Part shown: one piece after another, positions 1 to 47,038 of the stretch
Position numbering within the stretch: position 1 is the first letter of the stretch
How the letters are laid out: every line of letters starts with the position of its first letter
From: Deltaproteobacteria bacterium
Lineage (GTDB): Bacteria > Bdellovibrionota_C > UBA2361 > SZUA-149 > JADLFC01
Direction: 5' to 3'
Assembly: GCA_020845775.1 (NCBI GenBank)
Contig: JADLFC010000128.1
Span: 1-47,038 of the forward strand
Length of the DNA stretch: 47,038 nucleotides
The notes under the pieces: model-generated
What the model saw: the letters and a program-made list of their open reading frames with translations, nothing else
Databases searched by the model: none
Told to the model about the DNA's origin: nothing
Program-made: the position numbers and the translations under genes

Positions 1-225
1 ATAGCGATTTCTGGAAATTTCAATATGTCCCAAAAATTGGGTGCAAAAGGGGTGCATAATTTCACGAACCCCGCTAAGTATATTATTTGCCCTCTTTCAA
101 GAATGCTTTAATTCGCTTGGGTGCTTTTTGGGTAAGGCCAGGAGAAGAAGACGTTTCAAGTTATCCAAATAGAACATTAGCCCCAGCATCTTGCTCAAGA
201 AAATAGCAGGAGGTAATTATACTCG

Positions 226-828
226 ATGACCCAGTCTAATACGATGATCAATGCAAGAATGGAGTGCTCCGCAAAGACTCTTAAGGAGCTAGGGCTGGAA
301 AAGGAGCCGGTGGGATATGGTAGTCTTGAAGTTGATCCTTTCTTCTGCTGGTACGCTCACTTATTCTACCTAAATCGAAAGAAAAACCTGCTTTTCGTCA
401 ATAGCCTTACAAGGTATCCGGTTTTAGCAGTCGAAATTTCAAGAAAGGAGATCCATTACCTCAATGCGGTGCTTGGTGAAAGCTTAAAACCGCAACTACA
501 TGATGAGGGCGTTTCAGATTATGTCATATCAAGGTTCTTAGAGCATCTCTATAAGCCAGAAATTTCAAAGTCAAAGAATCGCTCAATTATCGGTACAGCC
601 GTAGATTATGAACGTCTTATTCGTGCGCATCTTGAATACTCGCCAGCGTATCATCAAGGAGGAACACCGACTCAGATGAGTTTGCGACTTGCAAGAACTC
701 CAATTTTAGCAATGCGACCACATCCATTCCCAGATCAGGTATTCAGTGCTGAGCTTCTACGCCGCTATGGAGAGACCGGGCATTTCCGGTTTGACCGAGT
801 AGCGACAAAGTCGAGCCCACCAGATTGA
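226..828 (+). CDS. DUF6933-like protein of unknown function
   Basis: A 200-residue protein with no signal peptide or membrane segment. Residues about 15-110 resemble the DUF6933 family: a start around KTLKELG, then a segment with W-Y-A-H-L-F and RKKNLLFVN, followed by hydrophobic strand-like stretches. No biochemical function is known to me for this family. The start is supported by a strong AGGAGG about 12 nt upstream. The gene stands alone: the first hairpin repeat begins 17 bp after its stop codon and no co-directional partner follows. The Pro/Arg-rich tail (residues 150-200) does not look like a known domain. The family call rests on pattern memory. Confidence 0.6.
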   Translation: MTQSNTMINARMECSAKTLKELGLEKEPVGYGSLEVDPFFCWYAHLFYLNRKKNLLFVNSLTRYPVLAVEISRKEIHYLNAVLGESLKPQLHDEGVSDYVISRFLEHLYKPEISKSKNRSIIGTAVDYERLIRAHLEYSPAYHQGGTPTQMSLRLARTPILAMRPHPFPDQVFSAELLRRYGETGHFRFDRVATKSSPPD

Positions 829-845
829 GTGAAAGGCGACTCGAT

Positions 846-924
846 GGTATTTGTTGTTTATTGGCAAGTGCTTACGCACTTGCTGTTTATACCATTTACA
901 AAAATCCTTTTTGTAAATGGTATA
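846..924. repeat. 79-bp hairpin repeat, copy A
   Basis: This stretch is identical base for base to 21764-21842, in the same orientation. It contains two perfect hairpins. One has 8-bp arms GCAAGTGC/GCACTTGC (864-871 and 876-883, loop TTAC). The other has 17-bp arms (888-904 and 908-924) with loop TCC. It sits just downstream of the DUF6933-like gene. Short open frames that run across it have no ribosome binding site and are read here as non-coding. It could be an intergenic palindromic repeat family or a terminator-like structure. Confidence 0.85.
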
Positions 925-1037
925 AATGAAAATCTTTTGCTTTTTTGAGCTGTTACGAGCAGTGGTTTTGACTAAGTTAAAGTATCCCATGGGCTCAGAG
1001 GGTTATGGGTGGGGTGCTGTGATTTGGGGTGTTGAGC

Positions 1038-1115
1038 CAGTAACGCGACGCACCAGAAGCCAAAAAGAAAGGGCAATGCATAAGGAGCTCAAAGCCAAAA
1101 GGCTTCGCCGATAAA
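1038..1115. repeat. 78-bp direct repeat, copy 1
   Basis: Matches 1995-2072 at 74 of 78 positions in the same orientation. It contains the short hairpin AAGCC-AAAA-GGCTT. Read on the minus strand, its first bases encode the last eight residues (FIGEAFWL) and stop codon of the small gene 1089-1268; the remainder runs beyond that stop. The two copies bracket the nucleotidyltransferase module. Confidence 0.85.
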
Positions 1116-1268
1116 CGCCGGGTCGGGATTTGCATAACGGATTTCATTCCAGTAAGGAAGCATTTGCTCGCAAAGAGCGATTAGTTCATCCAGCGTAAGC
1201 TCCACTTCTGCTGAAATTAACTCCGATGGCTCAGGAAGATCCAATAAATCGTCGTCTCGTAAAGTCAT
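1089..1268 (-). CDS. 59-residue acidic partner of the nucleotidyltransferase
   Basis: A short gene of 59 residues: it starts MTLRDDDLLDLPEPSELIS, is rich in Asp/Glu and Leu, and ends NPDPAFIGEAFWL. Its ATG overlaps the stop of the upstream nucleotidyltransferase gene as ATGA (1265-1268), a classic translational-coupling junction, which is the best evidence that it is real. No domain is recognised. By position it could be an antitoxin or accessory subunit of the nucleotidyltransferase, but that is inference. Its last codons lie inside the 78-bp direct repeat. Confidence 0.6.
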   Translation of the reverse strand: MTLRDDDLLDLPEPSELISAEVELTLDELIALCEQMLPYWNEIRYANPDPAFIGEAFWL

Positions 1269-1801
1269 TTGTTATTCCAGTCCTGTTTTATTTTCTCAAA
1301 AAGCTCACTCGAGGCATAGCGGTTGCATAGCTCTTCGACCTCGCTAAGTGACAACTGTGTTTTGCCAGATCTTAGAAGCCACAACAGGTCATTATAGTCT
1401 TTTACATGTCGGTGTGCCTGATAAATTTTGAGAGCGTGTATTTTCATTGTAGCCAAATGGCGAGCGGATACGGCTTTTACTTGAGCTAGACCAATTTGGG
1501 CAGCTGTCGCTTGAGACAAAAGTTTTTCGAACGTATTATTGTCAACAAACATCAAGTTTAGAGGCCAAACTCCCAAAATGTCCGATCTAAATCTAGCGAA
1601 CTTGTCGTCATTTTGGCCTACTTGATACTTAAGTCGCGAAAACAGCTCCAACCACCAATTGCGGTCATCTCGTCGAACGACGAGATCGATATTTCCCGTT
1701 TGCCGCGACAAACCGTAGATATTAATGGCATGCCCGCCAATAAGCAAAAACTCCTTGTCCTTTGCCTCGGCATAAAATGAAATCGTTCGCAAGATCTCCA
1801 T
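1265..1801 (-). CDS. Small nucleotidyltransferase-fold protein (MNT/AbiEii-like)
   Basis: A 178-residue protein with the polymerase-beta-type nucleotidyltransferase signature: FLLIGGHAINIYGLSRQTGNID (residues 18-39), i.e. the helix-capping GG followed by the metal-binding strand. The usual motif is T-x-D-I-D; here it reads T-G-N-I-D, so the first metal-binding acidic residue is Asn37 and only Asp39 remains. The rest (WPLNLMF, a conserved MKIHAL helix, KDYNDLLWLL) matches the C-terminal helical part of small AbiEii/COG-type nucleotidyltransferases. Such proteins are often toxin or defence components paired with a small neighbour, and the coupled gene at 1089-1268 fits that. The Asn substitution leaves catalytic activity in doubt. 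There is no strong ribosome binding site at the chosen ATG. Confidence 0.7.
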   Translation of the reverse strand: MEILRTISFYAEAKDKEFLLIGGHAINIYGLSRQTGNIDLVVRRDDRNWWLELFSRLKYQVGQNDDKFARFRSDILGVWPLNLMFVDNNTFEKLLSQATAAQIGLAQVKAVSARHLATMKIHALKIYQAHRHVKDYNDLLWLLRSGKTQLSLSEVEELCNRYASSELFEKIKQDWNNK

Positions 1802-1844
1802 AAGGCATTAATTAGCATTTTGCTATGTTGGAGGTAAAGCGTTG

Positions 1845-1964
1845 ATGCCATATGCGGGGCCTAAAACAAGAAAAAACCTCCCGAACCGCCAAAGTCTCTG
1901 CCGTAAAAAGCAAGCGAATCATCAAAGCCGGCGACAAAGCCCTTTCTTCTCTTTTTTGGATTAA
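1845..1964 (+). CDS. Possible 39-residue basic peptide
   Basis: An open frame MPYAGPKTRKNLPNRQSL... rich in Lys/Arg/Gln, divergent from the nucleotidyltransferase. The only support is GGAGG at 1830-1834, 10 nt before the ATG. A second overlapping frame starting at 1852 also exists and runs into the direct repeat, but it is less well spaced from the ribosome binding site. No homology is recognised. It may be non-coding or a gene remnant. Confidence 0.2.
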   Translation: MPYAGPKTRKNLPNRQSLCRKKQANHQSRRQSPFFSFLD

Positions 1965-1994
1965 CTTTTCAAAGTCCTATGCCGCTACTTGTAT

Positions 1995-2072
1995 CAGTAA
2001 CGCGACGCACCAGAAGCCAAAAAGAAAGGGCTGTGCATAAGCAGCTCAAAGCGAAAAGGCTTCGCCGATAAA
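1995..2072. repeat. 78-bp direct repeat, copy 2
   Basis: Second copy of the 1038-1115 repeat, with four mismatches. It begins 1 bp beyond the stop codon of the formyltransferase gene. Read on the minus strand it still encodes FIGEAFSL followed by a stop, in other words a detached copy of the 3' tip of the small gene at 1089-1268. The segment between the two copies carries the nucleotidyltransferase module. Confidence 0.85.
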
Positions 2073-2073
2073 A

Positions 2074-3018
2074 CTAGGCAATACCTCGGATCGATGCCAC
2101 CGTTTGATCTCGGGTGGTAATGAACTTTTGATAGCGCTTAACAGTGCCGTAGATCTCATCCCTAGAGTCCTCAAACTGCGCCTGTTTAATCCAGAGGCAT
2201 TTATCTTTAGCGCAAACCAACATCTTCCCTCTATCCTTTTTATATACTCTCCCCGCTTCGCCAAAATAGTTTTGCGAAAGCAATTCTGAAGAATACAAAT
2301 TGACTCGTCTGTTGCAGTAATAAGTAAAGGCGCCTGGATAAGGTGTAGTCAATGCTCTGATACGATTATGAATCTCCTCTGCCGTTAACATATCCCATAT
2401 TATCAAGCCGTCATCTGAAAACCTAAGAGGATAATAAGAGGCCTCCTCTTCGCACTGTTTCTTAAACACTATTTTATTGCTTCTTATTTGCTCCATCACT
2501 TCAAGCAGCATCTCGGGAAATGCTGCATTCGCTGTATCATGCAAATCCTTAATACTGTCATTGGGGCCAATTGGGAACGAGCGCTGCAAAACCACATCGC
2601 CTGTGTCTATGCCACCATCCACCTTAATAATTGATAGCCCAAACGAACTTTCGCCATTAATCAGTGCCCAATTAAGAGGAGAAGAACCTCTGTATTGAGG
2701 TAATCTACCACCATGAAGATTTAGACAGTATAGACTTGGGACAGATATAAGCTTTTCTCTAAATATCTTTCCATAACCTGCCAAGACAAACAAATCAGGA
2801 CTAAGTGCGGATAGCTCCTCAATAAAAGCTGGATTATTATTGTCCTCGGGGCATAAAACCGGTATGCCCACTTCCAAAGCATAACTCGTAACTGCCTCGC
2901 TCTTATCGTCGCAACTTCCGGGCATTCCGATTACTAGAATAACAGATGCAGAGTTTTCAAGTAATGCCTTTAGGCAGGTTAGCCCACGAGTGCCCTTTCC
3001 AAAAAAAACTATCTTCAT
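2074..3018 (-). CDS. Sugar N-formyltransferase (Fmt-like)
   Basis: A 314-residue formyltransferase of the methionyl-tRNA formyltransferase fold, using N10-formyltetrahydrofolate. Residues 1-175 form the catalytic domain. The signature NLHGGRLPQYRGSSPLNW (100-117) holds the catalytic Asn100 and His102, and DGGIDTGD (134-141) holds the catalytic Asp. A smaller C-terminal domain follows. The context is the 3' end of the nonulosonate gene cluster with no peptide deformylase nearby, so it more likely formylates an amino sugar than initiator tRNA. Formylated pseudaminic acids are known in other bacteria. GAGAG precedes the ATG. The upstream gene ends 12 nt before the start. Confidence 0.8.
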   Translation of the reverse strand: MKIVFFGKGTRGLTCLKALLENSASVILVIGMPGSCDDKSEAVTSYALEVGIPVLCPEDNNNPAFIEELSALSPDLFVLAGYGKIFREKLISVPSLYCLNLHGGRLPQYRGSSPLNWALINGESSFGLSIIKVDGGIDTGDVVLQRSFPIGPNDSIKDLHDTANAAFPEMLLEVMEQIRSNKIVFKKQCEEEASYYPLRFSDDGLIIWDMLTAEEIHNRIRALTTPYPGAFTYYCNRRVNLYSSELLSQNYFGEAGRVYKKDRGKMLVCAKDKCLWIKQAQFEDSRDEIYGTVKRYQKFITTRDQTVASIRGIA

Positions 3019-3030
3019 AGCCCAGCTCTC

Positions 3031-3372
3031 TCATAATTCATCTAGCCACTGAATAACCTCGTTTCTTTCAGTGTCCAGATACTGCTGAAATTCGTTAAGC
3101 CTTTTTGAATCGACTACCATAACATATACTCTGCCCTGCGAGTTTCTAACCAGCGCGGTTTTAAAGCCCTCGTCCTTGAGTCTACCGTTTACTGAAGGCG
3201 TTGCGTAATATCCCCATTCCTTAGCGCAAAAATCATAATGTCGCTCATCAGGGTTAATGAATGTAATTTGCTCATTCTCTGCAAGAAAAATTTCACCACA
3301 ATCCGATATTTCTACCTGCTGCTTAAGACCGACTCTATATTTTCGAGGAGGCTGCTTCTCTATAACTTTCAT
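3031..3372 (-). CDS. Conserved-looking small protein in the nonulosonate cluster
   Basis: A 113-residue soluble protein from the ATG at 3372, chosen because it forms an ATGA overlap with the stop of the upstream amidotransferase gene; a TTG five codon positions earlier is possible but less likely. It reads as an N-terminal beta-rich half (KYRVGLKQQVEISDCGEIFL...ENEQITF) followed by FCAKEWGYYATPSVNGRLKDEG and a C-terminal helix with QWLDEL. I do not recognise the family. The tight coupling suggests it works with the N-acetyl sugar amidotransferase or the formyltransferase that follows, perhaps as an accessory or carrier-like factor. Confidence 0.65.
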   Translation of the reverse strand: MKVIEKQPPRKYRVGLKQQVEISDCGEIFLAENEQITFINPDERHYDFCAKEWGYYATPSVNGRLKDEGFKTALVRNSQGRVYVMVVDSKRLNEFQQYLDTERNEVIQWLDEL

Positions 3373-4487
3373 CGCCAGTGCCAATCCTCAATCAAGAAAT
3401 CCCTAAGTATCCAGGTTCCCCTTTCTCTATGCCATATATCGGTGTTTCGAAATTTTTCGGCAATCTCCCAGAAGTGCTGCTCGCTAATCCTTAAAAACTC
3501 ACACAGGCGCTCTATGTCGTCGTATGGCACCTGCTCTCCAGTTTTCCGCACAATCTCAACTGCCTGCTCTCTGCTAATGTTTCCATTTCGGATTTCGAGC
3601 GACAGGTTGTCAAACAGTCGGGTAAAACCATATTTTAGCCATTTAAAATAATGATGCACTGATATTAAGTCACAATCAATATCAGCAAAGTTGTAATAAC
3701 CGACCTTTGGCCCCTCGTCTCGTACCTTAAAACCATGCTTCAATGCTATCTCAAGACTTTCTTGGGGACTCCAGTTAAAATAGTATCCAATAAATATTGA
3801 CTGTAACCCAACACGGCTAAACTCTTCTTCTGTGGGAAGCTTGTAAATCTCAAGGTCCTTTGAGTCTAGATCTGTATCAATCCAGTCTTCGATCATAGTA
3901 CCTTGGAGAATTCCATGTGAGATAAGAAATGTCCTATCTAGTGAATTGCTACACCGCTGCTCCTGCGAACCACCATACTCCATGTACGGGCTCTCGCCCC
4001 AAACAACTAGTGGCACATTTAAGGCGACAGCAAATCGAAGAGGAATAATGTAGAGGCCGAAGTGCATTGGCACACCTACGCTACCTTTGTTTAATAACGC
4101 CTTGTAAGTGAATTCTCTTTCGACATCGGGGTTTACCGAATAATCTATGTGATCCACCCCAAGGCTAATTAAGTTTTCGAGATTTTTCTGTCCGATCTCC
4201 GTTCGGCTAGGCGTTTTCCACGTAATTGCTAAGACATGAAGATCATGCTCAAGGCATTTAACGACCTGATATGTGCTATCCTTTCCACCACTAACCGGTA
4301 CTATGCAGTCAAAGGGTCTATTTAGTAGCTTGACTTGCTGTAGTAGATTCGAAAACTGCCTCGCTCTTGTGTCCCAATCAAAACTCAATTTCTCATCATG
4401 GCCCTTACAAGCATTGCATACGCCATCAGTTTCAATAATTAACCCTGGTCTAGTGTTTGGCAATATACATCTTTTGCAATATTTCAT
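3369..4487 (-). CDS. N-acetyl sugar amidotransferase (WbpG/PseA family)
   Basis: A 372-residue protein of the TIGR03573 type. Residues 1-30 hold a four-Cys zinc-binding knuckle (Cys4, Cys7, Cys24, Cys27: YCKRC...GVCNAC), followed by an ATP-pyrophosphatase PP-loop SGGKDS (66-71). Members convert the acetamido group of a nonulosonate or uronic-acid sugar into an acetamidino group, using ammonia from a glutaminase partner. The usual HisH/HisF-type partners are not in this cluster; the adjacent AsnB-type gene (4503-6320) may supply ammonia instead. It overlaps the next gene by 4 nt. Family assignment is secure; the exact substrate is inference. Confidence 0.88.
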   Translation of the reverse strand: MKYCKRCILPNTRPGLIIETDGVCNACKGHDEKLSFDWDTRARQFSNLLQQVKLLNRPFDCIVPVSGGKDSTYQVVKCLEHDLHVLAITWKTPSRTEIGQKNLENLISLGVDHIDYSVNPDVEREFTYKALLNKGSVGVPMHFGLYIIPLRFAVALNVPLVVWGESPYMEYGGSQEQRCSNSLDRTFLISHGILQGTMIEDWIDTDLDSKDLEIYKLPTEEEFSRVGLQSIFIGYYFNWSPQESLEIALKHGFKVRDEGPKVGYYNFADIDCDLISVHHYFKWLKYGFTRLFDNLSLEIRNGNISREQAVEIVRKTGEQVPYDDIERLCEFLRISEQHFWEIAEKFRNTDIWHRERGTWILRDFLIEDWHWR

Positions 4488-4502
4488 CAGACTGCTCCTA
4501 TA

Positions 4503-6320
4503 TCAATAGAGCTCAAAAAATAATTTGCTATTAATAAAGTTAAACAAGAATTTACTATAGCTATTGGGCAGAGCGTTGTCTTTAAGAAGATTTTCGATAC
4601 GAGATTTCGAGACTAGGCGGTAAATAGGGCTATCGTCCAGCAGCCAATGCCTAAAGTCCGCCGATCCCAGATCAAAGACGGATTCAACGGATGCGTTAAA
4701 GCCTTTCTTTTGCCTGTCGAGCCTAACCTTATCATTAAGCAGTCCATTCATGGCCTCACGCAATAGGTATTTCCCATAGCCATGCTCAATCAAATGCACT
4801 GTTGGAATAGAGTAAGCAAAGTTGAATAGCTCCGTATCGAGAAATGGACTTCGGTTTTCCAAGGAATAATACATAGAATTCAAATCATCCTCATGTAGTA
4901 TCACTGGCACGACCTCCTCAAACAGCTCATTAAGCATGCTGTTTCGAAGCAGCGAATCACAGAAATTGTTTTCGGTAAATTCTTCAAAAAATGGCTCTAT
5001 AAGAAACTCTGAAAAAACGTCTCTATTGAGATAATGATGCTCTCTTACGGTAGGGTCTTCTACGTAAAGGAGTGGGTTCTTCAAATATGGATTTCTAACT
5101 ATAGGCGCTAAATATCGCTGCCAGTCAGCTAATGCGGTTTTAAATCTCCAGTCCCGCCTAATTTCGTATAAGTGGAGACTAAAATGATCATAGTACCCAG
5201 TAAAAAGCTCATCCGCTGCTGTGCCGGAAATGACAACCTTATAGCCGCATTTCGAAATTTCACGCGACAGAAAAGAGTGAATATAGTACGAAATCGTAGA
5301 AATTGGACTATCGTGATACTTAATTAGGGCCCGTAGATTATCTATTGATGTTTCTTTTTCTAGATGAATAAGAGTATTTCTACAGCCTACATCCCTAACG
5401 GTTGTTTCTATGTTGTCTAATTCGTTATACCTCTCATCTGGATCGACGATAGAGAAGGAATGAACATTTGTATTGAAGCATTTTTTCGCAATCGATACCA
5501 ATGCACCTGAGTCGACTCCGCCACTTAGACAAAATGCTATGGGAACGTCGGATCGCAATCGAAGCCTGAGGCTGTTGATTAGCTTATCCCTAATACCGCT
5601 TACTGCTTCCTCTCGTGACATCTCGCGCGGCCTAACGGATGGCGCCCAATACCTCTTGCTGGAAATCTCGGAACTAGACGTCACAACTATGTTCGTGGCA
5701 TAAGGAACTTCCTTAACTGTGCAAAAAAAAGTTTCATTGCCCTTATATAGTGACTTGTATCCATTAACTAAATAGCGAAAAACCTGATTGTTATTTATAG
5801 CAAAAGTTTTATTGGCTAAGGATCTGAGAAATTTTATTTCTGAGCCAAAAAAAAATCCATCCTTGTCTTCAACGTAATATAGTGGCTTTTCAGCAAACCT
5901 ATCTCGGGAGATAAATAGGCAGTGCCTATTGCGATCGTATACGGCGAATGCCCACATTCCCTCAAAATAGTTGACACATTCTTCTCCGAACTCTGCATAT
6001 GTCGCTAACAACACTTCCGTATCTGATTGAGTAATGAACTCGTGCCCAAGGGTGACTAACCGAGCTCGCAGTTCCAGGTAATTATAAATTTCGCCGTTAA
6101 AAATTACAGTAAGCGCATCTCGCGTAAATGGCTGATTTGAGCGGGCCTCTAAGTCTATTATACTCAGGCGTGAGTGCAGTAGATATACTCTAGTGTCATT
6201 GTCTTGAATGTCTAGATAGGCCTGATTGTCTGGGCCTCGGTTCTGCATTAGCGCTAGAGTTTGCTCTATGTCTTTCTTTGCAAGCTCGCGTTTACCGATA
6301 AATCCAGCTATGCCACACAT
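4503..6320 (-). CDS. AsnB-type glutamine amidotransferase
   Basis: A 605-residue asparagine-synthetase family protein. The start is set at 6320 because MCGIAGF must place the catalytic Cys at position 2 after Met removal; the longer frame to 6383 would bury it and overlap the neuB gene. The N-terminal class II glutaminase domain is followed by a synthetase domain with the PP-loop SGGVDSG. In sugar clusters such proteins amidate uronic or nonulosonic acids (WbpS-like) rather than making free asparagine. Its place between the nonulosonate synthase and the N-acetyl sugar amidotransferase supports a sugar role. It starts 16 nt after neuB, in the same apparent operon. Confidence 0.85.
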   Translation of the reverse strand: MCGIAGFIGKRELAKKDIEQTLALMQNRGPDNQAYLDIQDNDTRVYLLHSRLSIIDLEARSNQPFTRDALTVIFNGEIYNYLELRARLVTLGHEFITQSDTEVLLATYAEFGEECVNYFEGMWAFAVYDRNRHCLFISRDRFAEKPLYYVEDKDGFFFGSEIKFLRSLANKTFAINNNQVFRYLVNGYKSLYKGNETFFCTVKEVPYATNIVVTSSSEISSKRYWAPSVRPREMSREEAVSGIRDKLINSLRLRLRSDVPIAFCLSGGVDSGALVSIAKKCFNTNVHSFSIVDPDERYNELDNIETTVRDVGCRNTLIHLEKETSIDNLRALIKYHDSPISTISYYIHSFLSREISKCGYKVVISGTAADELFTGYYDHFSLHLYEIRRDWRFKTALADWQRYLAPIVRNPYLKNPLLYVEDPTVREHHYLNRDVFSEFLIEPFFEEFTENNFCDSLLRNSMLNELFEEVVPVILHEDDLNSMYYSLENRSPFLDTELFNFAYSIPTVHLIEHGYGKYLLREAMNGLLNDKVRLDRQKKGFNASVESVFDLGSADFRHWLLDDSPIYRLVSKSRIENLLKDNALPNSYSKFLFNFINSKLFFELY

Positions 6321-6336
6321 ATGCACCAGATTGCTT

Positions 6337-7347
6337 TTATGCAATATCCTCGAGAATGATTCTCGTTCCCTTCCCAATGTCACGATTTAGGCGCTTGCCT
6401 ATTAGTAAATGCTCCTGGCCCGGAGAAAGACCGTCTCGTGGGCGCACCCAGCTTAAGTCGGTCTCCGCAATGATGTCGTCCTTAGCGAGGTCTCTTGCGG
6501 CAACGATTGATCGCCTAACTTTATTCTTGTTCTCTAGCTCGCATTCTTGCAAAACCTTGCCCAGATGGCCAAGCATGATCTCGACATTCCTCACTTCTTC
6601 TACTAGTGCTTGTAAGTCTTTCGGGTCAGCCGACAGTTGATGATCGCGAAACGAGGAGTAATTCTTATCTATTGTGAAGTGCTTCTCAATAACTCGTGCT
6701 CCTAAGGCCACCGCACTAATAGCTGCTCGATTTCCCAGGCTGTGATCGGAGTATCCAACAACATCATGTATCTCTAGCAATTTGGGTATAGCGAGCAAAT
6801 TTACCTGCTCAGCGGGAGTGGGGTAACTGCATACGCAATGTAGTATCGCTAATCCAGGATTAGCTGTGCCACATTGCTGCCATTTGGAAAGTATGAAGTT
6901 CTTTGTGACTTTTATCTCGTTAATGTCACTAAGACCGGTAGAAATGATAATTGGCTTTCCTGTTTGACAAATCTTTTCTATTAACGGGTAAAAATCATTG
7001 TCCCCAGAAGCTATTTTAAAGGCTGGAACCAACTCATTTAAGAAATCAACGCTACTCCTGCAAAATGGCGTTGAGAGGAACATGACCCCTAACTGCTTGG
7101 CCTTGTCGCTAAGGCTGGCAAACTGCTCGGGCGAAAGCTGAAACTTCGATAGCTGTTTTATTCTAGCGGAATCCTTAACTGAAACTAGTTTATCAGGAAC
7201 GATTGTCTGAAACTTTACGGCATCTGCTCCGGCCTCGGCAGCCTTTGCGATGAGCTCTTCAGCTAGTGCATAGTCGCCTTCGTGACTATTGCCAATTTCA
7301 GCAATGATCAGTACTTTTTTGCAAAGGTCGAAATTAGCTATTTTCAC
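6337..7347 (-). CDS. neuB: Nonulosonic acid synthase (NeuB family)
   Basis: A 336-residue NeuB/LegI/PseI-family enzyme, which condenses phosphoenolpyruvate with a 6-carbon N-acyl amino sugar to give a 9-carbon nonulosonic acid. The TIM-barrel domain shows IIAEIGNSHEGD, AVKFQT, FLSTPF and AFKIASGD. The C-terminal antifreeze-like SAF domain (about 275-336) begins RRSIVAARDLAKDD and ends with GLSPGQEHLLIGKRLNRDI. The start is GTG with AGGA upstream. Whether the product is sialic, legionaminic or pseudaminic acid cannot be read from the sequence; the amidotransferase and formyltransferase neighbours favour a bacterial di-N-acyl type. Confidence 0.9.
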   Translation of the reverse strand: MKIANFDLCKKVLIIAEIGNSHEGDYALAEELIAKAAEAGADAVKFQTIVPDKLVSVKDSARIKQLSKFQLSPEQFASLSDKAKQLGVMFLSTPFCRSSVDFLNELVPAFKIASGDNDFYPLIEKICQTGKPIIISTGLSDINEIKVTKNFILSKWQQCGTANPGLAILHCVCSYPTPAEQVNLLAIPKLLEIHDVVGYSDHSLGNRAAISAVALGARVIEKHFTIDKNYSSFRDHQLSADPKDLQALVEEVRNVEIMLGHLGKVLQECELENKNKVRRSIVAARDLAKDDIIAETDLSWVRPRDGLSPGQEHLLIGKRLNRDIGKGTRIILEDIA

Positions 7348-7359
7348 TCGAGATCAATC

Positions 7360-8355
7360 CTAAAGGGATTTGTACCATTGTATATACTTTTTAAAGCCCG
7401 CCTCAATCGGAAACTGAGGGCTGTATCCCAGCAACCGTTTTGCCTTCTCCACTGATAGAGTTCCCCTATCTGGCATCAGGCGGTCTCGCTCTTTGTAGTG
7501 GATGTTGAGCTGTGGAAAATATTCCTGCACGACAAGTGCTAGTTCCGACATCGAACGAGATTCACCGTATGTTAGATTAAAGGTTTGGTTGTGAGAGTTG
7601 TCGTTCTCGATTACCAAACGAAGGCCCTGCGTCAGATCATCAATATAGGTAAAATCCAAGCGATCTGACCCATCCCCATTTACGGTAATATCGATATTAT
7701 TTAGGGCGTTTTCAACAAAAATTTGTCCAACTCGCCTGCTCACGCAGCGTTCGCCATACAGGGCCGATGGCCTTACGATAGTATAGTTAAGACTAAACAC
7801 CTGGTTATAGGCAATAACTATTTTCTCGCCAGCGTACTTGAGCGCACCGTAAATGCCAAGAGGACTACAAACAGTATCCTCCGTAACTTCGCCGGAAATG
7901 AAATTTCCGTACACCATGCTCGAGGAGAAAAAAATAAAATGGTTGGTTCTACTCCTAGCTAAATCCAGTGAATTTTCAAGGGTGCGCAAGCTGTGATCGA
8001 ATGTATTATATGGATCCTTATTGGAGCGATCGGCATGGGCTACTGCTGCTAATAGGATTATTACGTCTGGCTCGATTTTGTCTATTAAGTGACATAGTTG
8101 ATGATACTCTCTAGCATCTTGGACGATAACTGGAATGTCATATTCTTCCAGGAGGGTTAACCTAGCTCTAAGTAGATTTCTATAAAAGGACTTGTTGGCA
8201 ATTTCGTTTTCGGCTGACGAAAAAGAAAGAATATTGTTTACCCCTAAACTGTCTATTATATATGGCTGATGACCATGTTCTTTTAGATGTATTGCCAGGT
8301 TGTGACCAATGAAACCAGCTCCACCGATAAGAGCTATACTCTTTGCCTTAGCCAT
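7360..8355 (-). CDS. NAD-dependent sugar epimerase/dehydratase (SDR)
   Basis: A 331-residue extended short-chain dehydrogenase. The Rossmann motif GGAGFIG is at 11-17, a SSSMVYG serine region at 144-150, and the catalytic pair Tyr169 and Lys173 in YGALK. This fold converts nucleotide sugars (4-epimerase, 4,6-dehydratase or reductase). It is packed 12 nt from the downstream neuB gene and starts 4 nt after the stop of the DegT aminotransferase, so the products probably act in sequence on the precursor sugar. Exact reaction unknown. Confidence 0.85.
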   Translation of the reverse strand: MAKAKSIALIGGAGFIGHNLAIHLKEHGHQPYIIDSLGVNNILSFSSAENEIANKSFYRNLLRARLTLLEEYDIPVIVQDAREYHQLCHLIDKIEPDVIILLAAVAHADRSNKDPYNTFDHSLRTLENSLDLARSRTNHFIFFSSSMVYGNFISGEVTEDTVCSPLGIYGALKYAGEKIVIAYNQVFSLNYTIVRPSALYGERCVSRRVGQIFVENALNNIDITVNGDGSDRLDFTYIDDLTQGLRLVIENDNSHNQTFNLTYGESRSMSELALVVQEYFPQLNIHYKERDRLMPDRGTLSVEKAKRLLGYSPQFPIEAGFKKYIQWYKSL

Positions 8356-8359
8356 TTTT

Positions 8360-9505
8360 TCAAACCCTTATAATAATGTCCTTTACCGCATTAGCTAGGT
8401 TAACAATGTCCTCTTCGCTTAAATGAGGCCCAACTGGAAGTGCAACTGATGAATTGCTAATCCAACTTGCAACGGGAAAACTACTGTCGATTGAATAACC
8501 GTACTTCTCACTATAATATGTTAGATGAGGTACTGGGTGTGGGTAGTATACACTAGAGCCAAAACCTCTTGCCTTCAGTCCTTCAATTATGTCGACTCGT
8601 TTTGGAGTGAGCCTATCGTTAAGCATGGCAGAGAGGCAATAATGACTACTTACAAAGTCCCCATGCGAGGATTGAAGCAATGTTAGTTCATCGATATCCT
8701 TCAGGCAGGATTCTAACAAGTTGTAGTTGCGTTCGCGGACTGCAAGTATGTCTGGCAATCGTTTTAGTTGTTCTATGCCTAAGGCGGCCGCAACCTCGTT
8801 CATGCGATAGTTGTAACCAAGCATGGTCACATCGTAGACTCCAGGAACTGCTCGTTCGCCCACTACCCTATCTACTCCAAAAGCTCTTGTATATCGAACG
8901 GTAGCGGCTAGCTTATCATCCTTAGTAATTAACATCCCGCCTTCTGCCGTGGTCATGTGCTTAACAGGATAAAATGAAAAGCAGCCAACATCACCTAGAA
9001 GGCCAGCATGTACTCCTTTAACATATGTTCCGGTAGCGAGGGCGCAGTCTTCTACTACAAGCAAGTGATACTTTGCTGCAATACTGCAAACGCGCGTCAT
9101 ATCCACAGGCATTCCCAAGAAATGCACGACTGATATGGCTTTAGTCCTATTGGTTATTGCGGCTTCAATCTGGTCTATATCTATATTGCCAGTCTTTCGC
9201 TCTGCATCTACAAATACCGGTTTTGCGCCACAGAATTCAACGGCATGTGCTGTAGCAGTATGTGTCTGTGCTGGGACAATTACTTCGTCTCCAGGCTTTA
9301 AGCTTGAATAGAAGTAAGTCAAATGCAAGGCTGCGGTGCAAGATGCTACGGAAAGCGAATAGGGCGCCTTAGTGAATAGACTGAAGCTCTCCTCAAATTG
9401 CTTGGTTTTTGGACCATGAACGAGAATGCCGCTTCTTAAAACCTCGGTCACTGCGTCTATCTCTTGCTGGCCAATCACTGGCTTGCCAAAGGGTATATTA
9501 TCCAT
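8360..9505 (-). CDS. DegT/DnrJ/EryC1/StrS sugar aminotransferase
   Basis: A 381-residue PLP-dependent aminotransferase of the sugar family. The N-terminal segment PFGKPVIGQQEIDAV and LRSGILVHGP are typical, VEDCALATG (151-159) corresponds to the PLP-ring Asp region, and FSFYPVKHMTTAEGG holds the Schiff-base Lys182. These enzymes transfer an amino group to a keto-sugar nucleotide. Here it likely makes the amino sugar that the formyltransferase or acyltransferase later modifies. It sits between a Gfo/Idh oxidoreductase and an SDR, a usual ketosugar-to-aminosugar arrangement. Confidence 0.9.
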   Translation of the reverse strand: MDNIPFGKPVIGQQEIDAVTEVLRSGILVHGPKTKQFEESFSLFTKAPYSLSVASCTAALHLTYFYSSLKPGDEVIVPAQTHTATAHAVEFCGAKPVFVDAERKTGNIDIDQIEAAITNRTKAISVVHFLGMPVDMTRVCSIAAKYHLLVVEDCALATGTYVKGVHAGLLGDVGCFSFYPVKHMTTAEGGMLITKDDKLAATVRYTRAFGVDRVVGERAVPGVYDVTMLGYNYRMNEVAAALGIEQLKRLPDILAVRERNYNLLESCLKDIDELTLLQSSHGDFVSSHYCLSAMLNDRLTPKRVDIIEGLKARGFGSSVYYPHPVPHLTYYSEKYGYSIDSSFPVASWISNSSVALPVGPHLSEEDIVNLANAVKDIIIRV

Positions 9506-9519
9506 TTAGTCACCTTATG

Positions 9520-10521
9520 CTATATTTGTCGAACTACAACGCTATTACCTTCCTTAACTGCTTGCTCAATCGCAAAACATACTGCCATAGCTTGGAACGC
9601 ATCTTCTGATGTAACTAAGGGCTTTTTCCCCTCATGCAATATAGATTCAATGAAGCTAAAAACTAGTTCGCCTTTTTTTACTCCCGGATAGGCAGTGTCG
9701 AGTTGCCTAGGAGATTCGTCCGGATTCCTGGACGTGTAAAAGAGTGCGTGTTTCAAACCATTTACGTAAGTTGCCTTAGTCCCATAAACGTTTAATGTAT
9801 GAAAATGTGGATATACACAACCGTAATTTGAGCCGACTTTCCCAATTGCTCCAGAGCTGAATTTTAGTAAGGCTATAACAGTATCATTATAGCGATATTG
9901 CGTGCCCGCAGAGTGAATTTTATTTCCAAGCGCAGAAACTTCTATCACCTTGTCTCCCGTGAGCCAAAGCATTAGGTCCACCAGATGCAGTCCGCCTCCA
10001 TAGACAACGGAATAAAACGGAATTTGCCCCCTCCATTCATTGGTAATCTTATGCAGTCGCCCATAGTTGTAGTCTCCCTCTATGTAGGAGATTTGTCCTA
10101 ATTCCGTATCGCCAATCATCTTCTTTAGCTCAATGAATCTTGGACAACAGCGCAATATTAGGTTAGAAGAAAATCGAAGGTGTGGATTGCTTGTTAGCGA
10201 TTTTTTAATTGCTCGCGCTTCTATCTCTGAAAGACAAAAGGGCTTCTCCACGAACACATGTTTGCCATTTTCAATGGCAGTGACTGTGTGCTCCATGTGA
10301 TAGTTGTCAAATGATGCAATTGAAATGACATGAATGTTAGGATCGGTTAAAATGATATTCGCCTGATCGACGCATAAAATATCAGGGTATTTTTCATGTG
10401 CTAGCTGTTGCTTTTCGGCCGAGAAATCACAAATAGCCACCACCTCGCATGCAGGATGAGCACGATAGGCCTCCAAATGAGCCTCGCCAACTCCTAAACC
10501 TATCACTCCCACTCGTAGCAT
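9520..10521 (-). CDS. Gfo/Idh/MocA-family sugar oxidoreductase
   Basis: A 333-residue NAD(P)-dependent oxidoreductase. The N-terminal Rossmann domain begins VGVIGLGVGEAHL, and the cofactor and substrate motif EKP is at 92-94 (HVFVEKPF). The C-terminal alpha/beta domain includes GGGLHLVDLMLWL (about 175-187), the usual GG..D.G.H.xD region in variant form. In surface-sugar clusters such enzymes oxidise C3 of UDP-sugars before a DegT aminotransferase acts, which matches the gene directly downstream (14-nt gap). The substrate is not identifiable. Confidence 0.85.
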   Translation of the reverse strand: MLRVGVIGLGVGEAHLEAYRAHPACEVVAICDFSAEKQQLAHEKYPDILCVDQANIILTDPNIHVISIASFDNYHMEHTVTAIENGKHVFVEKPFCLSEIEARAIKKSLTSNPHLRFSSNLILRCCPRFIELKKMIGDTELGQISYIEGDYNYGRLHKITNEWRGQIPFYSVVYGGGLHLVDLMLWLTGDKVIEVSALGNKIHSAGTQYRYNDTVIALLKFSSGAIGKVGSNYGCVYPHFHTLNVYGTKATYVNGLKHALFYTSRNPDESPRQLDTAYPGVKKGELVFSFIESILHEGKKPLVTSEDAFQAMAVCFAIEQAVKEGNSVVVRQI

Positions 10522-10559
10522 AAAAAATAACTTTGTATACTTATCGGCTATAGCTCAGC

Positions 10560-11885
10560 CTAGCTATTAAACTGCTCCTGAGTTACAAAATTTACTGTCT
10601 TATGATTAGCAACATCTACTATGAGCCGACCAATATTCTTTTGTCCCTGATAAGCCGAAAAAGGTCGCTGGCCTTTAGCAAACTTATATCCATCATGCTG
10701 CCTTTTTAGCCAGTACTCTTCATTATCCAATAAGCCATTAATCTCTGCATTCAATTGCTCATAATCTTGGACGAAGCTACAGTAATTACTCATGATGGTG
10801 CAGCCGATAAGATGCGCTCCACGTGGATACATGTGCATAGCGACACATGGACGTCCCGCTGCGCAAGCATCGAGCAATACGCTGGAGTCGGACATGCTTG
10901 ATACTATTATGTCAGTTGCTGTCATAACGGAGTCTTTCCGATCTGAAATCACTACCAAGTTATTGTAATTAAGTTCTTCTCCAACTGATAATATCGCATT
11001 CACATCCTCTATCGCTGTTCGTCCGGGATTTTGCCTAACAATTATTATTGTTGGTTTACCCATTTCTTCACGTGCCTTGGCTACGCTAATAATATTCTCG
11101 AGAGTTTCAACAAACTGGAAGGCTAAACAGGAACTAGTCAAGTATAATCCCTCCATAAAAGGACAAGTATATAAAATTATGCTGGCCTTTGGATCGAGTT
11201 GCAGAAGCTCTTTCGCCGCTGCTCTTTTCAGTTTATCTTTAGAAACATCTAGAACGTCGTCGGACTCTATTGATGTAAATGGCGTTCCAGTCACATATTT
11301 TTTAGTCCCTGATACTGGAAACTGATTGAGTATTTGCAAGCCAAAGTTGTCGGCTAGCGCTACCACATCGCAAACTTCAGGCAATAATATTTCGTTAGTA
11401 ATCCATGAGCCGTGTTGTAGATGTATGCTTGGAATGCCGTAAACTTTAGATAGAGCCGCTACTGCCTGATATTTGTCTAAGTACGAAGGAGAAAGCACGG
11501 AGCAGCGTATGTCGAACTGCTCCAATAGCTTTTTGAATCCGTTGATATAAGTATAATATAGTCTAAGCCCAACCTGAATGCCGCGTGCAATGACATTTTC
11601 GGAATCAGTATCCAAATATTGACTATATGGTAAGTCACCTAGATTAGAAAACAGAAAGGAAGATAACTCGTAGCAGCGTTTTTCACTCTCCAAGTTGCCA
11701 GCCGCTGTGCATGCCTGCATATCAACGACTTCATCGAGAAAAATAAGCCTGCCATTACATTGTTTCTTGAGATCTGTATCGTTGTTATTACATATTACGT
11801 AGCAATCCGACTGACCAATGATTTCTGTTATCACGCTCTTAATGCGATCAAATAACCCAAAGAATACGATAGCTCGAGTTTTCAT
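10560..11885 (-). CDS. GT-B-fold-like surface carbohydrate protein
   Basis: A 441-residue soluble protein without clear family identity. It looks like a two-Rossmann (GT-B) fold: an N-terminal half ending in VYGIPSIHLQHGSW (about 150-163) and a C-terminal half with ADNFGLQILNQFPV, VTGTPF, and a late MTATDIIVSSMSDSSVLLDACAAGRPCVAMHM block. The last block resembles the donor-binding part of UDP-GlcNAc 2-epimerases, nucleotide-sugar hydrolases and capsule glycosyltransferases. No hydrolysing 2-epimerase is otherwise visible in the nonulosonate cluster, so this protein may fill that step or be a glycosyltransferase. Sequence alone does not decide. Confidence 0.5.
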   Translation of the reverse strand: MKTRAIVFFGLFDRIKSVITEIIGQSDCYVICNNNDTDLKKQCNGRLIFLDEVVDMQACTAAGNLESEKRCYELSSFLFSNLGDLPYSQYLDTDSENVIARGIQVGLRLYYTYINGFKKLLEQFDIRCSVLSPSYLDKYQAVAALSKVYGIPSIHLQHGSWITNEILLPEVCDVVALADNFGLQILNQFPVSGTKKYVTGTPFTSIESDDVLDVSKDKLKRAAAKELLQLDPKASIILYTCPFMEGLYLTSSCLAFQFVETLENIISVAKAREEMGKPTIIIVRQNPGRTAIEDVNAILSVGEELNYNNLVVISDRKDSVMTATDIIVSSMSDSSVLLDACAAGRPCVAMHMYPRGAHLIGCTIMSNYCSFVQDYEQLNAEINGLLDNEEYWLKRQHDGYKFAKGQRPFSAYQGQKNIGRLIVDVANHKTVNFVTQEQFNS

Positions 11886-11921
11886 AAATGTAGCATGATG
11901 TAGTTTGAGTTGACTATGATT

Positions 11922-12716
11922 TTAGTTACGCATTGCCGATTTCTTTGCTATGATCTTAGAATAAACCTCTCCCAGTGCAAGGCGTATTGAAAAATAAAGC
12001 ATTGAGTAAAGGTTATTTGATGTTTCGGTAATTGACATTTTCGGACAGGGTTTTGGTCTCCACCAGTTATGAACCCATGACCATAGGAGTAGATCTAAGG
12101 CATAAAGCTCTTCGAAAGTTCCGATTTTGCTAGAATTTCGTAGATGACTCGCCACTAGTCTAGGTCTTGTAACGCATGGGTGGAAGCACTTGTCGCACGG
12201 TATAATATCAAATCTAAATAAGCTACCTTTGATAGAATAACGAAATTCATTTAGGCAACTCTTGCATCGAATAGATAAAATGACATGTATGATGTTATCC
12301 TTATTGATGGAATATGCTCTGAGAATATTTGCCTCGAGCTGACTGCTTCTGGACATTTGTAGAACTAAATCTTTCTCATTGCTCTCAACTAATTCATTCG
12401 CCCAGCTACTCGACTCAGGATTAACAACTACAAGAGCTCTTAATACTTCCTTAGCGTGTGCTGTCTGTTTGTTGGATATTAACGAAAGCGCAAAAATAGT
12501 TAACAGCGGCGCGCTATAGTTAGTTGCGTGCTTGCAAAGTTCAGCAGCTATGTGCTGCGAAAGTTCATAGTTGCCTTCTTTATATATTATTCCACAGGCG
12601 TCTATATAACTTTCTATGGTCTTAACGCTTTTAGCATGGGATAGGGCGAGCTGAGATGCTAGGTTGTAATCCAGAGCGGAAAGTGCTTTAGCAATAGAGT
12701 CTTGTAATAGTGTCAT
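11922..12716 (-). CDS. Helical-repeat protein with a zinc-ribbon, function unknown
   Basis: A 264-residue protein. Residues 1-115 look like TPR-type alpha-helical repeats (ALSALDYNLASQLALSHA, YKEGNYELSQHIAAEL, AKEVLRALVVVNPES). Around 150-180 two CxxC pairs (RCKSCLNEF and PCDKCFHPC) suggest a zinc ribbon. The C-terminal 80 residues are hydrophobic and Trp-rich (LLLWSWVHNWWRPKP). I do not recognise the family. It is divergently arranged with the 878-residue acyl-activating fusion, only 46 bp away, so the two may share a promoter region. Confidence 0.55.
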   Translation of the reverse strand: MTLLQDSIAKALSALDYNLASQLALSHAKSVKTIESYIDACGIIYKEGNYELSQHIAAELCKHATNYSAPLLTIFALSLISNKQTAHAKEVLRALVVVNPESSSWANELVESNEKDLVLQMSRSSQLEANILRAYSINKDNIIHVILSIRCKSCLNEFRYSIKGSLFRFDIIPCDKCFHPCVTRPRLVASHLRNSSKIGTFEELYALDLLLWSWVHNWWRPKPCPKMSITETSNNLYSMLYFSIRLALGEVYSKIIAKKSAMRN

Positions 12717-12762
12717 GAATTTTAGATGCTCACATGTGTAGTTTGTGGCAACTTAATACGTC

Positions 12763-15399
12763 ATGGATAGCTGGAAAAATTTAACCGTGGAATCTTTTAG
12801 ATCGCTGTTTTCTGACAAATTAGATGTTAAACACGAGCTGACGTGGCTTTATCTCCTACATGAAGGAAGAGCAACATCCTACAGGTACAAGGACGTCATT
12901 AGTCGCACTTATGATTATTGTCGATTTTTTCAGGAAAAAGGGATAGGGGAAGGCGATTCCATTCTGATTGTGTTAAAAGAATCGATTGATTTGTTCGCGA
13001 GTTTCTTTGCCGGCATATTGCTGGGCGCCAGGCCCGCATATTCCTCTTATCCATCTCCAAAACAAACAATCGACAGGTTTATCGACTCCACGGAAGCCTT
13101 GGTTCGCTACAATCGCATAAAGCTGATCGTTTGTTATTCCGAAATATACTCTCTTTTTAGCAATAAGAATGTGATCGCAGATTCGTCTTTTCTCGGGTAC
13201 TTTACCCCTGAAGAAGTATTTTTGTTAGATCAATTAGACATAGGAGATATTTCAGTTGCAAGGTGCGAGGCGTTTGTTCAGTACTCTTCGGGCACAACAG
13301 GTGCCAAAAAGGGCATTCAGATATCCATAGCTGCGCTTTTTAATCAATTAGAAGCGTATGGAAAGTTCCTTTTGCTCGATTCAGATAGCAAGATAGTGTC
13401 GTGGCTGCCTCATTACCACGATATGGGTCTCGTTGCGTGCACGTTGATGCCTTTTATTAAGCGGATTCCATTATATCTTATGTCTCCATTTGATTGGGTT
13501 CGCAACCCTAAAATACTGTTTGAAGCAATTACAAAGTACCAATGTACGCATGTGTGGCTGCCAAATTTTGCTTTAGGCCATCTAACAAAAAGCATTAGAT
13601 CATCTGATATACACCTTTATAACCTGGGCTCCATTAAACAAATAATTTGCTGCTCAGAACCTCTACTGAAGGAGACCTGCGATCACTTTGCCGAAAAATT
13701 CTCATCGATCGGTATAAACAATTCTAATATCTTTAACTGTTATGCAATGGCAGAAAATACCTTTGCGATGTCATCGACTAGAAAGGGCCCACCGCGTTTT
13801 CTTGCAGTTAATCGCAATTCTTTCCAAAAAGATAATCGCATCGTGCCACGGCTCGATAGCTCATTATCTTTCTCGAGCGTTGGAGAGCCACTCGATAATA
13901 TTGAGATAAGTATAAGAGACGACCAAAATAACATACTTGAGGAGAATACAGCAGGAGAGATCTTTATTAAGAGCAATTGTATGCTCGATGAGTATCTAAA
14001 CAACGAAGGAGAGACTAAGCGTTCGATCGTTGATGGATGGTTTCACACAGGAGATATTGGTTTTTTTCACGATAGTGAATTATATATATGTGGCAGAAAA
14101 AAAGATCTAATAATAGTTGGCGGTGAAAACATCTACCCACAAGATATAGAACTCATTCTAAATAGATGGGAAGGACTGATTCCCGGGAGAAACTTGGTTT
14201 TTGGAGTCTGCGATGAAAGAGTTGGAACTGAAAAAATCATCGTCCTGGCGGAAGCGAAAGATCCTTCGGCTAAGATCAATACGCTCGATATTAGGAGTGA
14301 AATATTTAACAGTCTAAACGTTTCTGTAGCTGATATAATAATACTTCCTCACATGACGCTAAGAAAAGGGACAGCCGGAAAGATCTCCAGACATCTAAAC
14401 AAGCAAGCATATCTAGAGGGCGCATATAGTCAAGTAAATCAACAAGGCAAAGAATCAAAGAATCTACGAGATGTCGTACAACGCATAATTCCCTCAGACT
14501 ACAGTTCTAGGATTCTGGAGGATACGAGCCTCTTTAAATCTGGACTGCTAGATTCGTTTGCATTTATAGAACTTATAGGCGCACTTGAAGAAAATTATGA
14601 GCTAGAAATTCCAGAACAATATTGGACTGTGGAAAACTTTGAAACACTGCGTCATATAGAATCGCTTCTAGCAAGACTTCCCATTTCATCAACGGAAACA
14701 GACCGTACGGATAGATGTAAACACGAACGCAACGAGAGCTATAATCGATTAAGATCCGTTTCAAGTGGCATTAGTTCTACTGCTCCAATATGGGAACGTA
14801 TTATTAATATATGGCCAATAAGATCTTCCTTTTGTTATAGTGGGCTCTTTAAACTCGCTGGAATTAGGATAGGCAAGAATGTCAGATTTTTGGGCAAAGT
14901 ATATGTAAAGCTGAGAGGGATGCCTAGCAATATAGTCATTGGCGATAATGTTACTATTGGTCACAATGTTGACCTGCGGAATCGCGAAAATGGGAAGATA
15001 ATCCTGGGTGATAGAGTGATATTGGACAGCAGTGTGCGTTTAGTGGCGGCCAGAGAGGGGAGAATTGAAATAGGCTATGGCTCTGAAATTGGTTATAATA
15101 CTATTATTAATTCTGGTGGCGTAACATTGATAGGGGAGTTTGCACTACTTGCTGGCAACGTAAATGTCAATTCTTCCAGTCATAAGACAGTTAGGAGTGC
15201 CTTTGTTCGAGAGCAGGCACATCAGCACGGGAAAATCACAATTGGAGACGATGTGTGGATTGGCTCTGGAGCTTCTATATTGCTAAACACAAATATTGAA
15301 GAAGGTGCTATAGTTTCTTCAAATTCGCTAGTAAGGGGCCATATTCCTGCTTTTGCAGTTTGTGCAGGAGTGCCCGCCAAGGTCATCTGTTACAGATGA
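12763..15399 (+). CDS. Acyl-AMP ligase::acyl carrier::hexapeptide acyltransferase fusion
   Basis: An 878-residue, three-module protein. Residues 1-550 form an adenylate-forming ligase: P-loop YSSGTTGAKKG (174-184), LPHYHDMG (215-222, typical of fatty acyl-AMP ligases), CYAMAENTF (326-334), GWFHTGDIG (425-433) and the catalytic Lys540 in GTAGKISR. Residues about 565-640 are an acyl carrier domain with attachment Ser598 in GLLDSFAFIEL. Residues about 695-878 are a left-handed beta-helix acyltransferase with hexapeptide repeats, His807 in SSHKTVR, and the usual CatB/NodL-type end GVPAKVICYR. The likely cycle is activation of an acid as acyl-AMP, loading onto Ser598, and transfer to a sugar hydroxyl or amine. 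It is the only plus-strand gene within the island. Confidence 0.88.
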   Translation: MDSWKNLTVESFRSLFSDKLDVKHELTWLYLLHEGRATSYRYKDVISRTYDYCRFFQEKGIGEGDSILIVLKESIDLFASFFAGILLGARPAYSSYPSPKQTIDRFIDSTEALVRYNRIKLIVCYSEIYSLFSNKNVIADSSFLGYFTPEEVFLLDQLDIGDISVARCEAFVQYSSGTTGAKKGIQISIAALFNQLEAYGKFLLLDSDSKIVSWLPHYHDMGLVACTLMPFIKRIPLYLMSPFDWVRNPKILFEAITKYQCTHVWLPNFALGHLTKSIRSSDIHLYNLGSIKQIICCSEPLLKETCDHFAEKFSSIGINNSNIFNCYAMAENTFAMSSTRKGPPRFLAVNRNSFQKDNRIVPRLDSSLSFSSVGEPLDNIEISIRDDQNNILEENTAGEIFIKSNCMLDEYLNNEGETKRSIVDGWFHTGDIGFFHDSELYICGRKKDLIIVGGENIYPQDIELILNRWEGLIPGRNLVFGVCDERVGTEKIIVLAEAKDPSAKINTLDIRSEIFNSLNVSVADIIILPHMTLRKGTAGKISRHLNKQAYLEGAYSQVNQQGKESKNLRDVVQRIIPSDYSSRILEDTSLFKSGLLDSFAFIELIGALEENYELEIPEQYWTVENFETLRHIESLLARLPISSTETDRTDRCKHERNESYNRLRSVSSGISSTAPIWERIINIWPIRSSFCYSGLFKLAGIRIGKNVRFLGKVYVKLRGMPSNIVIGDNVTIGHNVDLRNRENGKIILGDRVILDSSVRLVAAREGRIEIGYGSEIGYNTIINSGGVTLIGEFALLAGNVNVNSSSHKTVRSAFVREQAHQHGKITIGDDVWIGSGASILLNTNIEEGAIVSSNSLVRGHIPAFAVCAGVPAKVICYR

Positions 15400-15400
15400 C
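15382..15400. terminator. 8-bp perfect hairpin at a convergent gene end
   Basis: GTCATCTG-TTA-CAGATGAC overlaps the stop codon of the 878-residue fusion gene, 31 bp from the end of the convergent methyltransferase gene. There is no U-run after the stem on either strand, so it is at most a weak or factor-assisted bidirectional terminator, or an mRNA-stabilising 3' hairpin. Confidence 0.35.
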
Positions 15401-15430
15401 ATGGTAGTGGAAGTCAACAGTTGCACGTTC

Positions 15431-16465
15431 TCATTTTCGTGCTGCAATCAATAGCATTTTTTCACTGAGCTTTCTTTTATCGAGGCTTAGCTGAAAGTCA
15501 TTGGCGAGTCCTACGATCATTTCATGCAGCTTGCTTCCTGCAAATGCACTATACAAGAAACTTAGTTGATTTAGTAATTCATAGATATCAGCGCCGAAAT
15601 GCCAGACAGCGATGATATTGAGTCGACATTCGGAAAACAAATAGATCGCAGATTCTTCTGTAAACAGATGATTAGTGGTTATTCCGTTATAAAAACTTCT
15701 CGTTGGCTGTTTCGGAAAAGTTCTAACAGCAGCAGAGGTAAGGGAATTAAAGTTTGATATTTCAGCTGCTATTATTCCATTTGGTTTAAGGGCGACTAAT
15801 GACTGTTTAAGAAGCTCTAGCGGGTTTACCACGCAATGCAAAACGCCAATAAAGGAAATAATATCAAACTGCCTCCCCGTGCTTAAATAATCTTCGAGAG
15901 TTTTATTCAATATATCTATTCCGAAATGTCGCTTGCCAAACGATGCATAGCTATCATTAAGCTCTAAACCTATTCCGTCCCATCCCATATTCTTGGCTGC
16001 AAAAAGTATCTCACCCGAACCACAACCTACATCCAGCCAGGCTCCAGGTAAGCTATCTTTTGTATGCTGTAGAATATATTTGACCTTGGGTTTAGCAATA
16101 TTTTCAACTCTGTAATTAATCTTGTCTACACTGCAATAATTCTTGTCGCTATATTGTTCATCTTTCGCGAAAAATTTGTCTGCATAATCCCTATCTAGCA
16201 AGCTCGCAACAAATACATGTTGGCATTGTGGATTATTGCATCTTAGGTAATCGAATTTCGCATAGTTGATTACGGGTACAGTGTCCTCACTATTGCATAT
16301 TGGACAAATAGAAATTCTGGCTATTTTTCCGTCTCTATTTGCAGCGCACCATAATGCCTCGGCCTTCTCCTGCATGTGTTCCATGAACAACCTATAGTCA
16401 GCAAAAGACTTGCCAAGACTGTAGTAATCGATTTGCTTTCCGAAACGACGTTTTGGTTCTGACAT
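15431..16465 (-). CDS. Class I SAM methyltransferase with N-terminal zinc knuckle
   Basis: A 344-residue protein. Residues about 50-85 hold two Cys pairs (CPICNSED and CNNPQCQHVF), a zinc-binding knuckle common in sugar-type methyltransferases. The SAM motif I is GAWLDVGCGSGEI (about 140-152) followed by an acidic motif II in IGLELND. The cluster context suggests methylation of a surface sugar or its amidino group. It starts 4 nt after the stop of a second methyltransferase gene, so the two are probably cotranslated. Confidence 0.8.
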   Translation of the reverse strand: MSEPKRRFGKQIDYYSLGKSFADYRLFMEHMQEKAEALWCAANRDGKIARISICPICNSEDTVPVINYAKFDYLRCNNPQCQHVFVASLLDRDYADKFFAKDEQYSDKNYCSVDKINYRVENIAKPKVKYILQHTKDSLPGAWLDVGCGSGEILFAAKNMGWDGIGLELNDSYASFGKRHFGIDILNKTLEDYLSTGRQFDIISFIGVLHCVVNPLELLKQSLVALKPNGIIAAEISNFNSLTSAAVRTFPKQPTRSFYNGITTNHLFTEESAIYLFSECRLNIIAVWHFGADIYELLNQLSFLYSAFAGSKLHEMIVGLANDFQLSLDKRKLSEKMLLIAARK

Positions 16466-16469
16466 AATA

Positions 16470-17162
16470 TTATCTTTTCTTTCCTACAAATAAGTAATGA
16501 AAGTTACTTCCTTCGTCAGAGCGAATTATGCAATCGTAGTAACCAATATGTAGCGGTTCGAAAATTCGGAACTTGTTAATTAAGTCTTCTTCTGAAGAAG
16601 TAAAATTAATAAAGGAGACGTTATTTTGCCTATTTATTAACTCAACTCTGCTTATGCCATTACCTACGTCTAGGGAGTGGTCAAAAAACCAATTCTTAGT
16701 TCCCATCATAGTTGCCACTATGATGCCATTGGCGCCCAGTTGATTTGCCAACGACTCTAAACATAGCTCCAGTGCTCCATCGGATAAATAATAGAGAGTT
16801 TGGTTTGATAAAATAAAACGGAATTCAATTCCAAAAAAACTAGTGGAATAACTCTCGGGGTTAGGAGGAACCACCGAAAACTTATTGTGAATACTAGGAA
16901 ACCTCTCTTTGCATATTTCTATAGCTCCCTTATCGGCATCTACCCCATGCACATCAAAGCCCTTCTCGTTAAAATACTCGCAGTGCGTTCCATTTCCGCA
17001 ACCGAAATCTAACATGGCCTCCCCAGCGCTACCTGATAAATTAAATTCATATTTTAGTATCCGCTCATATACCCGAATCACATGACTTTCAGGAAAGCGA
17101 ATGCCGTAACCCGACTCATAAGCTTTCATATGGTGCTCTACGTTCCGTGACAGGTAGTCCAT
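16470..17162 (-). CDS. Class I SAM-dependent methyltransferase
   Basis: A 230-residue methyltransferase starting MDYLSRNVEHH at 17162. This start is preferred over one 25 codons upstream because it has GGGGAG upstream and avoids a 44-bp overlap with the cytidylyltransferase gene. Motif I is MLDFGCGNGTHC and motif II VHGVDAD, with a post-motif region LSNQTLYYL. The role is most likely O- or N-methylation of a nonulosonate or glycan residue, judged only from position between the CMP-sugar synthetase and a second methyltransferase. Confidence 0.78.
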   Translation of the reverse strand: MDYLSRNVEHHMKAYESGYGIRFPESHVIRVYERILKYEFNLSGSAGEAMLDFGCGNGTHCEYFNEKGFDVHGVDADKGAIEICKERFPSIHNKFSVVPPNPESYSTSFFGIEFRFILSNQTLYYLSDGALELCLESLANQLGANGIIVATMMGTKNWFFDHSLDVGNGISRVELINRQNNVSFINFTSSEEDLINKFRIFEPLHIGYYDCIIRSDEGSNFHYLFVGKKR

Positions 17163-17193
17163 GACAATAATTTTCTCCCCAAGTTTGTATTTG

Positions 17194-17898
17194 CTAAAGC
17201 AAAGTGTCGTAGATTTCGCATTTCTGCTTAAGTGCATAGTAGTAATGCGGTTTATTCAATATATGTATAAACTTAGTCATTCGTTCCATGTCTTCCATAG
17301 TGTCTATGGCAAATTTATAGCGGTCGGTATTGTTCAATATTCTTGGAAAACCACTTATCGTATATAACTCCTTGTTCTCATAAAAATATCTCGTAACATG
17401 CTCAAAGTGCTCCGGCTTTGCGAAGCTGTTATACGCTTTGATAAAAGTTTCAGATTTAATAACTTCTACATTCATGCCAGATGGTAACGACCCGTTAATA
17501 ACAGACGATACAATATCCACTTCGCTATTACAGAAAAGTTCTTCTGCTTGTGCAACAAGTCTGTAGTCCAATAGCGGGCTATCTCCATTAATACGAACAA
17601 AACAACTCGCCCTAGGGCGTTCTATTAGTATATCTCTGAATCTAGAGGCGACATTTATAGGGTCGCCTCGAAATACATAAACACCACGACTGTTCCCGAA
17701 TTCTTTTATCTTATCATCTTCGATATTTGTGCTTGTGGCGATAACTAAAGAATCTAGACTTGCGTATTGAATCAATGAATCCAGTAAATATTGTAGCATA
17801 GGTTTGCCTTTTATCAGATATAATGATTTCCCTGGCAACCTAGTGGAACCCATTCTAGCCTGTATTATGTGAACAAGACTATGTTTCAGGAGAGGCAT
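17194..17898 (-). CDS. Acylneuraminate-type cytidylyltransferase (SpsF/NeuA-like)
   Basis: A 234-residue nucleotidyltransferase with the N-terminal CTP-binding signature HIIQARMGSTRLPGKSL (residues 10-26) and VRINGDSPLLD, typical of the SpsF branch of the CMP-KDO/CMP-NeuAc synthetase family. It would activate the nonulosonic acid made by the NeuB-family enzyme as a CMP-sugar for transfer. Together they supply the two defining steps of nonulosonate use. It lies downstream of a GT4 gene on the same strand (46-nt gap). Confidence 0.85.
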   Translation of the reverse strand: MPLLKHSLVHIIQARMGSTRLPGKSLYLIKGKPMLQYLLDSLIQYASLDSLVIATSTNIEDDKIKEFGNSRGVYVFRGDPINVASRFRDILIERPRASCFVRINGDSPLLDYRLVAQAEELFCNSEVDIVSSVINGSLPSGMNVEVIKSETFIKAYNSFAKPEHFEHVTRYFYENKELYTISGFPRILNNTDRYKFAIDTMEDMERMTKFIHILNKPHYYYALKQKCEIYDTLL

Positions 17899-17944
17899 AA
17901 GGATTTCATTGCTATGCTAATGAATCGGTATCTACGACAAGTTG

Positions 17945-19090
17945 TTACATGTTAGCTTTCCAGAGGTTAACCAGCTTTGCAACGTTTGTGTGTATATTGA
18001 AATCTTGCTCTATCTTTCGTCGTCCCGAGTGGCCCATAGCTGTTCTTAAGGAATCGTCTAACAAAAGCTTGTGAACAGCGCTTGTTAACGCCTTAACATT
18101 ACCTGGTTCTACGAGAAAACCGTTTTCTCCGTCGTCGACGAGTTCTGGAATCCCGCTTAAATTAGACGATACAATTGGTGTTTCTAGATACATCGCCTCA
18201 GTGATTGCAGTTGGAGTGCCGTCACGGTCACCATCGGCCCCAATTACGCAAGGGAGCAAAAATACGGCGGCCTGTCTAATTACTGAACAAGTGGCTTCAT
18301 TTGTTATATGGGATACAAAACCTACTGTTTCGCCTAACCCTAGGGCTTGGGATTCTTCAAGCAGATTCTGTTTTAGTGGCCCATCGCCCATAATGATATA
18401 TTTTATATCTGGGATATCTTTTTTTAAGGCCGCGATAGTCTTTAGCGCGTCCGAAAACCCTTTAATCGGATGCAGTCTTGCCGCAGAAACAACTAAATTT
18501 CGCATTCTCGGCTTTGCTGGGATTGAATCTAGCATGAGTTTGTTCGGTGCAATGTGAACTATGTGTACCTTATTCTGAGGAGCACCGAGAGCGTTGACTA
18601 GGAAATTTTTGTTATATTGAGATATTGTTGAAATGAATGACACAGTTGAAAATTTTTCTTGAGAAAAAGGGAAGTCGACAAATAGGTCAAAGGCATGGGT
18701 TTCAAAACTAAATGGAGTGCCGCATAGACTAGATAGAATCATTGCGGCGGTTGCTGGTCTGTTGCCTAGAATTCCGTGAATAAAATCGAATTTTTCGGCC
18801 TTTATTTTTTCGGCGATCGGTCGAAATGCACGTATATTATCCCTAAAGTACGATGAATATTTTTCTGAGACTATGGTGTCTCCGTGATTGCTTAATAGAT
18901 ATTCGTCAAAATAATGTGTGTTTCTAAGAAGATCATATTTTATTACATCTTCATTAATGGCGCGATCCATTGAGCGATTGATGGAGAAGATATGAACGGT
19001 ATGACCTTGGTTAATTAATTCTGTGATCTCATTTAGGATAAAGGTATTGTAAAGCCTAGGAAACACATGCGCAATGAATGCGATTTTCAT
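17945..19090 (-). CDS. Glycosyltransferase, family GT4
   Basis: A 381-residue GT-B glycosyltransferase. The N-terminal part begins MKIAFIAHVFPRLYNTFILNEI, a pattern of polysaccharide GT4 enzymes. The C-terminal donor domain shows SAARLHPIKGFSDAL, IMGDGPLK and the E-x7-E region EAMYLETPIVSSNLSGIPELVDDGENGFLV. The start is supported by GGGGG 8 nt upstream. It is the most upstream gene of the long minus-strand sugar cluster and probably adds a residue to the glycan. The donor is unknown. Confidence 0.85.
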   Translation of the reverse strand: MKIAFIAHVFPRLYNTFILNEITELINQGHTVHIFSINRSMDRAINEDVIKYDLLRNTHYFDEYLLSNHGDTIVSEKYSSYFRDNIRAFRPIAEKIKAEKFDFIHGILGNRPATAAMILSSLCGTPFSFETHAFDLFVDFPFSQEKFSTVSFISTISQYNKNFLVNALGAPQNKVHIVHIAPNKLMLDSIPAKPRMRNLVVSAARLHPIKGFSDALKTIAALKKDIPDIKYIIMGDGPLKQNLLEESQALGLGETVGFVSHITNEATCSVIRQAAVFLLPCVIGADGDRDGTPTAITEAMYLETPIVSSNLSGIPELVDDGENGFLVEPGNVKALTSAVHKLLLDDSLRTAMGHSGRRKIEQDFNIHTNVAKLVNLWKANM

Positions 19091-19328
19091 TGTTTTCCCC
19101 CGATCTGAGTTGAGAGATTTGATAAAGGTGACTAATGGTTTTTAGGAGTATCGCAGTAGACGCTCGAAATCAAGGGTGATTATCGCAGTACGAAGAATGG
19201 GATCCCCCCGAATAAGTGCTCATTTTTCATGGGGAACATTAAACAATTTTGAAACTACGGGAAAAACTTAGCATTTTATTTTCAATGAGAAGAAGTAATT
19301 ATGGGCTCGTAAAGCGGGGGATGATTCA

Positions 19329-20444
19329 ATGGTTAACTCTTTTCTTGAGAAGGCTTGCCGCTGGTTACTGGATCCCACCATTAAAGTTGCATTAGGTGAG
19401 GAGTTATATTCGAAGCTATTTGGAAAAATATTTAGCGCAAATTTCCATACTGCGGATCTGGAAAAAAATTTGAATGCGGTACCAGGTGAGTTGAGCTCTA
19501 GTGAAAAGCTCTTTCTTTATAATTTTCTTGCGACTATTTGGACTGGCAACAGGAATGTGCTCGAAATTGGTCCATTTCTCGGCTCAAGCACAAGAGCGAT
19601 AGCGCTAGGGATGTTTGCAAATGAAAAGCGCGATCCTAATTGCCAGTTGCACACTTATGACCGTTTCGGGAAATACTATGATCGTCAGGCTCTGTTGCAA
19701 ACATTGAGCCCACTGTTTAGCTCGGCGATGCTTGCATCTGAGGTTCGAGTTCGTCTGGAAAACGCTGCGGATTTCCCTGATTTTCTGGAGGTTTTTACGG
19801 AGCTGCATCGGAATCAGTCGTACTCAAACTTGCTCTCAGTTCACAAAAAGAACCTACCTGGTAGCAGGGAAGGGATCGGATCCCAGGAAAGTCTATTAAT
19901 ATTGGATCCAAATATCAAATTCGAGGTTGTCTTTAATGATGGCTGTAAATCGTGGTACTCGATTAAGTACCTAACCCTAGAAATGAGCAAATGCGTAGAG
20001 CCAGGCGCCTATGTTATTTCCCAGGACTACAGATGGAGGTCTTGCTTCTGGTTGCCAGTTTTCTTTTCGTTATTCGAGGATTTTTTTGAGCTTGTTGCGT
20101 TTGTGCGAACAACTTATGTGTTTCGGTTAACGCGTAGCTTGGATCCTGGAATCATAGAAGCTCGATTTCCCGACACTCCTATTGGCTTCGGAATTGATAA
20201 CTTTAACCGTCTCTTCCCTGTTCTGATTAGAAAGGCGAGCGAAAGGGGAGATCTTCAGACAACAGTATATGCCACATTGCAGCACGCAGCAGCTCTTGCG
20301 TATGTTGGATGCAAAGACGAAGCGATACGAATAATCGAAGATCTTGAAAAGCAGCCCATAGCACAGTCATTTCTTGCTAACATTAAGAAACATCGCATCA
20401 ATCCAACTTATTACCCAGATGGACAAGAGATCCTGTTGTCGTAG
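19329..20444 (+). CDS. Methyltransferase-fold protein, function unknown
   Basis: A 371-residue protein with a Rossmann-like segment NVLEIGPFLGSSTRAIALGMF (about 74-94) that resembles motif I of class I SAM methyltransferases of the cephalosporin-hydroxylase or TylF type. A later acidic stretch VVFNDGCKSWYSIKYLTLEMSKCVEPGAYVISQDY also fits such folds. The C-terminal 70 residues look like a helical TPR-like hairpin pair. It is plus strand between two minus-strand GT4 genes, with a 238-bp upstream region that probably holds its promoter. GGGGG lies 8-9 nt before the ATG. Enzyme activity is not proven. Confidence 0.6.
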   Translation: MVNSFLEKACRWLLDPTIKVALGEELYSKLFGKIFSANFHTADLEKNLNAVPGELSSSEKLFLYNFLATIWTGNRNVLEIGPFLGSSTRAIALGMFANEKRDPNCQLHTYDRFGKYYDRQALLQTLSPLFSSAMLASEVRVRLENAADFPDFLEVFTELHRNQSYSNLLSVHKKNLPGSREGIGSQESLLILDPNIKFEVVFNDGCKSWYSIKYLTLEMSKCVEPGAYVISQDYRWRSCFWLPVFFSLFEDFFELVAFVRTTYVFRLTRSLDPGIIEARFPDTPIGFGIDNFNRLFPVLIRKASERGDLQTTVYATLQHAAALAYVGCKDEAIRIIEDLEKQPIAQSFLANIKKHRINPTYYPDGQEILLS

Positions 20445-20484
20445 CAGCCGCTAAGCACCAACAAGATCTTCTGCTCGTCCTTTG

Positions 20485-21612
20485 TTAGCAAAAACGCCCA
20501 AGAACGATTTCTAGGTGCTTAGCTAAGGAATTGACGCTTGACAGGGCTGAATGTTTAGCTGCCTGACGCTTCGCCCTGGCTATAAGTTGTGTTAGCTCTG
20601 TAGTCTGTTTTAGCAGAGAGTCTACATCCGTTATGCGTTCCGCTAAAGAAGCCGAATCGCCTACGCGAGCGAGAAATCCGGTTTTTTCTGGTATCACGAG
20701 ATCGGTAACGCTTCCAACGTCTGTACAAATTACTGGTGTGCCGAGCAACATTGCTTCAGATAACACCGTTGGTATCCCATCTGAGTCGCCATCCACGGAT
20801 ACTATGCATGGCATTATAAGGACGTCGGCATCTTTAATTTTTTGTAAGATTTGAGGATGTGGCGTTTTTGGAGTAAATCTTATGAAAGGGAAATTTTTGG
20901 CGTATTGCATGAGAATTGGGGCTAGGTCTCGCTGAAGATCAGAACCAAAAACTATTTCAAGTTCCATTTCGTTGTACCCTCTTAGGTGTAAGAGCCTGAG
21001 GGCATCTATGGCCACAAAAAACCCCTTTTTTATAACTGGTCGGCCAACTGCCATTATTTTTTTTACGGAGTTTGCGTATTGTGTTTTAGGCTCGGGGAGG
21101 CAGCGCTCGTCTACGCAGTTAGGGGTGACAATAATTTTCTCCTCGGGAACGCCACACCAGAGCAAGTAATTGCGATGTTTACTGCCTTCGCATGCCGCAA
21201 TGACACAGAGTGGGTGGTTAGCGATGCGATTTATTTCTTCGGGCTCAATCCTCGCTCCGCGTAGCCAAATATCGTAGGCGTGAACCATAAAGCCAAATGG
21301 GATGTTTAGGCGCTCGGCCACGGGCAAGGTGTAGCGCTTGGCCTCGGTAATAAAATGACTGTGTAGATAGCGAGGATTTTGTTTTTTTACTTCGGCAGTA
21401 AGGTTATCTAATTTGATTGTTGGATCGTCGGACCAAGTAGAGGCAAAGATATGCTCCCGATAAGCGCATTCATTTAAGCACTCTGGAATAATTTTTGGCG
21501 TAACGACGGCTACGTCGTAATTTCTCGAATAGAGTTCATTGATTTCAGCGCGAAGAAATGATTCAGTAAAATTGGGGTGCTGTTCCTGAATGTAAACTAT
21601 GCAATTTCCCAT
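20485..21612 (-). CDS. Glycosyltransferase, family GT4
   Basis: A 375-residue GT-B glycosyltransferase beginning IVYIQEQHPNFTESFLRAEI, similar in layout to the gene at 17945-19090. Donor-domain motifs include AVGRPVIKKGFFVAIDAL, EAMLLGTPVICTDVGSVTDLVIPEKTGFLA, and MPCIVSVDGDSDGIPTVLSEA. It is the outermost gene of the sugar region before the second hairpin repeat. The segment VDGDSDGIPT parallels GADGDRDGTPT in the other GT4, so the two are probably related duplicates with different acceptors. Confidence 0.85.
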   Translation of the reverse strand: MGNCIVYIQEQHPNFTESFLRAEINELYSRNYDVAVVTPKIIPECLNECAYREHIFASTWSDDPTIKLDNLTAEVKKQNPRYLHSHFITEAKRYTLPVAERLNIPFGFMVHAYDIWLRGARIEPEEINRIANHPLCVIAACEGSKHRNYLLWCGVPEEKIIVTPNCVDERCLPEPKTQYANSVKKIMAVGRPVIKKGFFVAIDALRLLHLRGYNEMELEIVFGSDLQRDLAPILMQYAKNFPFIRFTPKTPHPQILQKIKDADVLIMPCIVSVDGDSDGIPTVLSEAMLLGTPVICTDVGSVTDLVIPEKTGFLARVGDSASLAERITDVDSLLKQTTELTQLIARAKRQAAKHSALSSVNSLAKHLEIVLGRFC

Positions 21613-21720
21613 AAAAAGGTTCTTTTATCTATCGTACGTAACGCGCTTTTTTGCTCGAACCTTTTAGATGGTTGGGGGACAGGTATCTTTTCTAATAAAG
21701 TGAATTTGCCCTAAGCCTAC

Positions 21721-21766
21721 ACCGTTTCCAAAAAGTAAGTTAAATATTTTACTTTTTGGAAACGGT
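21721..21766. repeat. 18-bp-arm perfect inverted repeat
   Basis: Arms ACCGTTTCCAAAAAGTAA (21721-21738) and its complement (21749-21766), with a 10-nt AT-rich loop. It abuts and overlaps by three bases the 79-bp repeat that follows. Its outer sequence (ACC-TTT-C-AAAAA) resembles the outer arms of the 17-bp hairpin inside that repeat, so they look like diverged members of one hairpin family. This extra hairpin is absent at copy A. Confidence 0.85.
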
Positions 21767-21842
21767 ATTTGTTGTTTATTGGCAAGTGCTTACGCACTTG
21801 CTGTTTATACCATTTACAAAAATCCTTTTTGTAAATGGTATA
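21764..21842. repeat. 79-bp hairpin repeat, copy B
   Basis: Identical to 846-924 in the same orientation. Hairpin arms are 21782-21789/21794-21801 and 21806-21822/21826-21842. Flanking bases on both sides differ from copy A, so the identity ends sharply at 79 bp. The two copies enclose about 20.9 kb that includes all the surface-sugar genes. Confidence 0.9.
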
Positions 21843-21959
21843 CACTGCCGCTTTTTTTTCCTACTAAAATCCAAGCTCTTGTAGGCCTTTGTGCCAGGGA
21901 AGAGCATGTAGATGGGAGGGATGAGGTGGAGCTAACAGACCGGTTAGTATGCCACAAAG

Positions 21960-23117
21960 CTATAAGAGCTCGTCGTTCCATAGCTGTTTCATGAAAATGT
22001 TCCAAGGGATTATGTCTATCTTGTCGTCGGTGCGCCTAAGTTTGGCATCGAGAGACACTACGATATAGCGTCTAAACAAATGTTCCTCCTTAAAAGCACG
22101 GAGTCCCTTGAGGTGTGTATTGTTAACTTTTTCGGTGGATTTTACTTCAATCGCGACCTCTTCATCGCCTAGAACAAAATCGACCTCAAAGCCGCTACTT
22201 GTTCGCCAATAGGAGATTGGATAATGCCGTTGTCGGTAGCTCGAATGGGCAATGAGTTGTTGGTAGATGAAATGCTCAAATGCAGAGCCGTATGACGTCG
22301 AGCCGCGCTCAATTTTTTGCCTTTTTGCTAGGTGGTTGACTAAACCAAGATCGAAGAAATAAAATTTTGGCGATGCTATGAGTCGACGTTTTGCTCTTTT
22401 TTGATACACTGGTAGGTAGCTTCCTATGAGGGTATCTACCAAAATTTGAAAATATTGTTTTACACTTGAGGAGCTTACGCCTACATCGCTTGCGATATTA
22501 GTGTAATTTACGATCTCACCATTCATCACTCCCGCAACTTCAAGAAAGCGCGAAAAAGCAGGCAAATTTCGCACTAGTGCCTCAGAGTGAATTTCTTCTT
22601 TTAGATAATCGTCTACGTAGGCACGCAAAAGCTGAGGGTAGTGTTCGCTACTATAATGTCGTGGCAATAATCCGCGATTAAGTGCTTGGTCTAAAGAAAA
22701 GTTGTCGATTTCGGGAAAAACTAACGGATACAGTTCGTAACGCACTGCGCGCCCACCTAAAAGATTGGCATGTCCGCGTTTTACTTTTCTGGCGCTTGAG
22801 CCGCATAGCAAAAACCTTAAACCCTTGTTTTCTATGAGCCAGTGAACGGTATCTAGTAACTCCGGGATTTTTTGAATTTCGTCAATTATTATGGGTTCGA
22901 CTTGAGTATCGGCGCTAAGTCCTAGGGCCAGGCACTCTTCTCGAAGAATGTCGGGGTCTTGTGTTAAGCGCCGAAATTCCGAAGACAAAAGTAAGTCATA
23001 TCGCTTTGCCTTGGGAAAAAGTACGCGAAGCAAAGTGCTCTTTCCGGTTTGTCGCGGCCCCCAAAGAAAACAAGTCTCCTTTTGCGACAAATTTAAATCT
23101 AAGATTCGTTTATGCAT
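21960..23117 (-). CDS. AAA-type ATPase with DUF4143 domain
   Basis: A 385-residue ATPase. Walker A is GPRQTGKST (about 20-28), Walker B is PIIIDEIQK with a following sensor-like LLCGSSARKVKRG. The C-terminal part (about 200-385) has the DUF4143 layout, including a winged-helix-like region (NYTNIASDVGVSSSSVKQYF) and an endonuclease-like strand GFEVDFVLGDEEVAIEVKS. The family is widespread, patchily distributed and of unclear function; DNA-related or toxin-antitoxin-like roles have been suggested. It is divergent from a paralogue, with an inverted repeat 20 bp upstream of its start. Confidence 0.88.
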   Translation of the reverse strand: MHKRILDLNLSQKETCFLWGPRQTGKSTLLRVLFPKAKRYDLLLSSEFRRLTQDPDILREECLALGLSADTQVEPIIIDEIQKIPELLDTVHWLIENKGLRFLLCGSSARKVKRGHANLLGGRAVRYELYPLVFPEIDNFSLDQALNRGLLPRHYSSEHYPQLLRAYVDDYLKEEIHSEALVRNLPAFSRFLEVAGVMNGEIVNYTNIASDVGVSSSSVKQYFQILVDTLIGSYLPVYQKRAKRRLIASPKFYFFDLGLVNHLAKRQKIERGSTSYGSAFEHFIYQQLIAHSSYRQRHYPISYWRTSSGFEVDFVLGDEEVAIEVKSTEKVNNTHLKGLRAFKEEHLFRRYIVVSLDAKLRRTDDKIDIIPWNIFMKQLWNDELL

Positions 23118-23136
23118 GTATTATTGAAGTAGTAAA

Positions 23137-23170
23137 CTATAATTACATATCTAAGATATTGTAATTATAG
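23137..23170. promoter_or_regulatory. Inverted repeat upstream of the DUF4143 gene (candidate operator)
   Basis: Perfect 11-bp arms CTATAATTACA (23137-23147) and TGTAATTATAG (23160-23170) with a 12-bp centre that is itself nearly palindromic. It lies 20 bp before the minus-strand ATPase start, inside the divergent intergenic region. TATAAT within the arm could also serve as a -10 element. A dimeric regulator site is a reasonable reading but unproven. Confidence 0.5.
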
Positions 23171-23256
23171 CAAATCGATATAAAAAGCGAAAGCCAAACC
23201 GTTGCTTTGCTGGAACCCGATCGTTGCGGCAGTTGCAACTTTTGCATTGACCACAC

Positions 23257-23277
23257 TAAAATTTACGGTAAAATTTA
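23257..23277 (+). promoter_or_regulatory. Tandem TAAAATTTA repeats before the second ATPase
   Basis: TAAAATTTA occurs twice (23257-23265 and 23269-23277) with a CGG spacer, ending 5 nt before the ATG at 23283. A bound protein here would cover the ribosome binding region or transcript start, so it is a candidate autoregulatory site. Confidence 0.4.
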
Positions 23278-23282
23278 GGGTC

Positions 23283-24434
23283 ATGTATGCACGTTTGTTA
23301 AAACCTCAAGATAAGGCCTTTTTTTTGTTTGGGCCGCGGGGGGTGGGAAAGAGCACTTGGCTTAAGCAGCAGTTTGGCGACGCTTATTTTGTCGATCTGC
23401 TAACGGCAAATACCTCTCTAAAATATGCACGCGATCCCAGTTTGCTTGCCGCAGAAGTTCGGGCCCAGCCGAAAAATCGCTGGATTGTCATCGACGAGAT
23501 CCAAAAAGTGCCGGCGCTTTTGGATGAAGTTCATGGCTTAATGGAAAACGACGGCCACAAAAAATTTGCACTGTCTGGCTCGTCTGCGCGAAAGCTTAAG
23601 CGTGGAGCGGCCAATATGTTAGCGGGAAGAGCAAATACTAAGGCGCTTTATCCACTGACATTGGCGGAAGTCGATTTTCAAGTAAGGCCCGAAGAAGTTT
23701 TAGAGTATGGTTTGCTTCCTCTAAGTGTTGGTGCATCGCGAAACTATGATAAGGAAGATTTTCTTAAGAGCTATGTAACTATTTATCTTAGCGAGGAGAT
23801 TAAAGCGGAAGGTCTAGTGAGAGATATTGGCCACTTTTCGCGTTTCTTAAGTCTTGCGTCTTTAGTTGCCGGGACGCAAGTTAACATTTCCGCCCTGGCG
23901 CGAGATGCGGGAATTGGGAGGGATACGGTTGAGGGATATTTTAGCATTTTTGAGGATACGCTACTGGGAAGTTTTTTACCGGCTTATCGGCCGCGCGCCA
24001 AAGTAAAGGAGGTCTCTAAGCCAAAGTTTTATTGGTTTGATAGTGGAGTGCTTCATGCTGCGGCGGGTGGTTTTGACGCGCAAATGCCCAAGGATTGGCG
24101 TGGCGTACTGATGGAGCACTGGATATATCACGAGTTAAGAGCGTACCTCGATTATAACCGCGTTCGCGGTCAGCTTGGATTTTGGCGCACTCCATCGGGA
24201 ACCGAAGTTGATTTTCTCTGGTGGTATGGCAATCGCGCTATTGCCATCGAGGTTAAGAGCAGCGAAAGTTTTCGCAGAGAGTTTTTAAAAGGCATTTATT
24301 CGCTTGGCGCTAGTATGGACGTAGAAGCGAGCTATTTGGTTTATCTTGGCAAAGACAGGCTGTTAGTGGAAAACGTAAATGTCGTGCCCGTAACTGACTT
24401 TTTGCGCGATCTTAGCGAGGGTAGGGTGATATAG
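23283..24434 (+). CDS. AAA-type ATPase with DUF4143 domain, paralogue
   Basis: A 383-residue paralogue of the divergent gene. The ATG at 23283 (MYARLLKPQDKAFFLFGPRG) is preferred over an in-frame TTG 27 codons upstream, because family members begin just before the Walker A. Walker A is GPRGVGKST, Walker B is WIVIDEIQK, then LSGSSARKLKRGAANMLAGRA. The C-terminal DUF4143 region includes SALARDAGIGRDTVEGYF and GTEVDFLWWYGNRAIAIEVKSS. It converges with the prepilin gene, leaving only 2 bp between the stops. Confidence 0.87.
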   Translation: MYARLLKPQDKAFFLFGPRGVGKSTWLKQQFGDAYFVDLLTANTSLKYARDPSLLAAEVRAQPKNRWIVIDEIQKVPALLDEVHGLMENDGHKKFALSGSSARKLKRGAANMLAGRANTKALYPLTLAEVDFQVRPEEVLEYGLLPLSVGASRNYDKEDFLKSYVTIYLSEEIKAEGLVRDIGHFSRFLSLASLVAGTQVNISALARDAGIGRDTVEGYFSIFEDTLLGSFLPAYRPRAKVKEVSKPKFYWFDSGVLHAAAGGFDAQMPKDWRGVLMEHWIYHELRAYLDYNRVRGQLGFWRTPSGTEVDFLWWYGNRAIAIEVKSSESFRREFLKGIYSLGASMDVEASYLVYLGKDRLLVENVNVVPVTDFLRDLSEGRVI

Positions 24435-24436
24435 CG

Positions 24437-24859
24437 CTACAAGGTAGCCATAATTCCAGTGGTGCTGTCGTATGTAAACGTATCGCCACTCTGAGCGTGC
24501 TTAGACATAGCGGTATAATCCTCCGGATTTGCCACAAAGCTAAAGACAGCCATAGGCGAAGTCCCGTCACTTTTTCTGCTCGCGCTAAATTCAGGTAACA
24601 CTAGCTCACAGGCGAGTGCATCGGCACAATTGACATAACTACTCGTATCGACATATCGCGCTTCTTGAGCTGTAATGGCATTCCGCAAGTCCGACTGAGC
24701 TGTGGCATTGTATGCCCTAATTCGATATTCCTCGAGTTGGCTCACGGCAATGCTCGAAAGAATTCCCACAATGCCTACTACCACCATGAGTTCTATCAAG
24801 GTAAATCCATTTTCGGATTTCTTTAACTCTGACATATGGGGCGCTGTATTTGTCTTCAC
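24437..24859 (-). CDS. Type IV prepilin-like protein
   Basis: A 140-residue prepilin. The class III leader ends at Gly before FTLIELMVVVGIVGILSSIA, the canonical prepilin peptidase site with Glu at +5 and a hydrophobic N-helix. The mature part contains one Cys pair (NCADALACEL), which may form a disulfide loop. The start is GTG at 24859, giving a leader of 18 residues, chosen for the GAGGA about 9 nt upstream; an ATG 8 codons later would give a 10-residue leader. No other pilus genes are nearby, so its assembly machinery must lie elsewhere. Confidence 0.88.
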   Translation of the reverse strand: MKTNTAPHMSELKKSENGFTLIELMVVVGIVGILSSIAVSQLEEYRIRAYNATAQSDLRNAITAQEARYVDTSSYVNCADALACELVLPEFSASRKSDGTSPMAVFSFVANPEDYTAMSKHAQSGDTFTYDSTTGIMATL

Positions 24860-25051
24860 GACTTTGGTTCCTCAGGAGACGCGCAGCTTAGAGATTCTTA
24901 ATATCAAAACGAGAATCGGCTGGTATTGGCTTTTTCTTTAGAAGTTCAGTCGGTTTTGTTGTTTGCCGGCCGAAAAAAGCCTAAGTGGCGCTAATTGCAA
25001 CGAAAAACGGCAGTAGAGACTTGCCTTTGGCAGTCCTAGGAAGCAATTTCA

Positions 25052-25762
25052 TTAGCTATTGGCAACATATACGCTCGTTCTCGTTAGGCACTTCATTACG
25101 CGTTCAATGGGAATGTGAAAATCTGACTCCTTTATAATGTCGCTAATGAACGATTCGCGGTTGGGGTCAACTGGCAAAAACATTATGCATGACTCAGTGC
25201 CTAGAACTGGATCTGTGTAAGCGCTCCCGTCGCATAAAACATATCCCATCGCCTCGTAAAGTCTGGCATAACTCTTTTCAATGTTGATTACATCTATCCC
25301 AGCACCTTTTGAAATTTGCTCGCGCCATGCCTCGCGTACTATCTGACGCGACAGACTAATACCAGGAATAAGGGTGGAGGATCTGCGGTATTCTTTCTTG
25401 ATGCGAAAGCGATAAGCTGAAACTAAACTATCGTGAAATTCTTCTAGGAGTCGAGGTGGACAGTATTCTGCCATAAATATTTCTCCATCCAAGGCTCTAG
25501 TAACGCCTAAAGAACCAACAGGCAAATTATCTACATACATGCAGTAGTGATCGGAATGATAATCAACACTGGTTCGCTGATCCGGCCAACGATCGTCAGT
25601 TGCATTTCTAACAGTCAAAATATCTCTAAAAAGCTCCTCATCGCCAATCCTGCCAGACTTAAGAACACAGCTTTTCGGCTCCTCGGTCATCCAGATACTT
25701 CTTACATCAGACTGACCGTCAGGCCTCACGGTACCGCAATTGCATCCACTAATATTTGACAT
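25052..25762 (-). CDS. Possible GNAT-fold N-acyltransferase (FeeM/LuxI-like)
   Basis: A 236-residue protein whose pattern resembles N-acyl amino acid synthases of the FeeM type. There is an early DYHSDHYCMYVDNLPVGSLGVTR segment (about 68-90; the D-x-S-x-H plus V-G-x-x-x-x-R of autoinducer-synthase-like folds), then VSAYRFRIKKEYRR, and a late SYARLYEAMGYVLCDGSAYTDPVLGTESCIMFLPVD. These would make it a GNAT acyltransferase using an acyl-ACP donor. AGGAG lies 8 nt before the ATG. The N-terminal 25 residues hold a Cys pair (GCNCG) of unknown role. Family call is tentative. Confidence 0.5.
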   Translation of the reverse strand: MSNISGCNCGTVRPDGQSDVRSIWMTEEPKSCVLKSGRIGDEELFRDILTVRNATDDRWPDQRTSVDYHSDHYCMYVDNLPVGSLGVTRALDGEIFMAEYCPPRLLEEFHDSLVSAYRFRIKKEYRRSSTLIPGISLSRQIVREAWREQISKGAGIDVINIEKSYARLYEAMGYVLCDGSAYTDPVLGTESCIMFLPVDPNRESFISDIIKESDFHIPIERVMKCLTRTSVYVANS

Positions 25763-26005
25763 TATTGCAACTCCTATCGTTCTTTACACGCCGACTTAAC
25801 GCCCCAACACATAGCATATACCAGTCAGAAAATCCTGTTCCCACGCCCCTTAAACTAAATTGGTTATGACTTTTATGAATAAATGTGTTGCCATTATTAT
25901 CCATAATCGAATTTTAAATTGTTCAGAATCTCCTTGGCTAGTTGTAAGATGCCAGTATAATTCACAAAACGGCCGCGAATAGCCCAGCAAACTTTTCTTC
26001 TAGCT

Positions 26006-27283
26006 CTACTTCAAGAGCCCTCCTAAGTAAGCAGCCGCTTTCTCATGCGCATGTAAACCCTCTATGGTAGCAAGGCGCTTTGCATCGGCAACGATAGAGG
26101 CTGCGGCCGGAACATTGTCAATTCGAAGCCATGTGCGCAAAGAGAGAAAGGAAAAAACGGAAAGCCCACCGCAAGTTCGCGCCATGCCACAAGTGGGCAA
26201 CACATGATTTGGGCCAGCGCCGTAATCTCCAAGCACTTCAGGCGTAAACTGTCCAATAAAAAGCGCACCGTAATTGCTAAAAGCAGAGGCCATCCTTCCT
26301 GCATCAGAAATTACTAGCTGCAAATGCTCAGGCGCAATTTTTTCAGCAATCGCCACTGCCTGTCTAAAATCCTCTACGACTAACGAAAATCCATGCTGCA
26401 GTGCTTTGCGAGCAGTGCTTGCGGTGCGGAGTTCGGCAAGCTGATTTGCTAGTTCGCTGTTTACCTTAGCAACGAGTTTGTCGGAAAGTGAAATTAACAT
26501 CGGCATTGCATCTTCGTCGTGCTCGGCCTGTGCCAGCAAATTCGCCGCAACTAAAGACGCATCGGCACTGTCGTCCGCTACAATGAGTAACTCCGTGGGC
26601 CCAGCGAGCATATCAATTTTTACACCTGCCGAAACAATTTGCTTTGCAGCCGTTACCCAGCGGTTTCCCGGACCGACTATGATATCAGAGCATTCAACCG
26701 ACTCCGTGCCGTAGGCCATTGCTGCTATGGCCTGAGCACCCCCCGCTGTCAAAAGTGCGTCGGCATTTCCTACAAAAGCCGCCGCAAGAGTGTGCAAGGA
26801 AGGTTTTGGCGAACACGCCCAAACCTTTTTCACGCCAGCTACTCGCGCAGTTACGACAGTCATTAATACCGATGATGGCAAAGGGAATCTGCCTCCTGGG
26901 GCATAACAGCCAGCCACCTTGAGCGGCGCCCATGTGTGTCCGGCCATGCCACCATCTATAAGCACTGATAACTCAGTAGCGCAGCCTAGCTGAGCTTTTG
27001 CGAAACAGCGAATTCTATCTGCTACCCGCATTAATAACTCTTGATCGCAGGTTGGTAGCGCCTTAAAAGCCGCCTCTAGTCTGTCTCTCGTAAGAACGTG
27101 GCTATCCCCAGAATCGCTTAAATCACCAAATTCCCGAGACCACCGCAACAGCGCCTCGTCTCCGTTTGTTCGCACATCTTCTACTATTTCACTAGCGCGA
27201 GAAAGCGTAGCCTCATCGATGACATTTATGTTTCTATCCGCAAGTTGCCCCAGAGATATTCGCCTTAACAGTTGCTCGCTCAT
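26006..27283 (-). CDS. hisD: Histidinol dehydrogenase
   Basis: A 425-residue HisD. It catalyses the last two oxidations of the histidine pathway, L-histidinol to L-histidine, with NAD and zinc. Visible signatures are GCYAPGGRFPLPSSVLM, GGAQAIAAMAYGTESV, IVGPGNRWVTAAK, DMLAGPTELLIVAD, AQAEHDEDA and the catalytic KIAPEHLQL. The start is ATG overlapping the HisA::HisIE stop as ATGA, with GGAGG 6 nt upstream. It is the last gene of the his operon; no good terminator was found downstream. Confidence 0.95.
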   Translation of the reverse strand: MSEQLLRRISLGQLADRNINVIDEATLSRASEIVEDVRTNGDEALLRWSREFGDLSDSGDSHVLTRDRLEAAFKALPTCDQELLMRVADRIRCFAKAQLGCATELSVLIDGGMAGHTWAPLKVAGCYAPGGRFPLPSSVLMTVVTARVAGVKKVWACSPKPSLHTLAAAFVGNADALLTAGGAQAIAAMAYGTESVECSDIIVGPGNRWVTAAKQIVSAGVKIDMLAGPTELLIVADDSADASLVAANLLAQAEHDEDAMPMLISLSDKLVAKVNSELANQLAELRTASTARKALQHGFSLVVEDFRQAVAIAEKIAPEHLQLVISDAGRMASAFSNYGALFIGQFTPEVLGDYGAGPNHVLPTCGMARTCGGLSVFSFLSLRTWLRIDNVPAAASIVADAKRLATIEGLHAHEKAAAYLGGLLK

Positions 27284-28566
27284 GCAAGGCCTCCCTCTCT
27301 AACCTTTTCCTGCCTCCTAGTAACCCTTGAGGCCCGCCTAGCAAGGTTGTCCTCAACTTCGCTAAACTCTATCCCCGCCTTAGCGAGCGCTGTTAGAGTA
27401 AAATACAAAACATCGCTAGCTTCATCGATTATTTCGCCTCTCGTCCGTGCGCGAGTTAGCTCATTTGCCTCCTCGATTATCTTTGCATTCAAATACTTTT
27501 GGTCGTCAATTAACTTCCTCGTATAAGAGCCATCCGGTGCATCCAAAACTCTCTGAGCCAGTCTGCGTGATAAAGTTACCACTCCATCATGTGACTCTCC
27601 CCAACAGGTCCTAGTTCCTCGGTGACAAAAACCACTGCCGTGCTGTCTCACTACGAAGCAGAGACAATCGCGATCGCAGTCGATTTTTATCCTTAATAGC
27701 TCTTGCTCTGCGCCGGAACTCTCGCCCTTGACCCATAACCCCCTGGAACGCGAATGATAAACTCCCTTTCGGATAGACAAGGCCTTGGCAAGACTTTCTT
27801 TGCTAGACCAGGCAAGGCCAAGCGCCATGCCATATTCGTCAGTTATGACCGTTGGCCAAAGGCCATCCGCGCGATCCGAATTAAGAACGGCGCAAAATGC
27901 ATCCGCTAGCGACAAGACGCCGGTATAAAGAGCCATCCCAACTTGAGCATCCGCACCTAGTCTGTCCAAAATGGCCACCTCTTCTGCCGCGGCAACCCCG
28001 CCTGCGATAGTCAACTGAATCCGTCGGCCTTCAAAATCTCTTAGAAGCTCGACTAAGTCTTCGACTCTCTTGATTGAGGTTCCCTGCATGCGACCCTCTA
28101 GTTCAACGAAGGTGATAAGAAAATTGTCGACAAACTCAGCGAGTTCTAAAAGCCGATCCTTAATACTTCTACCCGTAAACTGAGTCCACCCATTTACAAC
28201 CACCTCGTCATTTTGGGCGTCGAGCGCCACTACTACGCGATCGCGTGGTAACTCCCTTAGGAATTCAGGATTAGCGGCTGTTCCTATCATAACCTTCTTC
28301 GCTCCCGCATCGAGCCACTGAATCGCCGTCTTAACGTCTCGTATGCCGCCACCGACTCGACAGGGAGCCAGCCTAATTAACTCCTTGATGATGTTTTCAT
28401 TACTGCCCCTGCCCATGGCGGCATCTAGATCAACTACCGCAATTTCGCCGATGAGCCCAAAAGTCCTAGCTATCGAAACAGGGTCGCCAGCTTCAAGAAC
28501 TTTCTCCCTTCCGCCCACCAGCTGAACGGCCTGACCTTTGCTAATGTCTATCGATGGAATAATCAC
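27280..28566 (-). CDS. hisA-hisIE: HisA::HisI::HisE fusion enzyme
   Basis: A 428-residue protein uniting three pathway steps. Residues 1-230 are HisA (ProFAR isomerase): catalytic Asp7 in PSIDI and Asp116 in VVALDAQ, phosphate-binding VGGGI and IAGG. Its mid motif reads ITFVELEG (151-158) where most bacterial HisA have a TDxxRDGT-like run. Residues about 232-325 are HisI (phosphoribosyl-AMP cyclohydrolase): SRSRG, WVKGESSG, metal-binding DCDRD (296-300), and Cys314 and Cys321. Residues about 333-428 are HisE (pyrophosphohydrolase): EEANEL and DEASDVLYF. The start is GTG in a 4-nt overlap with hisF. The HisI/HisE half resembles fungal HIS4 more than ordinary bacterial HisIE. Confidence 0.92.
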   Translation of the reverse strand: MIIPSIDISKGQAVQLVGGREKVLEAGDPVSIARTFGLIGEIAVVDLDAAMGRGSNENIIKELIRLAPCRVGGGIRDVKTAIQWLDAGAKKVMIGTAANPEFLRELPRDRVVVALDAQNDEVVVNGWTQFTGRSIKDRLLELAEFVDNFLITFVELEGRMQGTSIKRVEDLVELLRDFEGRRIQLTIAGGVAAAEEVAILDRLGADAQVGMALYTGVLSLADAFCAVLNSDRADGLWPTVITDEYGMALGLAWSSKESLAKALSIRKGVYHSRSRGLWVKGESSGAEQELLRIKIDCDRDCLCFVVRQHGSGFCHRGTRTCWGESHDGVVTLSRRLAQRVLDAPDGSYTRKLIDDQKYLNAKIIEEANELTRARTRGEIIDEASDVLYFTLTALAKAGIEFSEVEDNLARRASRVTRRQEKVREGGLA

Positions 28567-29318
28567 AATCTAACCTCCACGCAATTGTCTCGCAAATAGT
28601 TCTTTATCGCTTTAACGCTGAGTACGCCCTCGTGAAAAACCGAGGCAGCTAGGATTGCATCTGCTCCAGCCCGGATAGCCTCAAGAAAATGCTCAAGCGT
28701 CGCAGCGCCACCCGAAGCAATTACGGGAATCGAGACTGCTGCGGCTATGCACTCAAGTAACGCAATGTCGTAGCCGAGCCGTGTGCCGTCTCTGTCCCAG
28801 CTGGTAAGCAATATTTCGCCTGCTCCCTTCGCTTCGGCGAGGCGTGCAAACTCAAGAGCATCGATGCCGGTGCGTTTCCTGCCTGAGTTAGTGACAACCT
28901 CCCACGTAGTTGGACTATTAGCGGCCGCGTCGAGGGCAACAACAGTGCACTGGCGTCCAAATGTCTCGGAAATATCTCGCAAAAGTTGTGGTTGGCTTAC
29001 CGCCGCAGTATTAATGGCGACGCGATCCGCCCCTGCTACGAGTAGTGCCTCCGCATCGCCAACCGATGTTACGCCACCACCGACCGTTAGTGGGATACAA
29101 AGAACTTCTCGTACGTCTTTAATCGTCTGAATCTGTGTGCAACGTCGCTCTAAAGTAGCAGATATATCGAGAAGAACAATTTCGTCAGCGCCCTGAGACT
29201 GATACTCGGCGGCAAGTTCCGCCGGAGAGCCCGAATCGCGCAGGTTGGAAAAACAGACTCCCTTTACTACTCGAGCGTCTTTGACATCCAGGCAGGGAAT
29301 AATTCGAATAGCTAACAT
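28563..29318 (-). CDS. hisF: Imidazole glycerol phosphate synthase, cyclase subunit
   Basis: A 251-residue HisF. The start at 29318 (MLAIRIIPCLDVKD) matches the family N-terminus and has GGAG about 9 nt upstream, so it is preferred over an ATG five codons earlier. Key residues are the N-terminal catalytic Asp in CLDVKDARVVKG and the second Asp in VVALDAA; the barrel end shows ASGGAAT. It joins HisH to turn PRFAR and glutamine-derived ammonia into imidazole glycerol phosphate and AICAR. Confidence 0.95.
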   Translation of the reverse strand: MLAIRIIPCLDVKDARVVKGVCFSNLRDSGSPAELAAEYQSQGADEIVLLDISATLERRCTQIQTIKDVREVLCIPLTVGGGVTSVGDAEALLVAGADRVAINTAAVSQPQLLRDISETFGRQCTVVALDAAANSPTTWEVVTNSGRKRTGIDALEFARLAEAKGAGEILLTSWDRDGTRLGYDIALLECIAAAVSIPVIASGGAATLEHFLEAIRAGADAILAASVFHEGVLSVKAIKNYLRDNCVEVRL

Positions 29319-29358
29319 ATTACGCCGCTCCATTTAATGGTTGCCACCGAAAAACCGC

Positions 29359-29961
29359 TTAAAAACTACTTAACCACCTCTTTAGCAAACTAACACCCCA
29401 ATCCCCAGACAATTCCGGATGGAACTGACACCCAAGCACAGCACCACTCTCAATAGCCGAAACAAAAGTGTTCCCATGCGTTGTCGCTGCAACATTCCAG
29501 CCTGGGGGTTGCTCCAGTATGCGATAGGAATTAGCAAAATAGGCATATCCAGATTGCAAAAGTCGACACTGCGAACTAGCTTCTACCATGTTCCAACCTA
29601 GGTGAGGAACGGAAACAGAATTTGGGAAACGCCGCGCACACTGACTGAGTATACTAAGCCCATACTCGCCAGGAGACTCTTCACTAGTCTCACACAAAAG
29701 TTGTAAGCCTAGGCATATTGCGAGCGTTGGCCGCTTGGCCAATATGCGTGTCTTTAGCACCTCGACAAGGTTACGGGCTCTAAGCTGAGTCATTGCGGCA
29801 GAAAATGTTCCCACGCCAGGGAGCACAACGGCCTGAGCAGTCGCTATCTCCGATAAGTTGTCAGTAACTCTGGAGGTGGCTCCTGCCCTGGAAAGAGCAC
29901 TGATCACCGAAGCAAGATTTGCAGTCGATGTGTTTACTATAAGCACTGTGGCGCCTCTCAT
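29359..29961 (-). CDS. hisH: Imidazole glycerol phosphate synthase, glutaminase subunit
   Basis: A 200-residue class I glutamine amidotransferase. It begins ATVLIVNTSTANLASVISAL, and carries the oxyanion-strand VVLPGVGTF, the nucleophile Cys in AICLGLQLL and the His/Glu pair in GCQFHPELSGDWG. It feeds ammonia to HisF. Its ATG overlaps the hisB stop by 4 nt (29958-29961), while hisF follows after 40 nt. Confidence 0.95.
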   Translation of the reverse strand: MRGATVLIVNTSTANLASVISALSRAGATSRVTDNLSEIATAQAVVLPGVGTFSAAMTQLRARNLVEVLKTRILAKRPTLAICLGLQLLCETSEESPGEYGLSILSQCARRFPNSVSVPHLGWNMVEASSQCRLLQSGYAYFANSYRILEQPPGWNVAATTHGNTFVSAIESGAVLGCQFHPELSGDWGVSLLKRWLSSF

Positions 29962-30548
29962 ACGAGTCGCCCCTTAGTGCTGGGGACGGAATCGTTGGCG
30001 GTGACCAAGACGCTTTGCCTAAGTGCTAGGGCAAAGGCCTTAAAAGCTGCCTCCGCGCGATGGTGATCATTATAGCCCCTAAGAACGTCTATGTGGATGG
30101 CAGCCTTTAGACCTACGGCGATCGAGGAAAACCAGTGCGCTATGTTTTCACTAGCAAGCGAGCCCAAGAGGTCGCGCTTAAGGTGAAGATTCACCACCGA
30201 ATACGGTCGCCCCGATAAATCGATTACAGCTCGGGCCAAAGCCTCATCGAGCGGAGCATAGGCATAGCCAAAGCGCACAATCCCACGGCGCTCGCCTAAT
30301 ATGTCGGAGAGGGCCTCGCCGAGCGCGAGGGCGCTATCTTCAACCGTGTGGTGATCATCGACCAATATGTCGCCCTTTGCCGATAGCGTCAAATCAAAGT
30401 TCGCATGGCGAGCGAGGGTCGATAACATGTGGTCTAAAAAACCAATTCCAGTGTCGATCTTACTTAAACCACCACCGTCAATATTTAACTCTAAGTCAAT
30501 TGTCGTTTCTAATGTAGCTCTACGGTTACTTATCGTTCTCTTGTTCAT
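29958..30548 (-). CDS. hisB: Imidazoleglycerol-phosphate dehydratase
   Basis: A 196-residue monofunctional HisB (dehydratase only, no N-terminal phosphatase domain). It has the two metal-binding motifs FLDHML...DDHHTVED and NDHHRAEAAFKA. It converts imidazole glycerol phosphate to imidazole acetol phosphate, the substrate of HisC. Because it lacks the phosphatase half found in E. coli HisB, the histidinol phosphatase must be elsewhere; the HAD domain on HisC is the obvious candidate. It overlaps hisC and hisH by 4 nt on either side. Confidence 0.95.
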   Translation of the reverse strand: MNKRTISNRRATLETTIDLELNIDGGGLSKIDTGIGFLDHMLSTLARHANFDLTLSAKGDILVDDHHTVEDSALALGEALSDILGERRGIVRFGYAYAPLDEALARAVIDLSGRPYSVVNLHLKRDLLGSLASENIAHWFSSIAVGLKAAIHIDVLRGYNDHHRAEAAFKAFALALRQSVLVTANDSVPSTKGRLV

Positions 30549-32293
30549 GGCAATAGTTCCCTTAACTTATCGAGCGACTCAATTATGCGTGCCGCACCGG
30601 CATTTAGTAGTGCCTCCGATGCAAGCGGAGCCTCTGCGCCGGGAGGTATTATGCCGATGGGAACGACAGCCGCACTGCGTGCCGCCGAGATGTCTGCAAT
30701 ATTATCTCCGACCATCCAGGCTCTCGATACACCTAGTTCAGAAAGAACCTGAAGGACACCAGCGGGGTGAGGTTTTGAAGGCGCGTCTTCCATGCAACTC
30801 ATAGCGGAAAAATACTCTCTAATGCCGCTCACTTCCAAAAAATACTCCGCATCAGCCCTTGGCCTTCCGGTAACTACGGCGAGTGGCAAATGCGACGCCA
30901 AATCGCGAATTAACTCAACGCTAGGGATGAGCGACTCGGTATACTTTAAACCATTAAGCCTATCAGTTCCTTGATAGAATGTCTCAAACACCTCTGTGAC
31001 TTCCTGTAGAGAAGTGCCTATGCCAGCGCGCGATATTAGGCGCGTAGCGACAACCCAATCGTTATTAGAGTTTGGCTCGGACTTTGCGCTGTCGACATCG
31101 CTAGGAGAGAGGGTAAGTCCAAAGTGCGACGCAGTGCTGATAATTGCAGTCCTGTATGAATGTGAAACATCGGCCAAGACACCATCCATGTCAAAAACAA
31201 TTGCTTCGGGAGCAAGGCAGGTCGACAAAGCAGCAAGCAAGCGCTTAAAATCTCCATTGTCGGCTGGAACCGTGATTCGTACCGAGTTAAGTAAGGAAGC
31301 ATTATTGGGAAAAATGCGGATTGCTATTCCCAATCCCGCTAGGCCGTCTCGAACCCATTTTGCGTCCCTAAAGCGCGCAAATGCAAAATTTCCTTGCGAG
31401 TGCGTAACAACCGCACCTAAGTCGCTGAGCGCAGTTTCTAACACGCGTCTATTCGCTCGAATCTTGCCGATAAATTCCCCAACATGAGCATGGCTACTCT
31501 CTAATGCTTGGCGTGCCATAGCAAGAGACAGTTGCGATACGCTATAAGGGCCACCGGCAGCTCGCATCCAGTCAATAATTTGCGGGTGAGAAATGGCGTA
31601 TCCAACGCGAAGCCCAGCAAGCCCCCAGGCTTTTGAAAATGTTTTTAGCGTCACCGTATTTGGCATGGAAATAGCGGTCTCTAGCAGGCTTTTCTCCGCA
31701 AATTCTTCATACGCTAGATCTACAATTATAAGCGCATTAGGCGCAGCTTTAGAGAGTTCAATTAAATCGCTCCTAGAGGCTATCTTGCCATCTGGGTTGT
31801 TGGGACTTACCAGGGCAATTAATGCGGTGTGTTCATCAATGGCCGCTAACACCTCGTCTAGTGGGTAGTAAGGACTAGTCCATGGAATGCTCACAATATC
31901 CCCGCAAGCAAGAGTAGCATAGCGTCGAATCATCTCAAAAGTCGGTTCTGGAAGAATTATAGTTCTTCCAGGGGCGAGCGCAAGTCGACATATGCGGTCG
32001 AGCGCCTCATCTGCGCCCGCAGTGACAATTATGCGCTGAGGCTTAACACCTAGTTCTTTAGCGATTAATTGCTCGAGCTCGGCCGCACTTGGATAGCGCC
32101 GAATGTCATTGTCAAGTGTGTCAAAAACGCTGTTAAAAAGGCCCTGCGGTAAGCATTGGCCCTCGTTGCTGTCGAGATTTAGATCTGTAATAGCACGGTG
32201 CTTGGGAACACTATAAGACGTGACTTCAGCAAAGCCCGAGCGTGGCAGAAAGCTTACAGATGTAGGAAATTGAAGCTTCGCAGTGTTTTTCAT
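30545..32293 (-). CDS. hisC: Histidinol-phosphate aminotransferase::HAD phosphatase fusion
   Basis: A 582-residue two-domain protein. Residues 1-360 are a class I/II aminotransferase (HisC): SPNNPDG (163-169), the PLP-binding Lys221 in TFSKAWGLAGLRVGY, and the substrate-binding Arg339 region. Residues 364-582 are a HAD-family phosphatase: motif I DMDGVLAD (368-375), motif II Thr475 in VVTGRPR, motif III Lys507 in SKPHP and motif IV VGDNIADI (528-535). The cap segment SNNDW resembles the TIGR01548 group, a clade noted for copies annotated as imidazoleglycerol-phosphate dehydratase. HisC makes histidinol phosphate and the HAD domain would dephosphorylate it. GGAGAG precedes the ATG by about 9 nt. 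Confidence 0.92.
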   Translation of the reverse strand: MKNTAKLQFPTSVSFLPRSGFAEVTSYSVPKHRAITDLNLDSNEGQCLPQGLFNSVFDTLDNDIRRYPSAAELEQLIAKELGVKPQRIIVTAGADEALDRICRLALAPGRTIILPEPTFEMIRRYATLACGDIVSIPWTSPYYPLDEVLAAIDEHTALIALVSPNNPDGKIASRSDLIELSKAAPNALIIVDLAYEEFAEKSLLETAISMPNTVTLKTFSKAWGLAGLRVGYAISHPQIIDWMRAAGGPYSVSQLSLAMARQALESSHAHVGEFIGKIRANRRVLETALSDLGAVVTHSQGNFAFARFRDAKWVRDGLAGLGIAIRIFPNNASLLNSVRITVPADNGDFKRLLAALSTCLAPEAIVFDMDGVLADVSHSYRTAIISTASHFGLTLSPSDVDSAKSEPNSNNDWVVATRLISRAGIGTSLQEVTEVFETFYQGTDRLNGLKYTESLIPSVELIRDLASHLPLAVVTGRPRADAEYFLEVSGIREYFSAMSCMEDAPSKPHPAGVLQVLSELGVSRAWMVGDNIADISAARSAAVVPIGIIPPGAEAPLASEALLNAGAARIIESLDKLRELLP

Positions 32294-32326
32294 TGTTACG
32301 TCTCTCCAAGCTTATTGTAGGGCCAT

Positions 32327-33205
32327 TTATGGAACAATTTGTGCAAGTTTCGTAATCACTATATCTGTTCCGCCAAGCTTTTTTATCTGTGGAATTAAAT
32401 CGGGCAGTAAATGTTTTGGAACAGCGGACTTGATTGCATATCCTTCATTCCCCTGTAGTGGAGATACCGTAGGTCGCCGCATGCATGGGAGCATCTTAGC
32501 CATTACTTCTAGTTTGTCGATAGAGACGTTAAGTTCTATCATTACGCGCGTTCTAGCTTCTAAGGCAGATTTGACGAGAAGAATAAAGTGCTCTATGGCT
32601 TCGCGTTTGTGCGGAATATCGAGCGCTCTGGGATAAGCATACAGTCGAGTGGATGAGACCATTAGCTCGTCGACTATCGCTAAATTATTTGCTTTAAGCG
32701 TAGAGCCAGTGGCTGTGCAGTCTACGATGCAGTCAGCATCTTCGGGGGGAAATGCCTCAGTAGCTCCAAAAGACCTCACGAACGTAGCCTTTAAGCCCTT
32801 AGCTGCAATCCACTTGCGCGTTAGGTTTTCGTATTCCGATGCAACTACCAAAGGTCTAGTTGAATCAAAAATACATTCACTTAGTTCAGTAAGCGTTGCC
32901 GCGACTATTCTTACCGGATCGAGCGCAGTGTCGAGCAGCTCTACTACTTCAGCACCAATCTCTGCTACCCAATCACCACCGGCAAAGCCAATATCTCGGG
33001 AACCCATTGCTAGCATCTCGACGATGTTTTGAGGTTTTAGCAGCTTTGTTTCTACGCCAGGCAGATTAACACGCGGCCGATAAGCCCGTTCTCCGCTACC
33101 AGCCTGAATATCTATTCCCGCATCGGCGAGCAGTGCAAATACGCCTGCCTGCATTCTCCCCTTGGGAAGCGCAAGGCGTAACTGTGATAGAGCGTCGAAT
33201 TGCAT
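32327..33205 (-). CDS. hisG: ATP phosphoribosyltransferase, long form
   Basis: A 292-residue HisG, catalysing the first committed step of histidine synthesis (ATP plus PRPP to phosphoribosyl-ATP). The catalytic part shows LRLALPKGRMQ, DIGFAGGDWVAE and DCIVDCTATGSTLKANNL. The C-terminal 75 residues (PTVSPLQGNEGYAIKSAVPK...TDIVITKL) form the ACT-like regulatory domain of the long, hexameric, histidine-inhibited type, so no HisZ partner is needed. AAGGAG lies about 11 nt upstream. It is the first structural gene after the attenuator. Confidence 0.94.
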   Translation of the reverse strand: MQFDALSQLRLALPKGRMQAGVFALLADAGIDIQAGSGERAYRPRVNLPGVETKLLKPQNIVEMLAMGSRDIGFAGGDWVAEIGAEVVELLDTALDPVRIVAATLTELSECIFDSTRPLVVASEYENLTRKWIAAKGLKATFVRSFGATEAFPPEDADCIVDCTATGSTLKANNLAIVDELMVSSTRLYAYPRALDIPHKREAIEHFILLVKSALEARTRVMIELNVSIDKLEVMAKMLPCMRRPTVSPLQGNEGYAIKSAVPKHLLPDLIPQIKKLGGTDIVITKLAQIVP

Positions 33206-33272
33206 AAAGCTATATACTCCTTTTTTAGTAGTGGCCTAAGAATTAGCGAAGATTGCTGGTTGTGGGCAACGC

Positions 33273-33297
33273 AAAAACCGCTAGCTCTCGGCCAGCG
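33273..33297 (-). terminator. Attenuator: rho-independent terminator before hisG
   Basis: On the minus strand a stem CGCTGGC / GCTAGCG (7 bp, one G-U) with loop CGAGA is followed at once by GTTTTTG. It lies 52 nt past the leader-peptide stop and 68 nt before hisG. Its 5' arm and loop are complementary to a segment at the leader stop codon, allowing an alternative fold. Confidence 0.8.
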
Positions 33298-33387
33298 TCT
33301 TTTGGTTTTAGAATGCTTTAAGCTTGCAAATCTACACCATCAGCCTGCCTAGAGAGCGGCTACGTGAAAACTATGATGGCGATGGTG
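33284..33387 (-). promoter_or_regulatory. Histidine attenuator: competing RNA hairpins
   Basis: Two other pairings compete with the terminator. (a) CACCATC in the His codons (33381-33387) pairs with GATGGTG (33335-33341), a 7-bp hairpin shielding the leader. (b) GCTCTCTAGGC (33347-33357, spanning the leader stop) pairs with GCCGAGAGC (33284-33292), 9 bp with a 2-nt bulge, forming an antiterminator. A ribosome stalled on the His codons would leave (b) free to form; one reaching the stop would cover it and let the terminator form. This is the standard his attenuation logic; pairing was judged by eye. Confidence 0.72.
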
Positions 33388-33408
33388 TTTTTCGCAGCGA
33401 AAAATCAT
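33349..33408 (-). CDS. hisL: Histidine operon leader peptide
   Basis: A 19-residue open frame, MIFRCEKHHRHHSFHVAAL, with His codons at positions 8, 9, 11, 12 and 15, then TAG. Its position ahead of a terminator and hisG and its His content match a his attenuator leader; E. coli HisL likewise carries a His run. There is an in-frame stop upstream of the ATG and no Shine-Dalgarno sequence. The nearest promoter would place the transcript start almost at the ATG. Confidence 0.8.
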   Translation of the reverse strand: MIFRCEKHHRHHSFHVAAL

Positions 33409-33415
33409 AAGAAAA

Positions 33416-33446
33416 AATATATTTCACCAGTGAGAGAATTTGTCAA
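33416..33446 (-). promoter_or_regulatory. Probable his promoter
   Basis: On the minus strand a perfect -35 TTGACA (33441-33446) and -10 TATATT (33416-33421) are 19 bp apart, slightly long. They lie just after the thiE stop (33464). Transcription would start near 33409-33410, one or two bases before the leader-peptide ATG, implying an almost leaderless transcript. Confidence 0.6.
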
Positions 33447-33463
33447 GCGAAAAAGCGCAGCGT

Positions 33464-34120
33464 TTATATTGTCCAATTGGCTACTAAATTACTGCATGCT
33501 TGAAATGGATTGCGGGCTAGTATGGCAGAAGAGATTGTTGCCACTCCGCTAGCACCAGCTTGGCGGCAGAGTTCGGCATTCTCGTTCGTTATCCCACCTA
33601 GTGCAAATACAGGGATTTTAACTTGTTTGCATGTAGCGGCGAGAGTCCTAAGACCGAGTGGAGGAGTGTAGCTCTGTTTAGACCGGGGAGAAAAAATAGG
33701 GCCAAGCAGGACGTAGTTTGCACCAGCCTTTGAGGCTTTAACTGCTTCTTCCTCTGAATGTGCAGAATAACCTATGTGTTTTTCAGTACCGATAAGCTTT
33801 CTCGCATCCTCAATGCCGATTGACCGAGCGCCAAGTTGAACGCCATCTGCTCCAACAATGCGCGTTAAATCTGCGCGTCTATTAATTATGAGTTTCGCAG
33901 AATGGCTATGGCAAATAGGCAAAAGTGTTCTCGCTAGCTCTATCACTTCTCTATCCGTAGCGGCAGTGTTGGGACTAACTTGTTCTCTCAATTGAACATA
34001 ACTAACTCTACCTTTTGCGCCACATAATGCCTCTTTAACATGTTCGATCAATTTGTTAGATAAGCGAAGAGCTGAGCCATCGGTAATTATATACAATGGT
34101 TTAGTAGGGGCGTCTTCCAT
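33464..34120 (-). CDS. thiE: Thiamine-phosphate synthase
   Basis: A 218-residue ThiE/TenI-type TIM barrel that joins the pyrimidine and thiazole halves of thiamine phosphate. It shows LYIITDG near the N-terminus, YVQLREQ (pyrophosphate-site Arg region), LIINRRADL, GADGVQLGARS, IGYSAHSEEEA and GANYVLLGPIFSPRSKQSYTPPLG, then FALGGITNENA. The GPIF...PLG loop with Tyr/Pro near the active site supports ThiE over TenI, but the second is possible. It is the last gene of the thi group, 39 nt after thiG. Confidence 0.88.
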   Translation of the reverse strand: MEDAPTKPLYIITDGSALRLSNKLIEHVKEALCGAKGRVSYVQLREQVSPNTAATDREVIELARTLLPICHSHSAKLIINRRADLTRIVGADGVQLGARSIGIEDARKLIGTEKHIGYSAHSEEEAVKASKAGANYVLLGPIFSPRSKQSYTPPLGLRTLAATCKQVKIPVFALGGITNENAELCRQAGASGVATISSAILARNPFQACSNLVANWTI

Positions 34121-34159
34121 GTATTATTTGCGCGCAATAGATAGAAAATGCCGTCGCAG

Positions 34160-34954
34160 TTAAATAATGCCCTCTAATGGACTCGATGCGGTCGCGTAGA
34201 GTTTTCTAGGTATGCGTCCTGCACAAAATGCCAAACGTCCAGCCTGAACGCCGAGTTTCATAGCAAGCGCCATTTGAACGGGATTTTTCGCACACGCAAT
34301 AGCAGTGTTTGTTAGTATCGCCGCCGCGCCCAATTCCATACAGCGCGTAGCATCTGAAGCAGTTCCTACTCCAGCATCTACTATTACGGGAACCGACGAC
34401 TGTTCAATTATTATGCGAAGGTTATAGGGATTTTGTAGTCCAAGGCCACTTCCAATAGGTGCTGCTAAAGGCATCACCGCTGCTGCGCCCGCATCCTCGC
34501 ATTTCTTTGCAGCCACCGGGTCGTCCGTGATGTATGGCATGCAGATAAAACCTTCATTGCTTAAAATTTTACAGGCTTCAATTGTTTTTTCATTGTCGGG
34601 GAACAACGTCTTTTCATCACCTATGACCTCTACCTTTACAAAATCGCCCACACCTGCCTCGCGAGCCAGACGAGCCGTGCGTAGGCAATCTTCAAGTGTG
34701 TAGCATCCAGCCGTATTAGGAAGAACTGTAAGGCCAGCGAGATCTCCAATGTAGTCGAGTAGAGATTCCCTATTGCGATCCGTAATGTTTACTCTGCGCA
34801 CAGCTACCGTTATCATTTCGCTGCCAGACGCAATTAAAGCTTCTCTGGTGGTCGCAAAGTCTGGATATTTCCCAGAGCCTATAATGAGACGCGATGAAAA
34901 GGTTCTATTGCCAATCGCATAAGTATCGCTCGCCGAAACGTCACTTGGTGTCAT
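34160..34954 (-). CDS. thiG: Thiazole synthase
   Basis: A 264-residue ThiG, which forms the thiazole of thiamine from deoxyxylulose phosphate, dehydroglycine or iminoacetate and ThiS-thiocarboxylate. Typical runs are [37 protein letters not shown] (with the Schiff-base Lys), [17 protein letters not shown] and [11 protein letters not shown]. No thiH or thiO source of the imine and no thiF are visible nearby. It follows thiS after a 63-nt gap. Confidence 0.93.
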
Positions 34955-35017
34955 ACTGCTCTTGAAGTGATAGGGTGGATATCAAAAAAATTCGTCAATC
35001 TCGCAAACAACAAAAGA

Positions 35018-35248
35018 CTAGCCGCCTCCCACGAAATGGACGATTTCTACCTTATCGCCATCGCTTAGTTGAGTAGTTAAATACTTGTCCTTTGAAATAA
35101 TAGCAGAATTTATCTCGACGGCAATTCTAGCGCTTTTAACGGATAGCTCGTCGAGAAGTTCACTTATGGTTTGACTATTAACCTCGGCAATCTCGCCATT
35201 AAATCTAATTTTTCTCATGCTATTAACAACAAAACTGTGGTGTGGCAT
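35018..35248 (-). CDS. thiS: Sulfur carrier protein ThiS
   Basis: A ubiquitin-fold sulfur carrier of 76 residues, or 66 if the in-frame ATG at 35218 (MRKIRFNGE) is used; the shorter form is closer to the usual ThiS length and neither start has a convincing ribosome binding site. The C-terminus ends VHFVGGG, giving the terminal Gly-Gly needed for adenylation and thiocarboxylate formation. It starts 3 nt after the thioredoxin stop, so the two are cotranscribed. Confidence 0.88.
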   Translation of the reverse strand: MPHHSFVVNSMRKIRFNGEIAEVNSQTISELLDELSVKSARIAVEINSAIISKDKYLTTQLSDGDKVEIVHFVGGG

Positions 35249-35251
35249 TGT

Positions 35252-35578
35252 TCACAACAGCTTTTCTATTGCATTTACAATATCTTGCTTAGCAACAAAG
35301 CCCACAATTTGATCCTCCATGTTCCCGCCCTTAAATAAGACTAGGTTTGGAATACCGCGTACCTGGAAGTCTGATGGGGTTTGCGGATTTTCATCGACGT
35401 TCATTTTAACTACTTTTACCCGTCCATTGTATTCTTTCGCAATTTCATCAATAACGGGTGCAATACTTCTACACGGTGCACACCACGGCGCCCAAAAGTC
35501 CACCAAAACAGGAATATTGCATTCCAAAACCTCACCCTGAAAGTCTACATCACTTATTTCTGAAACGTGGTCACTCAT
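35252..35578 (-). CDS. trxA: Thioredoxin
   Basis: A 108-residue thioredoxin. The active site reads WCAPC (PVLVDFWAPWCAPCRSIAPVI) rather than the common WCGPC; the Gly-to-Ala change may shift redox behaviour. The cis-Pro is in VRGIPNLVLFKGG. There is no signal peptide, so it is cytoplasmic. Its tight join to thiS suggests expression with thiamine sulfur chemistry, but a general role is equally possible. Confidence 0.93.
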   Translation of the reverse strand: MSDHVSEISDVDFQGEVLECNIPVLVDFWAPWCAPCRSIAPVIDEIAKEYNGRVKVVKMNVDENPQTPSDFQVRGIPNLVLFKGGNMEDQIVGFVAKQDIVNAIEKLL

Positions 35579-35646
35579 AGTTGCCTCTTTTTGTATTAAT
35601 TCTATATATAGTAACTTTCTGTGTATCTCGCATAATTCTGCCAGGT

Positions 35647-38469
35647 TTAAAAGGCGTTGCCAATATTGAAATTAAGTCGCCCTAAGCGTTCGCCGAATTC
35701 TCGATTTAACACGAAGCCGTATTCAATGCCAAGAGCCCCGATAGGCGTTTTATACCGAAGTCCAATGCCCGGAGAATAGCGAAGTTCGCTTAAGGAAGCA
35801 TTATGCGCATCGAAATCGTTTGACTCCTTTATGACTGACTGCCCCGCATCGAAAAATGCCGTCCAGATTATGCTCTCAGTTATGCCAAATTGTAACTCCG
35901 TATTTAGGACTAAGCTAAGATCGCCTCCAGCTATGTTTCCATTCAGTCCACGTGGCCCAACTGAGTTAGGAGAAAAACCTCTTAGTGAGTTTCTCCCCCC
36001 TAGGAAAAGTCTATGACTGAGCGGAATGACATCAGTATCGCCAAAAGGCTCGAGATAATGAATGCGTGCGCTGTTGGCCCAAACGAGCCATTTCCGTAGC
36101 GGGTAGAAGATTGACTGGCTAAAAGAAACGCCCCAAAAACTCGCCTCCGAAAAAATCGCGTCGTGGCTGAGTTCAAATTGCAAAACGCTCTTTCCGCCAG
36201 AGGTGGGATTGTATAGGTCGTCGCGAAAATCTAAATCGAACTCAGTGTTGGCAACAGTGAAGATGGTATCTCCGACATCGCGCTCGCCGATAATGATGTC
36301 TTCTGGCACATCGGAGAGGTTCTCGTAATATGCAGTATATCCTAACTTATATTTTAAATGTTCGGACAATAGGTATCTAAGCTGCTGAGCAGCACCTAGT
36401 CTATCATAGCTAAAGGTATGGACGTGCTGAAAGGAAGCGAGAGCAAATAGTTCATTGTACAGTTCCAATTTGCGAGCCAAAAAGTATGGCACTGTAAATG
36501 TCGACCTTGCGCGTCCCGTGTCGAAAATTCGATGTCCACTCTTAAAATAAGCATCGAGCCCTACCCCTAGCGAGTTGCCAGTACCTGCAAAATTTCGCTG
36601 GCGTGCTTCGGTAATTACGTGAAGGCCATCCTCGCTGCTAAGCTCCCCACCGAACTCAAAGCTGCCTGTATCCCGCTCCCTAACGTCTACATACACGTCC
36701 TCGACTTGAGAGTCCAAAGCGTTGTCTAGTGGACCAATGGAAACAGTCCGAAAAAAACCCAATTGATAAAGAGCCTGTTCGGATTGCTGAACTTTTAAAG
36801 GTGACCAAAAGTCTCCACTGTCTACTTTTAGCTCGCGCCTAATGACATAGTCATGTGTGAACACATTGCCACGCGTTATGACTTTCCCAATTTTAATTCT
36901 CTCTCCTGGGTATATTTCGTAACGCGCAAAACCAGCGCTTTTGTCGACGAATAACTCGACCCGAACATTTGGATACCCGAGTTCAGCTATTGAGTTGCTT
37001 AAAATAGCGCGTTGGTTTTTTAAAACCTCGACATTTAGAGGACTCCCATGTTTGATGGGGACTCGAACAGTTAGCAAATTTAAGGCGTCATAGCTATCTT
37101 GCTTGGTGGCTAAATTTTTCCAAACTAGGTCTAAGGAGTTAATTAATTGCCTGGGGTTTTCCCTAATCTCAATGCTTAGCTGCAAACCCTTGTCGTTCTT
37201 TAGCTGCTCAATCTGGTGTAAAATCTCAACCTGGGTGAATCCCAGTTGTTGATAGAGCTTCTCGATTTCCTGTATGTCCGTGCTAAGATCGCTTTGCGTA
37301 ATAAACCCATGACGCCACCGCTTTAAGATGCCAAATCCAGCCGGCTTCACTTTCATTGCGTCAAGGATATCGCCTGTTGGAACCGAAAAATTTCCGGAAA
37401 CCTTTATATTTTCTAGCCTAACGAATGGCGACTCATGAATGATAATTTCAAACCGCCTTCTTTGCCCAATGTCTGGCAACCTCCGATAGCTAGCAGTGGT
37501 AAGAAAATATCCATGCTGCTGGTAAAAATGAACTATTCTCTTAGTTAAACTTGGTATTGCGCTATCCGTGAATGGCACTGCTCGAGTTTTCATCTGCAGG
37601 GGGGCCAGTAACTCCTCGGCAGTAAAACGCGTATTGCCTAAAAAAATAATAGATAGTGGATCTCCCACCGTCGCTTCCATGGTGACTTCGACATCTCGAG
37701 TCTCCTCATTCACCTTAATCTTGTCGACCTTAACGTATGCCTCGAGGTAACCTTCATTCCTCAATGCTTGCAATAATTCGTTGGTCAAAGTTGTGAGTTT
37801 TTCCGTTGATGCGACTGCGCCGCTGGCTTTTTTAAAAAACGCTTTCTTTAAGTCGGCAATATCATTGGGAAAAACTTCCTCGAGAACTATGTCTTGTATT
37901 CGTGACCGCCGTCCCTCATCAATGTGAAACGTTAGAGATACATAAGGCGAGATCCTACGCTGGACGATCTCCACTGCTACTGAAGTATCGAAGTGACCAG
38001 CATCGATATAGCCGCGCTGAAGTTTTTGCTTGGCCTTGCTAAGAAGAGCAATGTCGAGCTGTATGCCTGGGCGAAGCGCAGTCATCCTACGCAAGGCTTT
38101 TTCGTCCAGAGAAACGTTGCCGACGAATTCAATTCCAGAAATGATAAGAGCAGGGCTTAGCAAAAATTCCACTTCGACCCCATCTCTCGTTGCATAAATA
38201 ACGGCATCGACATGTTGAAAGATGTTTCGAGCATAAAGCTCGCCAATGGCTCTCTGTAGAACGGATGGTGACAAAATATCACCACGGCGAATGGACAGTG
38301 GAAGACTTAAGTCGTCATAATTTAGGTTAGTCCAATTTCTAAAAGATATTTTAGTAATTCTTGCATCCGTTGCTTCGCTTAAAGGCTCGAAAGTGGTTTG
38401 CGCAACAGTGTATGTATCAGCTAGAGCGAGAAAGACAAACAGCAGTAATAGAATATGGCGAATTGACAT
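35647..38469 (-). CDS. Omp85-family outer-membrane assembly protein (TamA/BamA-like)
   Basis: A 940-residue outer-membrane protein. A signal peptide occupies residues 1-23. Residues about 38-575 contain an estimated seven POTRA domains, judged by repeated ISGIEFVGN- / IKIGKVITRGN-like starts and E-x-x-Y-x-x-x-G-Y endings. The C-terminal beta-barrel carries the family motif LFLGGRNSLRGF (a variant of VRGF) and ends in Phe (NFNIGNAF). TamA proteins normally have three POTRAs and BamA five, so this one is long. Its 14-nt spacing behind the tamB-like gene supports a partner role with TamB; AGGTGA precedes the ATG. Confidence 0.9.
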   Translation of the reverse strand: MSIRHILLLLFVFLALADTYTVAQTTFEPLSEATDARITKISFRNWTNLNYDDLSLPLSIRRGDILSPSVLQRAIGELYARNIFQHVDAVIYATRDGVEVEFLLSPALIISGIEFVGNVSLDEKALRRMTALRPGIQLDIALLSKAKQKLQRGYIDAGHFDTSVAVEIVQRRISPYVSLTFHIDEGRRSRIQDIVLEEVFPNDIADLKKAFFKKASGAVASTEKLTTLTNELLQALRNEGYLEAYVKVDKIKVNEETRDVEVTMEATVGDPLSIIFLGNTRFTAEELLAPLQMKTRAVPFTDSAIPSLTKRIVHFYQQHGYFLTTASYRRLPDIGQRRRFEIIIHESPFVRLENIKVSGNFSVPTGDILDAMKVKPAGFGILKRWRHGFITQSDLSTDIQEIEKLYQQLGFTQVEILHQIEQLKNDKGLQLSIEIRENPRQLINSLDLVWKNLATKQDSYDALNLLTVRVPIKHGSPLNVEVLKNQRAILSNSIAELGYPNVRVELFVDKSAGFARYEIYPGERIKIGKVITRGNVFTHDYVIRRELKVDSGDFWSPLKVQQSEQALYQLGFFRTVSIGPLDNALDSQVEDVYVDVRERDTGSFEFGGELSSEDGLHVITEARQRNFAGTGNSLGVGLDAYFKSGHRIFDTGRARSTFTVPYFLARKLELYNELFALASFQHVHTFSYDRLGAAQQLRYLLSEHLKYKLGYTAYYENLSDVPEDIIIGERDVGDTIFTVANTEFDLDFRDDLYNPTSGGKSVLQFELSHDAIFSEASFWGVSFSQSIFYPLRKWLVWANSARIHYLEPFGDTDVIPLSHRLFLGGRNSLRGFSPNSVGPRGLNGNIAGGDLSLVLNTELQFGITESIIWTAFFDAGQSVIKESNDFDAHNASLSELRYSPGIGLRYKTPIGALGIEYGFVLNREFGERLGRLNFNIGNAF

Positions 38470-38483
38470 TTATCACCTAAAGC

Positions 38484-41400
38484 TCATTCTTCCGATGAAT
38501 CTGACAATTGCGGCGGAATGAAAGTTATGCCAGGAAACGTTCGCTTGTAAGTAACTCCACCAGAGAATTCTCCCGTTGCCGAGTCAGGAGAGGTAACTGC
38601 ACGTGACTTCCAGCCCGAAATAAGGCTTAGATATTCAGTTAGGCTATATTTAAGCTGTGCTGAATTGACTTGCTCGCGGCCAAGTTCGGTTTTTAATATT
38701 AGATCCAAATCGTCGACTACCGGGCGCGTGGCCGTGATTATAGGGACGAATTCGCCATTCTCGATAGAAGAGCGTGAATCGAGTTGAACTTCTCTAAGCC
38801 CAGTTAAGCCAGAAAGGCGATCTTGGAGGCTGAGATCGGATTTTGGATCTAGCAATTCGGCAAAACTAAGCTGAGAAGTTTTTGATTTTATCTGCAACAG
38901 TGAAAGTTCTTCTACGCGTCCACCAAAAGCTAGAAGTGAAACGATATCGCTTTCGCCTAAACCACTATCCGACGAAAATCTAATAGTGGGCGAACTGAGC
39001 GTCCCAGAAATTGCAAGTTGAACCTGATAATCCTCGCCGGTAGCACTGCTAACTTGAGTTTCGCCGATAATGTCTATATTGGGATCCATCGCGATCTGAT
39101 TTTTTGGAAAAACCATTTTTCCAGTAATGATTTCAAACTCGTTTGACCTAAATCCAAATTGCCCGTCAATGGTCTCGATTTGGCCGTCTAAACGCGGTTG
39201 TCGTGTTGTCCCACCGAGGTTGATATCTCCTCGCATTTCAGCGCGAGCAATGTTAGTTTCAACGAGCAACGCGTTATCGGCGCGGAGGTCGATATTTAAG
39301 GTCATTAAATCATCTGCTCCCTCAGTCACCGCAGTTATGGCGCTAGTACCTACATCAACGGGCGTAGCGCCAGCTATTTTGCTAGAAATCGCCTTAAGAA
39401 CATCTGCAAGATTTACGGTATCCTCGTACAATGCGTTATGAATGTCGAAATTTCCCGAAAGATGAGGTGGCCTCTGAGCACTCTGAGTTACGTGCAAAAT
39501 GCCCGTCCCATTAACTGTGAGCTTTTCTATCGGTTCTAGGAGTATATCGGAAAATTTAAAATGGAGGTCAGTTTCTCTGGTGCTGGCATCGAAAATATTC
39601 TGAATTCGACCGATGCCAAATACGTAACCTTGCCCAATGCGCGCAGTAAGCTCGTCAAGCAGGAGAGACTGTTTAGCAAAAATGGCTTTAGCATTTATTT
39701 TAGTCGCTCCTAAAAGTGAATTGCCTATCGGAAAGGACAGGGTAGCCCCCGCAAGTTCTAATGGGCCGCTAATAACCGGCGTATCAACTGGTCCGCTAAT
39801 GTTGAGACTTGTATTTAGGTTGCCGGCCAACTGCTCTAAGTCGGGCCAGAGGGCTGCAAAATGCGCTAAATTCCAGTTAGCGTGAATATTAGCATCCCAT
39901 CCCGTCCGATGATCGAGATAACCCGATATGGATATTTTGTTATTAGCCGCTAAAAGGTCAATATCGGCGAAGGTAAGTCGCCCGTTCTCAATTGCTGCTC
40001 TTAATGGCTTGTCATGCGTTATCTCATTGCCATCTAGGGCGAGATGAAACCTGCTAAGCAACAGTTCGCCTGTTCCCAGTAGAGGCGCATGGGTAGTACC
40101 TCTATATCGCAAGGAACCAGAAGCCACGCCCATAGTCAAAGGATTAAAATCATGGTTAGCGCTTGAGGAAGTATCCGATGCTATAAAAATGTAGAGTGGA
40201 AATTGTTCGAAATCAAGAGATAGCTCGAGTTTCGCCGCCTTTTGCGGCATTATTGGATATTGGATATTTAACAAAGCGGATTTGTTGAACAGATCCCCCT
40301 TGACCTTAAAAAGTATTGCGTTTCCCTCTATCTCGAGGTGAGATTTAGGAACTGGGATAACCGGGGACGTATTCGGCATCTGATCTAAATCTACAGAAAC
40401 GCTGTAATGCGGATCATGGTAAGTCCCACTGAGTGTAGCGGTAACGCTTGCCGAGCATGGATAGGAGGGAAGATATTTCTGCCAAAATGGCACGCTGCTA
40501 AGGTTAAAATTCCGCGTCGATAATTCAGCGCCAATTTCGCCCCCAATCGCGACGCTGCCGCTTCCTAGAACCTCGCCATGCTGCGAGCGAAAAATGGCAT
40601 TTTTAGCGAAAATGTTTTTGCCGCTAAACGACAAAGCGGTTTCAAAAAAGGAATCCTCGAGTCCAGAGAAGTCCGACAAGAAGAGGTTGCCAGCTCCCGA
40701 AAGGGATGGCACGGCTGGCTGATAACGCACATCTGAGAGCGTAGCTGATAGGAGGCTATTCTTTGTGCTTACTGCCGTAAGCGTTGCTAGTTGAGATTGG
40801 CTAAGCAAAGGGCTAAAGAAGGCTATAAGCTTTTCTAGCGGATAGCGCACAAAGGATATATTGGGAGCAAAAAACTCCCCAGTCTTAAGGCCGATAGAGA
40901 AAAAAGCCGTCAATTTTGAGTTTATCGCCGTCCTAAAGGTGGTAGCATCTGTAGTCGATGATTCTGGAGGCCTAGAGGAAGTTACGGGATCATCTTGAAT
41001 TTGTGGCATGGCTCCGCGTTCCGCTACCTCGATATTTAGCCTATCCTCGCGCGTATTAAAATTAGCAACTAGCAATGAACTAGCCATAATGTCGCTTTGT
41101 CGGATATTAGCAGTTAATGAGCCCGAAATGCTTGGCTCCTTTAGAGAGCCGCTTGCCTTAATAAGTGCGCTTGAGTCAAGCAAGGCGCTAGCTAGTGCCG
41201 AGGTTTTTGAAATGTGCTCCACCGTGGGTGAGGAGTCGAAAGGTTGTTCCGCAGTAGCGAGTTGGGCTGACATATCCAAGCATCTTTTTAGTAGTGGATT
41301 ATCTCGTCCCAATGCTAAACTAAGTTCAGCGGAAAAAGACATTAATTCGTCAAAGGTTAGCTCAACTGACCCACGCTCTGCCAAGTCTGCAATTTGAAGA

Positions 41401-42470
41401 TTTTCAAGCTTAATGCGATTCGAATCGATAAAGAAAACACTGCGCGCAAAATCCGGCAAACATTCCTTTCGTCTAATAGGGCCGAAAGGCCTAGCTAGTT
41501 TCAGTTCTATTGAACCAACTGCCTTGGGCTCAAGTAAAGGCCCGGATATTTTGGCGTTAGCAGAGATTGCCGCTTCGGAGTTATTAATGGAGTCGCCATA
41601 TCCTGGTATGAGATTGGAGAGATACTTGTGTGGAAGAAGAGTGCTCACGTCTAGAGCGTATTGATTGGCAATGCCGGCGTTAAAGTTTATTACTCCGCCA
41701 ATGCTAATGTAGTCGTTAGTAGGGCGGCTGCTTTGGTCTGAATACTTGCCTAAGCTCGCGCGACGAACTCGCAGAACTCCTTTGTTTAAACCAGCGTCGA
41801 GAATCGTTTCTCCAAATTTCGAGGCAGGCTGGTTGCGAGGCTCGAGCTCCAAAAACTTTGCCTTGGCTACGATTGCCGTATCTACTAATGAGTTTGAAAT
41901 TTCTAACATCTCAAGTGAGAGATCGCTCATAGCTATTCTTCCCCGTTTGCCGATAAGTTCCAAATGTGGGCCTATGCGCTTATCTGAAAAAACCACTAGA
42001 TCGCTTAAGGCAATTGACCACCCATCGGTTAAAAAGGAGTGCCATGTAGGTTGTCTCTTCTCATTACTGTTGGCTTCGCGACTGCGATGTGGCGTTACGA
42101 ATTTAATAGTGCGCCAAAAGCCACTATCTGGCCCCTTGCTAATAGCCTTAGCCTCCTCGAGCCTCAGGTGTCTAAGGGATACGGTTTTAGAGAGCAGTTT
42201 GGCTAGCTCTAATTCTACCGACACTTTTTTAGCGAAAAATCCTCGAGAGCGCTTTTCCTCTAGGTGGCGAATCCGAACGTTTTCTATAGTTCCGCGAAAT
42301 GGGAAAAAATGTATCCAAGGAGACTCGAATCTCACATTGCATCCCGTACCTTGAGAGAAAAGTTCCTTTAATCCTAAACCCAGTGCAGCATTTAGGCCTA
42401 ACTGAAGGCATGCGATGAGAATGACAACTATAAACACGAGGGAAATGAAACTTTTTCTGTTAGTGCTCAC
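38484..42470 (-). CDS. tamB: TamB-like inner-membrane/periplasmic bridge protein
   Basis: A 1328-residue protein anchored by one N-terminal transmembrane helix (about residues 8-29, FISLVFIVVILIACLQLGL), followed by a very long beta-rich periplasmic region and the C-terminal DUF490/TamB domain, with SGTLSSPTIRFSSDSGLGESDIVSLLAFGG near residue 1180. Such proteins span the periplasm and work with an Omp85 partner, and AsmA-like members are linked to lipid transport. The start is GTG, overlapping the lipBA stop by 4 nt, and the omp85 gene follows after 14 nt. Confidence 0.9.
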   Translation of the reverse strand: MSTNRKSFISLVFIVVILIACLQLGLNAALGLGLKELFSQGTGCNVRFESPWIHFFPFRGTIENVRIRHLEEKRSRGFFAKKVSVELELAKLLSKTVSLRHLRLEEAKAISKGPDSGFWRTIKFVTPHRSREANSNEKRQPTWHSFLTDGWSIALSDLVVFSDKRIGPHLELIGKRGRIAMSDLSLEMLEISNSLVDTAIVAKAKFLELEPRNQPASKFGETILDAGLNKGVLRVRRASLGKYSDQSSRPTNDYISIGGVINFNAGIANQYALDVSTLLPHKYLSNLIPGYGDSINNSEAAISANAKISGPLLEPKAVGSIELKLARPFGPIRRKECLPDFARSVFFIDSNRIKLENLQIADLAERGSVELTFDELMSFSAELSLALGRDNPLLKRCLDMSAQLATAEQPFDSSPTVEHISKTSALASALLDSSALIKASGSLKEPSISGSLTANIRQSDIMASSLLVANFNTREDRLNIEVAERGAMPQIQDDPVTSSRPPESSTTDATTFRTAINSKLTAFFSIGLKTGEFFAPNISFVRYPLEKLIAFFSPLLSQSQLATLTAVSTKNSLLSATLSDVRYQPAVPSLSGAGNLFLSDFSGLEDSFFETALSFSGKNIFAKNAIFRSQHGEVLGSGSVAIGGEIGAELSTRNFNLSSVPFWQKYLPSYPCSASVTATLSGTYHDPHYSVSVDLDQMPNTSPVIPVPKSHLEIEGNAILFKVKGDLFNKSALLNIQYPIMPQKAAKLELSLDFEQFPLYIFIASDTSSSANHDFNPLTMGVASGSLRYRGTTHAPLLGTGELLLSRFHLALDGNEITHDKPLRAAIENGRLTFADIDLLAANNKISISGYLDHRTGWDANIHANWNLAHFAALWPDLEQLAGNLNTSLNISGPVDTPVISGPLELAGATLSFPIGNSLLGATKINAKAIFAKQSLLLDELTARIGQGYVFGIGRIQNIFDASTRETDLHFKFSDILLEPIEKLTVNGTGILHVTQSAQRPPHLSGNFDIHNALYEDTVNLADVLKAISSKIAGATPVDVGTSAITAVTEGADDLMTLNIDLRADNALLVETNIARAEMRGDINLGGTTRQPRLDGQIETIDGQFGFRSNEFEIITGKMVFPKNQIAMDPNIDIIGETQVSSATGEDYQVQLAISGTLSSPTIRFSSDSGLGESDIVSLLAFGGRVEELSLLQIKSKTSQLSFAELLDPKSDLSLQDRLSGLTGLREVQLDSRSSIENGEFVPIITATRPVVDDLDLILKTELGREQVNSAQLKYSLTEYLSLISGWKSRAVTSPDSATGEFSGGVTYKRTFPGITFIPPQLSDSSEE

Positions 42471-44059
42471 AAGCCAGCCTGAGATTCACGTAAAAAGCGT
42501 TTATCCAGCTTGGTCTGCACATGTTTCCAAGCATGATACGAACTTCTGACAAAAGGGCCCGATTCGACGTGCGAGAAACCCCGCCTAAATCCCTCTTCTT
42601 GGTAGTCTACAAATTCTGCTGGCGTAATGTACTCTTCTACGGGACTTTGTTTAGGCGTCGGTTGGAGGTATTGCCCAAGTGTAAGAATGTTACAATCTAC
42701 CTCTCGCAAGGCATCCATTGCTGCCAATACTTCGGTCCTTGTCTCGCCGAGTCCTAACATTATACTGGACTTAGTGGGCAGGATTGGATCTAGCTCCCGA
42801 GCCCATTTAAGGATGTTTAGCGATCTCTCAAAATTACTTCCTGGGCGAATAGTTCTGTAAAGACGACTAACGGTTTCAATATTGTGGTTTAGAACGCCAA
42901 CGTATTTATCGCGCAATATAGTTTCTAGCAAATGTCGCCGACCGCGCAGGTCTGAGATGAGTAGCTCGATCATGCAATCTGGATTCTCTAGGGCAATTGA
43001 GCGAGCTGTGGCGTAGAAGTGATTTGCTCCCATGTCTGGCAAGTCGTCTCGGTTGACGCAAGTGATTACCACATGGCGAAGCCCCAAATTCTTTACAGCT
43101 TTAGAGATGCGATATGGCTCTAGTGGGTCGAGTGGCTTTAGGTTGTCTAAGGAGCCATCTTTAACTGAACAAAAGCTGCAACGCCGAGTGCAGAGCTCCC
43201 CCATTATCATGAAAGTTGCAGTCGAATGGGCCCAGCACTCGGCAATGTTTGGACAAATGGCTTCTTCGCAAACAGTGGCTAAGCGATGTGTCTTTACTAC
43301 TTTGCGCGTGGACATAAACCCCTCAGAACCTGGTGCTTTTACCTTTAGCCAGTTTGGACGCGCTTCGCGGCTTTCCGCTGGATATGCACTCATAGAAGCG
43401 CAACTTAGGTCAAACGCCTCAATGAATGCCTCTACAATTGCAGATTTAACACTCTCCATGGCGTTCTCTGCCTCGAGGGAAGCATTTGGTAGAAGTTCTT
43501 GCATGGATGTCATGACGTCAGAGTCGAGACCACAAGGAGATATGGAGCGAAAGTAATTTAGATTTGTAGAAACATTTAGTGCAAGGCCGTGAAAACTAAT
43601 CCACTTTTTTACGCCAATTCCAATTGAAGCAAGTTTTTTCAAGCTTCCAGCACGTTCTACCCACACGCCTGTGAGTCCAGAATTTTGCCTGCCTTGGATG
43701 CCGAATGTTTCCAAAGCTCTTATTGTTGCAAGTTCCAGTGTTCTCAAGAACAGATGTACATCGCTTCCATGGCGATCCAAGTCAAAAATTGGATATGCCA
43801 CTAGCTGACCGGGTCCGTGAAAAGTGTGTTGGCCACCCCGATTTACTTCGATTTGCTCAATTGCCTTAGCGGCAGGATGTGCGGGTATCAGGGGTTCTGA
43901 GGCTCTTCCACGGGTATAAATTTTCTCGTGCTCGACGAGCACGAGAAAATCTGGCAGAGAACGATTGTTAATTTTCGCATCGACGAGCCCGTTTTGAAAT
44001 TTCAAAATCTGCGAGAAATGCTCGGGCCCTTTGCGATCGATTACTCGAAGTCTTCTCAT
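42467..44059 (-). CDS. lipB-lipA: LipB::LipA fusion (octanoyltransferase::lipoyl synthase)
   Basis: A 530-residue bifunctional enzyme. Residues 1-220 are LipB: VNRGGQHTFHGPGQLVAYPI (73-91) and the catalytic pair Lys142 and Cys176, moving octanoate from ACP to the lipoyl domain. Residues 233-530 are LipA, a radical-SAM sulfur-inserting enzyme: auxiliary cluster Cys264, Cys269 and Cys275, and the SAM cluster CTRRCSFC (Cys290, Cys294, Cys297), and the C-terminal RSSYHA motif. Both halves look complete, so octanoyl-to-lipoyl conversion may be channelled. It starts 10 nt after the pdhC-like gene, whose product is a natural substrate. Confidence 0.93.
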   Translation of the reverse strand: MRRLRVIDRKGPEHFSQILKFQNGLVDAKINNRSLPDFLVLVEHEKIYTRGRASEPLIPAHPAAKAIEQIEVNRGGQHTFHGPGQLVAYPIFDLDRHGSDVHLFLRTLELATIRALETFGIQGRQNSGLTGVWVERAGSLKKLASIGIGVKKWISFHGLALNVSTNLNYFRSISPCGLDSDVMTSMQELLPNASLEAENAMESVKSAIVEAFIEAFDLSCASMSAYPAESREARPNWLKVKAPGSEGFMSTRKVVKTHRLATVCEEAICPNIAECWAHSTATFMIMGELCTRRCSFCSVKDGSLDNLKPLDPLEPYRISKAVKNLGLRHVVITCVNRDDLPDMGANHFYATARSIALENPDCMIELLISDLRGRRHLLETILRDKYVGVLNHNIETVSRLYRTIRPGSNFERSLNILKWARELDPILPTKSSIMLGLGETRTEVLAAMDALREVDCNILTLGQYLQPTPKQSPVEEYITPAEFVDYQEEGFRRGFSHVESGPFVRSSYHAWKHVQTKLDKRFLRESQAGL

Positions 44060-44069
44060 TGCACCCGCG

Positions 44070-45386
44070 CTAAATTACTAAAAGAACGGGATTTTCTAGT
44101 AGGCGCTTTAGTTCAGCATTGAATTGCCCCGCCACAACGCCGTCGATTATGCGGTGATCTACTGATAGGCAAACTCGCATAACCGAGCCAACGCTAAACT
44201 TCCCATCGACTACTAGCGGTTCATCTAAAATACTGCTGATTGCCAATATTGCTCCCTGACCAGGATTAATAATGGCATTAAAGCTTTCAACCTCGTACAT
44301 CCCGATATTAGATATGCTAAACGAACCGCCCGTTAAGTCGTCGGAGCGCGGTTTGCCGCTTTTTGCCCGCTTTACCAATCCAACTGCTTCGCTCACTATG
44401 TCGGCGAGTGAGAGCCTATCGGCTTGTTTTAACACTGGGATGAGGAGCCCCCCAGTAACCGCTGTTACGATCCCTATGTTTATATCCTGCGGTCGTATAA
44501 CATTACCCTCCTTATAGGTGGAATTTATTTCGGGATATTTCTTTAACGCAAGAGCAGCCGCTTTTAAAATGAGGTGGTTAAAGGTAATGCCTTCAAACTG
44601 TGGTTCCTCTTTTAATGAAAGGCGCAGTTTTTTAGCCGCGTCCATGCAAATTTTTGTAGTTACGTAGAAATGAGGAATGGTGGTTTTGCTTTCTAGCATT
44701 CGAGCAGCAATTGTCTGCCGCATTTTTGAAAGCGATGCAGTTTCGGCAATTGCAGTTGCTTGTGTGAGGGGCGTTGTCTCCGAGGGTTGTGGTGGAAGGC
44801 TTGGAATAATTGGAATAAGAGGCGCTTTGGCGCTTTCTGGCATATCGCTTAGGGATTGACGTGTTGGCGAAGAAGCAGTGGATGTGGGCACAGATACTAA
44901 CTTTTCTATATCTTTTTTAACAATCCTGCCGCCTTCGCCACTGCCAGGGAGATCGCCATAATTTATGCCGTACGACTTCGCCAGGTTTCTCGCTAGCGGT
45001 GAAATTTTTATTCGCTCACTCTGATTTCCATTTTCTTGGCTACTTTGGTCTGCTACTTGGGAGGAAATTGATTGCGTAGATACAGTTGGCTCTTGTGATA
45101 AAGCATGCTGTGGTGCTGCGCGAGATTTAGAATTATCTACAACCTCATCACTGCCACCGATAACTGCTATAGGTGTGCCAACGGTGGCCACGGTGCCAGC
45201 AGGTGTTAGTATTTTTAGAAGTGTGCCTTCGTAAAAAGATTGGACTTCTAAATCTGCCTTATCAGTGCCAACTTCGGCAATCGCGTCGCCACGACTCACA
45301 TGCTCTCCCTCTGACTTAAGCCAGGTTAAAATTTTTCCCTCGCTCATAGTGTCGCTTAGCTGAGGCATTGTGACTTCAGTGGCCAT
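44070..45386 (-). CDS. pdhC: 2-oxo acid dehydrogenase E2 component (dihydrolipoamide acyltransferase)
   Basis: A 438-residue E2. The start at 45386 (MATEVTMPQLSDTMSEG) has GGAGAG 9 nt upstream and is preferred over a GTG seven codons earlier. Residues 1-80 are a lipoyl domain with the modified Lys in GTDKADLEV. A linker leads to a peripheral-subunit-binding domain (ISPLARNLAKSYGINYGDLPGSGEGGRIVKKDIEKL), then the acyltransferase core with SVDHRIIDG. The TMSEG wording fits pyruvate dehydrogenase, but other 2-oxo acid complexes are possible. No E1 or E3 gene is in the window. Confidence 0.9.
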   Translation of the reverse strand: MATEVTMPQLSDTMSEGKILTWLKSEGEHVSRGDAIAEVGTDKADLEVQSFYEGTLLKILTPAGTVATVGTPIAVIGGSDEVVDNSKSRAAPQHALSQEPTVSTQSISSQVADQSSQENGNQSERIKISPLARNLAKSYGINYGDLPGSGEGGRIVKKDIEKLVSVPTSTASSPTRQSLSDMPESAKAPLIPIIPSLPPQPSETTPLTQATAIAETASLSKMRQTIAARMLESKTTIPHFYVTTKICMDAAKKLRLSLKEEPQFEGITFNHLILKAAALALKKYPEINSTYKEGNVIRPQDINIGIVTAVTGGLLIPVLKQADRLSLADIVSEAVGLVKRAKSGKPRSDDLTGGSFSISNIGMYEVESFNAIINPGQGAILAISSILDEPLVVDGKFSVGSVMRVCLSVDHRIIDGVVAGQFNAELKRLLENPVLLVI

Positions 45387-45597
45387 AAAAACAAACTCTC
45401 CTATCACTATAAAAAAACAATTAACCTTGGTTTGCTACTAAACACCCGATGAATTTGCTCTGATATTTATCGATCTGCCTGTTCTCCTCTCAAAGGGAGC
45501 TTAATTACAATAGCATTCAGTAAACAAAATGACTTATAGTTCAGCGTGAACATGGTGGCAATAATTGAGCCTACATAGAATGCAGTGTAAGGTTTTT

Positions 45598-46251
45598 ATG
45601 AATAAATTACTAGTCATTCTTGGCGCGTTTGAGCCGGAATTAAAGTATTTTAGAGAGCATTTTAATGCATCTAACTGCGTTAAGGTTTTTCCTAGTGGGA
45701 TTGGTTCTGCGAGTGCTGCGGCTCGTTTGGCAAGTATCATTTCTAGCTTAAGGAGAGAGTATAATGAGGTCGAGCTGTCAGTGTTGTTTGTTGGCAGTGC
45801 TGGTGTGGTAGACAGCGGTGTGTCTCTTTTTAGTTTGGTTAGTGCCACAGAGGTTCGTTTGGCGGACAGTGCAGTGGCATCGGGCCTAGCTCATTTTCCG
45901 AGCGCACTCCCAACGGAGTTTTGTGCAGATCCACTACTATCGTCTAGGTTAACTCCTTCGCTGGCTGGCAAGTGTTATAGAGAAGCAGTGTATAGCACGA
46001 CTTCTGTAACGCTAGATGTTTTATTAGGCGAGACTTATGCAAGACAAACTAAGGCGCGTTTTGAGAATCTGGAGCTTTTTGGGATAGCTGAGGCTTGCGC
46101 TGCGAGTGGTGTCAGTTGGGCTAGCTGTTCAGTAGTTACAAATCATGTGGGGCCACGGGGGCATGAAGAATGGCAGGCGAATTTTCAGCGGGCGGCGAAA
46201 GTAAGTGCTGAGGTTTTGATTCCGCAGCTCGATAAAGTAGTTGGCAGTTAG
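45598..46251 (+). CDS. Nucleoside phosphorylase-fold protein (futalosine hydrolase-like)
   Basis: A 217-residue protein from the ATG at 45598 (TAAGG 5 nt upstream; an earlier TTG-type start is less likely). The fold is suggested by LVILGAFEPELKYF, VFPSGIGSASAAARL, FVGSAGVV, and a late ENLELFGIAEACAASGVSW followed by VTNHVGPRGHEEW. The core E-x-x-E-x-x-x-x-A matches nucleosidases, and the Asn182 segment in place of the usual S-D resembles futalosine hydrolase MqnB. Either a menaquinone role or a general nucleosidase role is possible. It is divergent from pdhC. Confidence 0.55.
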   Translation: MNKLLVILGAFEPELKYFREHFNASNCVKVFPSGIGSASAAARLASIISSLRREYNEVELSVLFVGSAGVVDSGVSLFSLVSATEVRLADSAVASGLAHFPSALPTEFCADPLLSSRLTPSLAGKCYREAVYSTTSVTLDVLLGETYARQTKARFENLELFGIAEACAASGVSWASCSVVTNHVGPRGHEEWQANFQRAAKVSAEVLIPQLDKVVGS

Positions 46252-46326
46252 TATGGTGACTAGCCTGCTAAGAGTTTTGCAGAAGGCTTGCCAGGAGTGG
46301 CTTTGGCTTCTCGAAAGCGGTGAGAA

Positions 46327-47025
46327 ATGATGTCTTCTTTGCGGCCCAGACTTTCTATTATTGTTCCCATTGGCAGAAGCGAGATGGCCTGGGGCACTTT
46401 ACTCCCGCAGCTATTGGCTATAACAGTTCCCAATGAAATCATTCTTGCAGCCTCACTTGAGGATGCTCGTAGTGACGAGGAATTTCAGAGTGCTATCAGT
46501 GCTCCGATAAGAATCTGTCGCTCTTCTCAGGGGCGCAGCACTCAAATGAACTTAGCTGCCACACTCTCGCGTGGCGAAATGTTGTGGTTTATTCACGCCG
46601 ACTCCGTGCTGACCGCACAACTGCTTAACCGCATGAATTCCGGGCTCGAGGAGCTTGAGCGAGGACTGTATTATTTTAGTCTTAAGTATCAGAAGGATGG
46701 GCCATGGCTTTGTGCCTTTAATGCATGGGCTGCTAATCTGCGCTCCCAGATGTTTGGACTTCCATTTGGCGATCAAGGGTTTTTGATTGCTCGAGAACTC
46801 TTTTATGAGCTAGGCGGATATCCGACACATTGCAGTTACGGAGAAGACCATTTATTTGTATGGAGAGTCCACCGCGCTGGTCTTCCGGTGCGCTCTCTAA
46901 GCGTCCCACTATACTCAAGTGCAAGAAAGTACGCGAAGGGCGGTTGGTTTAGAGTGACGCTTCACCACTTGCGCCTTTTTCTTTTTCAATTCGTAATGGA
47001 GTGTCTAAAGAGACATCGCCTATGA
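46327..47025 (+). CDS. Family-2 glycosyltransferase (TIGR04283-like)
   Basis: A 232-residue GT-A enzyme. RLSIIVPIGR opens the nucleotide-binding fold, CRSSQGRSTQMNLAA and MLWFIHADSVL match the GRxxQMNxGA and FLHADT signatures, FGLPFGDQGFLIARE and YGEDHLFVWRVHRAG complete the catalytic block, and SARKYAKGGWFRVTLHHLRLFL ends in a hydrophobic helix. Members of this group sit beside selenium- or radical-SAM-associated genes in other genomes. No such partner is seen here. It is the last gene in the window, 75 nt after the nucleosidase-like gene. Confidence 0.82.
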   Translation: MMSSLRPRLSIIVPIGRSEMAWGTLLPQLLAITVPNEIILAASLEDARSDEEFQSAISAPIRICRSSQGRSTQMNLAATLSRGEMLWFIHADSVLTAQLLNRMNSGLEELERGLYYFSLKYQKDGPWLCAFNAWAANLRSQMFGLPFGDQGFLIARELFYELGGYPTHCSYGEDHLFVWRVHRAGLPVRSLSVPLYSSARKYAKGGWFRVTLHHLRLFLFQFVMECLKRHRL

Positions 47026-47038
47026 GCTGCTGCTTTGG

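Follow-up and report, generated by a model that had tools for sequence, protein, structure and literature searches.

A predicted FAAL–ACP–LbH acyltransferase fusion in a nonulosonate-type gene cluster, conserved in the Minwuia order

The window analysed here is the whole stretch of 47,038 nucleotides of contig JADLFC010000128.1, from a Deltaproteobacteria bacterium (GCA_020845775.1), and its features are listed in Table 1. It carries a gene with an ATG start and no internal stop, whose product joins a FAAL-type acyl-AMP ligase, an acyl carrier domain (ACP) and a hexapeptide-repeat (LbH) acyltransferase domain in a single chain. The start codon is plausible, as the N-terminus matches that of the Minwuia orthologue (W4, T8) in the alignment. 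An AlphaFold run on the fusion, which used 32 sequences, gave a confident FAAL fold and an ACP of moderate confidence, followed by a disordered linker and then by a beta-helix of repeats. The earlier note, made from the DNA letters, had proposed these three domains, in this order and at these gene coordinates, and Pfam, alignment and AlphaFold agree with it; the two residues that it singled out are indeed a serine at 598 (GLLDSF) and a histidine at 807 (SSSHKT).

Table 1. Features of the fusion gene and of the cluster that surrounds it (positions in the window)
Feature	Position	Strand	Evidence
Whole gene, FAAL–ACP–LbH fusion, 878 aa	12763..15399	+	ORF translation, Pfam, AlphaFold
FAAL-type acyl-AMP ligase domain, residues 1-556	12763..14430	+	Pfam, NCBIfam, PDB, Foldseek
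Region of FAAL-specific insertion, about residues 338-372	13774..13878	+	Alignment
Lys540, expected catalytic Lys of adenylation C-subdomain	14380..14382	+	Alignment
Acyl carrier domain, about residues 566-643	14458..14691	+	PP-binding, predicted helix bundle
Ser598, expected phosphopantetheine site	14554..14556	+	Alignment, AlphaFold
Flexible linker, about residues 644-684	14692..14814	+	pLDDT
LbH hexapeptide-repeat acyltransferase domain, residues 685-878	14815..15396	+	Hexapep, PDB relatives
His807, putative catalytic base	15181..15183	+	Alignment
Formyltransferase (ArnA/Fmt-like)	2074..3018	-	Profile match
WbuX-family N-acetyl sugar amidotransferase	3369..4487	-	TIGR03573 above cut-off; 50.5% to Minwuia
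AsnB-like amidotransferase	4503..6332	-	NCBIfam; 53% to Minwuia
NeuB-family nonulosonate synthase	6337..7347	-	Pfam; 44% to Minwuia
SDR NAD-dependent epimerase/dehydratase	7360..8355	-	Pfam; 57% to Minwuia
DegT/PseC-like aminotransferase	8360..9505	-	Pfam, NCBIfam; 60% to Minwuia
Gfo/Idh/MocA oxidoreductase	9520..10521	-	Pfam; 48% to Minwuia
CTP_transf_3 cytidylyltransferase	17194..17898	-	Pfam; 36% to Minwuia

The surrounding cluster lies mostly on the minus strand and also contains two methyltransferases and glycosyltransferases. The fusion gene is on the opposite strand and is not obviously within the cluster's operon; promoter and terminator scans around it gave sites no more numerous than in shuffled sequence. 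NeuB, an aminotransferase, a dehydratase/epimerase and a CMP transferase occur together, in agreement with the nonulosonate setting claimed for the gene from the start, and this gene content identifies the set as a nonulosonate-type cluster. The WbuX/PseA-like protein presumably adds an amidino group to the sugar and the formyltransferase an N-formyl group, as is known for these families. Among the cluster genes scanned none could be assigned as a hydrolysing 2-epimerase or as PseG, and the neighbouring genes scanned include no MBOAT, hence not the MBOAT plus SGNH partners of a Dlt-type system. The GC content of the cluster genes is low (38-45%) compared with that of the his genes (50-51%), which fits horizontal spread of the cluster. 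Two cluster proteins encoded on the minus strand, at 10560-11885 (441 aa) and 11922-12716 (264 aa), have no Pfam, NCBIfam or convincing PDB match and are absent from the Minwuia clusters.

In the ligase domain, Pfam AMP-binding covers residues 36-412 (E 6e-41), the best NCBIfam and PDB sequence matches are largely FAALs, and FAALs also head the Foldseek matches (7r7e, TMt 0.88). The solved FAALs 3kxw and 7r7g align through the stretch of the FAAL-specific insertion, which is a gap in L010, a non-FAAL AMP-binding protein; two Minwuia-order fusions have this stretch shortened by about 15 residues. Because the best PDB and Foldseek matches are FAALs and the insertion stretch is present, sequence and modelling together indicate a FAAL-like enzyme and not a CoA ligase. 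Lys540 is invariant in the 32 aligned proteins and in every fusion, so that the domain combines the AMP-binding fold and motifs, the expected catalytic lysine and the insertion of the family. FAALs are expected to transfer the acyl group to an ACP and, by analogy, the ligase of the fusion is expected to make an acyl-AMP and then to load the ACP, not CoA.

The ACP is missed when the whole protein is scanned with Pfam, and the ACP piece scanned alone matches PP-binding at 24.8 bits, against a gathering cut-off of 20.8. AlphaFold folds it as a helix bundle in which Ser598 begins helix 598-611; the bundle and the DSx serine are those of a PP-binding ACP. A PPTase is present in the window's genome. 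The pLDDT is below 50 across residues 643-721, which are predicted to be disordered.

Hexapeptide repeats in the C-terminal domain are recognized by Pfam (Hexapep, residues 825-859), and the closest solved LbH relatives among PDB sequence matches are maltose and galactoside O-acetyltransferases. His807 pairs with LacA His115 (a residue number counted off the alignment) and is invariant in the six complete fusions, as expected by sequence for a catalytic histidine. The predicted beta-helix is regular; a shallow alignment leaves its second half weakly supported, and the pLDDT near His807 is low in both models, of the whole protein and of LbH alone, each computed as a single chain. The LbH-only model was set aside, since its confidence was too low for use and it brought no gain over the whole-protein model. 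A search of viral contigs for LbH homologues found none.

The same fusion was found elsewhere. A genome scan was seeded with P0001 and two FAALs, and the best 80 loci among the matches listed were kept; one of them, in a Minwuia MAG of the Alphaproteobacteria (L011), encodes the full fusion, at 33% identity to that of the window, at the end of a cluster ordered cytidylyltransferase, Gfo, DegT, SDR, WecD-like GNAT, NeuB, AsnB, WbuX, fusion, with cluster proteins 36-60% identical to those of the window. The fusion is present in six of nine Minwuia-order genomes (the Minwuia MAG and five of the eight others), and in each of the six it terminates a collinear cluster with this gene set, the GNAT being present in most of them (36-62% identity to the window's proteins); the ORF finder used was a simple one, and a few of these cluster genes were uncalled in single genomes. 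The three parts thus occur in identical order in six further genomes, one copy of which (L112) has a run of N in the LbH; it was excluded from residue counts, leaving, with the window's own, six complete proteins, in all of which the acid-activating, carrier-binding and transferase residues (Lys540, Ser598 and His807) are invariant. This recurrence excludes chance or an assembly artefact as the origin of the fusion, and it overturns the earlier view that the three-part combination stands alone. In addition, DegT is 60-62% identical to the window's in the six Minwuia-order genomes with the fusion and at most 38% in the three genomes that lack it. The same cluster at every fusion and this co-occurrence with DegT tie the fusion to the cluster.

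The distribution outside this order was also surveyed. G020, a genome from the same class as the window's, carries, on contig 32 (L142), relatives of DegT (56%), SDR (64%), AsnB (51%) and WbuX (43%); the fusion is absent from the 20 kb read there, and the genome as a whole gave no FAAL match at E 1e-40. Because G020 has much of the cluster without the fusion, comparison of the gene sets indicates that the fusion is an accessory and does not belong to the core pathway. Among 46 genomes of the phylum to which the window belongs, no fusion was found besides the window's, none of 1731 matching plasmid records covers 80% of the query, and the sampled Gammaproteobacteria (369) and Planctomycetota (294) yielded no FAAL–ACP–LbH protein, only some SGNH-type fusions. 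A planctomycete locus (L058) considered as a third full match was rejected, as it has separate ACP and FAAL frames, a short LbH-like piece and stops in the FAAL. The occurrence of the cluster core without the fusion in G020, together with the inversion of the gene and the fact that FAALs often supply PKS/NRPS and lipid pathways, might mean that the product is an acylated lipid, a peptide or another small molecule and that the gene lies in the cluster by chance. We consider this improbable, since the fusion accompanies the same cluster in two lineages that are far apart, a close DegT relative is found only alongside it in the Minwuia order, and the scan of the cluster genes turned up no PKS/NRPS gene.

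What FAALs related to that of the window work with was read from their gene neighbourhoods. In nearly all of the best 80 loci listed an ACP gene adjoins the FAAL, and 28 of these loci have, as a neighbour, a member of a single protein family represented by an MBOAT; further conserved neighbour families at these MBOAT loci resemble SGNH proteins, as judged visually or from weak Pfam matches. These neighbourhoods point to a Dlt-like arrangement of FAAL, ACP, MBOAT and SGNH-like genes. Such a cassette appears, from gene content, to be common among the Anaerolineae loci fetched, and L025 (5085-6548) and related Anaerolineae loci combine FAAL, ACP and MBOAT with additional conserved genes. The partner belongs to the WcbI family at L004 and L117, and in Paraburkholderia (L009) an ACP–FAAL–PlsC protein is made as a single chain. 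FAAL–ACP proteins with an SGNH-like C-terminus are encoded at L066 (8941-11883), L115 (4180-7029), L116 (6509-9409) and L134 (6265-9297), in Alphaproteobacteria, Alteromonas and a planctomycete; their SGNH-type reading comes from motifs, with no Pfam match, and they constitute a parallel fused architecture. Magnetococcales proteins (L060 6916-9423, L061 2-2602, L063 8836-11343) have a different order: the FAAL is followed by a possibly SGNH-like middle domain, and the ACP stands at the C-terminus. The simplest reading is a common FAAL–ACP front with a swapped terminal transferase. These proteins bear on another reading of the fusion, in which FAAL–ACP loads an acid while the LbH works separately as a sugar O- or N-acetyltransferase with acetyl-CoA as donor and is merely co-localised by the fusion, as might be thought from its closest solved relatives, which are acetyl-CoA enzymes (LacA, Maa, CatB and NeuD-OAT types). 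It is unlikely in our opinion: the LbH remains fused in all complete orthologues, most Minwuia-order clusters already hold a WecD-like GNAT as a separate gene, and the SGNH-type putative transferase occupies the same C-terminal place in related FAAL–ACP proteins, which fits an ACP-fed transferase.

In a tree of FAAL domains, the Minwuia-order LbH-fusion FAALs group with two alphaproteobacterial SGNH-type proteins (99% SH-aLRT), and the window's FAAL is on a long branch without firm placement. A single clade of all LbH-fusion FAAL domains is not rejected (p-AU 0.648), and the tree constrained in this way scores 10 log-likelihood units above the quick free tree; a double independent origin of the fusion is therefore unneeded and was discarded. 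The long branch might mean that the fusion has degenerated or lost its function in a MAG that evolves fast, which is very hard to reconcile with an open frame of 878 codons that retains all expected catalytic residues.

Taken with the domain composition, the conserved residues, the single type of nonulosonate cluster in two lineages and the PPTase, these observations lead us to propose that the fusion is probably a self-loading acyltransferase, independent of CoA thioesters, that decorates a nonulosonate or its precursor. The FAAL domain would adenylate a free carboxylic acid with ATP and then load the acyl onto the phosphopantetheine arm that the host PPTase would have installed on Ser598. 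The flexible linker would allow the loaded ACP to dock on an LbH trimer, where His807 would activate an OH or NH2 of a nonulosonate, of its CMP form or of a precursor for acyl transfer; acyl-CoA would be dispensable throughout. Hence the route from acid to acylated sugar without an acyl-CoA donor that the earlier note put forward stays plausible, even though the uniqueness that went with it does not.

Each part of this route has a precedent. FadD32/FadD28, the Legionella FAAL (3kxw) and the olefin synthase FAAL (7r7e) share fold, motifs and insertion region with the ligase of the window, which is joined to an ACP and an LbH in a nonulosonate cluster and not in a PKS or lipid setting. E. coli Aas has ligase and acyltransferase in one chain, as do the fusion and L009, the latter also with an ACP; however, Aas and L009 use a PlsC-type transferase for phospholipids and have another domain order. 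LpxA and LpxD are LbH enzymes that use acyl-ACP, but the ACP is the free FAS one, and neither is among the PDB sequence matches listed for the window's LbH. In the Dlt pathway (DltA-DltC-DltB-DltD), an acid is adenylated, loaded on a carrier and transferred onto a surface polymer (PMC11035591). These steps resemble those proposed here, and the nearest FAALs among the matches listed accompany ACP, MBOAT and SGNH-like genes, whereas the fusion is one chain in which a soluble LbH replaces the MBOAT. For the Flavobacterium psychrophilum O-antigen (WfpG/WfpD), a PglD-type LbH acyltransferase has been proposed to act from a dedicated ACP on a sugar nucleotide (PMC6519341); there the genes are separate, the acyl group is thought to be FAS-like in origin and no FAAL takes part. 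Aeromonas group II flagellar islands have an ACP and an AMP-dependent synthetase within the pse cluster (PMC7874193), again as separate genes and with no LbH fusion described. Since there are precedents part by part, the finding is a new variant and not a new principle. Our search of the open-access literature, with most subscription journals outside it, found no published description of the fusion, which is a real and conserved variant of known acylation machinery, apparently undescribed. Unusual acyl groups are chemically known on sialic-acid-like sugars, and their biosynthesis is often unexplained. A route in one protein, with a conserved cluster in more than one lineage, allows a direct test of acyl choice and attachment and, if it works, would be a compact tool to place chosen acids on sugars without a CoA ester. 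More tentatively, at somewhat less than an even chance, the fusion may represent an enzyme type of its own, which would carry an acid onto a nonulosonate sugar by intramolecular acyl transfer; FAAL–ACP would be kept and the terminal transferase exchanged, so that a dedicated ligase, and not the acyl-CoA pool, chooses the acyl groups on flagella or cell surfaces.

Each of the six fusion genomes tested, that of the window included, encodes flagellins, and in the Minwuia genome a flagellin gene is about 9 kb past the fusion. Caulobacter FlmG (596 aa), which combines TPR and GT-B domains, attaches pseudaminic acid to flagellin (PMC7591256). In the Minwuia order a protein of 590-607 aa with N-terminal TPRs is encoded beside the cytidylyltransferase; it is like FlmG in size and in its N-terminal TPRs, and the FlmG-sized proteins at L110 (16247-18055), L113 (16491-18263) and L143 (5567-7390) are candidate flagellin glycosyltransferases. 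No recognisable counterpart is present in the window; by analogy, flagellin is a plausible final sugar carrier in the Minwuia order only. Elsewhere in the window, two related ATPases encoded by divergent and adjacent genes (21960-24434) match PDC-S01, a candidate family of PADLOC; a DUF6933 gene (226-828) matches PDC-S63, and the gene at 1265-1801 is AbiEii-like.
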